Source of the DNA: Xanthomarina sp. F1114
Lineage (GTDB): Bacteria > Bacteroidota > Bacteroidia > Flavobacteriales > Flavobacteriaceae
Length of the DNA: 64,000 nucleotides
NCBI RefSeq assembly: GCF_026410255.1
Contig: NZ_JAPMLL010000004.1
Coordinates: forward strand, 62,001-126,000
Reading direction: 5' to 3'
A program made the translations under genes and the position numbers. Below are positions 1 through 64,000 of the stretch, one piece after another. Each line of letters begins with the position of its first letter. Within the stretch, counting starts at the first letter, position 1. The notes beneath the pieces were generated by a model. The model made no database searches. It saw nothing but the letters and a program-made list of their open reading frames with translations, and was not told where the DNA came from.

Positions 1-165
1 ACGCTGAATTACAGTTGTATTTAAGCTTTTTGCTTTTTCAAAAGTCCCATCGGAACTAAAACTATCAACCACAATAATTTCATCTGCAAAATGTACAGAT
101 GCAACTACCGATTCAATATTATGAATCTCATCTTTTGTAAGAATAATGGCAGTTAGTTTTTCCAT
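1..165 (-). CDS. Glycosyltransferase family 2, N-terminal fragment (runs off the window)
   Basis: The first 55 residues of a protein whose remainder lies left of the window. It begins MEKLTAIILTKDEIHNI and carries D34-SFSSDGT, which matches the nucleotide-sugar-binding DxSSDGT motif at the end of the first Rossmann unit in GT2 enzymes of the lipopolysaccharide-core (WaaE-like) type. The start ATG (165-163) is only one base from the stop codon of the GT9 gene upstream of it in transcription, so the two are almost certainly one operon. Inferred role: transfer of a sugar from an activated donor onto an envelope glycan, on the cytoplasmic side. Family assignment is firm; acceptor and donor cannot be read from a fragment. 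Confidence 0.8.
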   Translation of the reverse strand, partial: MEKLTAIILTKDEIHNIESVVASVHFADEIIVVDSFSSDGTFEKAKSLNTTVIQR

Positions 166-166
166 A

Positions 167-1228
167 TTATCGGTTTATAGTTTTTAGAAACCTGTCCAAC
201 TTAGATTCAAATAAATTTGGTGTAAATTCCTGATACAATTCCATGGCCTGTGGCTTCACGTCTTTCTCTGTTTTTCCACTATATAATTTAGGCTTATAAT
301 CTTTTAGGTGAACAGATTCATTTATATTTTTTTCTTCAAAAATATTCCAGGTGTCTTTATCAATCCAAGTTGAAAAAATAGTAAAGGTTTTTATATTTAG
401 TGCTTTTGCCATATTTACTGCGCCACCTTCGTTTCCAATTAAGGCATGACAATGAGCGGTGAGGGCTAAAAATTCTCTCAGGCTTTTACCAAAAAGATTC
501 ATATAAATATGAGTTTGGGTTTCAGGTTTACACAAGTTAAAGATAGCCTTAGCTTCTGCTTCTTGCTTCGGGATATAATTGAATAAAATTTGCCCATTGG
601 TGGTGGCAATAATCTGGTCAATTACCTGAGACATATAGTCAAACGGATAGGTTTTATTGGTGCCACTACCTAAAACACTAATCATAATAAGTGCTTTTTC
701 AAGATTAATACCGTTGGAAATTAGAAATTGTTTACTCGTTTCTGATTCTTCTGAAGTTAAATATATTTTAGGTTTAGCAGATTGAATGTGAATGTTTAAA
801 GGTTCTAACAACTGTAATCTGTTTACAATGGCCAAACCACAAGTTTCGTTTGTTTGTTTATCTCGTTTTATATTGTGCGTATATATAAAAGAACTATAAT
901 ATTTATAATACGAAATTTTAGTTTTTGCACCGGATAAGGCGGTAATCAGATTGCTAGATAATTTAGAATATACATCAATGATAACGTTATAATCTCTTTT
1001 ACTTATTGACTGCGCTAAATTCCAAAGCTCCTTTTTACTTTTCTCTGTTTCTGGTGTAAAAAGTATAAACTCATCAATAAAAGGATTGTTTTCAACAACT
1101 GGCATAGTATGCGAATTGATTAAATAATCCAATTGCGCCTTTGGGTAGCGCTCACGTAAGGCCTCAAATAAGACACTTGATGTAAGCACATCTCCAATCA
1201 TTTTTTGTTGTATAACTAATATTTTCAA
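167..1228 (-). CDS. Glycosyltransferase family 9 (ADP-heptose:LPS heptosyltransferase-like)
   Basis: 353 residues. The N-terminus MKILVIQQKMIGDVL is the usual GT9 opening (hydrophobic strand, then x-GD at residues 12-13) and is followed by TSSVLFEALRERYP. The second Rossmann domain has GNEGGAVNMAKAL at about residues 265-277, equivalent to the GGxxHLA donor-binding segment, with Asn in place of the common His. GT9 enzymes usually add heptose to the LPS inner core at the cytoplasmic membrane face. The start codon is TTG (1228-1226): an in-frame stop lies six codons upstream with no ATG between, and the family begins exactly here, so the rare start looks real. Transcribed just before the GT2 gene; probably part of an LPS-core cluster. 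Substrate unknown. Confidence 0.85.
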   Translation of the reverse strand: MKILVIQQKMIGDVLTSSVLFEALRERYPKAQLDYLINSHTMPVVENNPFIDEFILFTPETEKSKKELWNLAQSISKRDYNVIIDVYSKLSSNLITALSGAKTKISYYKYYSSFIYTHNIKRDKQTNETCGLAIVNRLQLLEPLNIHIQSAKPKIYLTSEESETSKQFLISNGINLEKALIMISVLGSGTNKTYPFDYMSQVIDQIIATTNGQILFNYIPKQEAEAKAIFNLCKPETQTHIYMNLFGKSLREFLALTAHCHALIGNEGGAVNMAKALNIKTFTIFSTWIDKDTWNIFEEKNINESVHLKDYKPKLYSGKTEKDVKPQAMELYQEFTPNLFESKLDRFLKTINR

Positions 1229-1274
1229 ATGCGAGTTATAATTTTATTTAATGCTAACTTAAACTAAAAATTAG

Positions 1275-2090
1275 TTAAACGGCTACATCATATTCACGTA
1301 AGGCATCGTTTAAAGATGTTTTTTTATCCGTACTTTCTTTGCGTTTACCTATAATTAGCGCACACGGAACTTGAAATTCGCCAGCCTTAAACTTTTTAGT
1401 ATAACTTCCAGGAATTACTACAGAACGAGCTGGAACTACACCTTTGGTTTCTACTGGTTCGTCTCCTGTTACATCTATAATTTTGGTACTCATAGTTAAT
1501 ACGACATTTGCTCCTAAAACAGCTTCTTTTTCTACGCGTACCCCTTCAACCACAATACAACGAGAACCAATAAAAGCACCATCTTCAATAATTACTGGAG
1601 CTGCTTGAAGTGGTTCTAAAACACCACCAATTCCTACACCTCCAGAAAGATGTACATTCTTACCAATTTGTGCACAACTTCCAACGGTAGCCCATGTATC
1701 TACCATGGTTCCTTCATCTACATACGCACCAATATTTACATAACTTGGCATTAAAATAACACCCTTAGAAATATATGCACCATGACGCGCAACAGCATGC
1801 GGTACTACACGAATGCCTTTGTCTTTATAACCAGTTTTTAATGGGATTTTATCGTGATATTCAAAAATACCTACTTCAAAAGTTTCCATTTTTTGAATTG
1901 GGAAATATAGCACCACTGCTTTTTTTACCCATTCATTAACTTGCCAGCCATCTTTTGTTGGCTCAGCTACACGAAGAGTTCCTTCGTCAATTAAATCAAC
2001 AACATTTCTAATGCTATCAATAGTTACTTTATCGGTTAATAATTCGCGATTGTCCCACGCGTTTTCTATTATTTGTTGTAGTTGTTTCAT
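1275..2090 (-). CDS. dapD: 2,3,4,5-tetrahydropyridine-2,6-dicarboxylate N-succinyltransferase
   Basis: 271 residues, the family's usual length. DapD transfers succinyl from succinyl-CoA to tetrahydrodipicolinate in the succinylase branch of lysine and meso-diaminopimelate synthesis, in the cytoplasm. The N-terminal helical domain (to about residue 95) is followed by imperfect hexapeptide repeats of a left-handed beta helix (ISKGVILMPSYVNIGAYVDEGTMVDTWATVGSCAQIGKNVHL region, about 107-150; GAFIGSRCIVVEGVRVEKEAVLGANVVL about 170-197). A clear -7 element lies upstream on the minus strand at 2143-2150, divergent from ruvX. dapB of the same pathway is at 46.2-47.0 kb, so the pathway genes are scattered. 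Confidence 0.96.
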   Translation of the reverse strand: MKQLQQIIENAWDNRELLTDKVTIDSIRNVVDLIDEGTLRVAEPTKDGWQVNEWVKKAVVLYFPIQKMETFEVGIFEYHDKIPLKTGYKDKGIRVVPHAVARHGAYISKGVILMPSYVNIGAYVDEGTMVDTWATVGSCAQIGKNVHLSGGVGIGGVLEPLQAAPVIIEDGAFIGSRCIVVEGVRVEKEAVLGANVVLTMSTKIIDVTGDEPVETKGVVPARSVVIPGSYTKKFKAGEFQVPCALIIGKRKESTDKKTSLNDALREYDVAV

Positions 2091-2142
2091 AATTAGTTTA
2101 CTAAAAATTGAAAATCTAAATCTAAGATTTCTGCTCTTTTCA

Positions 2143-2150
2143 CAAAGATA
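2143..2150 (-). promoter_or_regulatory. -7 promoter element of dapD
   Basis: Reads TATCTTTG on the minus strand, a perfect match to the Bacteroidota -7 consensus TAnnTTTG, about 53 bases before the dapD ATG. It faces away from the ruvX promoter at 2226-2233, so the 150-bp gap is a divergent promoter region. Confidence 0.65.
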
Positions 2151-2225
2151 AAGTTATAATTGAATTCCTTATAACTGATTCTCTTTAAATACCAGGTTTT
2201 CCTTAAAGAGTTTCGTTTTTAATAG

Positions 2226-2233
2226 TAACTTTG
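2226..2233 (+). promoter_or_regulatory. -7 promoter element of ruvX
   Basis: Reads TAACTTTG, a perfect TAnnTTTG match, ending six bases before the ATG at 2240. Transcription would begin at or within a base or two of the start codon, so the mRNA should be leaderless or nearly so. It also shows that the in-frame TTG at 2231 lies inside the promoter and is not a start. Confidence 0.65.
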
Positions 2234-2239
2234 TCATCT

Positions 2240-2650
2240 ATGGGACGCATACTTGCAATAGATTACGGAAAAGTTAGAACAGGAATAGCTATTACAGACG
2301 AACTTCAAATAATAGCATCTGGATTGACAACGGTTGATACCAAAGAGCTTATCAGTTTTTTAGAAGATTATATTAAAACAGAATCTGTGGAGTTGTTTTT
2401 AGTGGGAGAACCAAAACAAATGAATAATACTCCATCTGAAAGTGAAGCTCTTATAATTCCTTTTTTGGAAAAACTTGAAAAAGCTATTCCAGATATTCCT
2501 ATAAAACGTGTGGATGAACGATTTACTTCAAAAATGGCTTTTCAAACAATGATTGATAGTGGACTATCTAAGAAAAAACGTAAAAATAAATCCTTAGTAG
2601 ATCAGATTAGCGCAACATTAATTCTTCAAAATTACTTGTATTCTAAATAA
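2240..2650 (+). CDS. ruvX: Holliday junction resolvase / pre-16S rRNA nuclease, YqgF family
   Basis: 136 residues from ATG 2240. YqgF/RuvX proteins have an RNase H-like fold and are known as the essential nuclease maturing the 5' end of 16S rRNA; a Holliday-junction resolvase role was the earlier proposal. Visible motifs: MGRILAIDYGKVRTGIAITD with the first catalytic Asp at residue 8, LVGEPKQMNN (second strand, Glu), DERFTS (about 95) and KSLVDQISATLIL with the last acidic residue near 125. The start at 2240 was chosen over TTG 2231 because the TTG is part of the -7 element and the family begins MGRILAIDYG. It stands alone on the plus strand between dapD and a small secreted protein. Confidence 0.93.
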   Translation: MGRILAIDYGKVRTGIAITDELQIIASGLTTVDTKELISFLEDYIKTESVELFLVGEPKQMNNTPSESEALIIPFLEKLEKAIPDIPIKRVDERFTSKMAFQTMIDSGLSKKKRKNKSLVDQISATLILQNYLYSK

Positions 2651-2730
2651 ATAATTTAGATTTCAAGTTCATCTTATTGCTTTTGTTTTTTTATAAATAA
2701 GTGGTTTTTAAAATAGTTTATTGCTTGCCA

Positions 2731-2807
2731 ATCGATAAAAATCAATTGTAAAGGATTATAAGTAGTACGTTTATCGATAAAATAAAGGTCTTTATCATAT
2801 TATCGAT
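2731..2807. repeat. Three ATCGAT boxes, one inside a 12-bp palindrome
   Basis: In the 242-bp gap between ruvX and the small secreted protein, ATCGAT occurs at 2731-2736, 2773-2778 and 2802-2807. The middle copy is the centre of the perfect palindrome TTTATCGATAAA (2770-2781). The first shares ATCGATAAAA with it, and the third shares TTATCGAT. They precede the -7 element at 2858. A cluster of operator sites is one reading, chance in AT-rich DNA the other. Confidence 0.35.
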
Positions 2808-2857
2808 TTTACACTGGGTTTCAACAAGTTTATTCTTTTTAAAGCGTTTTGTGAAGT

Positions 2858-2865
2858 TATATTTG
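2858..2865 (+). promoter_or_regulatory. -7 promoter element of the small secreted protein gene
   Basis: Reads TATATTTG, a perfect TAnnTTTG match, 27 bases before the ATG at 2893. Supports that the 77-codon frame is a real gene. Confidence 0.55.
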
Positions 2866-2892
2866 TTTTGCTATTAATTAATACTGTAGAAC

Positions 2893-3126
2893 ATGAAATT
2901 TTTTGTAACCTTAATTTTTATTACCTTTTTATCTGTTTTTCAAATGAATGCTCAAGAAGAAGTTGGGACATATAATACTTCTGAAGCATTTTTATTAATT
3001 AGTTTGTCTAATACAGATACAGAATTAGCCGCTAAGAAGAAAGACATTTTAAACACCAAAATAAATTCCAAATTGAAAGGAGAAGTAGATTTGTTTTTTA
3101 TTGCTGATAAAAGTAAAATTTGTTAA
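2893..3126 (+). CDS. Small secreted protein, not recognised
   Basis: 77 residues. A clean signal peptide covers residues 1-20 (MKFFVTLIFITFLSVFQMNA, cut before QEE), leaving a mature peptide of about 57 residues. The mature part has a hydrophobic stretch (SEAFLLISLSNTDTELAAKKK) and ends DLFFIADKSKIC with a single C-terminal Cys. I do not recognise the family. It is flanked by its own -7 element at 2858 and a strong terminator at 3155, so it looks like a single-gene transcript. It could be a genuine short periplasmic peptide or the remnant of a longer secreted protein. Confidence 0.6.
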   Translation: MKFFVTLIFITFLSVFQMNAQEEVGTYNTSEAFLLISLSNTDTELAAKKKDILNTKINSKLKGEVDLFFIADKSKIC

Positions 3127-3154
3127 ATATTTAATCCATCATTAGATATAAATT

Positions 3155-3186
3155 AAAAACTCCTCTTTTATAAGGGGAGTTTTTTT
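3155..3186 (+). terminator. Intrinsic terminator after the small secreted protein gene
   Basis: A stem of about nine pairs (ACTCCTCTT paired with AAGGGGAGT, one G-U pair) and a short loop, preceded by five A and followed by six T. It separates the small gene from def. Confidence 0.8.
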
Positions 3187-3207
3187 ATGTATCTAAATTA
3201 AAGATTG

Positions 3208-3215
3208 TATTTTTG
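3208..3215 (+). promoter_or_regulatory. -7 promoter element of def
   Basis: Reads TATTTTTG, a perfect TAnnTTTG match, 24 bases before the ATG at 3240. The TTG at 3213 that would lengthen def is the end of this element, so the longer frame is not the gene. Confidence 0.7.
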
Positions 3216-3239
3216 CAAAGAATTTTCAAAAAGAACAAA

Positions 3240-3830
3240 ATGATATTACCTATTGTAGCTTACGGAGATCCTGTTTTAAAGAAATATGGAGAAGAGATCA
3301 CTAAAGACTACCCAAAATTAAGTGAGCTTATAGAGAACATGTACGAGACCATGGATGGCGCTTTTGGAGTTGGTTTAGCTGCTCCTCAAGTTGGATTACC
3401 TATAAGATTATTTATTGTAGATACTGCGCCGTTTGCAGAAGATGAGAATTTGACTCCTGAAGAAAAAGCTGTATTAAAAGATTTTAAACGCACATTTATT
3501 AATGCAAAAATAACTCAAGAAGAAGGCGACGAGTGGCCTTTTAATGAAGGTTGTTTAAGTATTCCAGATGTTAGAGAAGATGTTTTTAGAAAACCTTCAA
3601 TTACTATTGAGTATCAAGATGAAAATTTTAAAAAACAAACAGAAAGCTTCGATGGTTTAATTGCTCGTGTTATTCAACATGAATACGACCATATAGAAGG
3701 TATTTTGTTTACAGACAAACTGTCTACCTTAAAAAAGCGTTTAATAAAAGGAAAATTAACAAACATTTCTAAAGGGAAGATTAATGTAGATTATAGAATG
3801 CGCTTTCCTAATCAAAAAAAGAAACGATAA
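3240..3830 (+). CDS. def: Peptide deformylase
   Basis: 196 residues from ATG 3240. Removes the formyl group from the N-terminal Met of new proteins; cytoplasmic, metal-dependent. All three family motifs are intact: GVGLAAPQVG (43-52), EGCLSIP with metal ligand C105, and QHEYDH with H147, catalytic E148 and H151. The extra loop with EDENLTPEEK (about 66-77) is common in Bacteroidota deformylases. The longer TTG start at 3213 is rejected because it falls in the -7 element. Followed 53 bases later by the DUF5606 gene, which may be co-transcribed or have its own weak promoter. Confidence 0.97.
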   Translation: MILPIVAYGDPVLKKYGEEITKDYPKLSELIENMYETMDGAFGVGLAAPQVGLPIRLFIVDTAPFAEDENLTPEEKAVLKDFKRTFINAKITQEEGDEWPFNEGCLSIPDVREDVFRKPSITIEYQDENFKKQTESFDGLIARVIQHEYDHIEGILFTDKLSTLKKRLIKGKLTNISKGKINVDYRMRFPNQKKKR

Positions 3831-3883
3831 TATTTGCTTTAAAATAACAAACTTAGCATATTTGCCCTCCTTAAAAATTAATT

Positions 3884-4303
3884 ATGAGTTTAGAAAAAGT
3901 ATTGGCCATATCTGGAAAACCGGGATTATATAAATTAATTACACAAACGCGTGGTGGTTTTATTGCAGAATCTTTATTAGATAAAAAAAGATTGTCTGTA
4001 AATATTCATCAAAATGTGAGTGTATTAAGCGAAATAGCGATTTATACTCTAACTGAAGAAGTTCCTTTACGTGAGGTTTTTAGTAAGATCAAAGAAAAAG
4101 AGAATGGAAACACAACTCCTATTAGTCATAAAGATAGTAAGGACAAACTAGAAGAGTATTTCTTTGAGGTATTACCAGACTACGATGAAGATCGTGTATA
4201 CGCTAGTGATATTAAGAAAGTGGTGCAGTGGTACAATTTACTACACAAACACGATATGCTAGATTTTGAAGCGGCTACAAATGCTTCAGACGAAGAAGAA
4301 TAA
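3884..4303 (+). CDS. DUF5606 family protein
   Basis: 139 residues; the whole protein matches the Bacteroidota-restricted DUF5606 family, whose function is not known. The N-terminal region MSLEKVLAISGKPGLYKLITQTRGGFIAESL resembles a small beta-barrel segment. The C-terminal half is acidic and helical (KLEEYFFEVLPDYDEDRVYASDIKKVVQWYNLL), ending in an acidic tail. No signal peptide or membrane segment, so cytoplasmic. Position after def is common in flavobacterial genomes, to my knowledge. A good terminator follows at 4333. Confidence 0.85.
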   Translation: MSLEKVLAISGKPGLYKLITQTRGGFIAESLLDKKRLSVNIHQNVSVLSEIAIYTLTEEVPLREVFSKIKEKENGNTTPISHKDSKDKLEEYFFEVLPDYDEDRVYASDIKKVVQWYNLLHKHDMLDFEAATNASDEEE

Positions 4304-4332
4304 ACCGTTTATTTTAAATATAAATAACAAAT

Positions 4333-4361
4333 AAATCTAGCTTAATTGGCTGGATTTTTTT
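4333..4361 (+). terminator. Intrinsic terminator after the DUF5606 gene
   Basis: AAATCTAGC pairs with GCTGGATTT (one G-U pair) around a seven-base loop and is followed by a run of T to 4361. It separates the def/DUF5606 unit from mazG. Confidence 0.75.
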
Positions 4362-4447
4362 GTTTTATATTGAAAAGCATTCCTTTTAAAAATTGTAATT
4401 TTATACCTGTAACTTATTAGCTTACCAGGTAATAAAAATCCACACAG

Positions 4448-5221
4448 ATGAATTCTAGAGAAAATCAATTAAAAGCGTTCGATCGTTTATTAACCATTAT
4501 GGACGAGTTGCGCGAACAATGTCCATGGGATAAAAAACAAACAATGGAAAGTTTGAGACATCTTACTATTGAAGAAACTTACGAATTGGGCGATGCAATT
4601 TTGGATCAGGATTTAGAGGAAGTAAAAAAAGAATTAGGAGATGTTTTGTTGCATATTGTATTTTATTCGAAAATTGGTAGTGAAACCAAAGACTTTGATA
4701 TAGCAGATGTGTGTAATACTATTTGCGATAAGTTAATACATAGACATCCACATATTTATAGCGATGTTGTTGTTGAAAATGAAGAAGATGTTAAACGTAA
4801 TTGGGAAGAACTAAAACTAAAGGAAGGAAAATCTAGCGTATTAGAAGGTGTTCCAAAAAGTTTACCTGCTTTGGTAAAAGCTAATAGAATTCAAGATAAG
4901 GTTGCAGGAGTAGGTTTTGACTGGGAAGAACCAAATCAGGTGTGGGAAAAAGTAGAGGAGGAGCTGAGTGAATTTAAACAAGAGGTTAAAAATGGCAATA
5001 TGGATTCTATGGAAGACGAATTTGGCGATGTCTTATTTTCTTTGGTTAACTATGCCAGATTCTTAAAAATTAATCCTGAAAATGCGCTAGAAAGAACGAA
5101 TAAAAAATTTTCCAAACGGTTTCAGTATTTGGAAACTAAGGCAAAGTCTTTAAATAAAGATATAAAAGACATGACTCTATCTGAAATGGATGTGTTTTGG
5201 GAAGAAGCAAAACAGTCCTGA
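4448..5221 (+). CDS. mazG: Nucleoside triphosphate pyrophosphohydrolase MazG
   Basis: 257 residues. Hydrolyses NTPs/dNTPs to monophosphate and pyrophosphate, a house-cleaning activity in the cytoplasm. Two MazG domains are visible: residues about 20-95, starting LREQCPWDKKQTMESLRHLTIEETYEL with the EExxE and ELGDVLLHIVFYS metal-binding helices, and about 165-240 with EELSEFKQEV and DEFGDVLFSLVNYARFL. WEELKLKEGKSSVLEGVPKSLPALVKA between them is the classic linker. No clear TAnnTTTG upstream. Followed by a 360-bp gene-free stretch full of inverted repeats. Confidence 0.96.
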   Translation: MNSRENQLKAFDRLLTIMDELREQCPWDKKQTMESLRHLTIEETYELGDAILDQDLEEVKKELGDVLLHIVFYSKIGSETKDFDIADVCNTICDKLIHRHPHIYSDVVVENEEDVKRNWEELKLKEGKSSVLEGVPKSLPALVKANRIQDKVAGVGFDWEEPNQVWEKVEEELSEFKQEVKNGNMDSMEDEFGDVLFSLVNYARFLKINPENALERTNKKFSKRFQYLETKAKSLNKDIKDMTLSEMDVFWEEAKQS

Positions 5222-5238
5222 AAACATTAACTATTAAA

Positions 5239-5274
5239 CCTGATATTTTTAAATAAATTGATTTAAAAATCAGG
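5239..5274. terminator. Hairpin downstream of mazG (possible terminator)
   Basis: CCTGATATTTTTAAAT faces ATTTAAAAATCAGG; the arms pair along 14 bases with a two-base bulge and a six-base loop. No long T run follows, so it is a weak terminator or an RNA 3'-end structure. Confidence 0.45.
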
Positions 5275-5346
5275 AAGAAGTTAAAAAAATGTAAAATTTC
5301 TCACTTCTCGTAATCCAAAAGAATAATCTGTGCGTATATATAATAA

Positions 5347-5418
5347 TTGAATGGCTACTTTTATTTCATAAGTAGTAGATTAATAGCTTAAATTCTTACC
5401 TTTTAGAGAGCCATTCAA
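5347..5418. repeat. Inverted repeat, 10-bp perfect arms
   Basis: TTGAATGGCT (5347-5356) is repeated inverted as AGCCATTCAA (5409-5418) with 52 bases between. Part of the 5222-5582 gap, which has no credible reading frame. Confidence 0.5.
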
Positions 5419-5478
5419 AAAATAAGTAGGTTATTTTTTTGTTGGGAAAAAAATAACTGTTTAGTTAGTTTAGTTAGA

Positions 5479-5530
5479 TTAAATCCTATTTAAGAATAAG
5501 TTTTAAACGTATTCGATAAATAGGATTTAA
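5479..5530. repeat. Inverted repeat, 14-bp perfect arms
   Basis: TTAAATCCTATTTA (5479-5492) is repeated inverted as TAAATAGGATTTAA (5517-5530) around 24 bases. Just before it is a TTAGTTAG direct repeat (5461-5476). It sits about 50 bases from the 3' end of the minus-strand DUF349 gene and may terminate that transcript, but the long loop and lack of a T tail are unusual. Confidence 0.5.
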
Positions 5531-5582
5531 TGTTTTTAAGCTATTTTGAAAATTCATAGAATGTTCTGTTCTAATAATAAAT

Positions 5583-7505
5583 CTAATACAACTCTTTAAT
5601 CTTTCTTAGTTTCGTTTTCCAAAGTTCTAAAGCTTCTTTCTGTTTTTTTACATTGTCAATAACATCCTTAACCAATGGATTACTTTCATCTACATTAGTA
5701 AAGAACTGTAAATTATTTTCTAACTGATTGATTTCGCTTTTAACCTCATTTATTTTTTTACTTATAAACGAACGCTCGTTATCTAAATGTCTTGAATCTT
5801 CAGCATTGTTTAAAGTCTCCAACTTGTTGTCGAATTTAATCAGCTCAGCCTCAGTTTTGTTTAATTTTAAGCTTTTAAAAGATACATCTAGAGTTTTATT
5901 TAATTTTCCTTCAATATATCTTTTGTTGGAAGGCACATTGCCAATAGCTTTCCATTTTTCTATATGTATCTTAATGGTTTCTAAATCGGTTTCTTTGTTG
6001 CCAGAAAACTCTAAACTCTTTATTTCTTCAAGTAATTTTACTTTTGCTTCGTAAGCTTCTATTTCTTCTTTATTAGCTTCGTTTTTAGCTGCATGTAGCC
6101 TATCGAAATAATGGTTACAAGCTGCTTTAAACTGGTTCCAGATTTTATCGCTATTTTTTCTTGGCACGTGTCCAATCTTCTTCCAGTCGCTTTGAATTTT
6201 TTTCATTAAAGGCGTAGTTGCCTCGAAATCGTCACTATCCTTATTGTCTTCTGCAATTTTAATTAACTCCTGTTTTTTCTGAAGGTTATCGTATTGATCC
6301 TTCTTTAAGTCTTTATAATAAGAGTTTTTCTTCTTATTAAATTTTCTAACAGCAGTTTTAAAAGAAGCCCAAGTCGCTTCATTTACTTTAATTGGAACTT
6401 TTCCAGCCTCAAAAAATTCGTTTCTTAAAGCTTCAACTTCTTTAATTTTCTTTTGCCATTCGCTGTGCGTTTTAGCACCTTTATCACCTATAATAGTTAT
6501 TTTTTCTATAATAATCTTTTTATTCTCTAGGTTTTTCTCGAATTCAATATCTAGTTGATCAAAATATACTTGGCGTTTGTCGTGAATTTTTTTTGTAGCT
6601 GCTTTAAAACGCTTCCAAATACCTTCTCGATGTTCTTTATCGACAGGACCAAGTTCTTCTTTCCACATTTTATGTAAGACCTGTAATTCTCTAAAAGCTC
6701 TATTGTGATTATCGTCTTGGGCTAATTCTTCAGCGCGCTCGATAATTTTAGTTTTTTGTTCTAAATTATGCTTGAAATCTAAGTCACGTAAATCTCTATT
6801 TAGGTGTAAAAAGTCGTAAAAAATCTCCACATGATGGTGGTAACTATTCCATGCATTATTGTATTTGTCTCTAGGAATAGGACCAGCTTTACGCCATCTT
6901 TCCTGTAAATCTTTAAAATGCTTATAGGTGGTATTAATGTTTTCTTCAACATTAATTAAACCTTTAATTTCTTCAATTATTTCTAAACGCTCGGCTAAAT
7001 TGTCTTTTAAACTTTTTTCTAAACCTTTATAATGTGCATTTAGGTTAGAACGATATTCCTTTATGGCATCTTTATATCTTTTTTGAGTAGGATTGGAGTA
7101 GAAAAAGTCGATTTCGTTCCCGCCTTCATTTAAAAACTCTTCTTTCTTTTCGTCTAAAAGAGAACTAAATTTGGATTTAAATTCGCTTCTAATTTCTTCT
7201 ACATGAGTTTTTATCGCTTGAACTTTTTGGTTTTTCACCAAATTTTCCAGCTCGTCTGCCAAGGCATCTAAAGACATTTTTTCATAGTCTTTTTTCTCTA
7301 TGCTATGTCTATCTATATTACCTTCGTCTTCAGCATCTTCAGCATTAGATTCTTCAATTTCAGAAATCACCTTATCGTCGGTTTCTGTATCTTCAGGTTT
7401 ATCTAAATTTTCGTGTTTTGTTGTTGTAGAATCTTCGTTGTTTTCTACTGAAGCTGTTACTTCTTTCTTTCCGTCTGCTTCTTGCAGGTTATCTTGCTCT
7501 GACAT
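5583..7505 (-). CDS. DUF349 domain protein, five repeats
   Basis: 640 residues, highly charged and mostly helical, no signal peptide. The first 75 residues are very acidic and low in complexity (EDAEDEGN, DNLQEADGK). At least five DUF349 units follow, recognisable by a repeated Trp-Gly-Pro signature: RWRKAGPIPRDK, WKEELGPVDKEH, EFFEAGKVPIKVN, WKKIGHVPRKN and WKAIGNVPSNK, each followed by W-x-x-F/Y and a basic helix. The C-terminus is a coiled coil. DUF349 proteins are widespread in Bacteroidota and Actinobacteria without an agreed function. The -7-like TATTTTTA lies about 33 bases upstream. Alone on its transcript. Confidence 0.9.
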   Translation of the reverse strand: MSEQDNLQEADGKKEVTASVENNEDSTTTKHENLDKPEDTETDDKVISEIEESNAEDAEDEGNIDRHSIEKKDYEKMSLDALADELENLVKNQKVQAIKTHVEEIRSEFKSKFSSLLDEKKEEFLNEGGNEIDFFYSNPTQKRYKDAIKEYRSNLNAHYKGLEKSLKDNLAERLEIIEEIKGLINVEENINTTYKHFKDLQERWRKAGPIPRDKYNNAWNSYHHHVEIFYDFLHLNRDLRDLDFKHNLEQKTKIIERAEELAQDDNHNRAFRELQVLHKMWKEELGPVDKEHREGIWKRFKAATKKIHDKRQVYFDQLDIEFEKNLENKKIIIEKITIIGDKGAKTHSEWQKKIKEVEALRNEFFEAGKVPIKVNEATWASFKTAVRKFNKKKNSYYKDLKKDQYDNLQKKQELIKIAEDNKDSDDFEATTPLMKKIQSDWKKIGHVPRKNSDKIWNQFKAACNHYFDRLHAAKNEANKEEIEAYEAKVKLLEEIKSLEFSGNKETDLETIKIHIEKWKAIGNVPSNKRYIEGKLNKTLDVSFKSLKLNKTEAELIKFDNKLETLNNAEDSRHLDNERSFISKKINEVKSEINQLENNLQFFTNVDESNPLVKDVIDNVKKQKEALELWKTKLRKIKELY

Positions 7506-7606
7506 CTTTAAAATGTTATAGTTCGTAAAAATAGTATAGCGTTAAAGATACTAACAACTGTATTACTTACAAAGTCATCCTAAGTTTATTTGCTTTTGTA
7601 GAACGA

Positions 7607-8344
7607 TTATAGATTCCAGATCTCCCAGGCTTTATTTGCTTGATAAATAAGCATATCTAAACCATTGATACAGGTTGCATTTTTTTCTTTCCCGAAACTT
7701 AGAAATTTTGTCTCTTGTGGATTGTAAATTAGGTCGAATAAAATGTGGGATTTAGTTATGGCCTGATACAGAATGTTTGGGCAAGCTTCTATATCTGGAT
7801 AGGTGCCTAAAGGCGTGCAATTAATAATTATTAGATGGTTTTCTATGTCGATTTTTGATAACGAATTATAAGTAAACGCCGTTTCTTTTGAAGCACTTCT
7901 TGAAACAAAAGAAGTTTCAATTTTAAGTTCCTTTAAGGCAAATTCAATTGCCTTACTTGCGCCACCAGTTCCTAATATTAATGCATTTTTGTGAAATGAT
8001 TGAAGTTGAGGTTCTAAAGACTTTGAAAATCCAAAATAGTCTGTATTGTATCCTTTTAATTTTCCGTTATCTAATATTTTAATGGTGTTTACAGCTCCAA
8101 TTTTCGCAGCTTTTTCATCTATCTCATCTAAAAATGGAATAATAGATTCTTTATACGGAATGGTTACGTTTAAACCTTTTAAAGTTGAGTGTTTTGATAA
8201 AATACTTGGAAATTCTTCTATATTTTGAATATCGAAATTTTCGTATGAAGCATTTAAAATACCTTCGTCTTTAAACTTGTTTTTAAAGTATTCTCTTGAA
8301 AACGAATAGGAAATGTTTTTTCCTAAAAGGCCAAATTTATTCAT
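7607..8344 (-). CDS. aroE: Shikimate dehydrogenase
   Basis: 245 residues. Reduces 3-dehydroshikimate to shikimate with NADPH in aromatic amino acid synthesis. N-terminal substrate domain: FGLLGKNISYSFSREYF (serines that hold shikimate), LKGLNVTIPYK with the catalytic Lys near residue 65, and GAVNTI. The NADP domain has LILGTGGASKA (about 124-134) and the SRSAS segment (about 148-152) that reads the 2'-phosphate. NTDYFGFSKSL gives the Asp of the catalytic pair. Its ATG overlaps the stop of the upstream DUF368 gene by four bases (ATGA), so it is translationally coupled to the two transporters. Confidence 0.96.
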   Translation of the reverse strand: MNKFGLLGKNISYSFSREYFKNKFKDEGILNASYENFDIQNIEEFPSILSKHSTLKGLNVTIPYKESIIPFLDEIDEKAAKIGAVNTIKILDNGKLKGYNTDYFGFSKSLEPQLQSFHKNALILGTGGASKAIEFALKELKIETSFVSRSASKETAFTYNSLSKIDIENHLIIINCTPLGTYPDIEACPNILYQAITKSHILFDLIYNPQETKFLSFGKEKNATCINGLDMLIYQANKAWEIWNL

Positions 8345-9357
8345 TTAGTTTTTCGCGTTTTTCTTCCATATCTTTCTAAAGCGAGTACAATTACAATTCC
8401 TAAAATAATATAGGCAATTGCAAAATAAGTTTCGCTATTAAGTTCTGGAATATACCGTGTATAATTCTCTATAATAGTACGACCGGAAGAATCTAAAACA
8501 TATTGTCCATCTGCATCTATTTTTAGAATGGTTTTTTTCCAAGGCCAAACGACACCTAAAGAACCGACTATAAAACCTATAATAGCCGAAATGGTAATAC
8601 TTTTATAATTTTTTAAAATATAATTTAAAATATGAGAAAAGGTTACTAGACCAACTACAGATCCAATGGTAAATACGGCTAAGACCTTGATCATTCTTAT
8701 GCGTTCTTGATTGTGAATGAAACTAAAATCTCCGGTAAGAACTTCGGCAAAAGTATCATACAAAGCATTTACCGAATCTACTAAAAGTAATACATAATTT
8801 CCTAATAGTATTAATATAAAAGATCCAGAAAAACCAGGAAGAGTCATGCCGGATACACTTATAATACCACAAAAGAAAACAAAAAACAGATTATCGTTTT
8901 CTGTTGCTGGATTTAAAAAACTGATACTTAATCCTAAAATAATTCCAATGGCTAAAGATGTGTAGGTTTTGTAATTCCAGTCTTCAAAATCCTTGCTTAT
9001 ATAATAGATGGAGCCAATTATCATTCCAAAGAAAACACTCCAAACATATAGTTCGTGATGTTTAATTAAATAATCTAGAAGTTTGGAAACGCTAAAGTAG
9101 CTTATAATCATTCCTAAGAAGAGTAAGCTTAAAAACCGTCCATTAATATATTGGTAAAAACTTTTAAACCTTCCGTTAATAAGTAACTTAAAAGCTTTGC
9201 CATTTACTTTTTGTAAGGAATAAATAAACTCTTCATAAAAACCAGCTACGAAAGCTACGACACCTCCAGATACTCCAGGAACTTTATTAGCAGCTCCCAT
9301 TCCTAAGCCTTTTAGAACTAGGAATAATTTATCTGAGAATGTCCTTGTGCTCTGCAT
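8341..9357 (-). CDS. DUF368 membrane protein (PopT-like polyprenyl-phosphate transporter), copy 1
   Basis: 338 residues, about ten hydrophobic segments. DUF368 proteins were shown in other bacteria to help return undecaprenyl phosphate across the cytoplasmic membrane for reuse in wall and LPS synthesis; here this is inference from family. Two related motifs mark the inverted-repeat halves: VPGVSGG at residues 26-32 and TLPGFSGSFILILLG at about 174-188. A conserved WPWKK lies before an extracytoplasmic loop near 270. One-base overlap (TAATG) with the second DUF368 gene upstream and four-base overlap with aroE downstream. Confidence 0.88.
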   Translation of the reverse strand: MQSTRTFSDKLFLVLKGLGMGAANKVPGVSGGVVAFVAGFYEEFIYSLQKVNGKAFKLLINGRFKSFYQYINGRFLSLLFLGMIISYFSVSKLLDYLIKHHELYVWSVFFGMIIGSIYYISKDFEDWNYKTYTSLAIGIILGLSISFLNPATENDNLFFVFFCGIISVSGMTLPGFSGSFILILLGNYVLLLVDSVNALYDTFAEVLTGDFSFIHNQERIRMIKVLAVFTIGSVVGLVTFSHILNYILKNYKSITISAIIGFIVGSLGVVWPWKKTILKIDADGQYVLDSSGRTIIENYTRYIPELNSETYFAIAYIILGIVIVLALERYGRKTRKTK

Positions 9358-10367
9358 TATGCTTGTTTATTACCTACCTTTTCAAGAATAAAAATAGTTA
9401 AAAATCCTACAACTATAAGAATCAAGGCAGGTATTAATTGAGAGTCCACCCCATTATTTATGGAAGAATATACAAATGGCGAAACACTTTCTTCAGTAAC
9501 TATTTTATAAGATTCAAAATCGTTTATTTGTTGTTGATATACAGCTAGAGTTCCTAATTCTGAAATACTTGAGAATGCAACAGTTTCTCCACTAAGATCG
9601 TTTAAAACTGAAATAGATCTTTTCCACGGCCAGATTTTGTTTAAAGACCCCATTATAAAACCTGTTAATAAGGCTAAAGTTGTATTCTGATAGTGTTTAA
9701 ATAACCATTTTAAAACACGACTAAAACTCAATAAGCCCACAATTGCTCCAGCTCCAAAAATAGCAATTCGCTTAAAATCCCAGTGATGAATTGCATCACT
9801 TAAAGTTTTATAAGCCCCGAGAATAACTAAAATAAAAGATCCCGAAATCCCTGGTAATATCATAGCGCAGATGGCTATAGCGCCAGCTATGAACAAAAAC
9901 AAGGGGTTGCTATTGCTAGCCATAGAAGGTAAGGTGGTAACATAATATGCCAATAGAGTTCCTGCAATTAAAGCAAGAACGGATGCTACGTTCCACTTGC
10001 TAATTTGTTTTCCAACAAAGAAAATACTAGCAATGATTAATCCAAAAAAGAAAGACCAAATTAAAATTGGATAATTTTCAATTAAGTATTTTGCCAAGCG
10101 CATAAAAGACACAAAGCTGGTTAAAATACCTATTAAAAGTGCTAAGATAAAATTACCGTTTAATTCTTTCCAAAATGCTTTAAAACCATTTTTGCGTAGC
10201 GTTTTTATCAAGGATAAATTAACATTGCTAATGGTGGAAATAAGTTCTTGATAGATGCCGGAGATAAGCGCTATTGTTCCCCCTGAAACTCCTGGAACAG
10301 CGTCGGCAGCTCCCATGGCAAGCCCTTTTAATGTAATTAGAAAATAATCTTTAAAACGTCTCTGCAT
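9357..10367 (-). CDS. DUF368 membrane protein (PopT-like polyprenyl-phosphate transporter), copy 2
   Basis: 336 residues. Same architecture as the downstream neighbour: VPGVSGGTIAL at residues 24-34, MILPGISGSFILVILGAY at about 167-184, and WPWKRS near 245. The two copies are clearly paralogous but well diverged, with different extracytoplasmic loops (this one has an extra loop around VAFSSISELGTLAVYQQQ). First transporter of the TPR-DUF368-DUF368-aroE operon; only 74 bases separate it from the TPR gene. Whether the two form a heteromer or work on different lipids cannot be told from sequence. Confidence 0.88.
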   Translation of the reverse strand: MQRRFKDYFLITLKGLAMGAADAVPGVSGGTIALISGIYQELISTISNVNLSLIKTLRKNGFKAFWKELNGNFILALLIGILTSFVSFMRLAKYLIENYPILIWSFFFGLIIASIFFVGKQISKWNVASVLALIAGTLLAYYVTTLPSMASNSNPLFLFIAGAIAICAMILPGISGSFILVILGAYKTLSDAIHHWDFKRIAIFGAGAIVGLLSFSRVLKWLFKHYQNTTLALLTGFIMGSLNKIWPWKRSISVLNDLSGETVAFSSISELGTLAVYQQQINDFESYKIVTEESVSPFVYSSINNGVDSQLIPALILIVVGFLTIFILEKVGNKQA

Positions 10368-10441
10368 ACTTAGTTTATAAATAAGAAACCAAAGATATGT
10401 AATTTAAAAAGATATGTTATTTAAGTTAGGCGTTTTTCCTG

Positions 10442-11821
10442 TTACTTAGATTTAAGAAGGTTTTTTATAAGTCGTTTTTTGTAAACTTTAGGAAAGAGCT
10501 CTTCTATAATAAAGGCATATTCTGTATTAAAACATAAACCGTTTTTTAAGTGATATTCTCCTTTTTCAGTTTCGTTTAAACTAAAGTATAATCCAGCTAA
10601 TCGATATTCGATTTCTGCGTTTTCTGGGTAGAACTCTGATGCTTGAATAAAATTGTAAATAGCAGCTTGAGGTTCGCCAAGTTTTAATAAAATATCTCCT
10701 CGAACCAACCATGTCTCTAATTCATAGTTTCCTAATTCCAAAGCTTTTTTATAACCTCTTTCAGCTTCTTCTAAGAAATTTAATCTAAAATTTAACTGGG
10801 CATAAAACTTCCAGAAAGACACGTTTTCAGAATCGATATTTATTGCTTTATTTACATAGTAAAGAGACTTTTTATAATTTTGCTTTTTGTTGTAAAACTT
10901 AATTATGGCAATCCATCCTTTGTCTAATAAAGGATCTTCTTTTATGGTTTTTTTGTAATACTGAATAGCTAAATCGTCCTGATTTAACTTTTCATAACAC
11001 TGTCCAATTCTTAAAAGAGCAAAAGAAGTGGCGTCATCAAGTTCTAAAGTTAATGTATAGGATTCTAAAGCATCTTCATAGCGTTTTAGCTTTTCTAATA
11101 CTTTTCCTTTTTCTAAATAGGCTCCAACAAAGGTGTCATCAGAAATTATGGCAAAATCAAAAGAAGTTAAGGCTTTAGTGTATTCTTTAAGAGCATAATA
11201 CTGTTTTCCTAATTGATGCCAGGCAACCTCGCTGTAAGGGTTTTTATTTAATAAGGAGTTTAGATATTCTATAGCTTCGTCTTGTTGATCTAAAAATTCA
11301 AAGCAATATATCATATTGTACAAGGCAGAGTAATCTTCTGTATCCTCTTCCATACATTTCATGAAATAATATTTAGCATCTTCAAATTTGTCTAGAAACA
11401 AATATTCCATGCCAATCAAAGAGTAAATATCTTGCACATCATCAGTAAGTTCTAAAGCTTGTTTTAAAACGTGAATGGCTTTTTTATGATTGTCTTTTTT
11501 TGAAAATATATTAGCCTTTTGAATATAGATTTCGTCATTATGAGGTTCTAGTTCATAAAGTTCGTTAAGTAATATATCTGCTTCTTTCAGCTTATCTTCA
11601 AACACGAAAATTTCAACCTTGAAAAGCCTTAGGTTAATAGAGTCAGGGTGTTGCTGCAAGCCTAATTTTATTGCTTTTTTAGCTAAAGAAACCTTACCTA
11701 AGGTCAGGTAATGGTGTATTATATTTTCAAATTCTTCCGAGTCGAAAAACAAAACATGATTCGTTTTTAACATCGATTCAAATTTTGTTAGCGGCAAATT
11801 ATTATTGGGACTAAATTCCAT
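10442..11821 (-). CDS. Tetratricopeptide repeat protein
   Basis: 459 residues from the ATG at 11821 (an upstream GTG at 11827 would add two residues). Almost entirely TPR units of 34 residues: for example AIHVLKQALELTDDVQDIYSLIGMEYL, the DEAIEYLNSLLNKNPYSEVAWHQLGKQYY unit near 190, DALESYTLTLELDDATSFALLRIG near 255 and AERGYKKALELGNYELETWLVRGDILL near 360. No signal peptide or membrane helix, so probably a cytoplasmic scaffold. Common at this place in flavobacterial genomes with no assigned role. Head of the operon with the DUF368 pair and aroE. Confidence 0.88.
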   Translation of the reverse strand: MEFSPNNNLPLTKFESMLKTNHVLFFDSEEFENIIHHYLTLGKVSLAKKAIKLGLQQHPDSINLRLFKVEIFVFEDKLKEADILLNELYELEPHNDEIYIQKANIFSKKDNHKKAIHVLKQALELTDDVQDIYSLIGMEYLFLDKFEDAKYYFMKCMEEDTEDYSALYNMIYCFEFLDQQDEAIEYLNSLLNKNPYSEVAWHQLGKQYYALKEYTKALTSFDFAIISDDTFVGAYLEKGKVLEKLKRYEDALESYTLTLELDDATSFALLRIGQCYEKLNQDDLAIQYYKKTIKEDPLLDKGWIAIIKFYNKKQNYKKSLYYVNKAINIDSENVSFWKFYAQLNFRLNFLEEAERGYKKALELGNYELETWLVRGDILLKLGEPQAAIYNFIQASEFYPENAEIEYRLAGLYFSLNETEKGEYHLKNGLCFNTEYAFIIEELFPKVYKKRLIKNLLKSK

Positions 11822-11959
11822 AAGCACATTTATTATGGTTTACATGACTAAATGTAACGTACTATTTGAGTTTTAAATGAAAATTGCTCAAATCTTTTTA
11901 ACAAAGTAATGAACAGTTTTGATTAAATGCATGTAATTTACTGATTATCAGCATGTTAA

Positions 11960-13150
11960 TTAATGGTGTTCTGAGTGTATTTTATCCAGAACTTTTAAGA
12001 TTATTTGACAACCTTTAATTATTTCGTCATTAGAAATGGTTAAAGGAGGTGTTATTCGAATGGCTTTGGGTTCAAAGAGCAGCCAAAATAGTATGAGACC
12101 TTCATCTTGACATGCTAAAATAACCTGGTTTGTAATATCTGCCGAAGCTGTCATGGCAGCAAGCATGAGTCCTTTTCCACGAATTTCGAGAATTAATGGA
12201 TGTACCAAGTATTTTCTGAAAATTTGCTCCTTTTCTAGAGTTTGAGCTATTAAGTTGCTTTTTGTTACTTCTTTTAAAGTAGCTAATGCTGCTGCAGCAA
12301 TTACGGGATGTCCACCAAAGGTTGTAATATGTCCTAACTTAGGATTGTCTTGTAAGGAGTCCATAAGTTCTGCCGAAGCTGTAAAAGCGCCAATAGGCAT
12401 ACCTCCTCCCAAACCTTTTCCGGTTACTAGAATATCTGGTACACAATTGTAATGCTCAAAACCAAATAGTTTTCCTGTTCTACCAATTCCCGGTTGAATT
12501 TCATCTAAAATTAACAGAGCTCCAACTTTATTGCATCTTTCTCTTACTTTTTCTAAATAATGGTTTTTAGGTTGGATAAATCCGGCACCACCTTGGATGG
12601 TTTCTAAAACAACACAGGCTGTTTTCTTTGTTATTTTATTTAAATCTTCTTCATTATTAAACTCAATAAAGGACACATCTGGCAATAAAGGTCTAAAGGC
12701 TCTTTTGCGTTCTTCAAAACCCATAATGCTCATAGATCCCATAGTGTTGCCATGATAGGCGTTTTTTGCCGAAATAATACCACTTCTTTTAGTAACCCGT
12801 TTGGCCAATTTTAGAGCTCCTTCTATGGCTTCTGTTCCTGAATTGGTTAAATAGGTTTTTTCCAGATTGTTGGGTAAATGTTTAGCTAATAATTTAGTTA
12901 GTTCTACAGCTGGTTCTTGAATATACTCGCCATAAACCATAACATGTAAATATTTATCCAATTGCTCCTTAACAGCAGAAACCACTTTTGGATGACCATG
13001 ACCTAATGTGCATGCTGAGACACCTGCAACAAAATCTAAATAGGCTTTATTGTCAACATCGTAAACATAAGAGCCTTTAGCGTGAGATATTTTTAACGCC
13101 AAGGGATGTGGAGATGTTTGTGCTTGATATTTTAAAAAATCTATAGCCAT
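11960..13150 (-). CDS. Class III aminotransferase (acetylornithine/ornithine aminotransferase-like)
   Basis: 396 residues; PLP-dependent, fold type I. Visible: FVAGVSACTLGHGHPKV (43-59), NSGTEAIEGALKLA (phosphate cup, about 108-121), YHGNTMGSMS, LILDEIQPGIGRTGKLFG (Asp that contacts the pyridine N) and TGKGLGGG with the Schiff-base Lys near 245. It resembles ArgD/RocD, and in Flavobacteria it is usually labelled only aspartate aminotransferase family. Two bases downstream of the OstA-like gene, so co-transcribed with it; a functional link is not obvious. The C-terminal region LLFEPKAIRITPPLTIS is intact. Exact substrate uncertain. Confidence 0.88.
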   Translation of the reverse strand: MAIDFLKYQAQTSPHPLALKISHAKGSYVYDVDNKAYLDFVAGVSACTLGHGHPKVVSAVKEQLDKYLHVMVYGEYIQEPAVELTKLLAKHLPNNLEKTYLTNSGTEAIEGALKLAKRVTKRSGIISAKNAYHGNTMGSMSIMGFEERKRAFRPLLPDVSFIEFNNEEDLNKITKKTACVVLETIQGGAGFIQPKNHYLEKVRERCNKVGALLILDEIQPGIGRTGKLFGFEHYNCVPDILVTGKGLGGGMPIGAFTASAELMDSLQDNPKLGHITTFGGHPVIAAAALATLKEVTKSNLIAQTLEKEQIFRKYLVHPLILEIRGKGLMLAAMTASADITNQVILACQDEGLILFWLLFEPKAIRITPPLTISNDEIIKGCQIILKVLDKIHSEHH

Positions 13151-13152
13151 TT

Positions 13153-15003
13153 TTATTTGTTTGTTTCTGGAGACAAGGTGTTTTTGTTTACTCGTTTTTT
13201 ATTCTCTTTTTTTAAGTTTATACTATCCATAACAGCTTGAGGCACATGTCTACTAGCTTTAAAGTTTTTATTTTGATTTTTTTCCTCTTCCGAAACATCT
13301 TCTAAGGAAGGTTTTTCTGCTTTTTTTGCTTTTTCAATACGGCCAACCAGGTTTTCATCAAAAAACTCTTCCTGTGGCACATAGTCATCTAAACCTTCAA
13401 TTACAGGCAAATTTAATGGTGGATCGTCACTAAATAAATCTTCTACGCTTTTAGGGCGTTCTTCTTCTCGCCAATCAAATCCTCTTAGTTTTCTTGCATT
13501 TTTAGGGAACTCTGAATCAGGATAAGTTTTGGCGTCTATTTGGTTATATCGGTTGTATTTTTCAATCTCTCCATCTATAAAGAAAATGGATATACTTCCA
13601 GACTTCGCTTTGTCAATTCCAAAAAGTTCCTGTTCGTCGTTTCTGGCATAAAATATAGATTCAGCATTTTTTATAACATCTACTTGTTTTAGATTATTCT
13701 GTTCGTCAAATAAGCCAATAAGCCTTTTTCCAGATACTTGATTATAGCCATCCTCGCTAATGGTGTCTTTGCCAATTAAAAAGGCATCGTAAAAGACAAG
13801 CAAAGAATCTAACTTTTCGGTTTTCGGATTTGATTTAATATGAATGGTATCTCCAGTTATCTGCTTTTCTAAATTCCAAATAATAGGACGTCGTTGTACT
13901 GCAAATGCATCTTTAGATGAGAGTTTAGAAATATTAATTAGTTGGGTTAACCCAGTATGATGATTAACATGAATGGAATCTGCTTTACCACTCATATCAG
14001 ATTTGTACATTTTTGTATTTCTAAAAGCTCTTGTAATTCGTTTGTCTGCTTTTCCAGTTACCATTAATGTGTCTGCATGAATATAGATGGAATCTTTTTC
14101 CTGAACAGATATAGCCAAAGCTCTTTTGGTTATGAACACAGAATCTTTGGCTTTGTACACTTCGGCATAATGTCCTTTAATAATACTTTTATTAACCGTA
14201 TCTGTAACCTTTATATTATTGGTTGCCGAAGCAAAATTTCTTGTATTATCAAAATACATACTATCACCTTCAAATATGCGGTTGTCGTAATTAATCTTTG
14301 TTTTTTTAACACCATATCCAGTTTTATTTTCAGTATCGTAAAAACCTTTTTCACAGTAAGTTTTACTCTCATCGGTTATTATAGTTGAAGGTCCATAGAG
14401 ATAAGCATAACCGCTTTCAGAATAAAAATCTAAATGCATGGTGTTGATATTGTAATCAGGATGCGTTAAAACCACATTATTGACAAACTGGTATTTTTTG
14501 GCATTCATATAATAGCGTCCAATGGTACTGGTAATTGTTCCGGAAGAATCTCTAACAACTTGTCCACCACTTTTATAATAAGACTGTTGTTTAGCTCTGT
14601 CAAAATATAGAGTATCTGTGGTTAGGGTTGAATTAGGTTCGGTAAGTACCACCTCGCCACTTGCAAAAGCCAACTTTGTTTTTCCACTGTACTCCACATA
14701 TTTAGAAGTCATATTAATGGTGTCTCCTTGAATCATTCTAACGTTTCCGTAAGCTTCAATAAAGTCTTCGTTGCTATAAAGTAAGGCTTGGTCGCAATAC
14801 ATGTTTACGCCTTCGTGGACAACATGAATTTGTTGAGAGTCATCTCGAGTCATTACTTTTAATCCCGGAGCATCTTCTTCTTTGAATTCCAAAAATCCAG
14901 AATATTTAATTTCAATGCGCTTTTGTTCTTGGGCATAAGAAACCCCTAAGAATAAAAGGCAAAAGAAAAAGCTAAGTAAGTTCTGACTTGGTTGTAGCAA
15001 CAT
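13153..15003 (-). CDS. OstA/LptA-like periplasmic LPS-transport protein
   Basis: 616 residues with a signal peptide (hydrophobic 8-23, ending SYAQ). Residues about 28-480 consist of repeating beta strands typical of the OstA/LptA fold: GNVRMIQGDTINMTSKYVEYSG, ASGEVVLTEPNSTLTTDTLYFD, and MYFDNTRNFASATNNIKVTD. A Lys/Glu-rich tail follows (about 560-616). OstA-fold proteins carry LPS across the periplasm between LptC and LptD; this large version is the Bacteroidota form, inferred rather than proven to be LptA. Clear -7 element 13 bases upstream. Ends ACG TGC-rich tail without outer-membrane barrel, so it is not LptD. Confidence 0.82.
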   Translation of the reverse strand: MLLQPSQNLLSFFFCLLFLGVSYAQEQKRIEIKYSGFLEFKEEDAPGLKVMTRDDSQQIHVVHEGVNMYCDQALLYSNEDFIEAYGNVRMIQGDTINMTSKYVEYSGKTKLAFASGEVVLTEPNSTLTTDTLYFDRAKQQSYYKSGGQVVRDSSGTITSTIGRYYMNAKKYQFVNNVVLTHPDYNINTMHLDFYSESGYAYLYGPSTIITDESKTYCEKGFYDTENKTGYGVKKTKINYDNRIFEGDSMYFDNTRNFASATNNIKVTDTVNKSIIKGHYAEVYKAKDSVFITKRALAISVQEKDSIYIHADTLMVTGKADKRITRAFRNTKMYKSDMSGKADSIHVNHHTGLTQLINISKLSSKDAFAVQRRPIIWNLEKQITGDTIHIKSNPKTEKLDSLLVFYDAFLIGKDTISEDGYNQVSGKRLIGLFDEQNNLKQVDVIKNAESIFYARNDEQELFGIDKAKSGSISIFFIDGEIEKYNRYNQIDAKTYPDSEFPKNARKLRGFDWREEERPKSVEDLFSDDPPLNLPVIEGLDDYVPQEEFFDENLVGRIEKAKKAEKPSLEDVSEEEKNQNKNFKASRHVPQAVMDSINLKKENKKRVNKNTLSPETNK

Positions 15004-15016
15004 TTTAAATTTTGTA

Positions 15017-15024
15017 CAAAAATA
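15017..15024 (-). promoter_or_regulatory. -7 promoter element of the OstA-like gene
   Basis: Reads TATTTTTG on the minus strand, a perfect TAnnTTTG match, 13 bases before the ATG, so the leader is very short. Confidence 0.65.
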
Positions 15025-15072
15025 ATGATTAATATGTACTGTTGTATTGCATTAGGATATTTTTAATAGAAA

Positions 15073-15104
15073 AGACCTTTCAGGTTAAATAACTTGAAAG
15101 GTCT
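15073..15104 (-). terminator. Terminator after purA
   Basis: AGACCTTTCAGGTT pairs with AACTTGAAAGGTCT (one G-U pair) around a four-base loop, 24 bases past the purA stop; the minus-strand tail is T-rich. It separates purA from the OstA-like gene promoter. Confidence 0.75.
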
Positions 15105-15127
15105 AATATTATTGTTTTGTAGAGTAA

Positions 15128-16399
15128 TTACCTAAAAATAGTCTGTTTTCTATCTGGTCCAACAGAAACTACTTGAATAGGAATTTCTAATTCTTTTTCT
15201 AAGAAAGCTATGTAGTCGTTCAATTCTTTTGGGAATTGCGCCTCTTCTGTCATTTTAGTTAAATCTTCTTTCCAACCTTTGAACTCTGTATAAATTGGTT
15301 TTAGATTTTCTGGTTCAATACTGTAAGGTAGATGCGTGATAGTTTCACCTTTATAATTATAAGCTGTACAAACTTTTAAAGATTTGAAGCCTGAAAGCAC
15401 ATCGCCTTTCATCATCATTAATTTAGTGACACCATTAACCTGACAAGCATACTTTAAAGCTATTAAGTCTAGCCAACCACAGCGTCTGTTACGTCCTGTA
15501 ACTGCTCCAAATTCGTTTCCAATTTTGGCCATTTTTTCTCCAACTTCATCAAATAATTCGGTTGGGAAAGGACCAGAACCAACACGGGTTGTATACGCTT
15601 TAAAAATGCCATATACTTCGCCAATTTGATTTGGGGCTACACCTAGGCCAGTACATGCTCCTGCTGCTGTTGTATTACTTGAAGTAACAAAAGGATAAGT
15701 TCCAAAATCTATATCTAATAAAGAACCTTGAGCACCTTCGGCTAGAATAGTTTTCCCAGATTTTTGCGCTTGGAATAAATATTCTTCAGAATCTATAAAT
15801 TGTAAAGTTTTTAAAACTTCAACAGCTTCAAAAAACTCTACTTCCATTTCTTTTAAATTGTATTGAACATCCACATTGTAGAATTCAATCAGAGCTTCGT
15901 GTTTGTTAGCTAAAGCACGGTATTTTTCTTTCCAGTCAGACAGTTCTAAATCGCCCACACGAATTCCGTTTCTTCCGGTTTTATCCATGTACGTTGGTCC
16001 AATTCCTTTAAGGGTAGAGCCAATTTTAGCTTTTCCTTTTGAAGCTTCGCTGGCAGCATCCAACAATCTATGTGTTGGAAGAATAACATGTGCTTTTCTA
16101 GAAATAATTAGATTCTTTTTATAATCAATATTAAATTGATCTAAACCTTCTAATTCTTTAGCAAAAACCACTGGATCGATTACCACACCATTGCCTATAA
16201 CGTTAACGGATTCTTTATGAAAAATTCCAGAAGGAATAGTCCTTAAAACATGTTTTATGCCATCAAATTCAAGCGTATGACCGGCATTTGGTCCTCCTTG
16301 AAAACGTGCAATAATATTGTAGTTGGAGGTAAGAACATCGACAATTTTTCCTTTGCCTTCGTCTCCCCATTGTAGTCCTAGTAGTAAATCTACTGCCAT
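15128..16399 (-). CDS. purA: Adenylosuccinate synthetase
   Basis: 423 residues, normal length. Joins IMP and aspartate using GTP on the way to AMP. Motifs: GLQWGDEGKGKIVD (8-21, with the catalytic Asp and the P-loop), RFQGGPNAGHT with the catalytic His near 41, KGIGPTYMDKTGRNGIRVGDL (IMP loop), and RVGSGPFPTEL with the aspartate/GTP site R-rich segment TGRNRRCGWLDL (about 302-313). Begins 11 bases after the Fur-family gene, so it is probably co-transcribed with that regulator. Confidence 0.97.
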   Translation of the reverse strand: MAVDLLLGLQWGDEGKGKIVDVLTSNYNIIARFQGGPNAGHTLEFDGIKHVLRTIPSGIFHKESVNVIGNGVVIDPVVFAKELEGLDQFNIDYKKNLIISRKAHVILPTHRLLDAASEASKGKAKIGSTLKGIGPTYMDKTGRNGIRVGDLELSDWKEKYRALANKHEALIEFYNVDVQYNLKEMEVEFFEAVEVLKTLQFIDSEEYLFQAQKSGKTILAEGAQGSLLDIDFGTYPFVTSSNTTAAGACTGLGVAPNQIGEVYGIFKAYTTRVGSGPFPTELFDEVGEKMAKIGNEFGAVTGRNRRCGWLDLIALKYACQVNGVTKLMMMKGDVLSGFKSLKVCTAYNYKGETITHLPYSIEPENLKPIYTEFKGWKEDLTKMTEEAQFPKELNDYIAFLEKELEIPIQVVSVGPDRKQTIFR

Positions 16400-16410
16400 T
16401 TTAAAATAAG

Positions 16411-16863
16411 TTATTTGGTTGTTTTTCTGTTGCCGTAAAAGTAGAGTGAATGGTTTTTGATTTCTATATCAAAAACTTCTTCGATTGTTTTTTTGATACT
16501 TTGAATTCTAGGATCGCAAAATTCGATAACTTCCCCAGTATCTGTTAGAATAACATGGTCGTGTTGTTTATCAAAATACGATTTTTCGTAATGTGCTTGA
16601 TTTTGTCCAAATTGATGTTTTCTAACCAAGCCACATTCCAATAATAATTCTATGGTATTATAAAGGGTAGCTCTAGACACACGATATTTTTTGTTTTTCA
16701 TACTTAGGTATAAAGACTCGATATCGAAGTGTTCGTCGCTATTATAAATTTCTTGTAAAATGGCATAACGCTCTGGTGTTTTACGATGCTTTTTTTCTTC
16801 TAAAAAAGCCGTAAACACGTTTTTTACAATCTCTTGGTTTTTTGTATCTGTTTTTAAACTCAT
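16411..16863 (-). CDS. Fur-family transcriptional regulator lacking the CxxC zinc motif
   Basis: 150 residues. N-terminal winged helix ([54 protein letters not shown], about 22-78) with the Fur-type recognition helix. The dimerisation domain keeps [10 protein letters not shown] (regulatory metal His region) but where most Fur proteins have CxxCG it reads [10 protein letters not shown], and only one Cys follows; the structural zinc site appears absent. Regulated metal or peroxide signal is therefore unclear. Own -7 element at 16874; purA follows 11 bases later. Confidence 0.88.
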
Positions 16864-16873
16864 AATTCTGTGG

Positions 16874-16881
16874 CAAATTTA
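16874..16881 (-). promoter_or_regulatory. -7 promoter element of the Fur-family gene
   Basis: Reads TAAATTTG on the minus strand, ending ten bases before the ATG. It lies in the short gap after the spoT stop codon, so fur-purA can be expressed apart from spoT. Confidence 0.6.
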
Positions 16882-16890
16882 CATTAATTT

Positions 16891-19104
16891 TTAAACTCTA
16901 GATACTTTATCTATACCATTAATTTTTTTCAAGTTATCCATGAGCTTTTTAAGTAAGGTAATGTTTTTTACGACTACATTAATTTTACCTGTAAAAATGC
17001 CGTCATCGCTTTGAAAACTTAAGCTTTTCATGTTAACATGCATATTGGATGAAATAACTTTAGTAATATCATTTACCAGGCCTAAATTATCAATTCCTGA
17101 TAGAATAATCTGTGCCGCAAATTCTTCTTGCGAAGAGTCTATCCATTTAGCTGTCATAATTCTATAGGCATAATTGGATTGTAAGCTTACTGCATTCGGG
17201 CAGTTTTTTTTATGAACTTTTAAGCCATCGTTTATAGTTAAAAATCCAAAAACAGGATCGCCCGGAATAGGATTACAGCAGTTGGCAAATTTGTAATCTA
17301 ATTTTTCTTCTTCTTTTCCAAATACCAGTAAATCGAATTTGGAGGTAATTTCATCTTTATCAATTTCCTCTTTGGTAATAGTTGGTCTTCTGGAAATTTT
17401 ATTTTTAATATAACTCATAAAAGCATTGCTTCTAGATGAAGCAAACTCTTTTAGCATATTATTATCAATAGTTCCAATTCCAATTCTGTAAAATAAATCT
17501 AAACTTGTTTTAAGTTTAAAATAATTTACTAATTCATTAACCGATTTCTCGTTTAAAGTAATTTTTAATTGTTTTAATTTTCTTCTTAAAATTTCCTTTC
17601 CGTCTTCGGCTATTATTTTTTTGTCTTCTTTTAAAGCAGATTTAATTTTACTTCTGGCTTTTGCCGTGGTTGCATAATCTAACCAGTTGGAGTTGGGTTT
17701 GGCACTTTCTGAAGTTAAAATATCTACCCGATCTCCACTTTTTAAAACATGACTAAGTGGAACTAATTTACCATTTACTTTAGCGCCACGAGTTTTCATA
17801 CCCACTTCGGTATGGATGCTAAAAGAAAAATCTAATGGCGTAGCTCCTTTTGGTAAAGATTTTAATTCGCCTTTTGGAGTGAAAACAAATATTTCTTTGG
17901 AATATAAGTTAAGTTTAAATTGCTCAACAAAATCTACTGCATTGGTTTCATGGTTTTCTAATGCTTCTTGTAATCTAGCAATCCAAACATCTAAGCTGTC
18001 ATCTTTTTCGCTTCCTTCTTTATATTTATAATGTGCTGCAAAACCTTTTTCGGCTACTTCGTTCATGCGTTCACTCCTAATTTGAACTTCAACCCAACGG
18101 CCTTTTGGGCCAACAACCGTAATGTGTAATGCTTCGTATCCAGTAGATTTAGGTGAAGAAATCCAATCTCTAAGTCGGGTAGGGTTTGGTCTAAAATGAT
18201 CCGTTACAATTGAATAAATTTTCCAGGCTAGGAACTTTTCGTTTTCCGGTTCACTTTTATAAATAATCCTTACAGCAAACTTGTCGTAAACCTCATCGAA
18301 AGTTACACCTTGATTTTGCATTTTTCTCCTAATAGAAAAAATAGATTTAGGTCTTCCTTTTATTTCATATTCTAAATTTTCTTTATCTAAGGTTGTTTTT
18401 ATAACTCCTGTAAACTCGTTTATATATTCGTCTTGTTCTTCTTTGCTGTCTTTTATTTTAGTTAAAATATCGTGATATACTTCTGGTTCGGTATATTTTA
18501 AACCTAAATCTTCCAGCTCGGTTTTTATATTATAAAGTCCGATTCTATGAGCTAGTGGTGCATAAATATAAAGTGTTTCGGAAGCAATTTTAACTTGTTT
18601 ATCAGAACGCATAGACTCCATGGTCTGCATGTTATGAAGCCGGTCTGCAATCTTTATGATAATTACCCTAACATCATCGTTTAATGTTAAGAGCATTCGT
18701 CTAAAGTTTTCAGCTTGAAGAGACACGTCCATTTCTGTATCTAACGATGAAATTTTAGTTAAGCCATCCACGATTTTTGCTACGGTTTCACCAAATAACT
18801 GTTCGATATCTGCTATAGAATAATCTTCGTTGTCTTCAACTACATCATGAAGCAAAGCAGCAGCAATGGACGTTGCATCCATACCAATTTCCTGAGCTAC
18901 AATTTTAGCCACAGCAATAGGATGGAAAATATAAGCTTCTCCAGATTTTCTGCGCTGTTCTTTATGTGCATCTACAGCCACATCGAAGGCTTTTCGAATA
19001 AGTTTTTTATCCTCGTCTGAAAGTGTTCTATAACTTACGCGAAGTAATTCTTTATAAGCCTTGGCAATTGCAACATTTTCTTTTTCTAGCTCTAGTTCTG
19101 TCAT
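16891..19104 (-). CDS. spoT: Bifunctional (p)ppGpp synthetase/hydrolase, RelA/SpoT family
   Basis: 737 residues with all four domains. HD hydrolase (about 45-200): YIFHPIAVA and LLHDVVEDN carry the metal-binding His/Asp, so hydrolysis should be active. Synthetase (about 245-355): GRPKSIFSIRRKM, EVYDKFAVRIIY with the catalytic Asp, WISSPKSTGYEALH G-loop, and EVQIR with the catalytic Glu, so synthesis should be active too. TGS (about 400-465, FTPKGELKSLPKGATPLDF) and a C-terminal ACT domain (about 660-737). Makes and degrades the stringent-response alarmone. A single long Rel/SpoT is usual in Bacteroidota. A -7 element lies at 19130. Confidence 0.96.
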   Translation of the reverse strand: MTELELEKENVAIAKAYKELLRVSYRTLSDEDKKLIRKAFDVAVDAHKEQRRKSGEAYIFHPIAVAKIVAQEIGMDATSIAAALLHDVVEDNEDYSIADIEQLFGETVAKIVDGLTKISSLDTEMDVSLQAENFRRMLLTLNDDVRVIIIKIADRLHNMQTMESMRSDKQVKIASETLYIYAPLAHRIGLYNIKTELEDLGLKYTEPEVYHDILTKIKDSKEEQDEYINEFTGVIKTTLDKENLEYEIKGRPKSIFSIRRKMQNQGVTFDEVYDKFAVRIIYKSEPENEKFLAWKIYSIVTDHFRPNPTRLRDWISSPKSTGYEALHITVVGPKGRWVEVQIRSERMNEVAEKGFAAHYKYKEGSEKDDSLDVWIARLQEALENHETNAVDFVEQFKLNLYSKEIFVFTPKGELKSLPKGATPLDFSFSIHTEVGMKTRGAKVNGKLVPLSHVLKSGDRVDILTSESAKPNSNWLDYATTAKARSKIKSALKEDKKIIAEDGKEILRRKLKQLKITLNEKSVNELVNYFKLKTSLDLFYRIGIGTIDNNMLKEFASSRSNAFMSYIKNKISRRPTITKEEIDKDEITSKFDLLVFGKEEEKLDYKFANCCNPIPGDPVFGFLTINDGLKVHKKNCPNAVSLQSNYAYRIMTAKWIDSSQEEFAAQIILSGIDNLGLVNDITKVISSNMHVNMKSLSFQSDDGIFTGKINVVVKNITLLKKLMDNLKKINGIDKVSRV

Positions 19105-19129
19105 AAATTTAAAAATAGTATAAAGGAAA

Positions 19130-19137
19130 CAAATTTA
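19130..19137 (-). promoter_or_regulatory. -7 promoter element of spoT
   Basis: Reads TAAATTTG on the minus strand, perfect TAnnTTTG, 25 bases before the spoT ATG. Confidence 0.6.
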
Positions 19138-19266
19138 CAACCCTTTTCTACTTAAAATAAATGGTGCCACGAAGTTTTAAAATGGGTGTATTTTATATAA
19201 ATATAAGATGTTTCCCGATTTTATGACATTTAAAACTAAAAATATTTTATTAAATTAATTGTAGAC

Positions 19267-20499
19267 CTATAATTTTAAATTTCTAATCCTTTCCAAGAGG
19301 GTAGGATGTGAATAATGCATAAAAACATATGCCTTATGTGGTGTTAAATTGCTCAAACTATTTTTTGATAGCTTTTTAAGTGATGTAATTAAAGGCTCTG
19401 CTTTATACGTAGTTTTGGCATAATTATCTGCCTGATATTCGAAGGCTCTGGAAAACCAATTCATAATTAGGCTGGTTACTTCGGATATAGGCGCATAAAG
19501 TAATCCGAAGGCAATTAAACCTATGTGAAAACTTGGAGTGTTTACACCCAAAGCATTTGAAAGCAGAGGGTTTGATATAAAAATTGACAAGATATAAAGT
19601 GTTAATCCCGTAAGTAAAACGGAAGCAAATAGATTAAATACGATGTGCTTTTTCTTATAATGGCCAACTTCGTGAGCAAGAACTGCTACTATTTCTTCAT
19701 CTTCTAAATCGTTAATCAGGGTATCGTAAAGTGTGACACGTTTTTCACTTCCAAATCCAGAAAAATAAGCATTGGCTTTGGTGCTTCGTTTGGACCCATC
19801 GATTACAAATATTTTATCTAATTTAAAACCGACAGTCTTAGCATAATTAGAAATCTTATTGCGTAATTCTCCTTCTTCTAAGGGTGTCTGTTTGTTGAAT
19901 AAAGGCACAATTAATTTGGCGTAAAACATGTTCATAACTATTGTGAAAGCTGTAACTAATGCCCAGGCGTACAACCAGAAATCATCTCCAGAAAACTGAT
20001 AAAACCAGATAATAAGTGCCAAAATACTACCGCCTACAACAGCTAACATGAGCCAGCCTTTTATTTTGTCTAATATAAAAGTCTTTTTTGTGGTTTTATT
20101 AAACCCAAATTTTTCCTCAATAACAAAGGTTTTATAGTAGGAGAATGGTGTTGAAAGAATATCGCTACCAATCATAATAATTCCAAAGAAAACTAGTGCA
20201 ATAATAATAGGGTTTTCTGAATAGTTTCTGGCCATATTGTCAACAAATTCAAAACCGTCAAAAATTAAAAAAGCAAGAGTTAAAATAATTGAAAAGCTAG
20301 ACGTAAGTAATCCAAATTTATAATTTGTTTTTTTGTAGGCTTGAGATTTTTTGTATTCCGTGTCATCATAAACATCTTGAAGCTCTTGCGGAACTTCATC
20401 ATTAAAATGTTTTGCATTTAAAGCATCAAGGATTTTATCAATAACAAAATTGATAATAATTATGGCTATGATGATATAGAATAGAGTAGTAGAGGTCAT
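19267..20499 (-). CDS. M48 family metalloprotease (Ste24/CAAX prenyl protease 1-like)
   Basis: 410 residues, seven or so membrane segments. The N-terminal M48_N region (about 1-205) holds four to five helices. The zinc site HEVGH is at H276-E277-H280, and the third ligand is the Glu of SRAFEYQADNYA (about 355). C-terminal HYSHPTLLERIRNL matches the family. Eukaryotic Ste24 cleaves prenylated proteins; bacterial members act as membrane quality-control proteases, which is the more likely role here. Five bases downstream of the RNA methyltransferase gene, so expressed with it. Confidence 0.92.
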   Translation of the reverse strand: MTSTTLFYIIIAIIIINFVIDKILDALNAKHFNDEVPQELQDVYDDTEYKKSQAYKKTNYKFGLLTSSFSIILTLAFLIFDGFEFVDNMARNYSENPIIIALVFFGIIMIGSDILSTPFSYYKTFVIEEKFGFNKTTKKTFILDKIKGWLMLAVVGGSILALIIWFYQFSGDDFWLYAWALVTAFTIVMNMFYAKLIVPLFNKQTPLEEGELRNKISNYAKTVGFKLDKIFVIDGSKRSTKANAYFSGFGSEKRVTLYDTLINDLEDEEIVAVLAHEVGHYKKKHIVFNLFASVLLTGLTLYILSIFISNPLLSNALGVNTPSFHIGLIAFGLLYAPISEVTSLIMNWFSRAFEYQADNYAKTTYKAEPLITSLKKLSKNSLSNLTPHKAYVFMHYSHPTLLERIRNLKL

Positions 20500-20504
20500 T
20501 CAGT

Positions 20505-21302
20505 TTATTTAAAATTGCGTTGTCTTTTGGCTTCAAAAATAAGAATTCCAGCTGCAACAGATACATTCATAGAATCTATTTCACCTTGCATAGGAATAAT
20601 TATGTTTTGTGACGAATTGTTTAGCCATTCTGTGCTTAATCCAGTGGCCTCCGTACCAACTACTATAGCTGTTGGTTTTGTATAATCTTGAGTGTGGTAA
20701 GAAACTGATGCTTGTAGGGCAGCACAATAGATAAAAAAGTTGTTTTCTTTTAAAAATTGAATAATTTCTTTGGTACTTCCGGTTGCAATCTGATTTGTAA
20801 ATACACAACCTACGCTAGAACGAATAATGTTCGGGTTATATAAATCGGTTTTTGGATTAGCTATTATAACAGCATCTACATTTGCTGCATCTGCAGTACG
20901 TAATAAGGCTCCAATATTTCCTGGTTTTTCAGGAGCTTCGGCAACTAAAATTAAGGGGTTCTTAGTTTTAAATTCCAAGTTTTTTAATGTAAATTCCTTG
21001 GTTTTAGTTACTGCAATAAGACCTTCTGTTGTTTCTCTATAGGCTAATTTTTGATAGACGTCTTTAGAGATTTCTATGATGTTAGTTTGGGAATTAGCCA
21101 ACTCTTTTGTTTGAGTTTCTGAAAATAATTCAGGGCAAAATAAAAGGGTATCAATAAAATAATTTCCTTTTATTGCTAAACTAATTTCTCGAATTCCTTC
21201 AATTAAAAAGAGTCCAGAGGTTTTTCGCTCTCTTGATTTTTCCTTTAATTTTAAAAGTGATTTTATATAAGGATTTTGCGTGCTTACTATAACTTTATTC
21301 AT
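20505..21302 (-). CDS. TrmH/SpoU-type RNA 2'-O-methyltransferase
   Basis: 265 residues. N-terminal substrate-binding domain (NPYIKSLLKLKEKSRERKTSGLFLIEG, about 10-37), then the knotted SPOUT methylase domain: LVAEAPEKPGNIGALLRTADAANVDAVI (about 119-146, motif 1 with N and R), VVGTEATGLSTEWL (motif 2) and IIPMQGEIDSMNVSVAAGILIFEA (motif 3). Uses S-adenosylmethionine to methylate a ribose in rRNA or tRNA; which RNA cannot be told. The -7 element ends only four bases before the ATG, predicting a leaderless mRNA. First gene of a two-gene unit with the M48 protease. Confidence 0.92.
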   Translation of the reverse strand: MNKVIVSTQNPYIKSLLKLKEKSRERKTSGLFLIEGIREISLAIKGNYFIDTLLFCPELFSETQTKELANSQTNIIEISKDVYQKLAYRETTEGLIAVTKTKEFTLKNLEFKTKNPLILVAEAPEKPGNIGALLRTADAANVDAVIIANPKTDLYNPNIIRSSVGCVFTNQIATGSTKEIIQFLKENNFFIYCAALQASVSYHTQDYTKPTAIVVGTEATGLSTEWLNNSSQNIIIPMQGEIDSMNVSVAAGILIFEAKRQRNFK

Positions 21303-21306
21303 GATG

Positions 21307-21314
21307 CAAAAATA
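21307..21314 (-). promoter_or_regulatory. -7 promoter element of the SpoU-type methylase, predicting a leaderless mRNA
   Basis: Reads TATTTTTG on the minus strand, perfect TAnnTTTG, with only CATC between it and the ATG at 21302. The transcription start should fall on or next to the start codon. Confidence 0.65.
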
Positions 21315-21327
21315 GAATATCTAAATT

Positions 21328-21358
21328 AAAAAGCTTCAGAATTATTCTGAAGCTTTTT
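21328..21358 (-). terminator. Terminator after the amidohydrolase pair
   Basis: AGCTTCAGAA pairs perfectly with TTCTGAAGCT over a three-base loop, flanked by A and T runs; it lies between the stop of the 436-residue amidohydrolase and the methylase promoter. Confidence 0.8.
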
Positions 21359-21362
21359 CTGT

Positions 21363-22673
21363 TTACTGATTCTTATATTTTTCCGAATAACGTTCATAGA
21401 GTTCGGTTTGGTGGGTTTCCAAACTAATGTCCCTACCTTGAATAAAAGCTTTGCTTAATTTGTTTGTTCGCATATCTAAAGCATCTCCTTCGCTGATAAA
21501 GAGAGTTGCATCTTTTCCTGTTTCTAAAGTGCCACAAATATCATCAATGCCAAGAATTTTTGCTGTATTACTAGTAATAAGTTTTAAAGCTTCCTCTTTA
21601 TCCAATCCATAAGCAGCACAAGTTCCAGCATAGAATGGAAGGTTTCTAGAATTCATGCGTTCCATTTGTCCACCATTAACTTGTAGAGCTACTAGAATAC
21701 CATTATCCACAAGAGTTTTCGCCATTTTATAAGGTAAGTCGTAATCTTGATCATCGCTTGTTGGCCTGGAGTGAACACGTTTAAGTATTACAGGAATATT
21801 GTTCTGTTTTAAAATGCCTGTTACTTTGTAGGCTTCATAACCACCAACAATAACCATGTCTTTTATGTTATTTTTTTTAGTAAATTCAACAGCGTCGGTT
21901 ATTCCTTTAGCATTATCTACATGAATATATAATTTTTTAGAACCCATAATAATACCTTGTAAAGCTTCAAAAGGCAAGTGTTTTGTTTGTTTTTCCCCTT
22001 TTAAATATGCTTTGCCTTGTTCCAAATAATCTGTGAGTTCTTCTATTTGTGTGATATAATCTTTATTTGGTTTTAAAGTAGAAGGTTCGCCCAGCCACCA
22101 TTTGCCTTTAGTATAAGGATTTGGCCAATTTATATGTACACCATCGTCTGTTTTTAGGGCAGCATCTTCCCAATTCCATGCATCAAATTGTACAATGGAT
22201 GAGGTTCCTGCAATGCGTCCACCTTGAGGAGTTATTTGTCCAATTAATACGCCGTTTGGTCTCATGGATTCCACAACTTTAGATTCAGTATTATAGGCAA
22301 TTAAGCTTCTAATATGAGGATTCATACTTCCCACTTCATCATTATCTTGTGTAGCACGGACAGAATCAATTTCACCTAAACCAAGTGTGGAGTTTGGTAC
22401 AATAAATCCTGGATAAACATGTTGGCCATCTGCGTTTATAACTTCCATATTGGACATGTCTATTTTAGAAGTAGTCGCATTGGCAACGAGCTCGATTTTT
22501 CCGTCTTTTAAAACAATAATACTGTTGTTTATTACTTGTCCGTTACCAATATGAGCGGTTGCGCCAATAATACAAATGTCTTGTACTTGTTTAGGAGCTG
22601 GAGTTTGTTGCGCTGAAATTATTGTAGTACACAATAAAAAAGCAGTTAAAATGTATATAAATGATTTTTTCAT
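21363..22673 (-). CDS. Secreted amidohydrolase-fold protein with a degenerate metal site
   Basis: 436 residues, signal peptide 1-21 (ending ISAQ). The fold is amidohydrolase (composite beta sandwich plus barrel): IGNGQVINNSIIVLKDGKI and the C-terminal AKILGIDDICGTLETGKDATLFISEGDAL. Where active members have the HxH zinc motif after the first strand, this protein has YPGFIVPNSTLGL, and the late Asp position reads LVALQVNGGQ, so zinc binding and hydrolysis look lost. It lies 11 bases after the 992-residue amidohydrolase, so the two are co-expressed and may form a complex in the periplasm. Confidence 0.85.
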   Translation of the reverse strand: MKKSFIYILTAFLLCTTIISAQQTPAPKQVQDICIIGATAHIGNGQVINNSIIVLKDGKIELVANATTSKIDMSNMEVINADGQHVYPGFIVPNSTLGLGEIDSVRATQDNDEVGSMNPHIRSLIAYNTESKVVESMRPNGVLIGQITPQGGRIAGTSSIVQFDAWNWEDAALKTDDGVHINWPNPYTKGKWWLGEPSTLKPNKDYITQIEELTDYLEQGKAYLKGEKQTKHLPFEALQGIIMGSKKLYIHVDNAKGITDAVEFTKKNNIKDMVIVGGYEAYKVTGILKQNNIPVILKRVHSRPTSDDQDYDLPYKMAKTLVDNGILVALQVNGGQMERMNSRNLPFYAGTCAAYGLDKEEALKLITSNTAKILGIDDICGTLETGKDATLFISEGDALDMRTNKLSKAFIQGRDISLETHQTELYERYSEKYKNQ

Positions 22674-22684
22674 CTTTTTAATTT

Positions 22685-25663
22685 TTAATGTGTATGACCT
22701 TCAACAGTATCACAGTGAAATGTTTGTTTTTCTTTTTTCTTAACAGGAACTGTTTTTAGTCCTTTATTTTTTGCCTGAAGCATCATATTAGTGAGTTCGT
22801 TTTTTTCTTGTTTCATCTCACGTCTTAATTGTTTATCTCTTTCTATATCAAAATAGGTGATACCATCAATCAATGTTTTCTCAGCCTTGGCGTAGATAGA
22901 TAAAGGGTTATGGCTCCATAATACTACATCCGCATCTTTTCCAACTTTAATACTTCCAACTCTATCGTCAATATGTAGTAATTTTGCCGGATTAAGGGTT
23001 ACAAACTTCCAGGCATCTTCTTCGCTAACGTCTCCGTATTTAACAGATTTTGCAGCTTCTTGATTTAATCTTCTAGACATTTCTGGATCATCACTATTAA
23101 TAGCAACTGTAATCCCAGCATTGTGCATAATTGCAGCATTATATGGGATGGCGTCGTTAACCTCGTACTTGTAAGCCCACCAATCGCTAAAAGTAGAGCC
23201 ACCAACACCGTGTTCTTTCATTTTGTCGGCAAGTTTATATCCTTCCAAAATATGTGTAAAGGTGTTTATATTAAAATCAAATTGATCAGCGACCTTCATC
23301 AGCATATTTATTTCACTTTGTACGTAAGAGTGACAACTAATAAAGCGTTCTTCATTTAATATTTCGACAAGTGTTTCCAGCTCCAGGTCTTTTCTATAAG
23401 GTTTGCCACTTTTTTTAAGTGTTTCGTATTCTTTAGCTCTTGTAAAATAATCGATGTAAACTTGTTCCACACCCATTCTTGTTTGAGGAAAACGTATATT
23501 AGCATGGCGACCCCAATTGGATTGTTTGACATTTTCTCCAAGAGCAAACTTGATGAATTTTGGACTGTCTGTATAGATTAAGTTATTTGCTGTTTCTCCC
23601 CATTTTAATTTTATAACTGCCGAGCGACCACCAATGGGATTAGCTGAACCATGAAGTATTTGAATAGACGTAACACCACCAGCAAGGTTGCGATAAATAC
23701 TTACATCTTCAGCGTCTATAACGTCCTCGATTGTAACTTCTGAAGATGCATTTTGTCCTGCCTCATTGACTGCTGAGGTTGCAATATGCGAATGCTCATC
23801 AATTATTCCAGATGTTAGATGCTTTCCTGTGGCATCTACTACTATGGCATTATTTTCGTTTAAATTGTTTCCTATTTTTGCAATTTTCCCGTTTTTAATT
23901 AAAACATCGGTCTCATTTAAGATTCCTTCTTGCTCATTAGTCCAAACGGTAGCATTTTTAAATAAAATGGTTTCTTGTTTAGGCATTGTTTTAAAACCAT
24001 ACGCTTCATTTGGATAATTAACAGGAATGAAAACTGGTGCATCTTTCTTGGTTTCTTTTTTATCTTTTGAGGTTGAATCTGTCTTTTCTATTTTCTTTGC
24101 GGAGAATGTGGTTTCATTTCCATTGGGTAAAAATGCCTTTCCCTTTATAGAATTGATATTTGAAATTTTTGATGTTAACCTGACATAATTTTGTTTCGTG
24201 GTATCAATATTAGAGAATGTAAGATTTAGCCAATTGTCTTGAAAAGAAATTTTTGAACCTAAGGTTTTCTCATTGGCTTTTACGGTCGATTTTAATTTTT
24301 CCATTTTCCCAGAAACATTTAAATCGTATGTGTTTCCGGCAAGTGAAATGCTATAATCTCCACGAATATCTTTGGTTGTCATAGAGGTGATTTCATATTT
24401 CTCACCTTTTACCCAGTTTTCATAAAGCGTGACATCTTTTTCGAAAATATCTCCAGAAGTAATTAAAAAATTAGCGTACGTCCCATCTTTTAAAGATCCA
24501 ATTTGGTTTTGCTTCCCTAATATTTCTGCAGGAACAGTTGTAAGAGCTTCTAAGGCCATGGTTTTATCTAAACCGCGTTCAATAGCTTTTAAAAGATTTG
24601 GCATAAACTCTTTAGGCTCCTTTAATCCTTTTAAAGTAAGAGTAAACTTGATGTTGTTCTCTGCCAATATTTTAGGATTTGAAGGCTTTTGATTCCATTC
24701 TCGTAAATCTGATAAATTAGCTGCTTCCGCAATAAACGGATCTTCCATATCAAAAGCTGCAGGAAAATCTATTGGAATAATAAATGTAGCTTGTGTTTCT
24801 TTAATGGCATCGATGCGTTCGTATTCATCACCTCCACCAACAATTACAAACTGCGTATTAATTTCGTCTCCAACTTTATCAAAGCGTAAAGCATTGACTT
24901 TACTTCCGGCATCTATTATTTGAACTAAAGATTTATTTGTATTATAAGCTTCAAGGGTTCTATCCGTTACTTTAGAATGACCATTTGCATACCACTCTGC
25001 ATCGTAATTTACTTGACGTAATAAAGCCATGGTTCCCATTAAAGACGTAGGATAAGACTGTCTGGATTGTACACTTTTTTTTGTTGAATAATATTGAGCA
25101 GAGCGATTATCTAATATCCTGGAAGCATCACCGCTATTAGGTGTTAAAGCTATTAAAGTACCGGTTCCTCTAATAATGCCATCTGGAATATGAGTGTTGA
25201 TAACACCAAAGCCTGCTTTACGTAAATTATTTGCTTCTTTTTGGTTGTATTTAAAATGTTCTATAGCATTTTGTTCCGAACGGATATGGTCGTTCCAATA
25301 AAAACCTTCACGATTTGAATCGTATTGTGGACTATTAGATTTTGCTGCTGCCTGAGGCTTTTCTAATCCGAAGTTTGAATAAATATCTATAAACGACGGA
25401 TAAATGGTTTTGTTAGAAGCGTCTATAATGACGGCGTTTTTAGGAATTGAAACTGAAATTCCTGTTGAAACAACTTTGCCATCTTTAATTAGCAATGTAG
25501 CATTTTCAATAACCTGATTAGGAGTTATATAAATTTTAGCATTGGTAATAGCTGTGTAATTAGTGTTCGTTGTGTGTACACCATCATTTTTCGGAAAATA
25601 CTCTTGTGCATAAGTGCTAATATAGCCCAATAACAGTACAAGAATGGAGAACTTTTTTATCAT
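22685..25663 (-). CDS. Large secreted two-module amidohydrolase
   Basis: 992 residues, signal peptide 1-19 (ending STYAQ). The first half (about 30-430) is an amidohydrolase-like module without the zinc motif: it reads YPSFIDIYSNFGLEK where HxH is expected. A beta-rich linker follows (about 430-570). The second half (about 570-960) is complete: HLTSGIIDEHSHIATSA gives HxH, ERFISCHSYVQ and ITHILEGY supply further His, and VAINSDDPEM gives the catalytic Asp. C-terminal tail is Lys/His-rich (TFHCDTVEGHTH). Probably a periplasmic hydrolase or isomerase of cyclic amides or peptides, substrate unknown. A -7-like TATTTTTA lies upstream. Co-transcribed with the smaller inactive-looking partner. Confidence 0.88.
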   Translation of the reverse strand: MIKKFSILVLLLGYISTYAQEYFPKNDGVHTTNTNYTAITNAKIYITPNQVIENATLLIKDGKVVSTGISVSIPKNAVIIDASNKTIYPSFIDIYSNFGLEKPQAAAKSNSPQYDSNREGFYWNDHIRSEQNAIEHFKYNQKEANNLRKAGFGVINTHIPDGIIRGTGTLIALTPNSGDASRILDNRSAQYYSTKKSVQSRQSYPTSLMGTMALLRQVNYDAEWYANGHSKVTDRTLEAYNTNKSLVQIIDAGSKVNALRFDKVGDEINTQFVIVGGGDEYERIDAIKETQATFIIPIDFPAAFDMEDPFIAEAANLSDLREWNQKPSNPKILAENNIKFTLTLKGLKEPKEFMPNLLKAIERGLDKTMALEALTTVPAEILGKQNQIGSLKDGTYANFLITSGDIFEKDVTLYENWVKGEKYEITSMTTKDIRGDYSISLAGNTYDLNVSGKMEKLKSTVKANEKTLGSKISFQDNWLNLTFSNIDTTKQNYVRLTSKISNINSIKGKAFLPNGNETTFSAKKIEKTDSTSKDKKETKKDAPVFIPVNYPNEAYGFKTMPKQETILFKNATVWTNEQEGILNETDVLIKNGKIAKIGNNLNENNAIVVDATGKHLTSGIIDEHSHIATSAVNEAGQNASSEVTIEDVIDAEDVSIYRNLAGGVTSIQILHGSANPIGGRSAVIKLKWGETANNLIYTDSPKFIKFALGENVKQSNWGRHANIRFPQTRMGVEQVYIDYFTRAKEYETLKKSGKPYRKDLELETLVEILNEERFISCHSYVQSEINMLMKVADQFDFNINTFTHILEGYKLADKMKEHGVGGSTFSDWWAYKYEVNDAIPYNAAIMHNAGITVAINSDDPEMSRRLNQEAAKSVKYGDVSEEDAWKFVTLNPAKLLHIDDRVGSIKVGKDADVVLWSHNPLSIYAKAEKTLIDGITYFDIERDKQLRREMKQEKNELTNMMLQAKNKGLKTVPVKKKEKQTFHCDTVEGHTH

Positions 25664-25730
25664 TTAGGATTGAATAATTGGTAAGTTTCTAAAAATAGAA
25701 AATATTGATTGAGAAATTTAAATTTAAGAA

Positions 25731-26801
25731 TTATTTAACGTGATTCGTTTCAAAATAATTCACAATTAGAGCCACCACATAGCTATAGCTTTTCATACCG
25801 TCTTTTTGATTATTGGCTATTAAATAACTGTTGTATGTGCTTTTAAATAATGGTTCGGCAGGATTTTGATAACTGTCCCAAAAATCTTGGACTTCCTGAT
25901 AGTTTTTTAAAATACCTTTATTTATGGTTTTTAAGGTGTCAAAATATAAATTGGTATCCCGTTTGTAGATCTCCAATAAACAGTGTTTTAATAAGAATGT
26001 ATAACCACTATAATTAAAATAAACATCTGGATGATTAATAGCTGCTAAACCCCCAATAAAATTAGCCTCGTTCTCTTTAGCATAACCTAATTGATGGGCC
26101 ACCTCATGCGAACCAACTACTGGAAATCTATAAGAAACAATTAGCCCATTAATTTGTGCTTCGTTGGTTAAAGGGTTTAAATACCCACTAAAACCCATAT
26201 AAGTTAATGGTAAACTAAATAATGATTTTTTAATACTTTTTGGATGGTATTCTAAATGTGGAAATTCTTTTTCTAAAGCTTTATATCCTTTAGGAATTAG
26301 AGAAATAATCTCATTCTTACTATATGGTAAATCTATTTTTACGGTATCGTTTTTAACTAGTTTTAAGTGAAGCGCGTTTGATTTTTCTATTAATTTTTTA
26401 GTCACAGAAATAAGTTGCTCGTTGGAGTAATCAGCTTCTAAATTTAAGTTTTTATGTAAAGGCATTCTGTGATAATTCATGGCCCAAAACAAGTGAAATG
26501 CAAAGTATATAATTGAAACAGCAGCAAACACATCAATCAACCAATGTTTGGTGTCTTTTATTACACGTCTTCTATTTAAAATAAGCCATCTTATTATATA
26601 GATTATGGCAAAACCATAAACTAGATCTCCAAATGAGAAAGGTATCCAACCTAAAGTAAAACGAAAAAAGCTAGAAATAATAGGGTAAATTCTCAGGCTG
26701 TAATAGGTTTCTACAACTTCTGGAAACTGCTTTAATAATTTCACTATTAGAAATAATGGAATTATGGAAAAAGCTATATACGGTTTTGGGTTTTTAAGCA
26801 T
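25731..26801 (-). CDS. DUF3810 family membrane-bound putative metalloprotease
   Basis: 356 residues. Three N-terminal membrane segments (about 7-25, 52-75, 92-113), then an extracytoplasmic domain with RFPVVGSHEVAHQLGYAKENEANFIG near 225-250: HEVAHQ followed by ENEANF gives a gluzincin-like HExxH plus downstream Glu. DUF3810 is common in Bacteroidota; a peptidase role is inferred from that motif only. The -7 element TATTTTTG ends four bases before the ATG (leaderless), divergent from pepD. Confidence 0.85.
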   Translation of the reverse strand: MLKNPKPYIAFSIIPLFLIVKLLKQFPEVVETYYSLRIYPIISSFFRFTLGWIPFSFGDLVYGFAIIYIIRWLILNRRRVIKDTKHWLIDVFAAVSIIYFAFHLFWAMNYHRMPLHKNLNLEADYSNEQLISVTKKLIEKSNALHLKLVKNDTVKIDLPYSKNEIISLIPKGYKALEKEFPHLEYHPKSIKKSLFSLPLTYMGFSGYLNPLTNEAQINGLIVSYRFPVVGSHEVAHQLGYAKENEANFIGGLAAINHPDVYFNYSGYTFLLKHCLLEIYKRDTNLYFDTLKTINKGILKNYQEVQDFWDSYQNPAEPLFKSTYNSYLIANNQKDGMKSYSYVVALIVNYFETNHVK

Positions 26802-26805
26802 CTTT

Positions 26806-26813
26806 CAAAAATA
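26806..26813 (-). promoter_or_regulatory. -7 promoter element of the DUF3810 gene, predicting a leaderless mRNA
   Basis: Reads TATTTTTG on the minus strand with four bases (AAAG) before the ATG at 26801. Confidence 0.65.
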
Positions 26814-26845
26814 GACAAATGTTTTAATACTCTATAAGATATAAG

Positions 26846-26853
26846 TACCTTTG
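26846..26853 (+). promoter_or_regulatory. -7 promoter element of pepD
   Basis: Reads TACCTTTG, perfect TAnnTTTG, 20 bases before the pepD ATG; divergent from the DUF3810 promoter 33 bases away. Confidence 0.65.
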
Positions 26854-26873
26854 TAAAACTTAAAAATACAGAT

Positions 26874-28334
26874 ATGAATTCAGAAATAAGAAACCTAGAG
26901 CCAAAAGAACTTTGGAACAAATTCGCCGATTTAAATGCTGTGCCAAGAGCTTCAAAAAAAGAAGAACAGGTTATTGCTTTTATGAAAGATTTTGGTAAAA
27001 AGTTAAATCTCGAAACTATCGAAGATGAAGTTGGTAACGTCATTATAAAGAAACCTGCAACTTCTGGCATGGAAGATCGTGTAACAATTGTTATGCAATC
27101 GCATTTAGATATGGTTCATCAAAAAAATGCAGATACTAATTTCGATTTTGCTACTCAAGGCATCGAAATGTTTGTGGACGGCGATTGGGTTCGTGCAAAA
27201 GGAACAACTTTAGGTGCCGATAACGGCTTAGGTGTTGCTACAATTATGGCTATTTTAGAAAGTACAGATATTCCTCATCCGGCTATTGAAGCTTTGTTTA
27301 CCATAGATGAAGAAACAGGTATGACTGGAGCTATGGGATTAAAAGGAGGTTTGCTTGAAGGTGACATTCTTTTAAACTTAGATACAGAAGAAGATGATGA
27401 AATTGGTGTTGGATGTGCTGGAGGTGTCGATGTAACTGCAACTAGAACATATAACGAAGAAGAAACGCCTGAATTTAAAACTGGATTTTCTATTGTAGTA
27501 AGAGGCTTGCAAGGTGGACATTCTGGAATGCAAATTCATGAAGGATTAGGAAATGCTAATAAGCTAATGAACCGTTTATTATTTGATGGTTTTGAAAATT
27601 TTGGGTTGCGTATTTCTGAAATCGATGGAGGTAGCTTAAGAAATGCTATTCCTAGAGAAAGTAAAGCTATTGTTGCTATTGATGCAGTTCATGAAGATGC
27701 TTTTATTGCTGAAATGACAGATTATGCCATGGAGATAAAAACAGAACTGAAAACTATGGAACCAGATTTAGAGATTGAAGTTTCTAAAACTGAAACTCCT
27801 AAAAAGATTATGGATTTAGGGGTTCAGGAAGGTTTAACCAGAGCTTTATATGCAGCCTTAAATGGAGTTTATAGAATGAGTGCAGATATTCCTGATTTGG
27901 TAGAAACGTCTAATAATGTTGCTAGAGTGGTTGTAAAAGATGGACAAATAGAAATAGCATGTCTAACGCGTTCCTCTGTAGAAAGTTCCAAATGGGATTT
28001 GGCTAATATGTTAAGAGCTACTTTTGAATTAACTGGTTGCGAGGTTGAATTCTCTGGAGATTATCCGGGATGGAAACCAAATATGGATTCGGCTATTTTA
28101 AAAGTATTAGATAGCTTATATCAAAAGATGAATGGAGAGAAAGCACATGTAGCTGCTTGTCATGCTGGATTAGAATGTGGAATTTTAGGTCAGAATTATC
28201 CAGATATGGATATGATTAGTTTTGGTCCAAACATTAAAGGAGCACACTCTCCAGATGAAAGAGCCCAAATATCTTCAGCTCAAAAATACTGGAAATTTGT
28301 TTTAGAAATTTTAAAGCAGATTCCTAAGAAGTAA
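26874..28334 (+). CDS. pepD: Aminoacyl-histidine dipeptidase (M20 family)
   Basis: 486 residues, the usual PepD/PepV-like length. Cleaves Xaa-His and other dipeptides in the cytoplasm with two metals. Visible ligands and catalytic residues: MQSHLDMVHQ (about 78-87; His and catalytic Asp), LGADNGLGVA (bridging Asp near 119), IDEETGMTGAMGL (catalytic Glu and metal Glu), LDTEEDDEIGVGCAGG and the late His in GAHSPDERAQ (about 461). The dimerisation or lid domain sits between about 205 and 380. Single gene with its own promoter and a palindromic terminator. Confidence 0.95.
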   Translation: MNSEIRNLEPKELWNKFADLNAVPRASKKEEQVIAFMKDFGKKLNLETIEDEVGNVIIKKPATSGMEDRVTIVMQSHLDMVHQKNADTNFDFATQGIEMFVDGDWVRAKGTTLGADNGLGVATIMAILESTDIPHPAIEALFTIDEETGMTGAMGLKGGLLEGDILLNLDTEEDDEIGVGCAGGVDVTATRTYNEEETPEFKTGFSIVVRGLQGGHSGMQIHEGLGNANKLMNRLLFDGFENFGLRISEIDGGSLRNAIPRESKAIVAIDAVHEDAFIAEMTDYAMEIKTELKTMEPDLEIEVSKTETPKKIMDLGVQEGLTRALYAALNGVYRMSADIPDLVETSNNVARVVVKDGQIEIACLTRSSVESSKWDLANMLRATFELTGCEVEFSGDYPGWKPNMDSAILKVLDSLYQKMNGEKAHVAACHAGLECGILGQNYPDMDMISFGPNIKGAHSPDERAQISSAQKYWKFVLEILKQIPKK

Positions 28335-28363
28335 ATTAAAATTATACTTAGGTTTATAAAATG

Positions 28364-28391
28364 AAAAAGCAGCTCCATGGAGCTGCTTTTT
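28364..28391. terminator. Bidirectional terminator between pepD and the cyclophilin-FKBP gene
   Basis: GCAGCTCC pairs with GGAGCTGC (28369-28386, fully palindromic), flanked by AAAAA on the left and a T run on the right, so it works for both convergent genes. Confidence 0.85.
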
Positions 28392-28422
28392 TAGTGCATA
28401 TATTGGAAAGGAAACAGAATTT

Positions 28423-29583
28423 TTATTCTGCTACTCCCATAATTTCTAAATCGAAAATTAAATTGCTATTTGGTGGAACTGGTCCCATTCCATTAGACCC
28501 ATAACCTAAATAACTTGGAATAAATACGCGTGCTTTATCTCCTACATTCATATTAAGCATAGCTTCTCTAAAACCAGGAACTAGACTGGCTGTTTCGTTA
28601 TAGATCATAGCAAATGGTTTGTAACCACCTTGAGCGTCACGCTGCTCGTTATATTGGTTGTTTTCTTTGGCTACATCAGCCCAAGAGGTGTCGAATAAAC
28701 GTCCATCCTCAAAAAAGCCTGCATAATTAACAAGTACTTTTTGTGCAGAAGTTGGCTTTACGGCAGCTTCGTCTTGTTTGGTGAAAATCATAACCACTCC
28801 AGTATCTAACTTTTTAACTGTTCCGTTTAAATCGGCATTTTTGCTTATAAAAGTTTCAGCAGACTCTTTAGCACTTTCCTTAAGCTTCTTGTCTTCTAAT
28901 TCTTTTAATTCTTTTTGTCTTTGTTCAACCTTAGGAAGCTCTTCAGTATAAACTTTGGCAGCATCAAAAGCTTCTGCATCTTTTCCTTTTCTAATTATGT
29001 TTAAAGATTCTATAATAACAGGATCAACAGGCTTGTTATCTCCTCTGTTAACTTCAACATTAGAAATACTATCTTGTACATCCATTCCAAGAACTAATTC
29101 TCCAAAAACTGCATGTCTGTTATCTAAATTAGGAGTAGGAATTTCGGTAATAAAAAACTGACTTCCATTAGTGGCAGGACCAGCATTGGCCATAGATAAA
29201 ACACCAGGCTTATCATGTTTTAAATCCGGGTGAAATTCATCTAAAAACTGATAGCCAGGACTTCCAGCTCCCGTTCCAGTTGGATCTCCACCTTGAATCA
29301 TAAATTTATCAATAACTCTGTGGAAAGTTGTTCCATTGTAATATTTTTTTCCTTTTAAAGAATCTGGAAGATTTGGATGTGTTCCTTCTGCTAAAGCTAC
29401 AAAGTTTGCTACTGTTACAGGAACTCTTTTGTAGTTTAATTTTGCTACCATTGTCCCTTTGTTTGTAACAAATTCGGCATATAATCCATCTTCTAAATCA
29501 GGATATTTTTGTTGTTCGCAAGAAGTGAAACTTACTAAAATTGCAAGGATTAAAATTTTCATAGTATGTTTTAAAATATTCAT
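28423..29583 (-). CDS. Lipoprotein peptidyl-prolyl isomerase, cyclophilin fused to FKBP
   Basis: 386 residues. A lipoprotein signal ends FTSC (Cys near residue 23). Residues about 35-190 are a cyclophilin: [31 protein letters not shown] contains the catalytic FHR and QGGD, and [17 protein letters not shown] the binding pocket. A charged helical linker (about 205-250) leads to an FKBP domain (about 270-386): [29 protein letters not shown] and [27 protein letters not shown]. It assists folding of exported proteins in the periplasm. M8 is an alternative start. Next upstream gene is gldI, another FKBP-like lipoprotein. Confidence 0.93.
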
Positions 29584-29638
29584 TTGTAATTAATTTTTCG
29601 GTTGTAAAAATAGTGTTTTATTAAATTATTATTTGAGG

Positions 29639-30175
29639 TTATTTGTCAATAATTGAGTTTATAGAAACTTCACATTTTAATGGTACATTAATACCAATTC
29701 TATTATCGTCTCCATAATACCCATATGCTTTTTGCGACGGGAACATAAAAGTAACTGTTTCTCCTGTTTTCATAAGTTTTAAACCTTCTCTTAGACCAGA
29801 AAAAAGTTCTTGTTTATCCATAACATAGGTTTGGGGTTTAAGATCTTCTTTAGAATAAATAAGTTGGTCGTCTAAGGTTTTAACGTTGTAGTTGAAATTA
29901 ACAATATCACCGAATTCTGGTGACATTAAACTGTCTGCCTGTTTTTTATTGTAGTAATACCAGAATCCACTTTCTGAGGCTATATAAGTCTCCTCAGGAT
30001 GTTCTTCCATAATATTTTTAATATAGGCTTCTTCGCGTTCTCTTAATTTAATATTTCTCTCAATAGACTCATCAATAAATGAACCGGATTTGGAGGAAAC
30101 TGGTCGTCTGGCTTCAGGCGATTTACATGCAATTAGAAACACGGTACTTAGTAATATACAGAGTATTCTACTCAT
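29639..30175 (-). CDS. gldI: Gliding motility-associated FKBP-type lipoprotein GldI
   Basis: 178 residues. Lipobox FLIAC (Cys at 17). A short charged helix (about 34-60) precedes an FKBP-like domain (about 65-178): YIASESGFWYYYNKK, FGDIVNFNYNVKTLDDQLIYSKEDLK, LFSGLREGLKLMKTGETVTFMFPSQKAYGYYGDDNRIGINVPLKCEVSI region. GldI of Flavobacterium johnsoniae is needed for gliding, probably by folding a component of the gliding/T9SS machinery in the periplasm. Its ATG overlaps the stop of the DHH phosphoesterase by eight bases, so the two are coupled, an order common in Flavobacteria. The pair with the cyclophilin-FKBP gene makes a local folding-factor cluster. Confidence 0.9.
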   Translation of the reverse strand: MSRILCILLSTVFLIACKSPEARRPVSSKSGSFIDESIERNIKLREREEAYIKNIMEEHPEETYIASESGFWYYYNKKQADSLMSPEFGDIVNFNYNVKTLDDQLIYSKEDLKPQTYVMDKQELFSGLREGLKLMKTGETVTFMFPSQKAYGYYGDDNRIGINVPLKCEVSINSIIDK

Positions 30176-31187
30176 TGTTTAGGGCATTTTTATAGCGTGG
30201 TAAGATACTAATAAAATTTTCAACTGTGGATTTTAAATCTAAATTGCTTTTTCCACCAGCAGCATTGGTATGTCCTCCGCCTTCAAAATGTGCTCTAGAA
30301 AATTCGTTAACAGAGAAATTTCCTTTAGAACGTAACGAGATTTTTACGATGTTATTTTGCGCGTCTTCAATAAATATAGCGGCAAAAATAATATTATTAA
30401 GAGAAAGCGCGTAATTCACAAAACCTTCAGTATCTCCTTTTTTATAATTAAATTCATTTAACTCATCTTGAGAAAGTGTTATAATAGCTGTTCGGTATTC
30501 TGGAAAAACCTTTAAATTACTTAACGCACGTCCTAGAAGCTGCATGCGGTCGTAGCTATTATTGTCAAAAATCTGATTGTGAATTTCTGAATGATTGGCA
30601 CCATTATCTATTAAATCTCCAACTACCTGATGAGTTCTACTTGTGGTTGAAGGAAATCTAAACGATCCAGTATCTGTTAATATTCCGGCATATAAACAAC
30701 TGGATATGTTCTTGTCTATCAGGTTTTTTTCTCCAAGCATTTCTATGAAATTATATACCATTTCGCAAGTGGAGCTCATGCTAACATCAGAGTACATATA
30801 AGTAGCATAATTGTCTGGTTGCTGATGATGGTCTATCATAATTTTCAAAGCCTTGCTTGTAGCTAAAGCCTCTTCCATGTCTCCGGTTCTATTAAGAGCA
30901 TTAAAATCTAAAGTAAAAATAATATCTGCTTGAGAAATTAACGTATCACTTTCCTCTTTTTGAGAGTCGTATTTTAAAATTTCTGATTCTCCTGGCATCC
31001 ATTTTAAAAAATCGGGGTAATCATTTGGAGCAATCACTCTTGCGTTTTGCTTGTGTTTTAAAAGATAATGGTATAAACCTAAAGTAGAACCAATAGCGTC
31101 TCCATCTGGATTTTTATGGGGAACAATAACTATTTGCTTAGGTGTTTTTAACAGCTGTTTTATTTTTAAAATATCGTCTTTCTTCAT
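30168..31187 (-). CDS. DHH-family phosphoesterase (NrnA-like nanoRNase / pAp phosphatase)
   Basis: 339 residues from ATG 31187; the frame can be read two codons further to a TTG but MKKDDIL is the natural start. DHH domain: IVPHKNPDGDAIGS (about 20-33), TLDFNALNRTGD (about 92), and MIDHHQQPD with DHH near 116. DHHA1 domain: C-terminal FEGGGHTNAAGG (about 305-316), the GGGH substrate loop. NrnA degrades 2-5-nt RNAs and dephosphorylates 3'-phosphoadenosine 5'-phosphate in other bacteria. A TATCTTCG near-match to the -7 element is just upstream. Translationally coupled to gldI. Confidence 0.92.
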   Translation of the reverse strand: MKKDDILKIKQLLKTPKQIVIVPHKNPDGDAIGSTLGLYHYLLKHKQNARVIAPNDYPDFLKWMPGESEILKYDSQKEESDTLISQADIIFTLDFNALNRTGDMEEALATSKALKIMIDHHQQPDNYATYMYSDVSMSSTCEMVYNFIEMLGEKNLIDKNISSCLYAGILTDTGSFRFPSTTSRTHQVVGDLIDNGANHSEIHNQIFDNNSYDRMQLLGRALSNLKVFPEYRTAIITLSQDELNEFNYKKGDTEGFVNYALSLNNIIFAAIFIEDAQNNIVKISLRSKGNFSVNEFSRAHFEGGGHTNAAGGKSNLDLKSTVENFISILPRYKNALNNE

Positions 31188-31246
31188 AGGCAACGAAGAT
31201 ACAATTTTTTAATATTGGTTTTTGAGGTTTTTTTACAGAAAAGAGT

Positions 31247-31254
31247 TACTTTTG
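31247..31254 (+). promoter_or_regulatory. -7 promoter element of ndk
   Basis: Reads TACTTTTG, perfect TAnnTTTG, 23 bases before the ndk ATG. Confidence 0.65.
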
Positions 31255-31277
31255 CACCCAAATTAAAAAAATAATAA

Positions 31278-31697
31278 ATGGCAACTAACAGAACATTTAC
31301 AATGCTTAAGCCTGATTCAGTAGAAAAAGGGCACATTGGCGCAATTTTAGAAAAAATCAATGCTTCAGGTTTTAGAATCGTAGCAATGAAATTAACACAA
31401 ATGACAAAAGCAGATGCTGAGACATTTTATGCAATTCACAACGAAAGACCTTTCTTTGGAGAATTAGTAGAATATATGACTCGTGGTCCTATTGTAGCTG
31501 CTATTTTAGAAAAAGAAAATGCTGTTGAAGATTTTAGAACTTTAATTGGTGCTACTAATCCTGCAGAAGCTGCAGAAGGAACTATAAGAAAGTTATATGC
31601 TGCTTCTATTGGAGAAAATGCTGTTCACGGGAGTGATAGTGATGAGAATGCTGCTATTGAAGGAGCTTTCCATTTTTCTGGAAGAGAGATGTTTTAA
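31278..31697 (+). CDS. ndk: Nucleoside diphosphate kinase
   Basis: 139 residues, normal. Moves the gamma phosphate between NTPs and NDPs via a phospho-His. [16 protein letters not shown] (start), [25 protein letters not shown] (about 51-75) and [12 protein letters not shown] with the catalytic His near 115 are all present. Own promoter and a perfect hairpin terminator, so a single-gene transcript. Confidence 0.97.
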
Positions 31698-31728
31698 TTA
31701 AAACAAGCTTTTATATAAATATAATAAG

Positions 31729-31759
31729 GCCTGAAAATTTAAATTTTCAGGCTTTTTTT
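31729..31759 (+). terminator. Intrinsic terminator of ndk
   Basis: GCCTGAAAATTT is followed directly by its exact complement AAATTTTCAGGC (31729-31752) and by seven T. An ATG at 31760 immediately after the T run is not a gene start. Confidence 0.88.
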
Positions 31760-31801
31760 ATGCTTTTTAATTTAAATTCGCACATCTTAAAAAATCTACT
31801 C

Positions 31802-34345
31802 ATGAAAAAAACAACAATCCTCTTGATTGGTTTTGTATTTATTAGCGCTTTAGCTTTTTCTCAAAATATCCAGGATGCCATTAAAAAACTAGAAAGTGAA
31901 ACTGAAGCTAAAATTTCTGTCAATGCGAATGGAATAGCAGAATTTATTAAATTTCCTGGAAATAAACCTATGGCCTTGAATGGCTCAACTCTACAAGCTA
32001 AGGTGATTTCGTTTTTAGAACTAAATAAAGGGTTGTTTCCTTTTGAAACAGTTGAAAGTACTTTCACATTTGGAACTATTAAAGAAGACAATTACGGGTA
32101 TAAACATATAGTTTTAACGCAACATAAAAATAATGTGCCAGTTTTTGATGGACAATTACGTTTTCATTTCAATACAAATAATAAGTTAACTGCCATAAAT
32201 GGCAATTATATTCCTAATATAAAAAATAGTACAGAACCTTCCATAAGTGTTTTACAGGCAAATACTATTGCAATTAATACAGTAGACAAGCAGGAACTTA
32301 ATACATCTGGCATCGCATTGTTTGCTTTTAAGACTACATTATATGTATTTCAAAAAGGTTTAATAAATAATAGTTTTGGGACAACTTCTTTGGTTTACGA
32401 AGTTGAGGTTAGAAATGATGCAGATGTAAGAGAATATGTTTATGTAAATGCACATTCTGGTGAAATTACAGAGCAATTTACCGGAATGGCTCATGTTTTA
32501 GATAGAGTAATTTACGAAAACAATGTCTCAAATATTGTGTGGCAGGAAGGAGATGCTTTTCCAGGTCCTTTAAATATTTGGCAACAAAATGAGGTTGTAG
32601 CATCAGGGCATGTTTATAACTTTTTTAACAATGCTTTTGGTTATGTATCGTACGATGGTGCCGATGCACAAATGCGAACCATAAATAATAATCCCAATAT
32701 TTCCTGTCCCAATGCCAATTGGAATGGCGTTACGGCAAATTATTGTAATGGAACAGCGTCGGATGATGTAATTGCGCACGAATGGGGTCATGCTTATACC
32801 GAATATACTAGTGGATTAATTTATGCTTATGAATCTGGCGCCATAAACGAATCTTTTTCTGATATCTGGGGGGAAACTATAGATTTACTAAATAACTATG
32901 AAGATGAGGACGATGACAATTCTCCAAGAACAGCTTGTTATAGTTCAGATAGATGGAGAATTGGAGAAGATGCAACTGCTTTTGGTGGAGCTATTAGAGA
33001 TATGTGGAATCCGAACTGTAATGGAGATCCAGGGAAAATAAGCGATTACCAATATTATTGTGGTACTGGAGATGCTGGAGGAGTTCATTATAATTCTGGA
33101 ATTCCAAATCATGCTTATGCACTGTTAGTAGATGGTGGTTCTTATAATGGACAAACTATTACAGGAATAGGCTTTACAAAAGCCGCCCATATTTTCTGGA
33201 GAGCACAAAGTGAGTACCTTACAGCTACAAGCGATTTTTATTCGTTGGCAGATGCTTTGGAAGCCTCATGCACAGATTTATTAGGAATTAATTTAGAGGG
33301 TTTAAGTACAGATGCTCCAGCAGGACTTTCTAATGAAGTTATTACAGTTTCAGATTATAATCAATTAGTTAATGTTATATTGGCTGTAGAATTACGAACA
33401 GAGAATAATTGTAATTATCAACCACTTCTATCAGATACGGACGAGCCTTGCGAAGCCGGCATAAATGCACCAATCTTCTTTGAAAATTGGGAGTCTGGAA
33501 TGGCTGGTTGGACATTGGAGCAAATTCCATCAGACCCTTCCACTTGGGAAGAAAGAGATTGGGAGATTGTTTCAAACTTACCAGAAGGAAGAGAAGGACA
33601 AGCTATTTTTGCTGTAGATCCAATAAATGGAAATTGTGTTACCTCGCTACAAGATGGAATTATTAGGTTAGAAAGTCCTGTAATTACTATCCCAAATCAA
33701 TTGACTGGAATATTTGAAATGACTTTTATGCATTTTGTATCTACAGAAAACAATTGGGATGGCGGTAATATAAAATATAGTTTAGATGGAAGTGCATGGG
33801 CACTTTTACCGGCAAGTGCATTTACTGCAAATCCTTATAATGCATATTTAAATGTAGAAGGCAATACGAACCCAATGGGAGGTGAAATGGCTTTTACAGG
33901 TACAGATGAAGGTAAAGTTACTGGAAGTTGGGGAAGAAGTTATATTGATTTATCATCTTTAGGAGTGGTTGCAAATTCAAGCATTCAGTTAAGATGGGAA
34001 TTAGGAACAGATGCTTGCAATGGAAGAGAAGGTTGGTATGTAGATGATATTTCTATTTATAATTGTGAGATGTCTCTTTCGGTTTCGGAAGTTGAAAACA
34101 TGGAAAACAATATTAAAGTTTATCCAAATCCTTCAAACGGAAAATTCACACTTAAAAGTTTAAATAACATAAACTTATTAAAAGCTGAGATTTATGATAT
34201 TAACGGAAGATTAATTAAATCGATTGATCTTTATAATAGTAAGAATCTTCAAACTATAGATATTTCGCAGGTTACTTCTGGAATTTATTTTATGAATGTG
34301 CATGCTAGAAATGCTACTCAAGTTATAAAACTGATTAAAAACTAA
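31802..34345 (+). CDS. M4 (thermolysin-like) metalloprotease secreted by the type IX system
   Basis: 847 residues from ATG 31802; the upstream ATG at 31760 abuts the ndk terminator and would put 14 residues before a perfect signal peptide (1-20, ISALAFSQ). Propeptide (about 25-215) has an FTP-like region (KHIVLTQHKNNVPVFDGQLRFHFN). Catalytic domain: H326-EWGH with H330, third zinc ligand E350 in GAINESFSD, and active-site His in GVHYNSGIPNHAYALL. A beta-sandwich carbohydrate/MAM-like module follows (NWESGMAGWTLEQ to GWYVDDISIYNC, about 565-755). The last 75 residues are a T9SS type A sorting domain (VYPNPSNGKF, YDINGRLI, SGIYFMNV, IKLIKN). Exported extracellular protein digestion is the likely role. 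Confidence 0.95.
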   Translation: MKKTTILLIGFVFISALAFSQNIQDAIKKLESETEAKISVNANGIAEFIKFPGNKPMALNGSTLQAKVISFLELNKGLFPFETVESTFTFGTIKEDNYGYKHIVLTQHKNNVPVFDGQLRFHFNTNNKLTAINGNYIPNIKNSTEPSISVLQANTIAINTVDKQELNTSGIALFAFKTTLYVFQKGLINNSFGTTSLVYEVEVRNDADVREYVYVNAHSGEITEQFTGMAHVLDRVIYENNVSNIVWQEGDAFPGPLNIWQQNEVVASGHVYNFFNNAFGYVSYDGADAQMRTINNNPNISCPNANWNGVTANYCNGTASDDVIAHEWGHAYTEYTSGLIYAYESGAINESFSDIWGETIDLLNNYEDEDDDNSPRTACYSSDRWRIGEDATAFGGAIRDMWNPNCNGDPGKISDYQYYCGTGDAGGVHYNSGIPNHAYALLVDGGSYNGQTITGIGFTKAAHIFWRAQSEYLTATSDFYSLADALEASCTDLLGINLEGLSTDAPAGLSNEVITVSDYNQLVNVILAVELRTENNCNYQPLLSDTDEPCEAGINAPIFFENWESGMAGWTLEQIPSDPSTWEERDWEIVSNLPEGREGQAIFAVDPINGNCVTSLQDGIIRLESPVITIPNQLTGIFEMTFMHFVSTENNWDGGNIKYSLDGSAWALLPASAFTANPYNAYLNVEGNTNPMGGEMAFTGTDEGKVTGSWGRSYIDLSSLGVVANSSIQLRWELGTDACNGREGWYVDDISIYNCEMSLSVSEVENMENNIKVYPNPSNGKFTLKSLNNINLLKAEIYDINGRLIKSIDLYNSKNLQTIDISQVTSGIYFMNVHARNATQVIKLIKN

Positions 34346-34362
34346 TCCAGTTTATTTCTAAT

Positions 34363-34397
34363 AAAAAAACCCACGACATGTAGTTGTGGGTTTTTTT
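34363..34397. terminator. Bidirectional terminator between the M4 protease and cspA
   Basis: CCCACGAC pairs with GTTGTGGG (one G-U pair) over a five-base loop, flanked by AAAAAAA and TTTTTTT, serving both convergent genes. Confidence 0.88.
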
Positions 34398-34421
34398 GTT
34401 CTAAAAAGATAAGCGTATATA

Positions 34422-34613
34422 CTAGATAACTTTTACGTTTATTGCGTTTAATCCTTTTTTGCCTTCTGTTAATTCGAATTCAACTTCATCTCCTTCACGA
34501 ATTTCGTCGATTAGTCCTGAAATGTGTACAAAATGTTCTCTGTTTGAACCTTCTTCTATAATGAATCCAAATCCTTTGGTATCGTTGAAGAACTTTACTG
34601 TTCCTTTACTCAT
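34422..34613 (-). CDS. Cold-shock domain protein
   Basis: 63 residues, a single CSD. KGTVKFFNDTKGFGFIIEEG contains RNP1 (KGFGFI), and HFVHISGL contains RNP2. One N-terminal position is Asn-Asp where most CspA proteins have NxxKG, a normal variation in Bacteroidota. Binds single-stranded nucleic acid and melts RNA structure. The 80-base leader is AT-rich with TATAATTTG, one base off the -7 consensus spacing. Confidence 0.95.
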   Translation of the reverse strand: MSKGTVKFFNDTKGFGFIIEEGSNREHFVHISGLIDEIREGDEVEFELTEGKKGLNAINVKVI

Positions 34614-34695
34614 AATATTATAATTAAATTAATTATAAACTATAGAGCAAATTATATGCCAAAAACTTATTTGTGTTTAATTGAGGTATAGAGAA

Positions 34696-34992
34696 TTAGC
34701 GTAATACTAATTTGGTTATAACGTCTTTTCCAAGAGATTCGTTTAACATACTAATAATTTTTTCTTTACCATAACTAAGTTCTTCTCTTAAAACACTAGA
34801 ACTTAATTGTACATAAAGCGTATTGTTTTTTAATTGGATATCTGTTGTATAATTATTGACGCCATTTCCCATCATTTCTCTCCATGTGTCTTGTACTTTA
34901 ACTACATCTAAGCCGTATTCTAATTTATTGGTTTCAACAAATTCTTTTAAGGCATCTGCAATGCTAATATGTTCGTTGTTTCGTTTTGCCAT
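34696..34992 (-). CDS. DUF721 protein (DciA-like)
   Basis: 98 residues: NEHISIADALKEFVETNKLEYGLDVVKVQDTWREMMGNGVNNYTTDIQLKNNTLYVQLSSSVLREELSY. The compact alpha-beta KH-like core with W-x-x-x-G and the basic C-terminus match DUF721. In other bacteria DUF721 (DciA) loads the replicative helicase DnaB, so a replication role is likely but not proven here. Twelve bases downstream of a lipoprotein gene and near recF, a neighbourhood often seen for DUF721. Confidence 0.85.
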   Translation of the reverse strand: MAKRNNEHISIADALKEFVETNKLEYGLDVVKVQDTWREMMGNGVNNYTTDIQLKNNTLYVQLSSSVLREELSYGKEKIISMLNESLGKDVITKLVLR

Positions 34993-35003
34993 GATTTATA
35001 AAC

Positions 35004-35429
35004 TTATTTAGTAACGTCTATAGCTGTAAATCTCTTATATAAAAATACAGCTTTATTTTTATTAATAACTTTAAGTTGCTCTTTATTTGCTGACAAAACC
35101 GTTTCTTTCCAAGTATCGAAAGGAGTTTTATAATATAAGTTTAAACTGTCATTTTCTATTTTAATAGTAAATTGCTCAGTGTCATTAGAGGTTTCATATG
35201 TTCCATCGAAACCTGGTTTTAATTTTAGCCTAAACCCAGTTAAACTGTCCGAAACTTTAATATAATCTACGGTATCATTATAAGTATATTTTTTCTTTGT
35301 ACCATCTGCTAATTGTACTTCTTCTATTTCCCAATAACCTTCAAGATGTTCTATATAGGTTTCTGGGTTTTTAGAGCAGCTGTTTAAAATTAATAAGCTT
35401 AGAAATAGAAAGAGGTATTTTGAGTTCAT
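35004..35429 (-). CDS. Small lipocalin-like lipoprotein, function unknown
   Basis: 141 residues. Lipobox LILNSC with Cys at residue 18. The mature part reads HLEGYWEIEEVQLADGTKKKYTYNDTVDYIKVSD, FDGTYETSNDTEQFTIKIENDSLNLYYKTPFDTWKETVLSANKEQLKV, a series of short strands beginning with the GxW signature of lipocalin-like domains. No catalytic motif. Lies between recF and the DUF721 gene on the same strand, 129 bases after recF and with an inverted repeat in between, so it probably has its own promoter. Confidence 0.8.
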   Translation of the reverse strand: MNSKYLFLFLSLLILNSCSKNPETYIEHLEGYWEIEEVQLADGTKKKYTYNDTVDYIKVSDSLTGFRLKLKPGFDGTYETSNDTEQFTIKIENDSLNLYYKTPFDTWKETVLSANKEQLKVINKNKAVFLYKRFTAIDVTK

Positions 35430-35503
35430 AATTATATAGATGTTACAGTTTACAATTCAAAGTTTAAAAAAATTGAATTAAGTAGCAAGTTTAAAGTATT
35501 AAG

Positions 35504-35549
35504 AAAATAGGAAACTAAAAGTACACTCGCTATAAGATACTCCTATTTT
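35504..35549. terminator. Inverted repeat downstream of recF (possible terminator)
   Basis: AAAATAGGA (35504-35512) and TCCTATTTT (35541-35549) form nine perfect pairs around a 28-base loop, ten bases past the recF stop. The long loop makes it a weak candidate. Confidence 0.35.
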
Positions 35550-35558
35550 ATTTTTTAT

Positions 35559-36638
35559 TTAAAGTTTAAATATTTCATAAGCTTGATGCACTTGTTTAAT
35601 GGCTTTTTCGGTTCTATCAGCATGAGTGTCGCTTATAAATAATTGTCCAAAATTCTCGTCGTCCACTAGTTTTATAATTTGCGAGACCCGGTTTTCATCT
35701 AATTTGTCAAAAATATCATCAAGTAACAAAATGGGATTGTGTCCACTTTGAACTTTTATAAAATCGAATTGAGCCAATTTTAAAGCTATTAAAAACGACT
35801 TTTGTTGCCCTTGGCTTCCAAATTTCTTTATGGGATGATCTTCAATTTCAAAAGATAAATCATCTTTATGAATTCCTACACTTGTATATTGTAAAGCTTT
35901 GTCTTTGTTGATAGATTGTTTTAAAAGTGTTTCCAGTTCACCATCTAATAAATGACTAGTGTAAATTAAATTTACAGCTTCGTTGCCATTACTAATAGCT
36001 TTATATCGCTCTTTAAAAATGGGAATAAAAGTCTCTAAAAAAATCTGTCTCTTTTCAAAAATAACCTGTCCGTAACTATCTAATTGTTTGTTGTAGATGT
36101 CTAAAGTATCTGCGTTAAATGTGTTGTTTAAAGCAAAATACTTTAACAGTGAATTTCTTTGAACCAGTACCTTATTATAATTAATTAAACTGTCTAAGTA
36201 GGTTTTATCGCTTTGCGAAATGACACTATCTATAAATTTTCGTCTTGTAGTACTACCTTCAATAATTAAATCTCTATCTGCTGGCGAAATAATAACAAGA
36301 GGCAAAAAACCAATATGATCGCTAAATCTATCGTAATTCTTTCCATTGCGTTTTATAATCTTTTTTTGTCCTTTTTTTAGGCTGACAACAATTTTTTCGG
36401 TTTTATCAGATTTCTCATAATCGCCATTTATCACAAAAAAACTTTCGTTATGTCTAATGTTTTGAGAGGCAATAGGGTTAAAGTAACTTTTTCCAAAGGA
36501 CAAATGATAAATAGCGTCCAGTATGTTAGTTTTACCCACACCGTTGTTTCCCACAAAACAATTAATTTTGTGATTGAACTCAAAAGATTGACTTTCAAAA
36601 TTTTTATAATTGAGTAAAGAAAGCGATTTTAAAATCAT
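35559..36638 (-). CDS. recF: DNA replication and repair protein RecF
   Basis: 359 residues. Helps load RecA at single-strand gaps with RecO and RecR. ATPase motifs: Walker [16 protein letters not shown] (about 30-44), signature region [20 protein letters not shown] (about 272-291) and Walker [17 protein letters not shown] (about 302-317). FISDTHAD gives the final His region. Divergent from the membrane TPR gene; no perfect -7 element was seen on its side. Confidence 0.96.
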
Positions 36639-36740
36639 AAAAAAGCGGCTTAAATATGGTTTTGAATTTATAAATGTATATGTTGCGCAAATTATTGAAA
36701 AATAACAAATAAATAGGCTTTTAAATATGAAGAAAAATCA

Positions 36741-36748
36741 TATTTTTG
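36741..36748 (+). promoter_or_regulatory. -7 promoter element of the TPR membrane protein gene
   Basis: Reads TATTTTTG, perfect TAnnTTTG, 21 bases before the ATG at 36770. Confidence 0.65.
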
Positions 36749-36769
36749 CCACGCATTAATTAAAAAAAT

Positions 36770-37540
36770 ATGGCGACTTACAAGAAAAGAGGATACAAAC
36801 CATCAACGAAAGAAGAAAAAGAGCATGATGAGGTTGATAATTCAACAACAGCTGAAGTGTTTAACACCCTGGACGAATCTGCTTCCAAAACGGAAGATTG
36901 GGTAATTGCAAATCAAAAATATATTTTTATAATAATTGGTTTGGTAGCGGCAGTAGTGTTAGGCTATTTAGGTTTTAACGAATTTGTTGCAAAACCAAAA
37001 CAAAGTGAAGCTATGAACGAAATGTTCCAGGCTCAAAAATATTTTGGTCAAGCTGTAACTGGTACAGAAAAAGATTCTCTTTATACTTTAGCTCTAAATG
37101 GAGGTGAAGGAAAACTAGGAATGCTTGATATTGCTTCAGAATACAGTGGTACTCCGGCAGCTAACTTAGCTAATTATTACGCTGGAATGGCTTATTTAAA
37201 CTTAAAAGATTATAAGAACGCTGTAACTTATTTAAGCGATTTTTCTAGCGATGATTTAGTTTTAGCTCCAATGGCAAAAGGAAGTATTGGTGATGCATTT
37301 GTGCAATTAAATCAACCGGAAGATGCTTTGGATTATTATACGCAAGCTGCTAAATTAAGAAAAAACGATTTTACAACACCTTTGTACTTATACAAAGCGG
37401 GGATTATTGCAATGGATTTAGGAAAATCTGATAAAGCCCTTACTTTCTTTAAGGATATCAAAGAAAACTATGCGTCTTCTACCGAAGCAGAGAATATTGA
37501 TGTATTTATCGGTAAGGCTCAAGTGTTGGCTAACAAATAA
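36770..37540 (+). CDS. Tetratricopeptide protein with one N-terminal membrane segment (YfgM-like)
   Basis: 256 residues. A charged N-terminus (MATYKKRGYKPSTKEEKEHDE), one membrane helix at about 47-65 (YIFIIIGLVAAVVLGYLGF), then TPR units (ANYYAGMAYLNLKDYKNAVTYLSDF, about 130-155; GDAFVQLNQPEDALDYYTQAAKL, about 170-195; YKAGIIAMDLGKSDKALTFFKDI, about 205-230). The layout resembles YfgM of proteobacteria, which works with the Sec translocon and periplasmic chaperones; that is an analogy, not proof. 26 bases upstream of ribH, so probably co-transcribed. Confidence 0.88.
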   Translation: MATYKKRGYKPSTKEEKEHDEVDNSTTAEVFNTLDESASKTEDWVIANQKYIFIIIGLVAAVVLGYLGFNEFVAKPKQSEAMNEMFQAQKYFGQAVTGTEKDSLYTLALNGGEGKLGMLDIASEYSGTPAANLANYYAGMAYLNLKDYKNAVTYLSDFSSDDLVLAPMAKGSIGDAFVQLNQPEDALDYYTQAAKLRKNDFTTPLYLYKAGIIAMDLGKSDKALTFFKDIKENYASSTEAENIDVFIGKAQVLANK

Positions 37541-37566
37541 TTTCTCCGATTTATCGGAAAGTAAAC

Positions 37567-38049
37567 ATGGCAACAAAAAATAAAAATTTATCAGAATATG
37601 ATAAAGCTACAATCCCAAACGCGAAAGATTTTCGGTTTGGGATTGTTGTTTCAGAATGGAACGACAATATTACAGAAGGTTTATATGAAGGTGCAGTTAA
37701 CACATTAATTGAAAACCAGGTTTTACCAGAAAATATTATTCGTTGGAATGTGCCAGGTAGTTACGAGCTTATCTTTGGTTGCAAAAAGATGCAAGAACAA
37801 GAGGTAGATGCTGTAATTGCAATAGGAAGTGTTATTCAGGGAGAAACTAAGCATTTCGATTTTGTGTGCGAAGCTGTTTCACACGGAATTAAAGACTTAA
37901 ATATTCTTTATAAGGTACCAGTCATTTTTTGTGTTTTAACAGACAATAATATGCAACAAGCTATAGATCGTTCTGGCGGAAAGCATGGAAACAAAGGAAC
38001 GGAGGCTGCTATTGCCGCTATAAAAATGGTAGAATTAAATAAACAGTAA
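37567..38049 (+). CDS. ribH: 6,7-dimethyl-8-ribityllumazine synthase
   Basis: 160 residues. Makes the riboflavin precursor lumazine. Motifs: GIVVSEWNDNITEGLYEGA (W at the active site), PGSYELIFGCKKM, AIGSVIQGETKHFDFVCEAV with catalytic His near 96, and FCVLTDNNMQQAIDRSGGKHGNKGTEAA region near the phosphate site. No FMN-riboswitch-like leader. It follows the TPR membrane gene closely; the two small membrane protein genes and mutL come next. Confidence 0.97.
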   Translation: MATKNKNLSEYDKATIPNAKDFRFGIVVSEWNDNITEGLYEGAVNTLIENQVLPENIIRWNVPGSYELIFGCKKMQEQEVDAVIAIGSVIQGETKHFDFVCEAVSHGIKDLNILYKVPVIFCVLTDNNMQQAIDRSGGKHGNKGTEAAIAAIKMVELNKQ

Positions 38050-38210
38050 ATTTATTTCAATAAGAACCTATCTGTAAAAAGTAGGGTTAATTCGCAATTC
38101 ATATATTTTAGGTTAAAGATTTAAAATATATGAATTGTCGTTTTTTAATCAACTTCGTTAGTGTTAACAATTTTTGGCACTTCAAAACCTGTTTTTCTTT
38201 GTTTTTTAAG

Positions 38211-38218
38211 TATTTTTG
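38211..38218 (+). promoter_or_regulatory. -7 promoter element before the small membrane protein pair and mutL
   Basis: Reads TATTTTTG, perfect TAnnTTTG, 23 bases before the GTG at 38242. Being inside the longer reading frame from 38161, it argues that the gene starts at the GTG. Confidence 0.65.
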
Positions 38219-38241
38219 AAAGATATCAAAGTATACTAATC

Positions 38242-38454
38242 GTGGCATTATTCAAGAAAGACAGACAATTTACTATCAAACCTAAACATCAAACTGAAGC
38301 AGATGGAAGGGGAGATGAGAATATCCAGTCAAAATGGAACGATTTAAAACAAACTAGAAAACGAAAAAGCAATATTCTTACCTCTCCTTGGTACATGATT
38401 TTGTTTTTAATAGCAATTTTAGTGCTTTGGTATTATTTAAGTGGTTATGAATAG
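38242..38454 (+). CDS. Small tail-anchored membrane protein, first of a pair
   Basis: 70 residues from GTG 38242, reading MALFKKDRQFTIKPKH; the frame continues upstream to 38161 but that extension crosses the promoter at 38211. A basic, hydrophilic N-terminal 45 residues (QTEADGRGDENIQSKW, TRKRKSN) are followed by one membrane helix at about 51-66 (WYMILFLIAILVLWYYL) and a four-residue tail, so the protein is anchored by its C-terminus with the body in the cytoplasm. Unrecognised function. Eight bases upstream of a second protein of the same design. Confidence 0.7.
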   Translation: MALFKKDRQFTIKPKHQTEADGRGDENIQSKWNDLKQTRKRKSNILTSPWYMILFLIAILVLWYYLSGYE

Positions 38455-38462
38455 AAGATATT

Positions 38463-38738
38463 ATGGGGATTTTTAAAACAAAAAAGAATAAAAGATATAG
38501 CTATACACCTCGACATTATAAAGGTGAAGGCAGCCCTTTTGAAATAAAACACAAGTTTGACGATTATAGAAGCACTGTTGGGAGCAATAAAGGACTAAAA
38601 AACAAACTTGTTTCGGCATTAGAAGACTATAAACACAACCATAACAAGTCGGCAAATAAACGTGTTTTAATAATTATTGGAATTTTAATTTTAATCTTCC
38701 TACTTATTATCGAGTTCGATTTATCCATTTTCTTTTAA
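38463..38738 (+). CDS. Small tail-anchored membrane protein, second of a pair
   Basis: 91 residues. The N-terminus MGIFKTKKNKRYSYTPRHYKG is strongly basic, the middle is charged (EIKHKFDDYRSTVGSNKGL), and a single helix at about 70-88 (VLIIIGILILIFLLIIEF) ends the protein. In databases homologues are sometimes labelled riboflavin synthase subunit beta; I think that label was carried over from the neighbouring ribH, because nothing here resembles a riboflavin enzyme. Eight bases before mutL, so co-transcribed with it. Possible role in membrane or DNA-associated assembly is only a guess. Confidence 0.75.
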   Translation: MGIFKTKKNKRYSYTPRHYKGEGSPFEIKHKFDDYRSTVGSNKGLKNKLVSALEDYKHNHNKSANKRVLIIIGILILIFLLIIEFDLSIFF

Positions 38739-38746
38739 AAACGCTC

Positions 38747-40600
38747 ATGTCAGATATCATTCAGTTACTACCAGATCATGTAGCAAACCAAATTGCAGCA
38801 GGAGAAGTTGTTCAACGTCCAGCTTCTGTTGTTAAAGAGCTTTTAGAAAATGCTATAGATGCAGAGGCAAGTAGTATTAAACTTTTAATTAAAGACGCTG
38901 GTAAAACTTTGGTTCAGGTTATAGATAATGGTTCAGGAATGAGTGTTACCGATGCCAGATTAAGTTTTGAGCGTCATGCAACTTCAAAAATACGTTCTGC
39001 CGAAGACTTATTTCAGTTAAATACTAAAGGCTTCCGAGGGGAGGCTTTAGCAAGTATAGCTGCTATTGCTCATGTAGAATTAAAGTCTAAAACAGAGGAA
39101 GATGAGGTTGGAACCCAATTAATTATTGAAGGAAGCGAAGTGGTTTCTCAAGAGGTTGTTGTAACTCCAAAAGGAACATCAATTGCAGTAAAAAATCTAT
39201 TCTTCAATATTCCTGCTAGACGGAATTTCCTAAAATCTAATCAGGTAGAAACTCGTCATATTATAGACGAATTTCACAGAGTAGCTTTGGCACATCCAAA
39301 TATTCAATTTGTTATGTACCATAATGGGAGTGAAGTTTTTAATTTACCTGAAAGTAATTACAGACAACGAATTGTAAATATTTTTGGATCAAAAACAAAT
39401 GAAAAACTAGTTCCTGTTAATGAAGAAACAGAAGTAGTTAAAATCTCTGGATTTGTAGGGAAACCAGAATACGCTAAGAAATCCAGAGGAGAACAATTTT
39501 TCTTTGTCAATAATAGATTTATAAAAAGCGCGTATTTAAATCATGCTATTTCATCGGCTTTCGAAGGACTTCTTAAAGAAAGTACTCATGCCAGTTATTT
39601 CTTAAATCTTAATGTTAATCCAGAAACTATAGATATTAATATTCATCCAACTAAAACGGAAATTAAGTTTGACGATGAACATACGCTTTACGCTATTTTA
39701 AGAGCTTCGGTAAAACATAGTTTGGGTCAATTTAATATTGCTCCTGTTTTAGATTTTGAAAGAGATTCTAATCTGGATACACCTTATGATTATAAAGATA
39801 TTCAAAACCCGAGTACGCCAAATATTGAAGTAGATAGAAGTTTTAATCCGTTTCAAGAAAGACAAACGTCAGGAAATCGGGCAACAGCTTTTAAAAAACA
39901 AACTCCTAGTAATTGGGATAGTTTGTATGTAGGTTTAGAATCTAAAGGTACAAAATCTCAACAGGATTTTACGAGTGTTCAGTTTGAGAGCGAAGAACAA
40001 ACGGGATCTATATTTAATCAGCAAACGCCAGTAGAAACTAAGCAGAGTACCTTTCAAATTCAGAATAAATACGTTGTTAGCACTATTAAATCTGGAATGT
40101 TGGTAATAGATCAATATCGTGCGCATCAACGGGTTTTATATGAAGATTTTTTGAAGAATATGACAATTAAGGAAAGTATGAGTCAGCAATTGCTGTTCCC
40201 AATTCAATTGCATTTCTCTTCTCAGGAAATAGATATATTAAAACAAGTAAAAGAAGATTTAGAATATACGGGGTTTTTGTTTTCAGATATATCAAAAGAC
40301 AGTATTGAAATTTCCGGAGTGCCCGTTCATGTGCCAGAGAGTGAGGTCTCTGTTATTTTAGAGCAGTTAATTAATGATATAGAAAACGAAGTTCCTGATA
40401 GCAATTTTAGTCCCACAGATTTATTGGCAAAATCTATGGCCAAAAGTTTAGCTGTTAAAACAGGACAGTCATTATCTGTACCAGAACAAGAGCATTTAGT
40501 TAATAGTTTATTTGGTTGTAAAGAACCAAATATGTCACCCACAAATAAATCTACATTCATAACGTTAAGTGTAGATGAATTAGATAAGAAATTTATATAA
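38747..40600 (+). CDS. mutL: DNA mismatch repair protein MutL
   Basis: 617 residues. GHKL ATPase domain: NQIAAGEVVQRPASVVKELLENAIDA (Glu and Asn), DNGSGM, RHATSKI and TKGFRGEALASIAA. Transducer domain to about 335 (NIHPTKTEIKF). A variable linker (about 340-425) precedes the C-terminal dimerisation domain. The endonuclease motif of MutH-less MutL proteins is altered: it reads DQYRAHQRVLYE at 455-466 instead of DQHAxxERxxYE, and the final CPHGRP motif is replaced by SPTNKSTF, so nicking activity is doubtful. MutL passes the mismatch signal from MutS to downstream nucleases or helicase. Confidence 0.96.
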   Translation: MSDIIQLLPDHVANQIAAGEVVQRPASVVKELLENAIDAEASSIKLLIKDAGKTLVQVIDNGSGMSVTDARLSFERHATSKIRSAEDLFQLNTKGFRGEALASIAAIAHVELKSKTEEDEVGTQLIIEGSEVVSQEVVVTPKGTSIAVKNLFFNIPARRNFLKSNQVETRHIIDEFHRVALAHPNIQFVMYHNGSEVFNLPESNYRQRIVNIFGSKTNEKLVPVNEETEVVKISGFVGKPEYAKKSRGEQFFFVNNRFIKSAYLNHAISSAFEGLLKESTHASYFLNLNVNPETIDINIHPTKTEIKFDDEHTLYAILRASVKHSLGQFNIAPVLDFERDSNLDTPYDYKDIQNPSTPNIEVDRSFNPFQERQTSGNRATAFKKQTPSNWDSLYVGLESKGTKSQQDFTSVQFESEEQTGSIFNQQTPVETKQSTFQIQNKYVVSTIKSGMLVIDQYRAHQRVLYEDFLKNMTIKESMSQQLLFPIQLHFSSQEIDILKQVKEDLEYTGFLFSDISKDSIEISGVPVHVPESEVSVILEQLINDIENEVPDSNFSPTDLLAKSMAKSLAVKTGQSLSVPEQEHLVNSLFGCKEPNMSPTNKSTFITLSVDELDKKFI

Positions 40601-40610
40601 GTACATTTTT

Positions 40611-41387
40611 ATGTTAAATAGAATTACAGATACCGTAAAGCATTTGATTATTATAAACGTGATTATGTTTATAGGAACTCTTGCAATTGGAGGTCAGGCT
40701 TTTGGAGCAAATGAATTATTTTACGATTGGTTTGCCCTTCATTTTCCATTAAACGACACCTTTCAACCTTGGCAAATAGTAACGCATATGTTTATGCATG
40801 GTGGGTTTATGCACATTCTTTTTAACATGTTTGCACTTTGGATGTTTGGTACGGCAGTAGAACAACAATTTGGAGCAAAAAAATTCCTTTTCTTTTATAT
40901 TTCATCAGGTTTAGGAGCTGCTATTTGTATGATTGCTTTCTATTATTTCAGGTTTTATTCAGGGATGTCCATTTTAACAGATGCAGGTTTTAATGAGGCT
41001 CAGGTTATGGAAACCCTGAAATCTGGTTATAGCATGTACGATAGACGCTGGAGCGAATTTTTAAATCAAGAACAATTACAACATTTTGTTGGAGTTTTTA
41101 ACAGTACAATGGTGGGAGCTTCAGGTGCTATTATGGGGGTTTTAGTGGCTTTTGGAATGTTATATCCAGAGTCTAAATTAATGCTTATATTTTTACCTGT
41201 TCCTATAAAAGCTAAGTACTTTATTCCAGGAATTATAGCCTTAGATTTTATTTCTGCAGTTACAGGGCAATCTTTTTTTAGTCCAAGTAATACGGCCTAT
41301 ATTGCTCACGTTGGTGGTGCTTTAACAGGTTTCTTAATTATGTGGTATTGGAAAAAAACACAGTTTAATAAAAATCGTTGGGACTAG
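40611..41387 (+). CDS. Rhomboid family intramembrane serine protease, copy 1
   Basis: 258 residues, six or seven membrane helices. The oxyanion/loop motif HGGFMHILFN covers H63-N72, the catalytic GASG has Ser at S171, and the partner His is H233 in IAHVGGALTG. All three features of an active rhomboid are present. A long insertion (about 118-160, with a polar MDR-like region) sits between helices 3 and 4. It cleaves membrane proteins inside the bilayer; targets unknown. Ten bases after mutL and immediately followed by a second rhomboid. Confidence 0.93.
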   Translation: MLNRITDTVKHLIIINVIMFIGTLAIGGQAFGANELFYDWFALHFPLNDTFQPWQIVTHMFMHGGFMHILFNMFALWMFGTAVEQQFGAKKFLFFYISSGLGAAICMIAFYYFRFYSGMSILTDAGFNEAQVMETLKSGYSMYDRRWSEFLNQEQLQHFVGVFNSTMVGASGAIMGVLVAFGMLYPESKLMLIFLPVPIKAKYFIPGIIALDFISAVTGQSFFSPSNTAYIAHVGGALTGFLIMWYWKKTQFNKNRWD

Positions 41388-41389
41388 AT

Positions 41390-42259
41390 ATGGCAAGCCT
41401 TAACAGAGACATACAAGACAAATTACAGAACCTGAATATATTTGAAAAAATAATAGGAATAAATTTTCTCATCTTTTTTGTGGGTTTATTTATTCGAGTT
41501 ATTTTTAATATAAATGCAAGTTTAAGCTGGATAGAATTGCCTAGCGACTTTATGGATGCCATTTTGCAACCATGGGCAGTGCTTACTTACGGGTTTACAC
41601 ACTACGATTTTTTACACATCCTATTTAATATGATTTGGATATATTTTATTGGAAAAATGTCTATGAATCTCTTCCCAATAAAAATGGGATTAAATGTCTA
41701 TTTCTTAGGAATTATATCTGGAGGTCTATTATTTTTATTGGGCTACAACGTATTTCCAGGCTTTTTTGAAGGCAAAAGCAGATTAGTTGGAGCATCTGCT
41801 GGAGTTCGAGCCTTATTGATTTTTTTATGTGCATATATGCCAAAAATGGATGTGCGCTTCTTTACCTTTAATATAAAACTCTGGTATATTGGTATTGCTA
41901 TTGTAATTATTGATGTATTAGGCCTTTTTGGATCAAATTCTGGTGGCTATTTAGCGCATCTTGGAGGTTCTTTATTGGGCTACTTTTATGCTGTTCAATT
42001 AAAAAAAGGAACGGATATAGGAAAAGGTTTTGAAAACCTAATGGATGGAGTAAGCAGTATGTTTAAAAAGTCTGGAAAGTCGCCTTTAAAAACTGTACAT
42101 AGAAAAAAAGCTGAGAAATTTGCTGGTTATACCAAGTCGGAATTTAACGAACTTAATAAGCAAAAAAAAATAGATGTTATCTTAGATAAAATTGGAAAAA
42201 GCGGGTATGACAGCTTAACCAAAGAAGAAAAAGAATTTTTGTTTAAAGCAGGTAAATAA
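41390..42259 (+). CDS. Rhomboid family intramembrane serine protease, copy 2
   Basis: 289 residues from ATG 41390, two bases after the previous stop; a TTG at 41378 would add four residues and overlap the first rhomboid. HYDFLHILFN (71-80), GASAG with S136 as likely catalytic Ser, and H190 in LAHLGGSLLG are present, so activity is plausible although the motif is GASA rather than GASG. A cytoplasmic C-terminal tail of about 80 residues (KSGKSPLKTVHRKKAEK, YTKSEFNELNKQKKIDVILDKIGKSGYDSLTKEEKEFL) is a helical domain found in many Bacteroidota rhomboids. Paralogue of the upstream gene. Confidence 0.92.
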   Translation: MASLNRDIQDKLQNLNIFEKIIGINFLIFFVGLFIRVIFNINASLSWIELPSDFMDAILQPWAVLTYGFTHYDFLHILFNMIWIYFIGKMSMNLFPIKMGLNVYFLGIISGGLLFLLGYNVFPGFFEGKSRLVGASAGVRALLIFLCAYMPKMDVRFFTFNIKLWYIGIAIVIIDVLGLFGSNSGGYLAHLGGSLLGYFYAVQLKKGTDIGKGFENLMDGVSSMFKKSGKSPLKTVHRKKAEKFAGYTKSEFNELNKQKKIDVILDKIGKSGYDSLTKEEKEFLFKAGK

Positions 42260-42269
42260 TAGATTATAT

Positions 42270-43295
42270 ATGAAAAATCTAAAGTTTGTCGAAAAGTTGA
42301 TGTATTCAATTAACGCTTTAATGGCAATTATGCTTTTACTTTCTTATATATTACCATATTTCCCTCCAAAAAAGTTTGCCTTACTATCTGTATTAAGTTT
42401 GGGAGTTCCTTTTTTGATTCTCATCAATGTACTTTTCTTTATTTATTGGTTAATTAAAGTAAAAAAACAACTCATTCTCTCCTTGACGGCTTTAATTATT
42501 GGTTATTTTACCTTGGGTTCTTTTTATAAATTTACATCCTCTAATGACGTGCCAGATGAAACTGATTTGTCTGTAATGAATTATAACGTTCGCTTGTTTA
42601 ACTTATACAATTGGATTCCAGAAAAAGGGATTGAAACTAAAGCAGTCGATTTTATAAAATCTAAAGCTCCGGATATACTTAGCTTGCAGGAATATCATCC
42701 ACATAAAAACATCGATTTATCATTTTTTAAGTATAAATTCGAAAAACTTTCAGGCAATAAAGTAAAATATGGTCAAGCTATTTTCTCTCAGTATCCCATT
42801 ATTAATTCCGGATCTGTGGAGTTTCCAAACACGTCAAACAACGCTATTTTTGTCGATATAGTTAAAAATAACGATACACTTCGTATTTATAACGTGCATC
42901 TACAGTCTCACCGAATAGATGCAGATTTTGGAAAACTGACTAAAGAAGAGTCTCAATGGATTTTTAAACGGGTAGAGCAGACCTTTAAGATGCAACAGGT
43001 ACAAGCTGAATTGTTTTTGAAACATAAAAATGCCAGTCCGTATAAAATGATAATTTGTGGCGATTTTAATAATTCGGCGTTTTCTTATGTGTATAAAGAA
43101 ATTAAAGGAGATTTAAAAGATGCCTTTCAAAAGGCAGGAAATGGTTTTGGAAGAACTTACGACTTTAAATTTTTTCCTGTAAGGATCGACTTTATTTTTG
43201 CCGAAAAAGAGTTTGAAGTTACAGACTTTAAAACTTTTGATAATAAATATTCAGACCACTATCCACTTTTGGCTAGTTTTAAGCTAAACCCTTAA
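42270..43295 (+). CDS. Endonuclease/exonuclease/phosphatase-family membrane protein
   Basis: 341 residues. Three N-terminal membrane helices (about 11-30, 36-62, 68-84) anchor an EEP domain (about 100-341). Visible catalytic elements: MNYNVRLFN (Asn), LSLQEYHP (metal Glu), NVHLQSH, ICGDFNNSAFS (Asp, Asn) and the final SDHYPLLASF (Asp-His). The domain is therefore complete and likely faces the periplasm. Typical substrates are DNA, RNA or phospholipids/phosphoesters; not predictable. Last gene of the mutL-rhomboid run, 10 bases after the second rhomboid. Confidence 0.9.
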   Translation: MKNLKFVEKLMYSINALMAIMLLLSYILPYFPPKKFALLSVLSLGVPFLILINVLFFIYWLIKVKKQLILSLTALIIGYFTLGSFYKFTSSNDVPDETDLSVMNYNVRLFNLYNWIPEKGIETKAVDFIKSKAPDILSLQEYHPHKNIDLSFFKYKFEKLSGNKVKYGQAIFSQYPIINSGSVEFPNTSNNAIFVDIVKNNDTLRIYNVHLQSHRIDADFGKLTKEESQWIFKRVEQTFKMQQVQAELFLKHKNASPYKMIICGDFNNSAFSYVYKEIKGDLKDAFQKAGNGFGRTYDFKFFPVRIDFIFAEKEFEVTDFKTFDNKYSDHYPLLASFKLNP

Positions 43296-43306
43296 TCTTT
43301 ATAAAA

Positions 43307-43609
43307 ACGAATTGGATTTTATTAATTGTTGCGGGACTATTTGAAATGGCTTTTACTGTTTGACCTAGTAAAGCTAAGGAAACTACAGGAAACGAATTGA
43401 CTTCTTGGTATGTTAGATTTTTAGTTTGTCTGGCAATTAGTATGTATTTCTTGGTTAAAGTAACTCAAGAATTATTCATAAGAACAGCTTATGCCTTCTG
43501 CACCGGAATTGGAGCAGTAGGAACTGTGTTGGTTGAGATTTTTATGTTTAAGGATACCAGTAAGCTTTTGGAGAGTCTTCTTCTTAATTACTTTAAAGGA
43601 TTAGTTTAG
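43307..43609 (+). pseudogene. Decayed small multidrug resistance (SMR/SugE-like) transporter
   Basis: Translating from 43307 without a start codon gives TNWILLIVAGLFEMAFTV, a stop (TGA 43361-43363), then PSKAKETTGNELTSWY and later RTAYAFCTGIGAVGTVLV. This is a clear SMR protein: the membrane Glu survives in LFEMAF and GTAYAxxTGIGAVGT is nearly intact. Decay signs: the start codon is ACG where homologues have ATG (MNW), an in-frame TGA at codon 19, the conserved Trp of AVWTGIG replaced by Cys (AFCTGIG), two motif glycines changed to Arg and Glu, and a degraded last helix ending in TAG. The only open piece starts at 43397 and is not a gene by itself. No other gene lies in 43296-43636. Confidence 0.88.
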
Positions 43610-43636
43610 GCCTAAAACTTGCTTCAAATAAAACTT

Positions 43637-43945
43637 CTACATGAGTAAACAATCTACAGAATCGGCTATAATATGAATTACTAACCCTAAACCTATTAAT
43701 CTGGTTTTCTTAGGAAGTAATAAAAGGACATATATACCAATTGCGTAATAACTGTGTAAAGGATGAAAGTTAATACTACATCTATTTGGATCGAACATGG
43801 GGTTTGCAAGCAGATGATCTAAATCTATTAACATTCCTAATATCATGATAAGATAAGCAGTTTTCCATGCCGATTTAAAGAATAAAAAAGCAACAACTAA
43901 GGGTAGTAGAAAGTGTATTCCATAATGTACAAGTGGTTGTAGCAT
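43637..43945 (-). CDS. DUF6122 family membrane protein
   Basis: 102 residues, four membrane segments. LVHYGIHFLLPLVVAFLFF, LGMLIDLDHLLANPMFDPNRCSINFHPLHS and LGLVIHIIADSVDCLL hold conserved His and Asp residues (HYGIH, DLDH, HPLHS, HIIADSVD), a pattern reminiscent of membrane metal-dependent hydrolases of the LexA-binding/inner-membrane YdjM type. No experimental role is known to me. Its ATG overlaps the WbqC stop by one base (TAATG), so it is the last gene of the par-dapB-lepB operon. Confidence 0.82.
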   Translation of the reverse strand: MLQPLVHYGIHFLLPLVVAFLFFKSAWKTAYLIMILGMLIDLDHLLANPMFDPNRCSINFHPLHSYYAIGIYVLLLLPKKTRLIGLGLVIHIIADSVDCLLM

Positions 43946-44565
43946 TATAAATATTTGTATTGATTTTCTAAGTAATTTAAAGTATTTGGACCTTCACTAA
44001 ACAACAGGTCTAAAATGTTTAAGTTTGGAATAAAACCATGTTTGTCGTTAAACACCTGGGTGTAAGCATCAAAATTATAAAACTTTTCTTTTCTGGCATT
44101 TGCTAAATACCTGAAATCCATTTTGTCTTCTACAGTTTTCTGAAAGGTTTCAGTTTTAGAACTGTTAATTTCCCATTGTAAACAATCTAAAACAGCTTCC
44201 ATACATTTAAAGTTGAAGTCTAATAGAAAATCGGCTTTTTCAGTAAATAACGGATGAAGTTCATCTTCATAAAACTCAAAAAAAGGGGAGGTTCTATAAG
44301 CTGTTTCTAATGATTTCCAGTGGTTATCTTGCCAGTTTTCTTCATTATATATTTTTATATCCCGATACTTTTGTCTTTCCTTTTGAGTATGAATAATAGG
44401 GATGCTTAATTTTAATATACCGTTAGCACCATAAATATAAGTTCTGTTTCTATAGGTCTGCTTTTGGTAATTATCGTCCATTTCAAACGTAACTTCATCC
44501 GCATGAAGCATGGCTGCAGCATGCGCAATATTAGGGAAATATGTAGGATGAATAAGCGCGTTCAT
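43945..44565 (-). CDS. WbqC family protein
   Basis: 206 residues. Begins ALIHPTYFPNIAHAAAMLHADEVTFEMDDNYQKQTYRNRTYI and contains KLSIPIIHT and WQDNHWKSLETAYRTSPFFEFYEDELHPLF, the conserved WbqC sequence blocks. Some WbqC proteins lie in LPS/O-antigen clusters; their activity is not settled. Here it stands downstream of lepB in a housekeeping operon, which is usual in Bacteroidota. Cytoplasmic by sequence. Confidence 0.88.
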   Translation of the reverse strand: MNALIHPTYFPNIAHAAAMLHADEVTFEMDDNYQKQTYRNRTYIYGANGILKLSIPIIHTQKERQKYRDIKIYNEENWQDNHWKSLETAYRTSPFFEFYEDELHPLFTEKADFLLDFNFKCMEAVLDCLQWEINSSKTETFQKTVEDKMDFRYLANARKEKFYNFDAYTQVFNDKHGFIPNLNILDLLFSEGPNTLNYLENQYKYL

Positions 44566-44606
44566 AAGAATAACTGTTTCCTGGAAAATTTAAAAATTAG
44601 TAATTT

Positions 44607-46184
44607 CTATGCTTTGGCTTTCTTGTGTTTTCTCCATTTATTAAACCCAAATAGAGCAGCTAGTAAAACTAAAAATGGAATAAAGTACGAAACTGGTTCT
44701 CCGCTTCCATGAACTGTTGTAAAGAAACGTTCCCAACGTGGTTTACCAAATCTATCCCAGCTCATCCAAATAAGAACAGGCTTTCCTACAACATGGTCGA
44801 AAGGCACAAATCCCCATGATCTGGCATCTTGGGAGTTATGACGGTTGTCTCCCATCATCCAGTAATAATCCTTTTTAAATGTATAAGTATTTGCAACTTC
44901 CCCATTAATATAAATCTGATTTCCTTTTACTTGAAGCGTATTATCTTCATACTCCGTAATAGCTCGCTTGTATAAAGGCAGAACATTTAGGTTTATATCG
45001 ATAGTTCCTCCAGCTTTAGGAATATAAAGTGGACCAAAGAAATCGTTGTTCCAGTGGTAATTAGGGTCGTGTGGAAATACGCTAGCTTCTCTTTCGCCTT
45101 TTTCACGTTTTAAAGATTCTACACTTCCTACATTTGGATGGTCTTTAAACTGATTTAACGTCTCGTCTGTTATTCCAGGAAAATAGCTTAAGGAATAATC
45201 CTGATTATATTGAGGCAGATCTGTTATACCATATCTTTTTGTTAACTGGTCATTATTGAAGGGGCCGTTTTTAGGTTCAATTTTATAAGCAAACTGAAGT
45301 TTGGCTCTATCAGGTAGTTCGTTTTGTTTCCCATCTATAAAAACATAACCATTGCGAACTTCTAAAGTGTCTCCAGGTAAACCAACTGCACGTTTTACAT
45401 AATTGGTTTTTTTATCTATAGGTTTGTAGTGGTTTCTATCCGTATAGCGCATGTTTAACATGGTGTCTACAGGCCAGTTAAAAACCACAATATCGTTACG
45501 CTTTATTTTCTGAAAACCTGGAAGGCGCATATAAGGCAAAGACAGTTTATTTACGAAAGCCGTTTTCTTTTTCTCTACATGGTCGTTGTATAAATACGAT
45601 TTCTTATTAATAAAAGGAATGGTATCATGTACCATAGGAGCAGCAATAGTAGTCATTGGTACTCGAGGTCCATAATGAAATTTACTTACAAATAGGAAAT
45701 CTCCAACTAATAATGATTTTTCTAGAGAAGAGGTTGGTATAGTATAGGGTTGGATAAAATATGTATGAACAATAGTTGCAGCTACAATTGCAAAAAGAAT
45801 AGAACTTACCCAATCTCCAGCTGTTGTTCTTGGATGTAAACTCCTGTCTTTTATGTATTCTAAATCTAGTCCATAATTAAGATAGAAATTATAAAAACCT
45901 AAAGAAAATATAGCTAAAATAGTATCTGTGGTCGAATTCTTCCCAAAACTTCGCGCCGTTTCCACCCAAACAACAGGAAACATAATGAGGTTTACAATAG
46001 GTAAGAATAGTAAAATAGTCCACCACCATGGTCTATTGATTATTTTCATTAAAATTACGGCATTATAAACGGGAACAAAAGCTTCCCAAGCTTGCCTGCC
46101 AGCTTTAATGTATAGTTTCCAAGTTCCTAATCCATGAATTATTTGTATAACTATAAGGAAAATAAACAATTGTGTTAAGGTCAT
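44607..46184 (-). CDS. lepB: Signal peptidase I (long Bacteroidota form)
   Basis: 525 residues, about twice the E. coli size. The first 115 residues form a DUF5684-like module with four membrane helices (GTWKLYIKAGRQAWEAFVPVYN). After a membrane helix near 130-150 comes the catalytic part: YTIPTSSLEKSLLVGD with the nucleophilic Ser, NYVKRAVGLPGDTLEV with the general-base Lys, and GDNRHNSQDARSWGFVP (box E). A large insertion (about 285-385) separates the Lys box from box E. A further membrane helix ends the protein (PVSYFIPFLVLLAALFGF). Removes signal peptides from exported proteins. In the parA-parB-DUF5683-dapB-lepB operon. Confidence 0.95.
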   Translation of the reverse strand: MTLTQLFIFLIVIQIIHGLGTWKLYIKAGRQAWEAFVPVYNAVILMKIINRPWWWTILLFLPIVNLIMFPVVWVETARSFGKNSTTDTILAIFSLGFYNFYLNYGLDLEYIKDRSLHPRTTAGDWVSSILFAIVAATIVHTYFIQPYTIPTSSLEKSLLVGDFLFVSKFHYGPRVPMTTIAAPMVHDTIPFINKKSYLYNDHVEKKKTAFVNKLSLPYMRLPGFQKIKRNDIVVFNWPVDTMLNMRYTDRNHYKPIDKKTNYVKRAVGLPGDTLEVRNGYVFIDGKQNELPDRAKLQFAYKIEPKNGPFNNDQLTKRYGITDLPQYNQDYSLSYFPGITDETLNQFKDHPNVGSVESLKREKGEREASVFPHDPNYHWNNDFFGPLYIPKAGGTIDINLNVLPLYKRAITEYEDNTLQVKGNQIYINGEVANTYTFKKDYYWMMGDNRHNSQDARSWGFVPFDHVVGKPVLIWMSWDRFGKPRWERFFTTVHGSGEPVSYFIPFLVLLAALFGFNKWRKHKKAKA

Positions 46185-46248
46185 AATTTCTTCTTTTGTT
46201 TTTTTATTAGTGCAAAATCACTAAAAAATGTTACTTCTTTTATATGTG

Positions 46249-46950
46249 TTAACCTATATTTAACACATCTTTCATGGTAAAAACGCCTGCTTTGTCTAGA
46301 ATCCACTCTGCAGCAATTACAGCTCCAAGCGCAAAACCTTCCCGGTTGTTGGCTGTGTGTTTAATAGAAATACTATCCGCTTCACTTGCATAAGTAATCT
46401 CATGTGTACCCGGTACAGTATCAATACGTTTGGATGTAATAGAAATGGATTTTTCTTTATTTTTGTTTAAAATCCAATGTTTATATTCTTGATGTTTTTC
46501 AATAATACCTTCAGCTAAAGTAATGGCGGTACCACTTGGTGCATCTAGCTTTTCTGTGTGGTGTATTTCTTCCATAGACACCTCATATTGCTTTAAGTGG
46601 TTCATCAATTTAGCTAAGTTTTTATTCAGCTCGAAAAAAATATTAACCCCCAAACTAAAATTAGAAGCAGAAAGGAACGCCCCATTATTTTCATGACATA
46701 GTTTAACAGCTGCATCGTAATTTTCTAGCCATCCTGTAGTTCCCGAAATTACAGGAACACCAAGTTTCAAGCATTTTGCAATATTAAAAAAAGCTGCTTT
46801 AGGAACACTAAAATCTATGGCGACATCTGCAGAACTTAGATCGTAACCATCTTCATCATTTGTTTTAATTACTATTTCATGTCCACGTTGTAAAGCAATT
46901 TGTTCTATTGTTTTACCCATTTTTCCGTAACCTAGTAATGCTATTTTCAT
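46249..46950 (-). CDS. dapB: 4-hydroxy-tetrahydrodipicolinate reductase
   Basis: 233 residues. Reduces the dihydrodipicolinate precursor in lysine/diaminopimelate synthesis. NAD(P) site ALLGYGKMGKTIE (3-15), VISGTTGW, SNFSLGVNIFF, and the catalytic block EEIHHTEKLDAPSGTAITLAEGI (His pair and Lys near 130-150) are present. The protein is slightly shorter than E. coli DapB, as normal in Bacteroidota. Two bases before the DUF5683 gene in the operon. Confidence 0.96.
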   Translation of the reverse strand: MKIALLGYGKMGKTIEQIALQRGHEIVIKTNDEDGYDLSSADVAIDFSVPKAAFFNIAKCLKLGVPVISGTTGWLENYDAAVKLCHENNGAFLSASNFSLGVNIFFELNKNLAKLMNHLKQYEVSMEEIHHTEKLDAPSGTAITLAEGIIEKHQEYKHWILNKNKEKSISITSKRIDTVPGTHEITYASEADSISIKHTANNREGFALGAVIAAEWILDKAGVFTMKDVLNIG

Positions 46951-46951
46951 A

Positions 46952-47554
46952 TTAAAACTTATAGTTAAGTGTTAAGCCAAGATCTCCAACATTGTCCATT
47001 TCGTTAATTTTATAATGAGGCCTTAAGGATAGTTTGTCATCTACATTATATTGCAGTAAATGTGCATCCACATTGGCGTCAATAATGTTTAGCGCATAAA
47101 TACCTATAGTTACTAAAAGAGATATTTCTCTGTTTCTACTATAAGTTTTCTGTGCTTCTCTTAAACCAGATGTGGTTACTGTTCCAAAAAACTCGTCGTC
47201 TTCAAAACCAGCCAAACGTCTTTTGTAAGCATCTCTATATCTATGGTATTCGTTGTTATTATTTATATAGAAATAAACACTTACGCCTAAACCGGCATAT
47301 ACAATTGGAATTTTCCAGTATTTTTTATTGTATGCTTGACCTAATCCAGGAAGAACGGCAGAGTAGAAGGCGGCTCGTGCTGGGGCAAGTGGATCTATTG
47401 GATCTTGAATTATAGAACCTGCTTCAACAACCAACTCTTCGGTTGGAATATTGTTTTCGTTCTTTTTCTTATCTTTTTTCTTGTCTTCCTGGGCGAAAGT
47501 CGATAAACAAAATGCAAGTAAAAAAACAACTAGTATAACCTGTTTATTTGGCAC
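46952..47554 (-). CDS. DUF5683 family exported protein
   Basis: 200 residues. Signal peptide 1-21 (LAFCLSTFAQ), a Lys-rich KKKDKKKNENN stretch, then DPLAPARAAFYSAVLPGLGQAYNKKYWKIPIVYAGLGVSVYFYI (about 54-97), the DUF5683 hallmark with two helices, and SRNREISLLVTIGIYALNIIDANVDAHLLQYN, ending in NYKF like an outer-membrane strand. Found throughout Flavobacteria between parB and dapB. Function unknown, likely envelope. Confidence 0.88.
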   Translation of the reverse strand: MPNKQVILVVFLLAFCLSTFAQEDKKKDKKKNENNIPTEELVVEAGSIIQDPIDPLAPARAAFYSAVLPGLGQAYNKKYWKIPIVYAGLGVSVYFYINNNNEYHRYRDAYKRRLAGFEDDEFFGTVTTSGLREAQKTYSRNREISLLVTIGIYALNIIDANVDAHLLQYNVDDKLSLRPHYKINEMDNVGDLGLTLNYKF

Positions 47555-48443
47555 TTTTAATAAGTTTTAACATGCGATTAAAGTCTTCTTCCGAATGAAA
47601 GGGAATTGTAATGCTTCCTTTTCCATTCTTAGAAACCTTAACGTTAATTTTATGTCCAAAGTATTCTGAAAAATCTTTAACCCCATCTTTTAAGAAAAGA
47701 GGTACTTCTTTCTTTTCAGGAACTTTTAGTGTTTTTTTGTTTTGATAGGTTTTTACTAATGCTTCCGTGTCTCTAACAGAAAGCTTATTAGTTATAATTT
47801 TCTCGTAGATATCTAATTGAATGCCTTGATCTTCAATATTTATAATGGCTCTTCCGTGACCCATGGAAATAAAGCCATCCCGCATACCTGTTTGGATAAT
47901 TGGATCTAATTTTAATAGACGCAAGTAATTGGCAATGGTCGAACGTTTTTTACCCACACGTTCGCTCATTTGCTCTTGAGTTAAATTAATTTCGTCTATT
48001 AATCTTTGATAAGACAGAGCTATTTCTATTGGATCTAAATCCTGACGTTGAATATTTTCAACAAGTGCCATCTCCAACGATTCTTGATCGTTAGCAATTC
48101 TAATATAAGCAGGAATAGTTTTTAAACCAATAAGTTTTGAAGCTCTAAAACGTCTTTCTCCAGAGACCAATTGAAATTTATTGAAATCTAATTTTCTTAC
48201 TGTAATAGGTTGAATTACACCTAATTCTTTAATAGAAGAAGCAAGTTCTACAAGAGTTTCTTCGTTGAAATTGGTTCTAGGTTGAAATGGGTTAATATCG
48301 ATACATTCAATATCTAATTCAACGATACTGCCAATAACTTTATCTGCATTTTTATCTTGAACAGACGAAATGTCGTTCGATGGATCTTTTAAAAGAGCCG
48401 ATAATCCTCTACCTAAAGCTTGTTTTTTTGTTGCTTTCGCCAT
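47544..48443 (-). CDS. parB: Chromosome partitioning protein ParB
   Basis: 299 residues. N-terminal ParA-contact stretch LGRGLSALL, then the ParB/Srx CTPase domain with INPFQPRTNFNEETLVELASSI and SGERRFRASKLIG (about 115-127, the GERRxRA motif), the helix-turn-helix LTQEQMSERVGKKRSTIANYLRLL (about 155-178) and a C-terminal dimer domain. Binds parS sites and spreads using CTP; segregates the origin with ParA. No canonical parS palindrome was seen in this window. Overlaps the DUF5683 start by 11 bases and is two bases from parA. Confidence 0.95.
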   Translation of the reverse strand: MAKATKKQALGRGLSALLKDPSNDISSVQDKNADKVIGSIVELDIECIDINPFQPRTNFNEETLVELASSIKELGVIQPITVRKLDFNKFQLVSGERRFRASKLIGLKTIPAYIRIANDQESLEMALVENIQRQDLDPIEIALSYQRLIDEINLTQEQMSERVGKKRSTIANYLRLLKLDPIIQTGMRDGFISMGHGRAIINIEDQGIQLDIYEKIITNKLSVRDTEALVKTYQNKKTLKVPEKKEVPLFLKDGVKDFSEYFGHKINVKVSKNGKGSITIPFHSEEDFNRMLKLIKSAK

Positions 48444-48445
48444 TA

Positions 48446-49210
48446 TTAAGAGTTTTTAATAATAAGTTCTTTTGCCAAACTTAAATAATTTGAAGCACCT
48501 TTACTACTAGCATCATAATTTATAATACTTTCACCATAACTAGGAGCTTCACTTAATCTTACATTTCTTTGAATAATGGTTTGGAATACCATATCGTTAA
48601 AATGCTTTTGAACTTCTTCTACTACTTGGTTAGACAGACGCAAGCGGGAGTCGTACATAGTTAATAACAAACCTTCAATATCTAAGTTTGTGTTGTGTAC
48701 CTTTTGGATGCTTTTAATTGTGTTTAAAAGTTTTCCTAAACCTTCTAAAGCAAAATATTCACATTGAATAGGAATAATTACCGAGTCTGCTGCTGTTAAA
48801 GCATTTAATGTTAACAGGCCAAGAGAAGGAGCACAATCAATTAAAATAAAATCATAATCATCTTTTATGTCTTGTAGCGCTTTTCTTAACATGTATTCAC
48901 GTTCTTCCTTATCTACAAGTTCAATTTCAATAGCAACCAAATCTATATGAGAAGGAATGATATCTAAATTAGGCGTACTAGTTTTTATAGTTACCTCTTT
49001 AGCTTGTTTTGTATGTTCAAGTAGTTGGTAGGTTCCAACTTCTATAGTGTCTACATCCAAACCTAAGCCAGATGTGGCATTAGCTTGTGGATCTGCATCT
49101 ATTAAAAGTACTTTTTTTTCAAGCACCCCAAGAGAAGCCGCTAAATTAACAGAAGTGGTTGTTTTGCCAACGCCTCCTTTTTGGTTAGCAATTGCTATGA
49201 TTTTACCCAT
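48446..49210 (-). CDS. parA: Chromosome partitioning ATPase ParA
   Basis: 254 residues. Deviant Walker A KGGVGKTTTSVNLAASL (10-26), switch I LLIDADPQANATSGLG, Walker B-like FILIDCAPSLGLLTLNAL (about 119-136) and the R-rich DNA-binding helix near QRNVRLSEAPSYGESI (about 217-232). Partner of ParB in origin segregation. Head of a seven-gene operon ending with DUF6122, a gene order typical of Flavobacteriaceae. Confidence 0.96.
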   Translation of the reverse strand: MGKIIAIANQKGGVGKTTTSVNLAASLGVLEKKVLLIDADPQANATSGLGLDVDTIEVGTYQLLEHTKQAKEVTIKTSTPNLDIIPSHIDLVAIEIELVDKEEREYMLRKALQDIKDDYDFILIDCAPSLGLLTLNALTAADSVIIPIQCEYFALEGLGKLLNTIKSIQKVHNTNLDIEGLLLTMYDSRLRLSNQVVEEVQKHFNDMVFQTIIQRNVRLSEAPSYGESIINYDASSKGASNYLSLAKELIIKNS

Positions 49211-49330
49211 TAATAATTTGGTTTTTTGTACCGGTAAAAATACAATTATTTGTGAGTTTAAAAAACGGACTTGTTAACAAAAACAGATCTTTTTTGTTAA
49301 ACTCATTTATGTTAAGAATTTTGTTTAAAA

Positions 49331-50488
49331 TTAAAATATATAGGTAGCCTTTAGTTGGAACCCAGAAGCTTTGTAGTAGGAAAAAATACTTTTTAAAACA
49401 TGAGTATTTATAAGTTCAAATTTAGTTTCTGGTTGATAGGTTAAATTAAAATCTATTTTTTGTTTTCCAAAACGGATATATGTCCCAGCACTAAAGCTAC
49501 TTGCTAACTTATTGGACGATTCATAAAAATAAGTTGGTGCGCCATATATATTTTGTTGTTCGGTAATCGTAGCCATACTATTAAATATAAATCCTCCGTT
49601 AAAACCTAAGTAAGGGCTAAATGTTTTACTCATGTTGTTAAATGTATAACGTATCCCTATCATAGTAGTTAAATAGGATAAATCTGCTTTTAAAAAAGTC
49701 GAATTTTCACTGGATTTAAATTCGTTAGGGAAAGTATAGTCAACTAAAAGTACAAAACCAATATTGTTTTTTAACATATTAGTGTTAAAGTACACTTGAG
49801 CTCCAAGCACTAGGGCTCCATAGTTATTATTCACTCCTGGAGATAATTTATCGAAAGAGGTGTTAAGAAAATTGTAACCCAAGTTTACTCCTACTTCTAT
49901 AACTTCTTTCGGGGCATTCGCTTCAGTTATCACGTTTGTAGCAAATTGAATATCTTCATTTAAATTACAATTATTATATGTGTTTACAATAGACTGTAAT
50001 GTACCAAAAGTTATAACCTGGCTCTTATTATAAGCTTGTTCTTGAGCTTCTTTGCATTTGTTTATATAAACAGATAAGGTGGCATACTCAAATTTATTTA
50101 ATTCTTTATCATTTACTACAACTCTGGATATCTCTCTAAAGCCATGTTCGTCATTGTTTAAAAAATAGTGTTTCCCACTTTTATAAACTGAAAGTGCGCC
50201 TATGATAACCTCTTCAAATAAGTAAATAGTGTTTTTATATTGTCTAGGTACATACCTGGTATTATTGTCGTTGAAACTTTCTATTTCAGTAACACCATAA
50301 GTAGTTTTTACATTATTATCAGTTTTTGCTATTATTCCAATAATATAGGAGTCTGAGTCTAAATTAAAACTGGTTTTTTTAAACTGAACTTTTGAACCAT
50401 CTTTAAAAGTTATAGTAGGAAGGTTTTTATTTTGAGCAAAGACAAAAGTGGAAAAAAAAATTAATAGTAGAAAGATTGGGGTTTTCAT
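49331..50488 (-). CDS. Secreted protein with a C-terminal outer-membrane beta-barrel, function unknown
   Basis: 385 residues from ATG 50488 (nine residues shorter than the longest frame), because MKTPIFLLLIFFSTFVFAQ is a complete signal peptide. Residues 25-165 are a globular domain (TITFKDGSKVQFKKTSF, EVIIGALSVYKSGKHYFL); residues about 195-385 show alternating strands typical of a small outer-membrane barrel (EVGVNLGYNFLNTSF, VLGAQVYFNTNML, ISFIGIRYTFN-like, ending FQLKATYIF). Similar proteins are annotated only as hypothetical. Divergent from nirK; its -7 element and nirK's share the 137-bp gap with the ACATGACT palindrome. Confidence 0.78.
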   Translation of the reverse strand: MKTPIFLLLIFFSTFVFAQNKNLPTITFKDGSKVQFKKTSFNLDSDSYIIGIIAKTDNNVKTTYGVTEIESFNDNNTRYVPRQYKNTIYLFEEVIIGALSVYKSGKHYFLNNDEHGFREISRVVVNDKELNKFEYATLSVYINKCKEAQEQAYNKSQVITFGTLQSIVNTYNNCNLNEDIQFATNVITEANAPKEVIEVGVNLGYNFLNTSFDKLSPGVNNNYGALVLGAQVYFNTNMLKNNIGFVLLVDYTFPNEFKSSENSTFLKADLSYLTTMIGIRYTFNNMSKTFSPYLGFNGGFIFNSMATITEQQNIYGAPTYFYESSNKLASSFSAGTYIRFGKQKIDFNLTYQPETKFELINTHVLKSIFSYYKASGFQLKATYIF

Positions 50489-50512
50489 GTTATCTTTTTT
50501 AGTTTTATCAAT

Positions 50513-50520
50513 CAAAGATA
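50513..50520 (-). promoter_or_regulatory. -7 promoter element of the outer-membrane protein gene, divergent from nirK
   Basis: Reads TATCTTTG on the minus strand, perfect TAnnTTTG, 24 bases before the ATG at 50488. Confidence 0.6.
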
Positions 50521-50537
50521 TTATTTAAAAATTAATT

Positions 50538-50555
50538 ACATGACTTTAGTCATGT
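50538..50555. promoter_or_regulatory. Crp/Fnr-like palindrome upstream of nirK
   Basis: ACATGACT-TT-AGTCATGT, a perfect 18-bp inverted repeat. It can be read as ATGAC-N4-GTCAT, the 5-4-5 layout of Crp/Fnr-family sites. Its centre (50546.5) lies about 41 bases before the start predicted from the TATATTTG element at 50576, the class II activator position, and about 66 bases before the start predicted from the element at 50601. Confidence 0.5.
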
Positions 50556-50575
50556 TTTTCCTCTATTAGGACTTA

Positions 50576-50583
50576 TATATTTG
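50576..50583 (+). promoter_or_regulatory. nirK promoter P1, -7 element
   Basis: Reads TATATTTG, perfect TAnnTTTG, 69 bases before the nirK ATG. The ACATGACT palindrome lies where an activator would sit for this promoter. Confidence 0.5.
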
Positions 50584-50597
50584 CAGTGTAGGATAGA

Positions 50598-50611
50598 GGA
50601 TAGATTTGTCC
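50598..50611 (+). promoter_or_regulatory. nirK promoter P2 overlapped by the GGAYA-N4-TRTCC palindrome
   Basis: GGATA-GATT-TGTCC contains the -7 element TAGATTTG (50601-50608), so a protein bound to the palindrome would block RNA polymerase. A second GGATAGA half-site stands directly before it (50591-50597). The same palindrome is found upstream of ric and at rrf2. It lies 41 bases before the nirK ATG. Confidence 0.6.
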
Positions 50612-50652
50612 GATTTATGTAATTTTAAAGAAAACCACTAAAAATCACACTT

Positions 50653-52113
50653 ATGAAATCAAACCAAAAATTAAAAAGAAACTTAGTAAAGAGTATTGCT
50701 TTGTTGGCAATGCCCATGTTTTTTGTAGCTTGTTTAAACGACAAGAAAGAAGAAACAAGCACAGCTGAAATACCTGTAAACCAGGAAATGATGGCTGAAT
50801 TAACCGCTCCTCCTAATGTGCCAACACCCGTTGGAACAAGAAAAGCAAAAAAACTTAAGGTTAATATGGAGATTCTTGAACAAGAAGGAGAATTAACTTC
50901 TGGAGTAAGATACAATTACTGGACTTTTGGAGGTTCTGTCCCTGGAAGCTTTATTAGAACAAGAGTTGGTGACGAAGTAGAATTTACATTATCTAACCAT
51001 CCAGATAATAAATTACCTCATAATATTGATTTGCATGCTGTAACAGGACCTGGAGGTGGAGCCGAATCGTCGTTCGTTGCACCAGGATTTGAAAAAACCT
51101 TTTCATTTAAAACCTTAAACCCAGGACTTTTTGTTTACCATTGTGCTACAGCACCAGTTGGAATGCACATTGCAAACGGAATGTATGGTTTAATTTTGGT
51201 TGAACCAGAAGGAGGTTTATCACCTGTTGATAAAGAATACTATATTATGCAAGGTGATTTCTACACCAAAGGTAAAAATGGTGAAAGAGGGTTACAACCA
51301 TTCGATATGCAGAAAGCTGTGGACGAAAATGCAGATTATGTTGTGTTTAACGGAAGTGTTGATGGTTTAACTGGAGACAACGCTATTACGGCTAAAGTAG
51401 GAGAGACTGTAAGACTTTATGTTGGTAACGGTGGTCCAAACTTAGTTTCATCTTTCCATGTAATTGGAGAAATTTTCGACAAAGTATATGTAGAAGGAGG
51501 AGACTTAATTAACGAAAACATTCAAACAACACTTATTCCAGCTGGAGGTGCTGCTATTGTTGAGTTTAGAGTGGATGTTCCTGGATCTTTAGTATTAGTA
51601 GATCACTCTATATTTAGAGCCTTTAATAAGGGTGCTTTAGGTATCTTAAATGTTGAAGGAGAAGAGAACGAGAAAATTTATTCTGGTGAAATATATGAAG
51701 GAATTTATTTGCCAGAAGGTCCTGGAATTCAAAGTATGCCTACTACAGATGAAATTGTGGAATCTGATGTACCAGCGAAGTCTATGGAAGAACAAATGAA
51801 ATTTGGTAAGCAAGTTTATATGCAAACCTGTTTTGCTTGTCACCAAGGGGAAGGCCAAGGTATTCCTAATGCGTTTCCTCCATTGGCAAAATCAGATTAT
51901 TTAAATGCTGATGTAAATCGTGCTATTAGTGCTGTGGTTAATGGACTTAGCGGCGAAATTACTGTAAACGGAGAGACTTATAATAGTGTTATGACAAGAC
52001 AGATGATTTCTTCTGAAGAGGTTGCTAATGTTCTGACTTATGTTTATAACAGCTGGGGTAATAATGGAACAGTAGTGTCTAAAGAAATGGTAGAGAAAGT
52101 TAAAAATCAATAA
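50653..52113 (+). CDS. nirK: Copper nitrite reductase fused to cytochrome c, lipoprotein
   Basis: 486 residues. Reduces nitrite to nitric oxide in the periplasm, the defining step of denitrification. Lipobox FVAC with Cys27. Two cupredoxin domains carry the complete ligand set: type 1 copper H123, C164, H172, M177; type 2 copper H128, H163, H318; catalytic D126 and H269. A cytochrome c domain follows (about 380-486) with CFACH (393-397) and a likely axial Met at 447, so electrons could enter through the heme. The fusion explains the length (plain NirK is about 350). Two -7 elements and two palindromes upstream. First gene of a nirK-SUMF1-SCO-porin run. Confidence 0.96.
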   Translation: MKSNQKLKRNLVKSIALLAMPMFFVACLNDKKEETSTAEIPVNQEMMAELTAPPNVPTPVGTRKAKKLKVNMEILEQEGELTSGVRYNYWTFGGSVPGSFIRTRVGDEVEFTLSNHPDNKLPHNIDLHAVTGPGGGAESSFVAPGFEKTFSFKTLNPGLFVYHCATAPVGMHIANGMYGLILVEPEGGLSPVDKEYYIMQGDFYTKGKNGERGLQPFDMQKAVDENADYVVFNGSVDGLTGDNAITAKVGETVRLYVGNGGPNLVSSFHVIGEIFDKVYVEGGDLINENIQTTLIPAGGAAIVEFRVDVPGSLVLVDHSIFRAFNKGALGILNVEGEENEKIYSGEIYEGIYLPEGPGIQSMPTTDEIVESDVPAKSMEEQMKFGKQVYMQTCFACHQGEGQGIPNAFPPLAKSDYLNADVNRAISAVVNGLSGEITVNGETYNSVMTRQMISSEEVANVLTYVYNSWGNNGTVVSKEMVEKVKNQ

Positions 52114-52129
52114 GAAAATAATAGAAAAT

Positions 52130-52906
52130 ATGAAAACCAAAGTCTTTAGTTTGTTTATAATATGTATCACGTTTCAATCTTTAATGTTTGGACAAGCTAA
52201 AGACATGGTTCTTATAGAAGGAAACCGATATATACCATTGTATGGTCGAGACTCGACTGTAGTAGAAGTGAAAGACTTTAGGATGGATGTCTATCCGGTA
52301 AGTGTTGAAGACTATACAAAATTTTTAAAAGAGAACCCGAAGTGGCGAAAATCTAAAGTAAAAGGATTATTCGCGGATAAAAGTTATTTGTCGAATTGGG
52401 ACTCAGATTTAAAAATGAACGATTCTGTTAACTCTAACAGTCCAATTACGAATGTATCTTGGTTTGCTGCCAAAGCTTATTGCGAATGTCAAGATAAACG
52501 TTTGCCAACTATTGATGAATGGGAATATGCGGCAATGGCAGACGAAACCACAAAAGATGCCCGAGTTAAGCCTGAGTACAATTCAAGAATTTTAGCTTGG
52601 TATGAAGCTCCAAAGAAACAACCTGTAATAGGGGAAAGTCCTAAAAATATATGGGGAGTTTATGATTTACATGGATTGGTTTGGGAGTGGACACTTGATT
52701 TTAATTCGGTATTAATAACGGGAGAATCTAGAAAAGATACCGACAAAGATAGTAACCTATTCTGTGGCAGTGCATCCATTAATGCTACAGACTTAATGAA
52801 TTATGCTGCCTTTATGCGTTATGCTATCAGAGGAAGTTTACAGGCGAAAAATTCTATGAAAAACTTAGGGTTTCGTTGCGTTCAGGACATAAAACAAAAT
52901 ATGTAA
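52130..52906 (+). CDS. Formylglycine-generating-enzyme-like (SUMF1 domain) exported protein of the nirK operon
   Basis: 258 residues with a signal peptide (1-22, ending LMFGQ). The SUMF1/FGE fold is clear: YPVSVEDYTKFLKENPKW, NVSWFAAKAYCECQDKRLPTIDEWEYAA (about 105-133), DLHGLVWEWTLDFN (about 182-195) and the C-terminal NLGFRCVQD. True sulfatase-activating FGE has RGGSW and an active Cys pair; here that place reads NLFCGSASINATDLMNYAAFMRY, so the biochemistry may differ. 16 bases after nirK and touching the SCO gene. Likely helps maturation or assembly of NirK or a partner; inference from position. Confidence 0.88.
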   Translation: MKTKVFSLFIICITFQSLMFGQAKDMVLIEGNRYIPLYGRDSTVVEVKDFRMDVYPVSVEDYTKFLKENPKWRKSKVKGLFADKSYLSNWDSDLKMNDSVNSNSPITNVSWFAAKAYCECQDKRLPTIDEWEYAAMADETTKDARVKPEYNSRILAWYEAPKKQPVIGESPKNIWGVYDLHGLVWEWTLDFNSVLITGESRKDTDKDSNLFCGSASINATDLMNYAAFMRYAIRGSLQAKNSMKNLGFRCVQDIKQNM

Positions 52907-53626
52907 ATGAAGAATTTAAAAGCTATTATATCTATGTTGATGTTATTAACTGTAATAACATCATGTAATTCTGATAAATCTAAGGCATCCCACGAGCAAT
53001 TAGTTGTATACCAATGCCCTATGAAGTGCGAAGGAGGTAAAACCTATGATGAAAATGTAAACTGCCCAATTTGTAAAATGGATCTTCAAGTAGTGGAAGG
53101 TGAAGTATCAAAAAAAGAAACCACAAATGAGATTTCAGATGAATCTATTTTTAACCTTACAAGTAAGTGGCATACAGAAGAAGATGAGGAAATTCAGCTA
53201 AAAGATTTAAAAGGGAAAAATTTAGTTATGGTTATGATTTATACGTCTTGTAAAGCTGCTTGTCCAAGACTAGTTGCCGATATGAGAAATATTGAAGCGC
53301 AAATTCCTAAAGAAAACCTTGGCGACCTTCAGTTTGTTCTAGTAAGTATAGACCCTACTGTAGACACACCAAAACGTCTTAAAGATTTTGCCAAAGAAAA
53401 TGCTATGAATGACGAACACTGGACATTTTTACAAGGTACAGAAAGTGGAGTCAGAGAATTTGCTAATGTATTATCGGTTAAATACAAAGAAATTTCACCG
53501 ATAGATTTTTCACATTCAAACATTATTAGTGTCTTTAATAAAGAAGGAGAATTAATTCACCAGCAAGAAGGTTTAGGTGTCGATAATAAAGAAACGGTTG
53601 AGTCTATTTTACAACTAACACAATAA
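52907..53626 (+). CDS. SCO1/SenC-family copper chaperone lipoprotein with Cys-rich N-terminal domain
   Basis: 239 residues. Lipobox VITSC (Cys20). Residues 35-62 form a heavy-metal-binding segment (QCPMKCEGG and VNCPICKMDL, four Cys plus Met). The thioredoxin-fold SCO domain (about 80-239) has the copper-binding C115-KAA-C119 and the third ligand H203 (DFSHSN). SCO proteins deliver copper to periplasmic copper enzymes; here NirK is the obvious client, given the operon. Starts directly after the SUMF1 gene with no gap. Confidence 0.92.
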   Translation: MKNLKAIISMLMLLTVITSCNSDKSKASHEQLVVYQCPMKCEGGKTYDENVNCPICKMDLQVVEGEVSKKETTNEISDESIFNLTSKWHTEEDEEIQLKDLKGKNLVMVMIYTSCKAACPRLVADMRNIEAQIPKENLGDLQFVLVSIDPTVDTPKRLKDFAKENAMNDEHWTFLQGTESGVREFANVLSVKYKEISPIDFSHSNIISVFNKEGELIHQQEGLGVDNKETVESILQLTQ

Positions 53627-53689
53627 TAATTAGTATTCAATAAATTATTGAAAGCGTTATAAAACGCGAAAATCCTTATAAAAATTCAG

Positions 53690-54964
53690 ATGAAAAAACT
53701 ATTAGCAGTCCTATGTATAGGACTTGGCATGGCGACTTATGCCCAAGAATTTGAAATTTCTGCCGAGTTAAGGCCGAGATTTGAATATAGACATGGATAC
53801 AAAACTCTAGCCGATGATATGCTTGATCCGGCAGCCTTTGTATCTCAACGTACACGGTTAAATTTTGGCTATAATAGCGAAAAGTTAAATGTTTATTTTA
53901 GTGCTCAAAACGTAAGAGTTTGGGGAGATGTAGCAACATCATCTTTATCCGATAAAAATGGAACAGCTATTCATGAAGCATGGGCAGAACTCTTGTTAAA
54001 TAATCAGTTCTCCTTGAAGTTTGGACGTCAAGAAATTATTTACGACGATCAGCGTATGTTTGGTAATGTTGGTTGGGCACAACAAGCTAGAAGTCACGAT
54101 GCTTTAATTGCAACGTTTAGGCCTAACGATAATAATAGAATAGACCTAGGTTTGGCAATTAGTGCCGAAAGTGAATCTTTATTTGAAATAGATTATAATG
54201 TTAATAATTATAAATCGTTTCAATATGTATGGTATCACGCCAATTTGGATAGCTTCGGATTAAGTTTTTTAGCACTTAATAATGGCTATGCGTTTGAAAA
54301 TAGCAATAATGAGCAAGAGGTAGATTACAATCAAACTTTTGGGACACATGCCACATATGGACAGAATAAATTAAAAGCAGATGCTTCTATCTATTTTCAA
54401 ACAGGAAAAATTGCCAACACTAAGTTAAGCGCATATAATTTTGCTTTAAATGCACATTACGCAATTGGCGAAAACTTTAATGTAGGCTTAGGTGGAGAAT
54501 ATTTGTCTGGAACCGATATGGACTCTAACAGTAACAAAATAGAGTCTTTTAATCCCTGGTATGGAACCAATCATAAATTTAATGGATGGATGGATTATTT
54601 CTATGTTGGAAACCATATAAACTCTGTAGGTTTATTAGATATTAATGCAACAGTCGCTTTTAATAAGAATAAATTTTCAGCTAAGTTAATGCCACATTTC
54701 TTTTCTTCGGCAGCAACTATTGTTGATGGGATGGGAGAGAAAATGAGTAATTCTTTAGGTACAGAAATCGATTTAGTGCTAGGTTATAGTTTGTCTAAAG
54801 ACATTCAGTTTCAAGTAGGATACTCTCAAATGTTTGCAACAGAAAGTATGGAAATTTTAAAAGGAGGCGATAAAAGTGAAACAAATAATTGGGCCTGGGC
54901 CATGATTGTTGTTAAACCATCATTATTTAAAACATCTTTTAAGAAAGCAGAGACTATAGATTAA
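53690..54964 (+). CDS. Outer-membrane porin (alginate-export-family barrel) of the nirK operon
   Basis: 424 residues. Signal peptide 1-18 (GMATYAQ). The rest is strand after strand of an outer-membrane barrel: ISAELRPRFEYRHGYKTL, RTRLNFGYNSEKLNVYFSAQNVRVWGD, EAWAELLLNNQFSLKFGRQEIIYDDQRMFGNVGW (about 95-128, the hallmark of the alginate-export/OprD-like family), AHYAIGENFNVGLGGEYLSG, ending VVKPSLFKTSFKKAETID. Probably lets nitrite or another small anion cross the outer membrane for NirK. 63 bases after SCO; a strong terminator follows. Confidence 0.88.
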   Translation: MKKLLAVLCIGLGMATYAQEFEISAELRPRFEYRHGYKTLADDMLDPAAFVSQRTRLNFGYNSEKLNVYFSAQNVRVWGDVATSSLSDKNGTAIHEAWAELLLNNQFSLKFGRQEIIYDDQRMFGNVGWAQQARSHDALIATFRPNDNNRIDLGLAISAESESLFEIDYNVNNYKSFQYVWYHANLDSFGLSFLALNNGYAFENSNNEQEVDYNQTFGTHATYGQNKLKADASIYFQTGKIANTKLSAYNFALNAHYAIGENFNVGLGGEYLSGTDMDSNSNKIESFNPWYGTNHKFNGWMDYFYVGNHINSVGLLDINATVAFNKNKFSAKLMPHFFSSAATIVDGMGEKMSNSLGTEIDLVLGYSLSKDIQFQVGYSQMFATESMEILKGGDKSETNNWAWAMIVVKPSLFKTSFKKAETID

Positions 54965-54975
54965 TTTTAAAATTT

Positions 54976-55013
54976 AAAAAACCTCTACAATTTATAAATT
55001 GTAGAGGTTTTTT
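54976..55013. terminator. Strong bidirectional terminator ending the nirK operon
   Basis: A 28-bp perfect palindrome (54981-55008; arm ACCTCTACAATTTA) flanked by AAAAA and TTTTT. It also faces the hemerythrin gene on the minus strand, separating the two convergent units. Confidence 0.9.
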
Positions 55014-55049
55014 GTTTTAAAAAGACTTGTATAAGATATATATTATGAA

Positions 55050-55511
55050 TTACTTCCAAAATTCATCATCCAGGTTGTCGTTAAAAGGCTCCGATTGATG
55101 AATTTTTTCTATATATAATAACTGCGCTTCCGTTGCAACCTTTTGTACCTCTGGAAAAAGAACTCGTTCTTCAAAGCGGATGTGTTGCTCTAATTCCTCT
55201 TCAATTTTACTCAAAGTTTTAGGTTCTACTTCGGTTTCAGAAAACAATCGCTTCAGACGCCTGTGCTCTGCTAATGCGCGTTTTACTAATTCATTGTTTT
55301 CATCTAAAATGGAAAAAATATGGGCTTCTTCCAATTCAAAATGAGGAATTAAATGATTTTCAAAAAACCAATCAGCATATGCTTTTATACGCTTTGGTTC
55401 GATACCTTTATTAAAACCACTTCTTATTTTCCAAGATAAAAGTAAGCCATGATGATGTTCTCTGCTTAAAGGTTGTAAGGCTTTATGACGTTTTTGAGGT
55501 TTAGTTTTCAT
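55050..55511 (-). CDS. Hemerythrin domain protein
   Basis: 153 residues, four-helix bundle with the di-iron ligands: LSREHHHGLLLSWKI (about 16-30), HFELEEAHIFSIL (about 54-66), AEHRRLKRL (about 82) and HIRFEERVLFPEVQ (about 111-124). Such proteins bind oxygen or nitric oxide or store iron. It overlaps the stop of the heme-copper/NnrS-like membrane protein by four bases, so the two are translated together. With Ric nearby this suggests nitric oxide handling. Cytoplasmic by sequence. Confidence 0.9.
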   Translation of the reverse strand: MKTKPQKRHKALQPLSREHHHGLLLSWKIRSGFNKGIEPKRIKAYADWFFENHLIPHFELEEAHIFSILDENNELVKRALAEHRRLKRLFSETEVEPKTLSKIEEELEQHIRFEERVLFPEVQKVATEAQLLYIEKIHQSEPFNDNLDDEFWK

Positions 55512-56695
55512 ACTAATTTGGTTTTGTAAATATTAAAAATAAGGCTAAAAACTCCTAAAGGAAGTAAGATACTACTAATAAATAGCAGGACATAATAGTT
55601 AGGCAACAATCCAATACCTACGTAGAATAAACAACCTTGAGCTATAATTATAATTTCGGTAAGAATAAATCCTAAAATAAAAATATACATACCATAATTT
55701 AAGTTTCTACTTTGTGTAACTAATTTACTTTGTAATATAAATGCAAATAAAAATCCACTAATAACTCCTAACATAGTTAAATGGATAAAACCAATAACTA
55801 AATTTCTATGTTGAAAAGCCATATTTGAAATCTCAGGAATTAGAGATAAGGTTTGGAGACCAATTTTTAGTATAAAACACAGCAATGAGAAGTGGAACAT
55901 ATATCTGGTAATTTTAGAACTGGAATCTAAAAGCTGCTTAAATGGTTTTTTAATTAATTTTAAAAACAGAATAAGACTTATAATTTGTAGAAATACGCCT
56001 AAGCCATTAATCCATAATAACGAAATATGTGGGGCAAACCAATTTACTGGAAGCGCAAAAGTTAGAATAGTAGAAATAATTAGTAATTTAAAAAATGTTC
56101 TAAATTCTTTAGAGTCCTTTATTTGAAGTTTATATATTAAAACGGCTAAAACGGCAATTAGAAACCAGCCATTAAACTGAAAATGTAAAAAGAACTGTAT
56201 GGCAATTTGATAAAAAGCAGATGCCTGACCTAATAAGCCAACAGCTGGTCCCAAACACCAAACGCCAATAGTAGAAACAGTCATAAAAATAAGAGAAGAC
56301 TTGAGTAAATAGCTAGTAACTACGGAATCTGTTTTATGATTTTTCCAAATAAGTCTAACAAAGTAATAACTACAAAATATATGAAGCGTAGAGAAGCTTA
56401 TTGATATAGCAGCATAGCCTTGAAATGGAAAGCTAATCATCATGCCTACTACTGCGAGTTCTGTAACCCAAAATAGTCTATTATAGATGGGTTTCTTTTC
56501 TGGAACAAAGAAATATATAAACAGTGTATAAAGCATTAAATACACCCATCCCAACATAGCCACATGAGAATGTGCATGTGTTAAAAATCTATAATTAAAT
56601 GGAATTGGCGAGATATAAGTATAGCGTAAAGCTAATCCCATGAGGGCGGCAATAAGAAAATTTATTAAGCAAGTAAGTACGAGCTTTTTGGGCAT
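55508..56695 (-). CDS. Polytopic membrane protein with NnrS/heme-copper-oxidase-I-like His motifs
   Basis: 395 residues, about 11-12 membrane helices. An early segment RFLTHAHSHVAMLGWVYLMLY puts several His in the second helix, and later GWFLIAVLAVLIYKL, NWFAPHISLLWINGLG and HRNLVIGFIHLTMLGVISGFLF repeat the His-near-membrane pattern. This resembles subunit I of heme-copper oxidases and NnrS-type heme proteins, but the canonical copper/heme ligands of NorB or CcoN are not all visible. It may be a nitric-oxide-linked membrane heme protein; I would not assign it as a NO reductase. Paired with hemerythrin, facing the nirK operon. Confidence 0.7.
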   Translation of the reverse strand: MPKKLVLTCLINFLIAALMGLALRYTYISPIPFNYRFLTHAHSHVAMLGWVYLMLYTLFIYFFVPEKKPIYNRLFWVTELAVVGMMISFPFQGYAAISISFSTLHIFCSYYFVRLIWKNHKTDSVVTSYLLKSSLIFMTVSTIGVWCLGPAVGLLGQASAFYQIAIQFFLHFQFNGWFLIAVLAVLIYKLQIKDSKEFRTFFKLLIISTILTFALPVNWFAPHISLLWINGLGVFLQIISLILFLKLIKKPFKQLLDSSSKITRYMFHFSLLCFILKIGLQTLSLIPEISNMAFQHRNLVIGFIHLTMLGVISGFLFAFILQSKLVTQSRNLNYGMYIFILGFILTEIIIIAQGCLFYVGIGLLPNYYVLLFISSILLPLGVFSLIFNIYKTKLV

Positions 56696-56864
56696 AAATT
56701 AAAATAAATAGCTGAGTTGTAAATATAAAGATATAATTAAAAAAAACACTCCTCTTGTATGACAAACTAAAGAAACATAAATTTACTCCTCAACAAATTT
56801 AAACTATTATTAGTAACAGGAGAAGTGCTTTTAATGAACAACTATTATAAATAAAAATTATAAT

Positions 56865-56904
56865 TAAACCTGGAAGTTTTATTGGGGAATGACTCCCAGG
56901 TTTA
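56865..56904 (-). terminator. Terminator after ric
   Basis: TAAACCTGG (56865-56873) pairs with CCAGGTTTA (56896-56904) over a 22-base loop, 23 bases past the ric stop on the minus strand; the minus-strand tail is AT-rich. The loop is long, so strength is moderate. Confidence 0.55.
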
Positions 56905-56926
56905 TATTAGAAAATACCATTAAAGA

Positions 56927-57658
56927 TTACTGAATAAGTTTTTCTAACTTTTCAGCTTCAGGGAATAAGATGTTATTTTCTAAATGTATATGTAAGTGTA
57001 AATCTTTTTCAAATTCATCCAACATAGCAAATGTTACTTTATAGGTATTACAAGCATCTGCTGGTGGAGTATAATTGTCTGATAGTTCGGCAATTTCTCT
57101 AAAACGTTCACCCTCATTTTCATGTTCTGCCATCATCATTGCAATTGGGTTCTTAACCGTACCAAATTGGGGAGATGTAACCGGACTTTTGTCTATTTGA
57201 GCTTTCACCATTTTTTTAATGAAAGGAAAAAGAATTAATTCTTCTTTTTTCATGTGCGAAGCTAACTCTCCTGTAGATGCAGTAAACAATTCGTTGATTT
57301 TAAATAATTCTGGATGTCTACCACCATGAACTTTACACAATTTGTCTAAAAATTGGTGTAAAACCGGAGTTTTTTCCTCTACATATCTGTGGTGTTTTTT
57401 CTCCACATACTCTGCTAATAAATCTAAAGGCCAAGATCTGTAATCTATAGACTGATCTGTATTAGTAGATACAACTTTTTCTAAATCGTTTAATAATAAG
57501 TTGCTATCAAGATTGTTTTTAGTACAAACTTCTTCAATAGTTCTATTTCCTTTGCAACAGAAATCTATTCCGTATTTAGAGAAAACTGATGCAGTTCTGT
57601 AATCTTCGGCAACATATTGGCCTATTTCCTTTTGTGATTCTTTACTTAATGTTTCCAT
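56927..57658 (-). CDS. ric: Iron-sulfur cluster repair di-iron protein (Ric/YtfE/ScdA)
   Basis: 243 residues. The ScdA_N domain (about 10-70) has YVAEDYRTASVFSKYGIDFCCKGNRTIEEVC with C34-C35. The hemerythrin-like di-iron domain (about 80-240) has EKKHHRYVEEKTPVLHQFL, HGGRHPEL, HMKKEELILFPFI, AEHENEGERFREI and HIHLENNILFPEAE. Repairs Fe-S clusters damaged by nitric oxide or oxidants. Downstream of the Rrf2 gene on the same strand, separated by 136 bases that contain the GGACA-AAAA-TATCC palindrome. Confidence 0.94.
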   Translation of the reverse strand: METLSKESQKEIGQYVAEDYRTASVFSKYGIDFCCKGNRTIEEVCTKNNLDSNLLLNDLEKVVSTNTDQSIDYRSWPLDLLAEYVEKKHHRYVEEKTPVLHQFLDKLCKVHGGRHPELFKINELFTASTGELASHMKKEELILFPFIKKMVKAQIDKSPVTSPQFGTVKNPIAMMMAEHENEGERFREIAELSDNYTPPADACNTYKVTFAMLDEFEKDLHLHIHLENNILFPEAEKLEKLIQ

Positions 57659-57761
57659 GTGCTTCTCCCAACCTTTTCTTTTATTTGTTATTCTTTCTAT
57701 GTTAAAAGAATTGGTGTTTTTAAGGGTGTTTTATTAATTAATACTTGTTTTTAATCTATTC

Positions 57762-57775
57762 GGATATTTTTGTCC
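57762..57775. promoter_or_regulatory. GGAYA-N4-TRTCC palindrome upstream of ric
   Basis: Plus strand GGATA-TTTT-TGTCC, about 104 bases before the ric ATG and 20 bases past the rrf2 stop. Unlike the nirK and rrf2 copies it does not fall on a minus-strand -7 element: the TATTTTTG inside it reads on the plus strand, away from ric. Confidence 0.55.
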
Positions 57776-57794
57776 TATTTGTTTTTAAATTTTT

Positions 57795-58229
57795 TTAAGT
57801 CTTTAAAAATGCTACTCCAGATTTTATGTCTAAAGCTAATTCTTCTAAATTAGTATGTTCAAGCATGTGTTTTAGTTCGTCTCTTACACTTTTAAATTTG
57901 TCGTGAACAGGGCAGGGATGGTTCTCATCGCAGGTATTCAACCCTAAACCACATCCTTTATAAATATTGTCGCCATCAATAGCATTTACAATTTGCGATA
58001 ATTTTATACTAGAAATAGCGTATTTATCTATCTCAAAACCACCATAAGCACCTTTTACAGATTTTATAATACCATTTCTTACTAAATCTTGAAGAATTTT
58101 TGCTGTAAAAGCTTCTGGCGAATTTATTTCCTTAGCAATAGCCTTAAGGCTTACCCGTTTACTTTCGTAAGAGTTCAAGGCTATAAAAATAGACGCCTTA
58201 ATTCCGTATTCGCATGCTTTAGAAAACAT
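57795..58229 (-). CDS. Rrf2-family regulator, NsrR-like (nitric oxide sensing)
   Basis: 144 residues. Winged helix: ACEYGIKASIFIALNS, VSLKAIAKEINSPEAFTAKILQDLVRNGIIKSVKGAYGGFEI (about 27-67, typical Rrf2 with the wing GAYGG). Three Cys for a [Fe-S] cluster: C93, C100, C106 (KGCGLGLNTCDENHPCPVHD region), close to NsrR/IscR spacing. Neighbouring nirK and ric and the shared palindrome make a nitric-oxide-responsive repressor the best reading; IscR-like iron-sulfur control is the alternative. A 38-bp palindrome covers its own promoter, suggesting autoregulation. Confidence 0.88.
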   Translation of the reverse strand: MFSKACEYGIKASIFIALNSYESKRVSLKAIAKEINSPEAFTAKILQDLVRNGIIKSVKGAYGGFEIDKYAISSIKLSQIVNAIDGDNIYKGCGLGLNTCDENHPCPVHDKFKSVRDELKHMLEHTNLEELALDIKSGVAFLKT

Positions 58230-58263
58230 ATATTCTTTTTAATTATGGTACAAATGTAAATTA

Positions 58264-58301
58264 AATATTTAATACGGACAAACTTATCCGAATTAAATAT
58301 T
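58264..58301 (-). promoter_or_regulatory. rrf2 promoter inside a 38-bp palindrome (autoregulatory operator)
   Basis: The core GGACA-AACT-TATCC (58276-58289) is the same palindrome as at nirK and ric. On the minus strand it contains the -7 element TAAGTTTG (58279-58286), about 50 bases before the rrf2 ATG. The arms extend to 17 bases on each side (AATATTTAATACGGACA against the complement of TATCCGAATTAAATATT), matching at 15 of 17. Confidence 0.65.
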
Positions 58302-58722
58302 GTTAATTTTTTTGCCTTTTATAATAGAGGTGAAAATTAGTTCTATTTTCTTACGAAATCGGAAAGGAGAGAAGCTTAATTTGAAATTTAGATTATAATT
58401 AGTATGTTAGTATTTTAGCTATAACTGCAAGTAATTTGCAAATAGTTATTAGAATTGTAGTATTCCATTGAAATAGATAAGTAGTAAAACTGGTTATTTG
58501 AGGTTTTGTTTTACGATAAAAACAAAATATTATCAAGTTTAGAGTACTTAGAGTTTTAGCAAAATGAAAACATAAACCATACAGGCAAGGTAAATAAAGA
58601 TTGTTTTTAATCCGATTTCTCTTAGTTAGATAAACTAAAATCGGAATATTAGTTAAGTGAAACCCCTTGAAAGATTATTTTTCAAGGGGTTAGTTTTTAT
58701 TTAAAATTATTAAATAGATAGG
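58302..58722. other. Gene-free stretch between rrf2 and the acetyltransferase
   Basis: About 420 bases with no credible reading frame, start or tRNA. It contains two hairpins: CCGATTT...AAATCGG (58612-58644, with an inner TTAGTT/AACTAA pair) and the terminator at 58661-58691. A small RNA is possible but there is no clear promoter for one. Confidence 0.4.
58661..58691. terminator. Hairpin terminator between the rrf2 spacer and the acetyltransferase gene
   Basis: AACCCCTTGAAA pairs perfectly with TTTCAAGGGGTT around seven bases, 32 bases past the acetyltransferase stop; a T-rich plus-strand tail follows. Confidence 0.75.
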
Positions 58723-59265
58723 TTAATCAGGTTTGTTTATTTGATAACACAGGCAGTTTTCATATGCTGGATATGCTTTTAGTTTTGGGTGTTTAAATTC
58801 ACCCGCCTTAGTCATTCCAATTTTCTTCATCACGCTTTCCGATTTAAAATTACGCTCTGTACATACTGCAATTACCTTCTTTAACTCCGTTTTTTTAAAA
58901 GCGAAGTCAAGACATTTTTTTGCGCCTTCTGTAGCATAACCATTTCCCCAGGCAGACTTTTTTAGTCGCCAACCAATATCAACAGCAGGGGTAAAATCTG
59001 TTTTATAATCTTGGTAAGCTAAACCTATAAATCCTATAAACTCTCCAGTTTCTAAAATTTCGGTAGCAAAATAATTATAACCGTATGTTTTATAATGGTT
59101 TTGAAGTCTTTCAATAAACTCCGATGTTTCAGTTGTAGTTAGAGTATTTGGAAAATGCGCCATAACGTCGATATCCGCATTTATTTTAGCAAACTCCGTT
59201 AGGTCGTTTTTGTTCCAATTACGAAATCCGAGTCTTTCTGATTTAAAAATGTATAAATTCCCCAT
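58723..59265 (-). CDS. GNAT-family N-acetyltransferase (RimJ/RimL-like)
   Basis: 180 residues. Motifs: ERLGFRNWNKNDLTEFAKINAD (N-terminal strand-helix), GEFIGFIGLAYQ, VDIGWRLKKSAWGNGYATEGAKKCLDFAF (about 95-123, acetyl-CoA pyrophosphate loop) and AVCTERNFKSESVMKKIGM (about 135-153). The class acetylates amino groups of proteins (ribosomal-protein N-termini) or small molecules; the substrate is unknown. Alone on its transcript, with no clear -7 element. Confidence 0.9.
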   Translation of the reverse strand: MGNLYIFKSERLGFRNWNKNDLTEFAKINADIDVMAHFPNTLTTTETSEFIERLQNHYKTYGYNYFATEILETGEFIGFIGLAYQDYKTDFTPAVDIGWRLKKSAWGNGYATEGAKKCLDFAFKKTELKKVIAVCTERNFKSESVMKKIGMTKAGEFKHPKLKAYPAYENCLCYQINKPD

Positions 59266-59319
59266 ATTATAAACTGTTATATTTTGTAGTTAGATGAAAA
59301 TTTGGCCATACTATTTAAT

Positions 59320-60039
59320 TCAATTTTCATTCCAATAGTAACTATCCGGATGTTCTCTTTTGCCAAAAATAGCCGTACCAACCCGTACCATGGTGGACCC
59401 TTCTTCAATAGCCGTTTCCAGATCGCCGCTCATACCCATGGATAATTCATGAACAGGAATCCCATTATCCAGAAGTTGTAACTGAATATTTTTTAACAAT
59501 TTAAAACATTTCCTTACTTTTTCGGTTTCAGCTGAAAACAAACCAATTGTCATAAGTCCTTTAATATTAATTCTGTCAAATTGTTGAAGCTCTACAGCAA
59601 ATTTCATTGAATCCTCTGGTTTCATTCCAAATTTACTCTGTTCGTAAGAGGTGTTAAACTGAAGAAAAGCGTCTATGGTTTTGTCCTCATATTCCAATCG
59701 GTTTTGTAACTTTTCTGCTAAACGAAGTCTGTCTATAGACTGAATGCAATCTACATTGTATTTCAATAAATCTTTAACCTTATTAGTTTGAAGATGACCA
59801 ATAAAATGGGTTTGATGACCAATGGTTTTTAAAGCTTCATACTTTTTACTAATCTCGTGAATTTTATTTTCACCTATTAATGTCTGGTTGTTTTTAAAAG
59901 CTATTTTAATGTTTTCGGCTGAAACTGTTTTGGTAGCCATTAGAAGCTTCACATCTTCTGGATTACGATTTGATTTTAGACAAGCATTTTCAATTCTTTT
60001 TAGAATTTCTGCAAGGTTATTTGTTATTGAATGTTCCAT
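59320..60039 (-). CDS. YggS-family pyridoxal-phosphate-binding protein
   Basis: 239 residues from ATG 60039. The frame is open a further 58 codons to 60213, but that extension runs inside the AAA ATPase gene and is unlike any YggS. It begins EHSITNNLAEILKRIENACLKSNRNPEDVKLLMATKTVSAENIK (PLP-binding Lys near 37), GENKIHEISKKY, FIGHLQTNKVKDLL, QSIDRLRLAEKL, NTSYEQSKFGM, GLMTIG and ELSMGMSGDLETAIEEGSTMVRVGTAIFG. YggS/PLPBP proteins handle PLP homeostasis and have no known catalytic reaction. One base from the AAA ATPase stop, so the two are one operon. Confidence 0.93.
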   Translation of the reverse strand: MEHSITNNLAEILKRIENACLKSNRNPEDVKLLMATKTVSAENIKIAFKNNQTLIGENKIHEISKKYEALKTIGHQTHFIGHLQTNKVKDLLKYNVDCIQSIDRLRLAEKLQNRLEYEDKTIDAFLQFNTSYEQSKFGMKPEDSMKFAVELQQFDRINIKGLMTIGLFSAETEKVRKCFKLLKNIQLQLLDNGIPVHELSMGMSGDLETAIEEGSTMVRVGTAIFGKREHPDSYYWNEN

Positions 60040-60040
60040 T

Positions 60041-61087
60041 TTAATAGGAGTTTTGAGCCACGTATATCCACACCTCTGCTCCAGAAGCTGTAGTTTCTTT
60101 AACTCTTTTATAATTAGAAAGCCCAAATCTATCAATCTGCATGAGTTCTTCTCCCAATATTTCAAATACCAAGCCCTTAATATGGTCATTTTCTTCTCTC
60201 GATTTTGTCGCAATTGAAAGAATTTCTGTTTTGTGTATTTTAATTACCGAAGTGTCTTTTATTTCTTCATCGGTTAATTTATATCCAGATAATAAATCTT
60301 CTGTTCCTTTAAGTTCTCTCCCAAAATTGTCTAGTTGTACTTCTTTAGATTTTAATGCTCCATAAGAGAAAAGTAAATGTTTTCTTTGTTTTTCATATTG
60401 AATAATATGTGCTTTAATCTGTTGAAAAGCGAGGTCCTTCGCTTCTGCAAAAGAAATATTGTAGGTTCTCACTATCTGATTTATGCCTTCAGGAAAACTA
60501 GATAAAATTCCGTCGTAATATATATCCAGAGCTTTTTTAGAAGGTAATTGATATTCCAGTTTTATCTGAAATCGTCTTAATAGAGCCGTGTCAATAATGT
60601 CTAAATGATTGGTTGCGCAAATAAGTAAGGAAGTATCCGATAAATGATCTATTTGTTGAATAAGAGCATTAACCAATCTTTTTATTTCGCCTGAATCTGT
60701 CGTGTCATAATCTCTTAATTTACCTATAAAATCGAATTCATCTATAAATAATATGGCCTTTTCATTGGATGCCGTTTTAAAAATTTCTGAAAGATTTTTT
60801 GCTGTTTCTCCTAGTCTTGAAGAGACAAATCCACCTAAATTTAGAGTTATTACTTTTTTATTTAATGCCAAGCCAATAGCATGAGCTGTAGCGGTTTTTC
60901 CACATCCTGTATGTCCATGTAATAATATTTTATTATCTACCGGAATATTTAGGTTATTTAGCGCGTCTATATAAGTGAATTCCTCAATTAGCTGGTTTAT
61001 CCTGTTTCTGTTTTCATTATTTAAGTGTAGCTCTTCGAGAGATAAAATTGTTTTTTTTGACTTTAAAGTTGTGTTATGGTTTGCCAT
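60041..61087 (-). CDS. AAA family ATPase, function unknown
   Basis: 348 residues. One AAA domain: Walker A HGHTGCGKT ending at residue 65 (G58-T65), Walker B FIDEFD (D116, E117), sensor 1 CATN (157-160), and arginine finger LLRRF near 170. Substrate-recognition Tyr/loop regions are present but no N-domain. The C-terminal 90 residues are a separate helical domain (KGTEDLLSGYKLTDEEIKDTSV, TASGAEVWIYVAQNSY). The best resemblance is to classic AAA proteins (FtsH/p97-like ATPase core) without a protease domain. Adjacent to a gene-poor stretch, so perhaps accessory. Function cannot be read. Confidence 0.85.
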   Translation of the reverse strand: MANHNTTLKSKKTILSLEELHLNNENRNRINQLIEEFTYIDALNNLNIPVDNKILLHGHTGCGKTATAHAIGLALNKKVITLNLGGFVSSRLGETAKNLSEIFKTASNEKAILFIDEFDFIGKLRDYDTTDSGEIKRLVNALIQQIDHLSDTSLLICATNHLDIIDTALLRRFQIKLEYQLPSKKALDIYYDGILSSFPEGINQIVRTYNISFAEAKDLAFQQIKAHIIQYEKQRKHLLFSYGALKSKEVQLDNFGRELKGTEDLLSGYKLTDEEIKDTSVIKIHKTEILSIATKSREENDHIKGLVFEILGEELMQIDRFGLSNYKRVKETTASGAEVWIYVAQNSY

Positions 61088-61561
61088 GGGGTGTTTTATT
61101 CTGAAGACATTAATTTCTTTATTAAGCTTTTAATCAAAGAGCTGCGAGAAATGAATACTTAGTTTAAGAATAAGTGATATTGAAATACACTTAAGTTGCG
61201 CACTAAATTAAGCAATTTTAGTAACAGTTTTGAAAAGCATTTAAATTTTTGATATTATATTTAATGATATTCCAAATCTCATTTTATTCAGTTTATCTGT
61301 TTTTGAACTGATTAATTAAAAAGCTGGAAGCGTACTTCCTATCAGGGTTATTTAATTATACAAGAATAGGATTGTTTATATTAAACGAAATACTCCTTTA
61401 ACAATCATTAAATTAGAATTCGCTACAATTTTTATCCATTTAATTTGAACTGAGTAGTTTTTATCCAAAGGATTGGGAACATAAAACACTGTAATTATAG
61501 TCGTAGGAAGTGATATGAAGAATATTTCTAATAGTCAATATGTTTTCTATTTGGTTCTAAT
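61088..61561. other. Gene-free stretch upstream of the AAA ATPase
   Basis: About 470 bases, AT-rich, with no reading frame longer than a few tens of codons and no RNA gene recognised. One short open piece (FELSSFYPKDWEHKTL, near 61446-61497) has no start or family. It may be the remains of a lost gene. Confidence 0.4.
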
Positions 61562-61813
61562 TCAGTCTTTGTTATATTTCTTATGTGCTATTTTCTTTTG
61601 CTCTAAAATTGCATAAAATTTTCGCGGCGAGATTTTTAAATCTTTTGTTATTTCGCTCACTTTTTTCTTTCCTTTTTTATACAACTTTAAGTTTTCGTTT
61701 ACTTTCTTATTGAAATAATGCTTTTCTAGTTTTTCAACGATTTGCAATTCTGTAAAATTTGAATCGTTCGCATATGTATCAATTTCCGATTTTATGTTTT
61801 TTAGACTACTCAT
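61562..61813 (-). CDS. Small helix-turn-helix-like protein, not recognised
   Basis: 83 residues, very Lys-rich. The C-terminal part KKVSEITKDLKISPRKFYAILEQKKI looks like a resolvase/Hin-type helix-turn-helix (helix, turn around ISP, recognition helix). The N-terminal half (NIKSEIDTYANDSNFTELQIVEKLEKHYFNKKVNENLKLY) is helical. No homologue comes to mind. It could be a regulator of the neighbouring accessory genes or the tail of a lost recombinase. In a gene-poor region beside unusual codon use. Confidence 0.5.
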   Translation of the reverse strand: MSSLKNIKSEIDTYANDSNFTELQIVEKLEKHYFNKKVNENLKLYKKGKKKVSEITKDLKISPRKFYAILEQKKIAHKKYNKD

Positions 61814-61912
61814 AAGTTTGATTTTTAAGGTTCCAAACCAATTCTGTCAACACTTTTGTTTAACATCTTTAGCTCCGTTTCGCTACTAAGTTAGTAAATA
61901 ATAACCGAATAT

Positions 61913-61931
61913 AAAATCCGAAAGGATTTTT
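61913..61931. terminator. Short GAAA-loop hairpin after the membrane protein gene
   Basis: AAAATCC pairs with GGATTTT around a GAAA tetraloop, 17 bases beyond the stop of the minus-strand membrane protein, with T on both outer sides. Weak but well formed. Confidence 0.5.
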
Positions 61932-61946
61932 GCAAGTAGGCTTGAG

Positions 61947-62558
61947 TTAGCCTTTAATTTTAAACGGTGTTCTACCAGTTTTTATTTTTATCAGACTCAA
62001 AATCAGAAGTCCGATTAAAATAATATTTGTCCGAAATGCAAACCTTTCTATTTGTTCGTTTTTGTCCGTTTTGAAAGTTAGTTCTTTTGCGATTTGTGCT
62101 TTACTTTGGTCAATATTTTGGTTTTCTATTATTTTTAAATCAAACTGACTTTTGTTTTCTGTGATGACATTCAAGTAATCAATTTCATTATTTGCGGTTT
62201 TTGCTACAATCCAAAATTCAGAAGTTCCGTCATTCTCAAACCAAAATTCAGATTTTTTATTCGGTTCTAATTCTGTGTCATAAGTCACAATACTTCCTGT
62301 TCCGTTCCAATTATTGCTCCAAAATGCGATGGCATAGATTTTCAATTTTTTGTCGGTAAGATTTTCAATCCGAACATTAACTGGCGTTGAAGCTCCGATT
62401 GAGTCGTCAAACAAAGAGTGTAATCCCAAAGCTAAAAACCCAATTAAAACTCCAAAACTCACGAGTATTTTTAATCCACTTTTGTGCTTTGAACTCGCAA
62501 AATAATTAATCAATAAGATTATGAATAGAAGTAAGGCTGTAAATAGTAATATCGTCAT
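61947..62558 (-). CDS. Membrane protein with extracytoplasmic domain, function unknown
   Basis: 203 residues. Two N-terminal membrane segments (about 1-19 and 27-48), an extracytoplasmic domain (about 55-165: VNVRIENLTDKKLKIYAIAFWSNNWNGTGSIVTYDTELEPNKKSEFWFEND) with beta-sandwich character, and a C-terminal membrane helix (about 177-195). Family not recognised. Codon choice differs from the neighbours: it uses CGG and AGG for Arg, and AAC, GAC and ACG more often, which hints at recent transfer. It stands between two gene-free or small-gene stretches. Confidence 0.65.
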   Translation of the reverse strand: MTILLFTALLLFIILLINYFASSKHKSGLKILVSFGVLIGFLALGLHSLFDDSIGASTPVNVRIENLTDKKLKIYAIAFWSNNWNGTGSIVTYDTELEPNKKSEFWFENDGTSEFWIVAKTANNEIDYLNVITENKSQFDLKIIENQNIDQSKAQIAKELTFKTDKNEQIERFAFRTNIILIGLLILSLIKIKTGRTPFKIKG

Positions 62559-62650
62559 TTTACGAATTGAAGTACAACTAGTTATATGAAACTAAAACTT
62601 TTACTATACACGAAATTCCATATGGACATTTTTTCATTTTAGAATTTTTC

Positions 62651-64000
62651 CTAATCCGTTAATATTTCTAAAATCTGAATTGCAGCATCACTAATTCTAG
62701 TTCCTGGTCCAAAAACAGCCATGGCTCCAGCATCGAATAAGTATTGATAATCTTGCTTAGGAATGACACCACCAACAACCACCATTATATCTTCGCGGCC
62801 ATACTTTTTAAGCTCGTCGATTACTTGTGGAACTAAAGTTTTGTGTCCAGCAGCTAAAGAAGAAACGCCAAGTACATGAACATCATTTTCTACAGCTTGT
62901 TTAGCTGCTTCTTGTGGAGTTTGGAACAGAGGACCAATATCTACATCAAAGCCAACATCTGCATAACCTGTGGCTACTACTTTGGCACCTCTATCGTGTC
63001 CATCTTGCCCCATTTTAGCAATCATTATACGTGGTCTTCTTCCATCTTGTTCCGCAAAAGTATCAGCCATTTGTTTAGCTTTACTAAAAGAACTGTCGTT
63101 TTTTATCTCTTTACTATACACACCTGAAAAGGATTTAATTTGTGCTTTATACCGTCCAAAAACGGCTTCTAAAGCATCGCTTATTTCTCCAAGAGTTGCT
63201 CTTTCTCTTGCAGCTTCTACAGCTAAAGATAAGAGATTTTCTTTTCCTGATTTTGCAGCAGCCGTTAAATTAGTCAAAGTCTTCTCTACTTTTTCAGAGT
63301 TTCGCTCAGCTTTAATCTTATTTAATTGTTTTATCTGTTGGGTTCTAACCGTTTGATTATCTACTTCTAAAGTAGCAATAGGATCTTCTTGTGCAAGTCT
63401 ATATTTATTTACTCCTACAATAATATCTTCTCCAGAATCTATTCTAGCCTGCTTTCTGGCAGCAGCTTCTTCGATACGTAACTTCGGAATCCCGGCTTCA
63501 ATGGCTTTTGTCATACCACCAAGTTCTTCCACTTCTTCTATAAGTTTCCATGCATTTTGAGCAATATCGTTTGTTAGTTTTTCAACATAAAAACTTCCAG
63601 CCCAAGGATCAACAGTTTTGGTGATTTTAGTTTCTTCTTGAAGAAAAATTTGGGTGTTTCTGGCTATTCTAGCAGAAAAATCTGTTGGTAGCGCAATTGC
63701 CTCATCTAGAGCATTGGTGTGTAAAGATTGTGTGCCACCAAAAGCAGCAGCAGCAGCCTCAATACAGGTTCTGGCTACATTGTTAAAAGGGTCTTGTTCT
63801 GTTAAACTCCAACCACTAGTTTGACAATGGGTTCTAAGAGCGAGTGATTTTTTGTTTTTAGGATTGAATTGTTTTACAATTTTAGCCCATAGCATTCTAG
63901 CCGCTCTCATTTTGGCAATCTCCATAAAATGGTTCATTCCAATAGCCCAAAAGAATGACAGTCTAGGGGCAAAGGTGTCGATGTCCATTCCAGCATCTAG
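62651..64000 (-). CDS. scpA: Methylmalonyl-CoA mutase large subunit, C-terminal part (runs off the window)
   Basis: 450 residues visible; the frame is open to the window edge ([18 protein letters not shown]), so the N-terminal third or so lies beyond it. Converts methylmalonyl-CoA and succinyl-CoA using adenosylcobalamin, in propionate metabolism. Substrate barrel end: [46 protein letters not shown]. The cobalamin domain is complete: [26 protein letters not shown] with the DxHxxG base-off His, [13 protein letters not shown] and [27 protein letters not shown]. The symbol is by similarity; the small subunit would be outside the window. Confidence 0.95.

Follow-up and report, generated by a model that had tools for sequence, protein, structure and literature searches.

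The window, the whole 64-kb stretch of Xanthomarina sp. F1114 DNA analysed here, carries nirK on the plus strand (50653-52113) and, on the minus strand, rrf2 (57795-58229) and ric (56927-57658). The nirK product is a copper nitrite reductase with a C-terminal cytochrome c domain (TIGR02376, 355.9 bits, cut-off 296.3; Pfam cytochrome c). The rrf2 gene encodes a 144-aa protein of the Rrf2 family (PF02082, 86.2 bits, cut-off 30; TIGR00738 (rrf2_super), 87.2 bits, cut-off 73.3), and ric a di-iron iron-sulfur cluster repair protein of the YtfE/ScdA/DnrN type (TIGR03652, 239.7 bits, cut-off 204.7). An earlier, sequence-only reading had located the palindrome GGAYA-N4-TRTCC before all three genes, and its coordinates proved exact. 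The candidate operators are GGATAGATTTGTCC before nirK (50598-50611, plus strand), GGACAAAAATATCC in the rrf2-ric intergenic region (57762-57775, minus strand) and, before rrf2, a longer minus-strand element (58264-58301) with the core GGATAAGTTTGTCC at 58276-58289. All three are exact matches, scoring 11.9, 18.0 and 36.3 bits, respectively, with a matrix built from rrf2 promoters only, on which the nirK site is the weakest. The rrf2 palindrome has arms of 17 bases that match at 15 positions, again as had been described.

Frequency and placement of the palindrome

Three exact sites in the window compare with 0.11 expected (shuffle mean), and none of 100 shuffles reached three. The form RGAYA-N4-TRTCY occurs four times (0.81 expected), and GGAYA-N4-TRTCC with one mismatch allowed is not enriched in the window (6 found, 3.4 expected). 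The complete 3.25-Mb genome holds four exact sites versus 13 for the reversed pattern, so that the placement of the sites, rather than their number, is the unusual feature of the genome; the random chance of three of the four falling within 7.7 kb is 7.5e-5. The extended pattern likewise gives three sites versus five reversed, and genome-wide the motif does not exceed the reversed control here or in most of 60 family genomes. The question of whether the palindrome is as common as chance predicts thus has a divided answer, with a plain count not above the control and a placement far from random. Matches to RGAYA-WWWW-TRTCY in the genome score 4.1 bits or less, except for the ric site, a site at a third Rrf2 gene (17.7 bits) and one before an ApbC gene (12.0 bits). 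The fourth exact site lies within an open reading frame, has a background matrix score and was set aside as a chance match.

Conservation in relatives

After removal of promoters shorter than 110 bases, of matches that were shorter than 120 aa or began beyond residue 3, and of identical promoters, 142 of 146 distinct rrf2 promoters matched RGAYA-N4-TRTCY at 9 or more of 10 positions, against 2.9% of dinucleotide shuffles. Class-wide, the same score was reached at 24/29 rrf2 loci (4.8% of shuffles), including 21/25 outside the family of the window. The matrix found sites of at least 12 bits before ric (93/117), nirK (37/65, the other 28 scoring lower) and the qNOR gene norB (11/18), as against 0/301 other mapped genes used as controls; upstream regions that were identical or below 220 bases were excluded, as were matches beginning beyond residue 40, and o49 (3/6) was not counted among the controls, since nirK and o49 have one intergenic region in common. 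Of 79 named relatives, 66 have the strict palindrome directly behind rrf2 and ahead of ric or norB. The palindrome proposed as common to nirK, ric and rrf2 recurs in relatives in front of these genes; a lack of conservation, on which the proposal could have failed, did not occur. Chance palindromes, for which the intragenic fourth site and the unremarkable genome count could speak, are refuted by this conservation together with the control genes, and their probability is practically nil.

The shared motif stands, but its strict form is too narrow. In five close relatives (L005, L006, L007, L008 and L086) the nirK site has T as its fifth base (RGAYT) and gives no strict match, and the matrix gives low scores to those of L005 and L007 as well. 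The candidate operator is better written as RGAYA-N4-TRTCY within the inverted, AT-rich flanks TTAATTA...TAATTAA. With a site of at least 9/10 in nearly all rrf2 promoters, autoregulation by Rrf2, as earlier proposed, is very likely.

Promoter architecture

The refined -7 consensus of Flavobacterium is TAHHTTTG (PMC6847099). A fitting element, TATATTTG, lies before nirK at 50576-50583 (plus strand) and predicts a transcript start at about 50588; the rrf2 counterpart, TACATTTG, lies at 58251-58258 (minus strand), with a predicted start at about 58246. No consensus -7 element was seen for ric in the window. The sequence-only reading had instead placed the -7 elements of nirK and rrf2 inside the palindromes, where a bound protein would cover them. 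The strings concerned, TAGATTTG and TAAGTTTG, do occur there, but each breaks TAHHTTTG by carrying a G at a position where, according to the available part of PMC6847099, the consensus virtually never has one. In relatives, the fitting elements stand outside the palindrome at a fixed distance: TAnnTTTG is found downstream of the site in 127/142 rrf2 promoters (embedded in it in 70/142) and begins 30-32 bases beyond the start of the site in 112/142, while in nirK promoters with a Crp/Fnr site before the Rrf2 site TAHHTTTG follows the former at the same offset of 35 in 28/37. The embedded version is therefore very improbable, and TATATTTG and TACATTTG are probably the real -7 elements. It follows that the candidate operator would lie over the -33 region at rrf2 (core at a predicted -43 to -30) and, probably, just after the transcript start at nirK (predicted +11 to +24), positions that suit a repressor.

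The nirK promoter also contains a Crp/Fnr-like palindrome, ACATGACTTTAGTCATGT (50538-50555, plus strand), whose core TGAC-N4-GTCA (50541-50552) is centred at -41.5 from the predicted start. TGACN4GTCA occurs once in the window (0.35 expected), and a TGAY-N4-RTCA palindrome at -41.5 of a start, here a predicted one, is the arrangement of a Crp/Fnr-regulated promoter; four HTH_Crp_2 proteins are encoded in the genome. In relatives, the predicted Rrf2 site lies downstream of the Crp/Fnr site in 33 nirK promoters, with 53-59 bp to the Crp/Fnr centre in 31 of them, and in 9/65 it abuts the Crp/Fnr site upstream, near -61, with a centre distance of 17-20 bp. A repressor that acts by simple steric hindrance would less typically have this second layout, and proteins of the IscR type can activate transcription. 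Rrf2 might thus activate nirK or help the Crp/Fnr protein to do so, whether in certain species or in every one, an idea that we consider highly unlikely since the 31 of 33 downstream sites fall inside the predicted transcript, an implausible place for an activator.

The Rrf2 protein

The putative Fe-S ligands of the window protein are Cys93-X6-Cys100-X5-Cys106 and His109. The three cysteines (C-X6-C-X5-C) and His109 are invariant in 172/172 relatives, a set collected by similarity to the window protein, and Glu7 is kept in 95%. Fe-S-binding Rrf2 proteins are marked by three cysteines conserved in the cluster loop, and the window protein, with a putative cluster, has them. Its equivalog scores are far below the cut-offs for NsrR (27.3 bits, cut-off 182), IscR (53.7 bits, cut-off 207.55) and the SUF regulator (53 bits, cut-off 110.65), and in NCBIfam the models for IscR, the SUF regulator and CymR all rank higher than that for NsrR; by this measure, the window protein is not NsrR. 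Most likely, it belongs to a subfamily of autoregulated Fe-S-type repressors that would use the palindrome as operator. In the alignment with IscR, His109, which follows Cys106 by two residues, falls on a His that serves there as a cluster ligand.

Because of these NCBIfam scores and the alignment of His109, the same repressor and operator may possibly respond to iron, redox or Fe-S cluster status in the manner of IscR and SUF regulators, with ric and an ApbC-type carrier as targets in Fe-S repair and assembly. Sites before an ApbC/Mrp gene in this genome and in a sister species agree with such a signal. The targets found in relatives among the mapped genes and in the 15-genome scan are, however, mostly NO and N-oxide genes (nirK, qNOR, nosZ and, by neighbourhood, globin), and we consider this alternative to an NO signal unlikely. 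Like the window protein, IscR and SUF regulators combine the Rrf2 fold with conserved cysteines and a His that follows the last Cys by two residues, and IscR is autoregulated, but the window protein is far under their equivalog cut-offs and the targets found are mainly N-oxide genes.

Proposed regulation

From the observed sites, their conservation, the target genes and the ligand residues, we infer binding, repression, transcript starts and an NO signal, combined in a model to which we assign a probability of about 0.7. A dimeric Fe-S Rrf2 would bind RGAYA-N4-TRTCY on the -33 region of its own promoter, before ric and just 3' of the nirK start, repressing all three genes. NO or nitrosative damage would destroy or alter the cluster and release the DNA, whereupon ric (repair), nirK and rrf2 would be induced together; at nirK, a Crp/Fnr-type protein bound at -41.5 would activate in addition to this release.

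The proposed system resembles the NsrR regulon in its Rrf2-family protein and predicted nitrite/NO-responsive repression, in its targets, which for NsrR include dnrN/ytfE (ric), nirK and norB and here are ric, nirK and norB, and in the pairing with a Crp/Fnr-type site, an FNR site at hcp there and a Crp/Fnr-like site at nirK here (PMC1274295). Sites before nosZ operons add to these NO-related targets. The operators differ, being gATGyAT-N5-ATrCATc for NsrR (PMC1274295) and RGAYA-N4-TRTCY with AT arms here. ATGYATN5ATRCAT with up to two mismatches was found 14 times in the window (15.9 expected), never upstream of nirK, ric or rrf2. In the accessible part of PMC1274295, NsrR is placed in proteobacteria, bacilli and actinobacteria, and HcpR is named for Bacteroides. 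The TGAY-N4-RTCA site at nirK is of the general type of HcpR, NnrR and DNR, but these Crp/Fnr-type NO regulators belong to another protein family, and the site is separate from the Rrf2 palindrome.

Paralogues and a possible wider regulon

At least two further Rrf2 paralogues with similar promoter sites are encoded in the genome. Paralogue B, beside a CcoN-like oxidase or NO-reductase gene, has AGATAGTTTTGTCA at -62, and AGATATTTTTATCC lies 26 nt upstream of paralogue C; no qNorB was found in this genome in a search run without a positive control. In relatives, Rrf2 proteins of 37-58% identity encoded beside norB or nosZ have the same palindrome. The operator might accordingly be shared, with paralogues B and C also binding and nirK and ric under several Rrf2 proteins or mainly another one, which we regard as rather unlikely: ric directly adjoins the window rrf2, and nirK sites track its close orthologue. 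A nirK site of at least 11 bits was present in 13/13 genomes with an Rrf2 at least 70% identical versus 3/24 other scored nirK genomes (Fisher about 1e-7, a 25th genome being taken as negative), the genomes being related and both cut-offs picked after seeing the data. The 25th genome (G123, L113), with no matrix row for nirK, was scored negative because its simple score was low. Where Rrf2 is more distant, the matrix scan found no nirK site in most of the nirK genomes.

On a class-wide reading, to which we give even odds, a family of Rrf2 paralogues would use the one operator RGAYA-N4-TRTCY, each autoregulated and tied to its own module (nitrite reductase and repair, NO reductase, nosZ, globin). 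Through this common operator they would form one cross-wired network for denitrification and NO defence in place of NsrR/NnrR, joined at nirK by a Crp/Fnr site in either of two fixed arrangements. Such a recurrent operator would help to explain how denitrification and nitric-oxide defence are switched on and off in the group, and several regulators with one operator raise the question of how cross-talk is avoided or exploited. Both nirK and clade II nosZ are common among Flavobacteria and their relatives, which therefore bear on N2O release and uptake. With a named operator and its matching regulator, the regulation becomes open to direct testing, and a motif is at hand for annotating many genomes. 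Clade II nosZ occurs in Flavobacteriales, and rrf2 genes adjoin clade II nos clusters, many of which come from this order (PMC6264515); this neighbourhood was already known, and the accessible part of that account contains no operator or regulon. For Melioribacter, an Rrf2 gene near nos is only mentioned in the accessible part of PMC3534657. No operator or regulon for the denitrification genes of Flavobacteria and their relatives was found described in the open literature searched, RegPrecise and most subscription journals being outside the scope.

Class-wide, the neighbours of rrf2 include bacterial globin and ric (ten proteins scanned, 9/29 loci). A scan of 15 genomes with the extended pattern returned 55 sites versus 14 for the reversed pattern; by coordinates, 42/55 lie at rrf2, ric, nirK, nosZ or nor operons, five nosZ operons among them, and the other 13 are background or undecided, in line with the 14 reversed. 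These 13 include sites before FabA, PAPS-reductase, rhodanese, porin and ApbC genes, at the third Rrf2 gene of the Xanthomarina genome, and before cupin or ferredoxin-cupin genes with no following norB in view. Two more (L266 and L273) have no clear gene, and another two (G137:C40 and G035:C20) were left undecided.

Three conserved palindromes at nirK, ric and rrf2

The window encodes a nirK carrying a cytochrome c domain (TIGR02376), ric (identified by TIGR03652) and an Rrf2-family regulator (57795-58229). The interval from nirK to ric holds FGE-sulfatase-like, SCO1/SenC, alginate-export-type porin and hemerythrin genes, together with one for a membrane protein which had no match in Pfam or NCBIfam and which we take to be NnrS-like. 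The FGE-sulfatase-like gene (52130-52906) sits between nirK and the SCO1 gene, an order kept in many relatives' nirK clusters.

The strict pattern GGAYA-N4-TRTCC has three exact matches in the window, at 50598-50611 (nirK), 57762-57775 (ric) and 58276-58289 (rrf2), precisely where the sequence-only reading had located a candidate NO-responsive Rrf2 operator. Shuffled sequence gave a mean of 0.11 matches, with three reached in none of 100 shuffles. The relaxed form RGAYA-N4-TRTCY matched four times (0.81 expected), the fourth at 25050, and allowing one mismatch gave no enrichment in the window (6 found, 3.4 expected). Across the genome (3.25 Mb, 56 contigs) the strict pattern is not enriched by number, with 4 exact matches versus 13 for the reversed control; for most of the 60 family genomes compared, too, the control was at least as common. 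The unusual feature is the non-random clustering at these genes (P = 7.5e-5 for 3 of 4 random sites inside 7.7 kb). The fourth exact genome site lies within an open reading frame, has a matrix score at background level and was rejected as an operator.

Conservation was assessed in the best 80 of 518 confirmed rrf2 relatives with flanks. Among these, the strict pattern was found upstream of rrf2 in 26/80 and directly behind rrf2, ahead of ric or norB, in 66/79; the relaxed form was found in 67/80 and 71/79, respectively. In three control stretches the strict form was absent (0/80, 0/79 and 0/78) and the relaxed form occurred 0, 0 and 2 times. When distinct rrf2 promoters were pooled, own genome included, 142 of 146 scored at least 9 out of 10 and 117 had a perfect site, scores of 9 and 10 being reached by 2.9 and 0.08% of dinucleotide shuffles. 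The consensus of these promoters is a 28-base inverted repeat, TTAATTA-RGAYAAATTTRTCY-TAATTAA. Class-wide, 24 of 29 loci scored at least 9 (4.8% of shuffles), a good site being absent from the other five; 21 of the 25 loci outside the window's family reached this score, four of the 29 belonging to that family.

A weight matrix built from rrf2 promoters only was applied to the 220 bases upstream of the other mapped genes. At least 12 bits were reached by ric in 93/117, nirK in 37/65 and norB in 11/18 cases (rrf2, the training set, 137/141), and by 0/301 controls (nnrS, hemerythrin, porin, sco, FGE-like, parA and two other neighbours). The gene o49, divergent from nirK and with a site in 3/6, was excluded from the controls because the nirK intergenic region is common to both. 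Eight of the 24 ric genes lacking a site stand behind norB (order rrf2-norB-ric), with the site before norB instead. In the window the scores are 36.3 (rrf2), 18.0 (ric) and 11.9 bits (nirK), the next best stretch reaching 7.8. The palindrome is thus kept in relatives at the same genes, rrf2, ric and nirK, and also stands before norB; the observation is confirmed and, by its conservation, stronger than originally claimed.

Promoter layout

According to PMC6847099, Flavobacterium promoters have TAHHTTTG as their -7 element; G stands at -5 and is virtually absent from -10 and -9, and the -33 motif is far less evident. The -7 elements proposed within the nirK and rrf2 palindromes, TAGATTTG and TAAGTTTG, each carry a G disfavoured at -10/-9 by that description. 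Fitting TAHHTTTG elements lie outside the palindromes, TATATTTG at 50576-50583 for nirK and TACATTTG at 58251-58258 for rrf2. In the 142 well-scoring rrf2 promoters, TAnnTTTG follows the palindrome in 127, at an offset of 30-32 in 112, and is embedded in 70. The mostly fixed offset would place the rrf2 palindrome core at about -43 to -30. The nirK start is predicted near 50588, with the palindrome at +11 to +24. No consensus -7 element was seen at ric in the window; in relatives' ric, TTTG begins 14 bases before the site in 50/93. The sequence-only reading is right in outline, as to a shared conserved operator, and very probably wrong in setting that operator on the -7 element at nirK and rrf2.

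A Crp/Fnr-like palindrome, ACATGACTTTAGTCATGT, at 50538-50555 is centred at -41.5 from the predicted nirK start, and its core TGAC-N4-GTCA (50541-50552) is the only such match in the window. Four HTH_Crp_2 proteins in the genome are candidate Crp/Fnr-type binders. Similar sites occur in most relatives' nirK promoters bearing the Rrf2 site, and TAHHTTTG lies at the identical distance in 28/37 nirK promoters with a Crp/Fnr-like match before the Rrf2 site. Across 65 nirK promoters, the Rrf2 site is downstream of the Crp/Fnr-like site in 33 (centres 53-59 bp apart in 31) and upstream in 12; 19 have no Rrf2 site of at least 5 bits and one has no Crp/Fnr-like match. Of the upstream cases, nine abut at 17-20 bp, two (L076, L077) are explained by a divergent rrf2 with its own site, and one (L209) is remote. 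The abutting arrangement is a second discrete nirK layout, poorly explained by simple repression. These nine promoters, with their nearly fixed distance, are L038, L048, L053, L061, L062, L070, L090, L092 and L094.

The Rrf2 protein and its paralogues

The motif C-X6-C-X5-C, with His two residues past the last Cys, is kept in 172/172 relatives of the window Rrf2, and Glu7 in 95%. NCBIfam assigns the protein to the Rrf2 superfamily, but its scores fall far below the cut-offs for NsrR (27.3 of 182) and IscR (53.7 of 207.55). CymR and IscR rank first among relatives of solved structure, and none of the 13 such matches up to E 10 is labelled NsrR. In its predicted target genes the window Rrf2 resembles NsrR, but neither its sequence nor its operator is that of an NsrR. 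Rodionov et al. 2005 (PMC1274295) described the operator and regulon of NsrR, PMC9338935 treats the NsrR, IscR and RsrR operators, and PMC6264515 reports Rrf2 genes enriched at clade II nos clusters. No operator for this bacterial group was found in the literature covered, largely open-access papers, with regulon databases such as RegPrecise outside it.

The genome encodes at least two further Rrf2 proteins. One, 57% identical (L176:5807-9132 with its neighbours, G000:C52), has AGATAGTTTTGTCA at -62 and is followed by 603-aa CcoN-like and 339-aa CcoO/cytochrome c proteins, a pair that may form an oxidase or NO reductase of unusual type. The other, 31% identical (L280:4629-5132, G000:C3), has AGATATTTTTATCC 26 bases upstream. 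The palindrome is common to several Rrf2 clades, and sequence therefore cannot support the window Rrf2 as exclusive repressor of all three genes. NO is a putative signal, and the window Rrf2 a candidate for the acting paralogue.

Within the family, nirK is found in 38/199 genomes and Rrf2 relatives in 94/199. All 13 nirK genomes whose Rrf2 has 70% identity or more carry a nirK site scoring 11 bits or higher, versus 3/24 of the others scored (Fisher ~1e-7, one unscored nirK genome counted as negative). As this test ignores relatedness and its cut-offs were chosen post hoc, the apparent tendency of nirK site and close Rrf2 orthologue to travel together is support, not proof. The close relatives L005 and L007 have a poor nirK site despite a close regulator. 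Four nirK promoters (L109, L110, L111, L114), from genomes that lack a close Rrf2 or have only a more distant one, carry a variant palindrome of the form RGAYAAAAARRTCT, which may be another regulator's.

Wider candidate regulon

In 15 genomes the extended pattern gave 55 sites versus 14 for its reverse (own genome alone, 3 versus 5). By position and family scans, 42 of the 55 are at rrf2, the rrf2-ric intergenic region, nirK, or nos or NO-reductase operons. Five nos operons have a site, NosZ being confirmed in three (L268, L282, L272) and the others (L267, L276) recognized by the same gene order. L276 also has a pair of cytochrome c and COX1-type genes resembling a cNOR, its NorB-cytochrome match being below cut-off. 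In L264 and L269 the operator precedes small ferredoxin-like and cupin-like genes and then qNorB; Pfam gave no match for the first small gene in L264, and in L269 the match to cupin falls slightly below cut-off. L283 combines an rrf2 paralogue with qNorB. A small cupin-like gene stands immediately before qNorB, with the operator ahead, in L264, L269 and L283, accompanied by the ferredoxin-like gene in L269. Among class-wide loci, a bacterial globin gene follows rrf2 in first or second place in 5/9 (one or two genes scanned in each); other loci have ric or norB in the flanking sequence examined. RGAYA-N4-TRTCY also stands ahead of an ApbC/Mrp-type Fe-S carrier gene in the own genome (L281:3779-4975) and in a sister species (L279:2760-3944).
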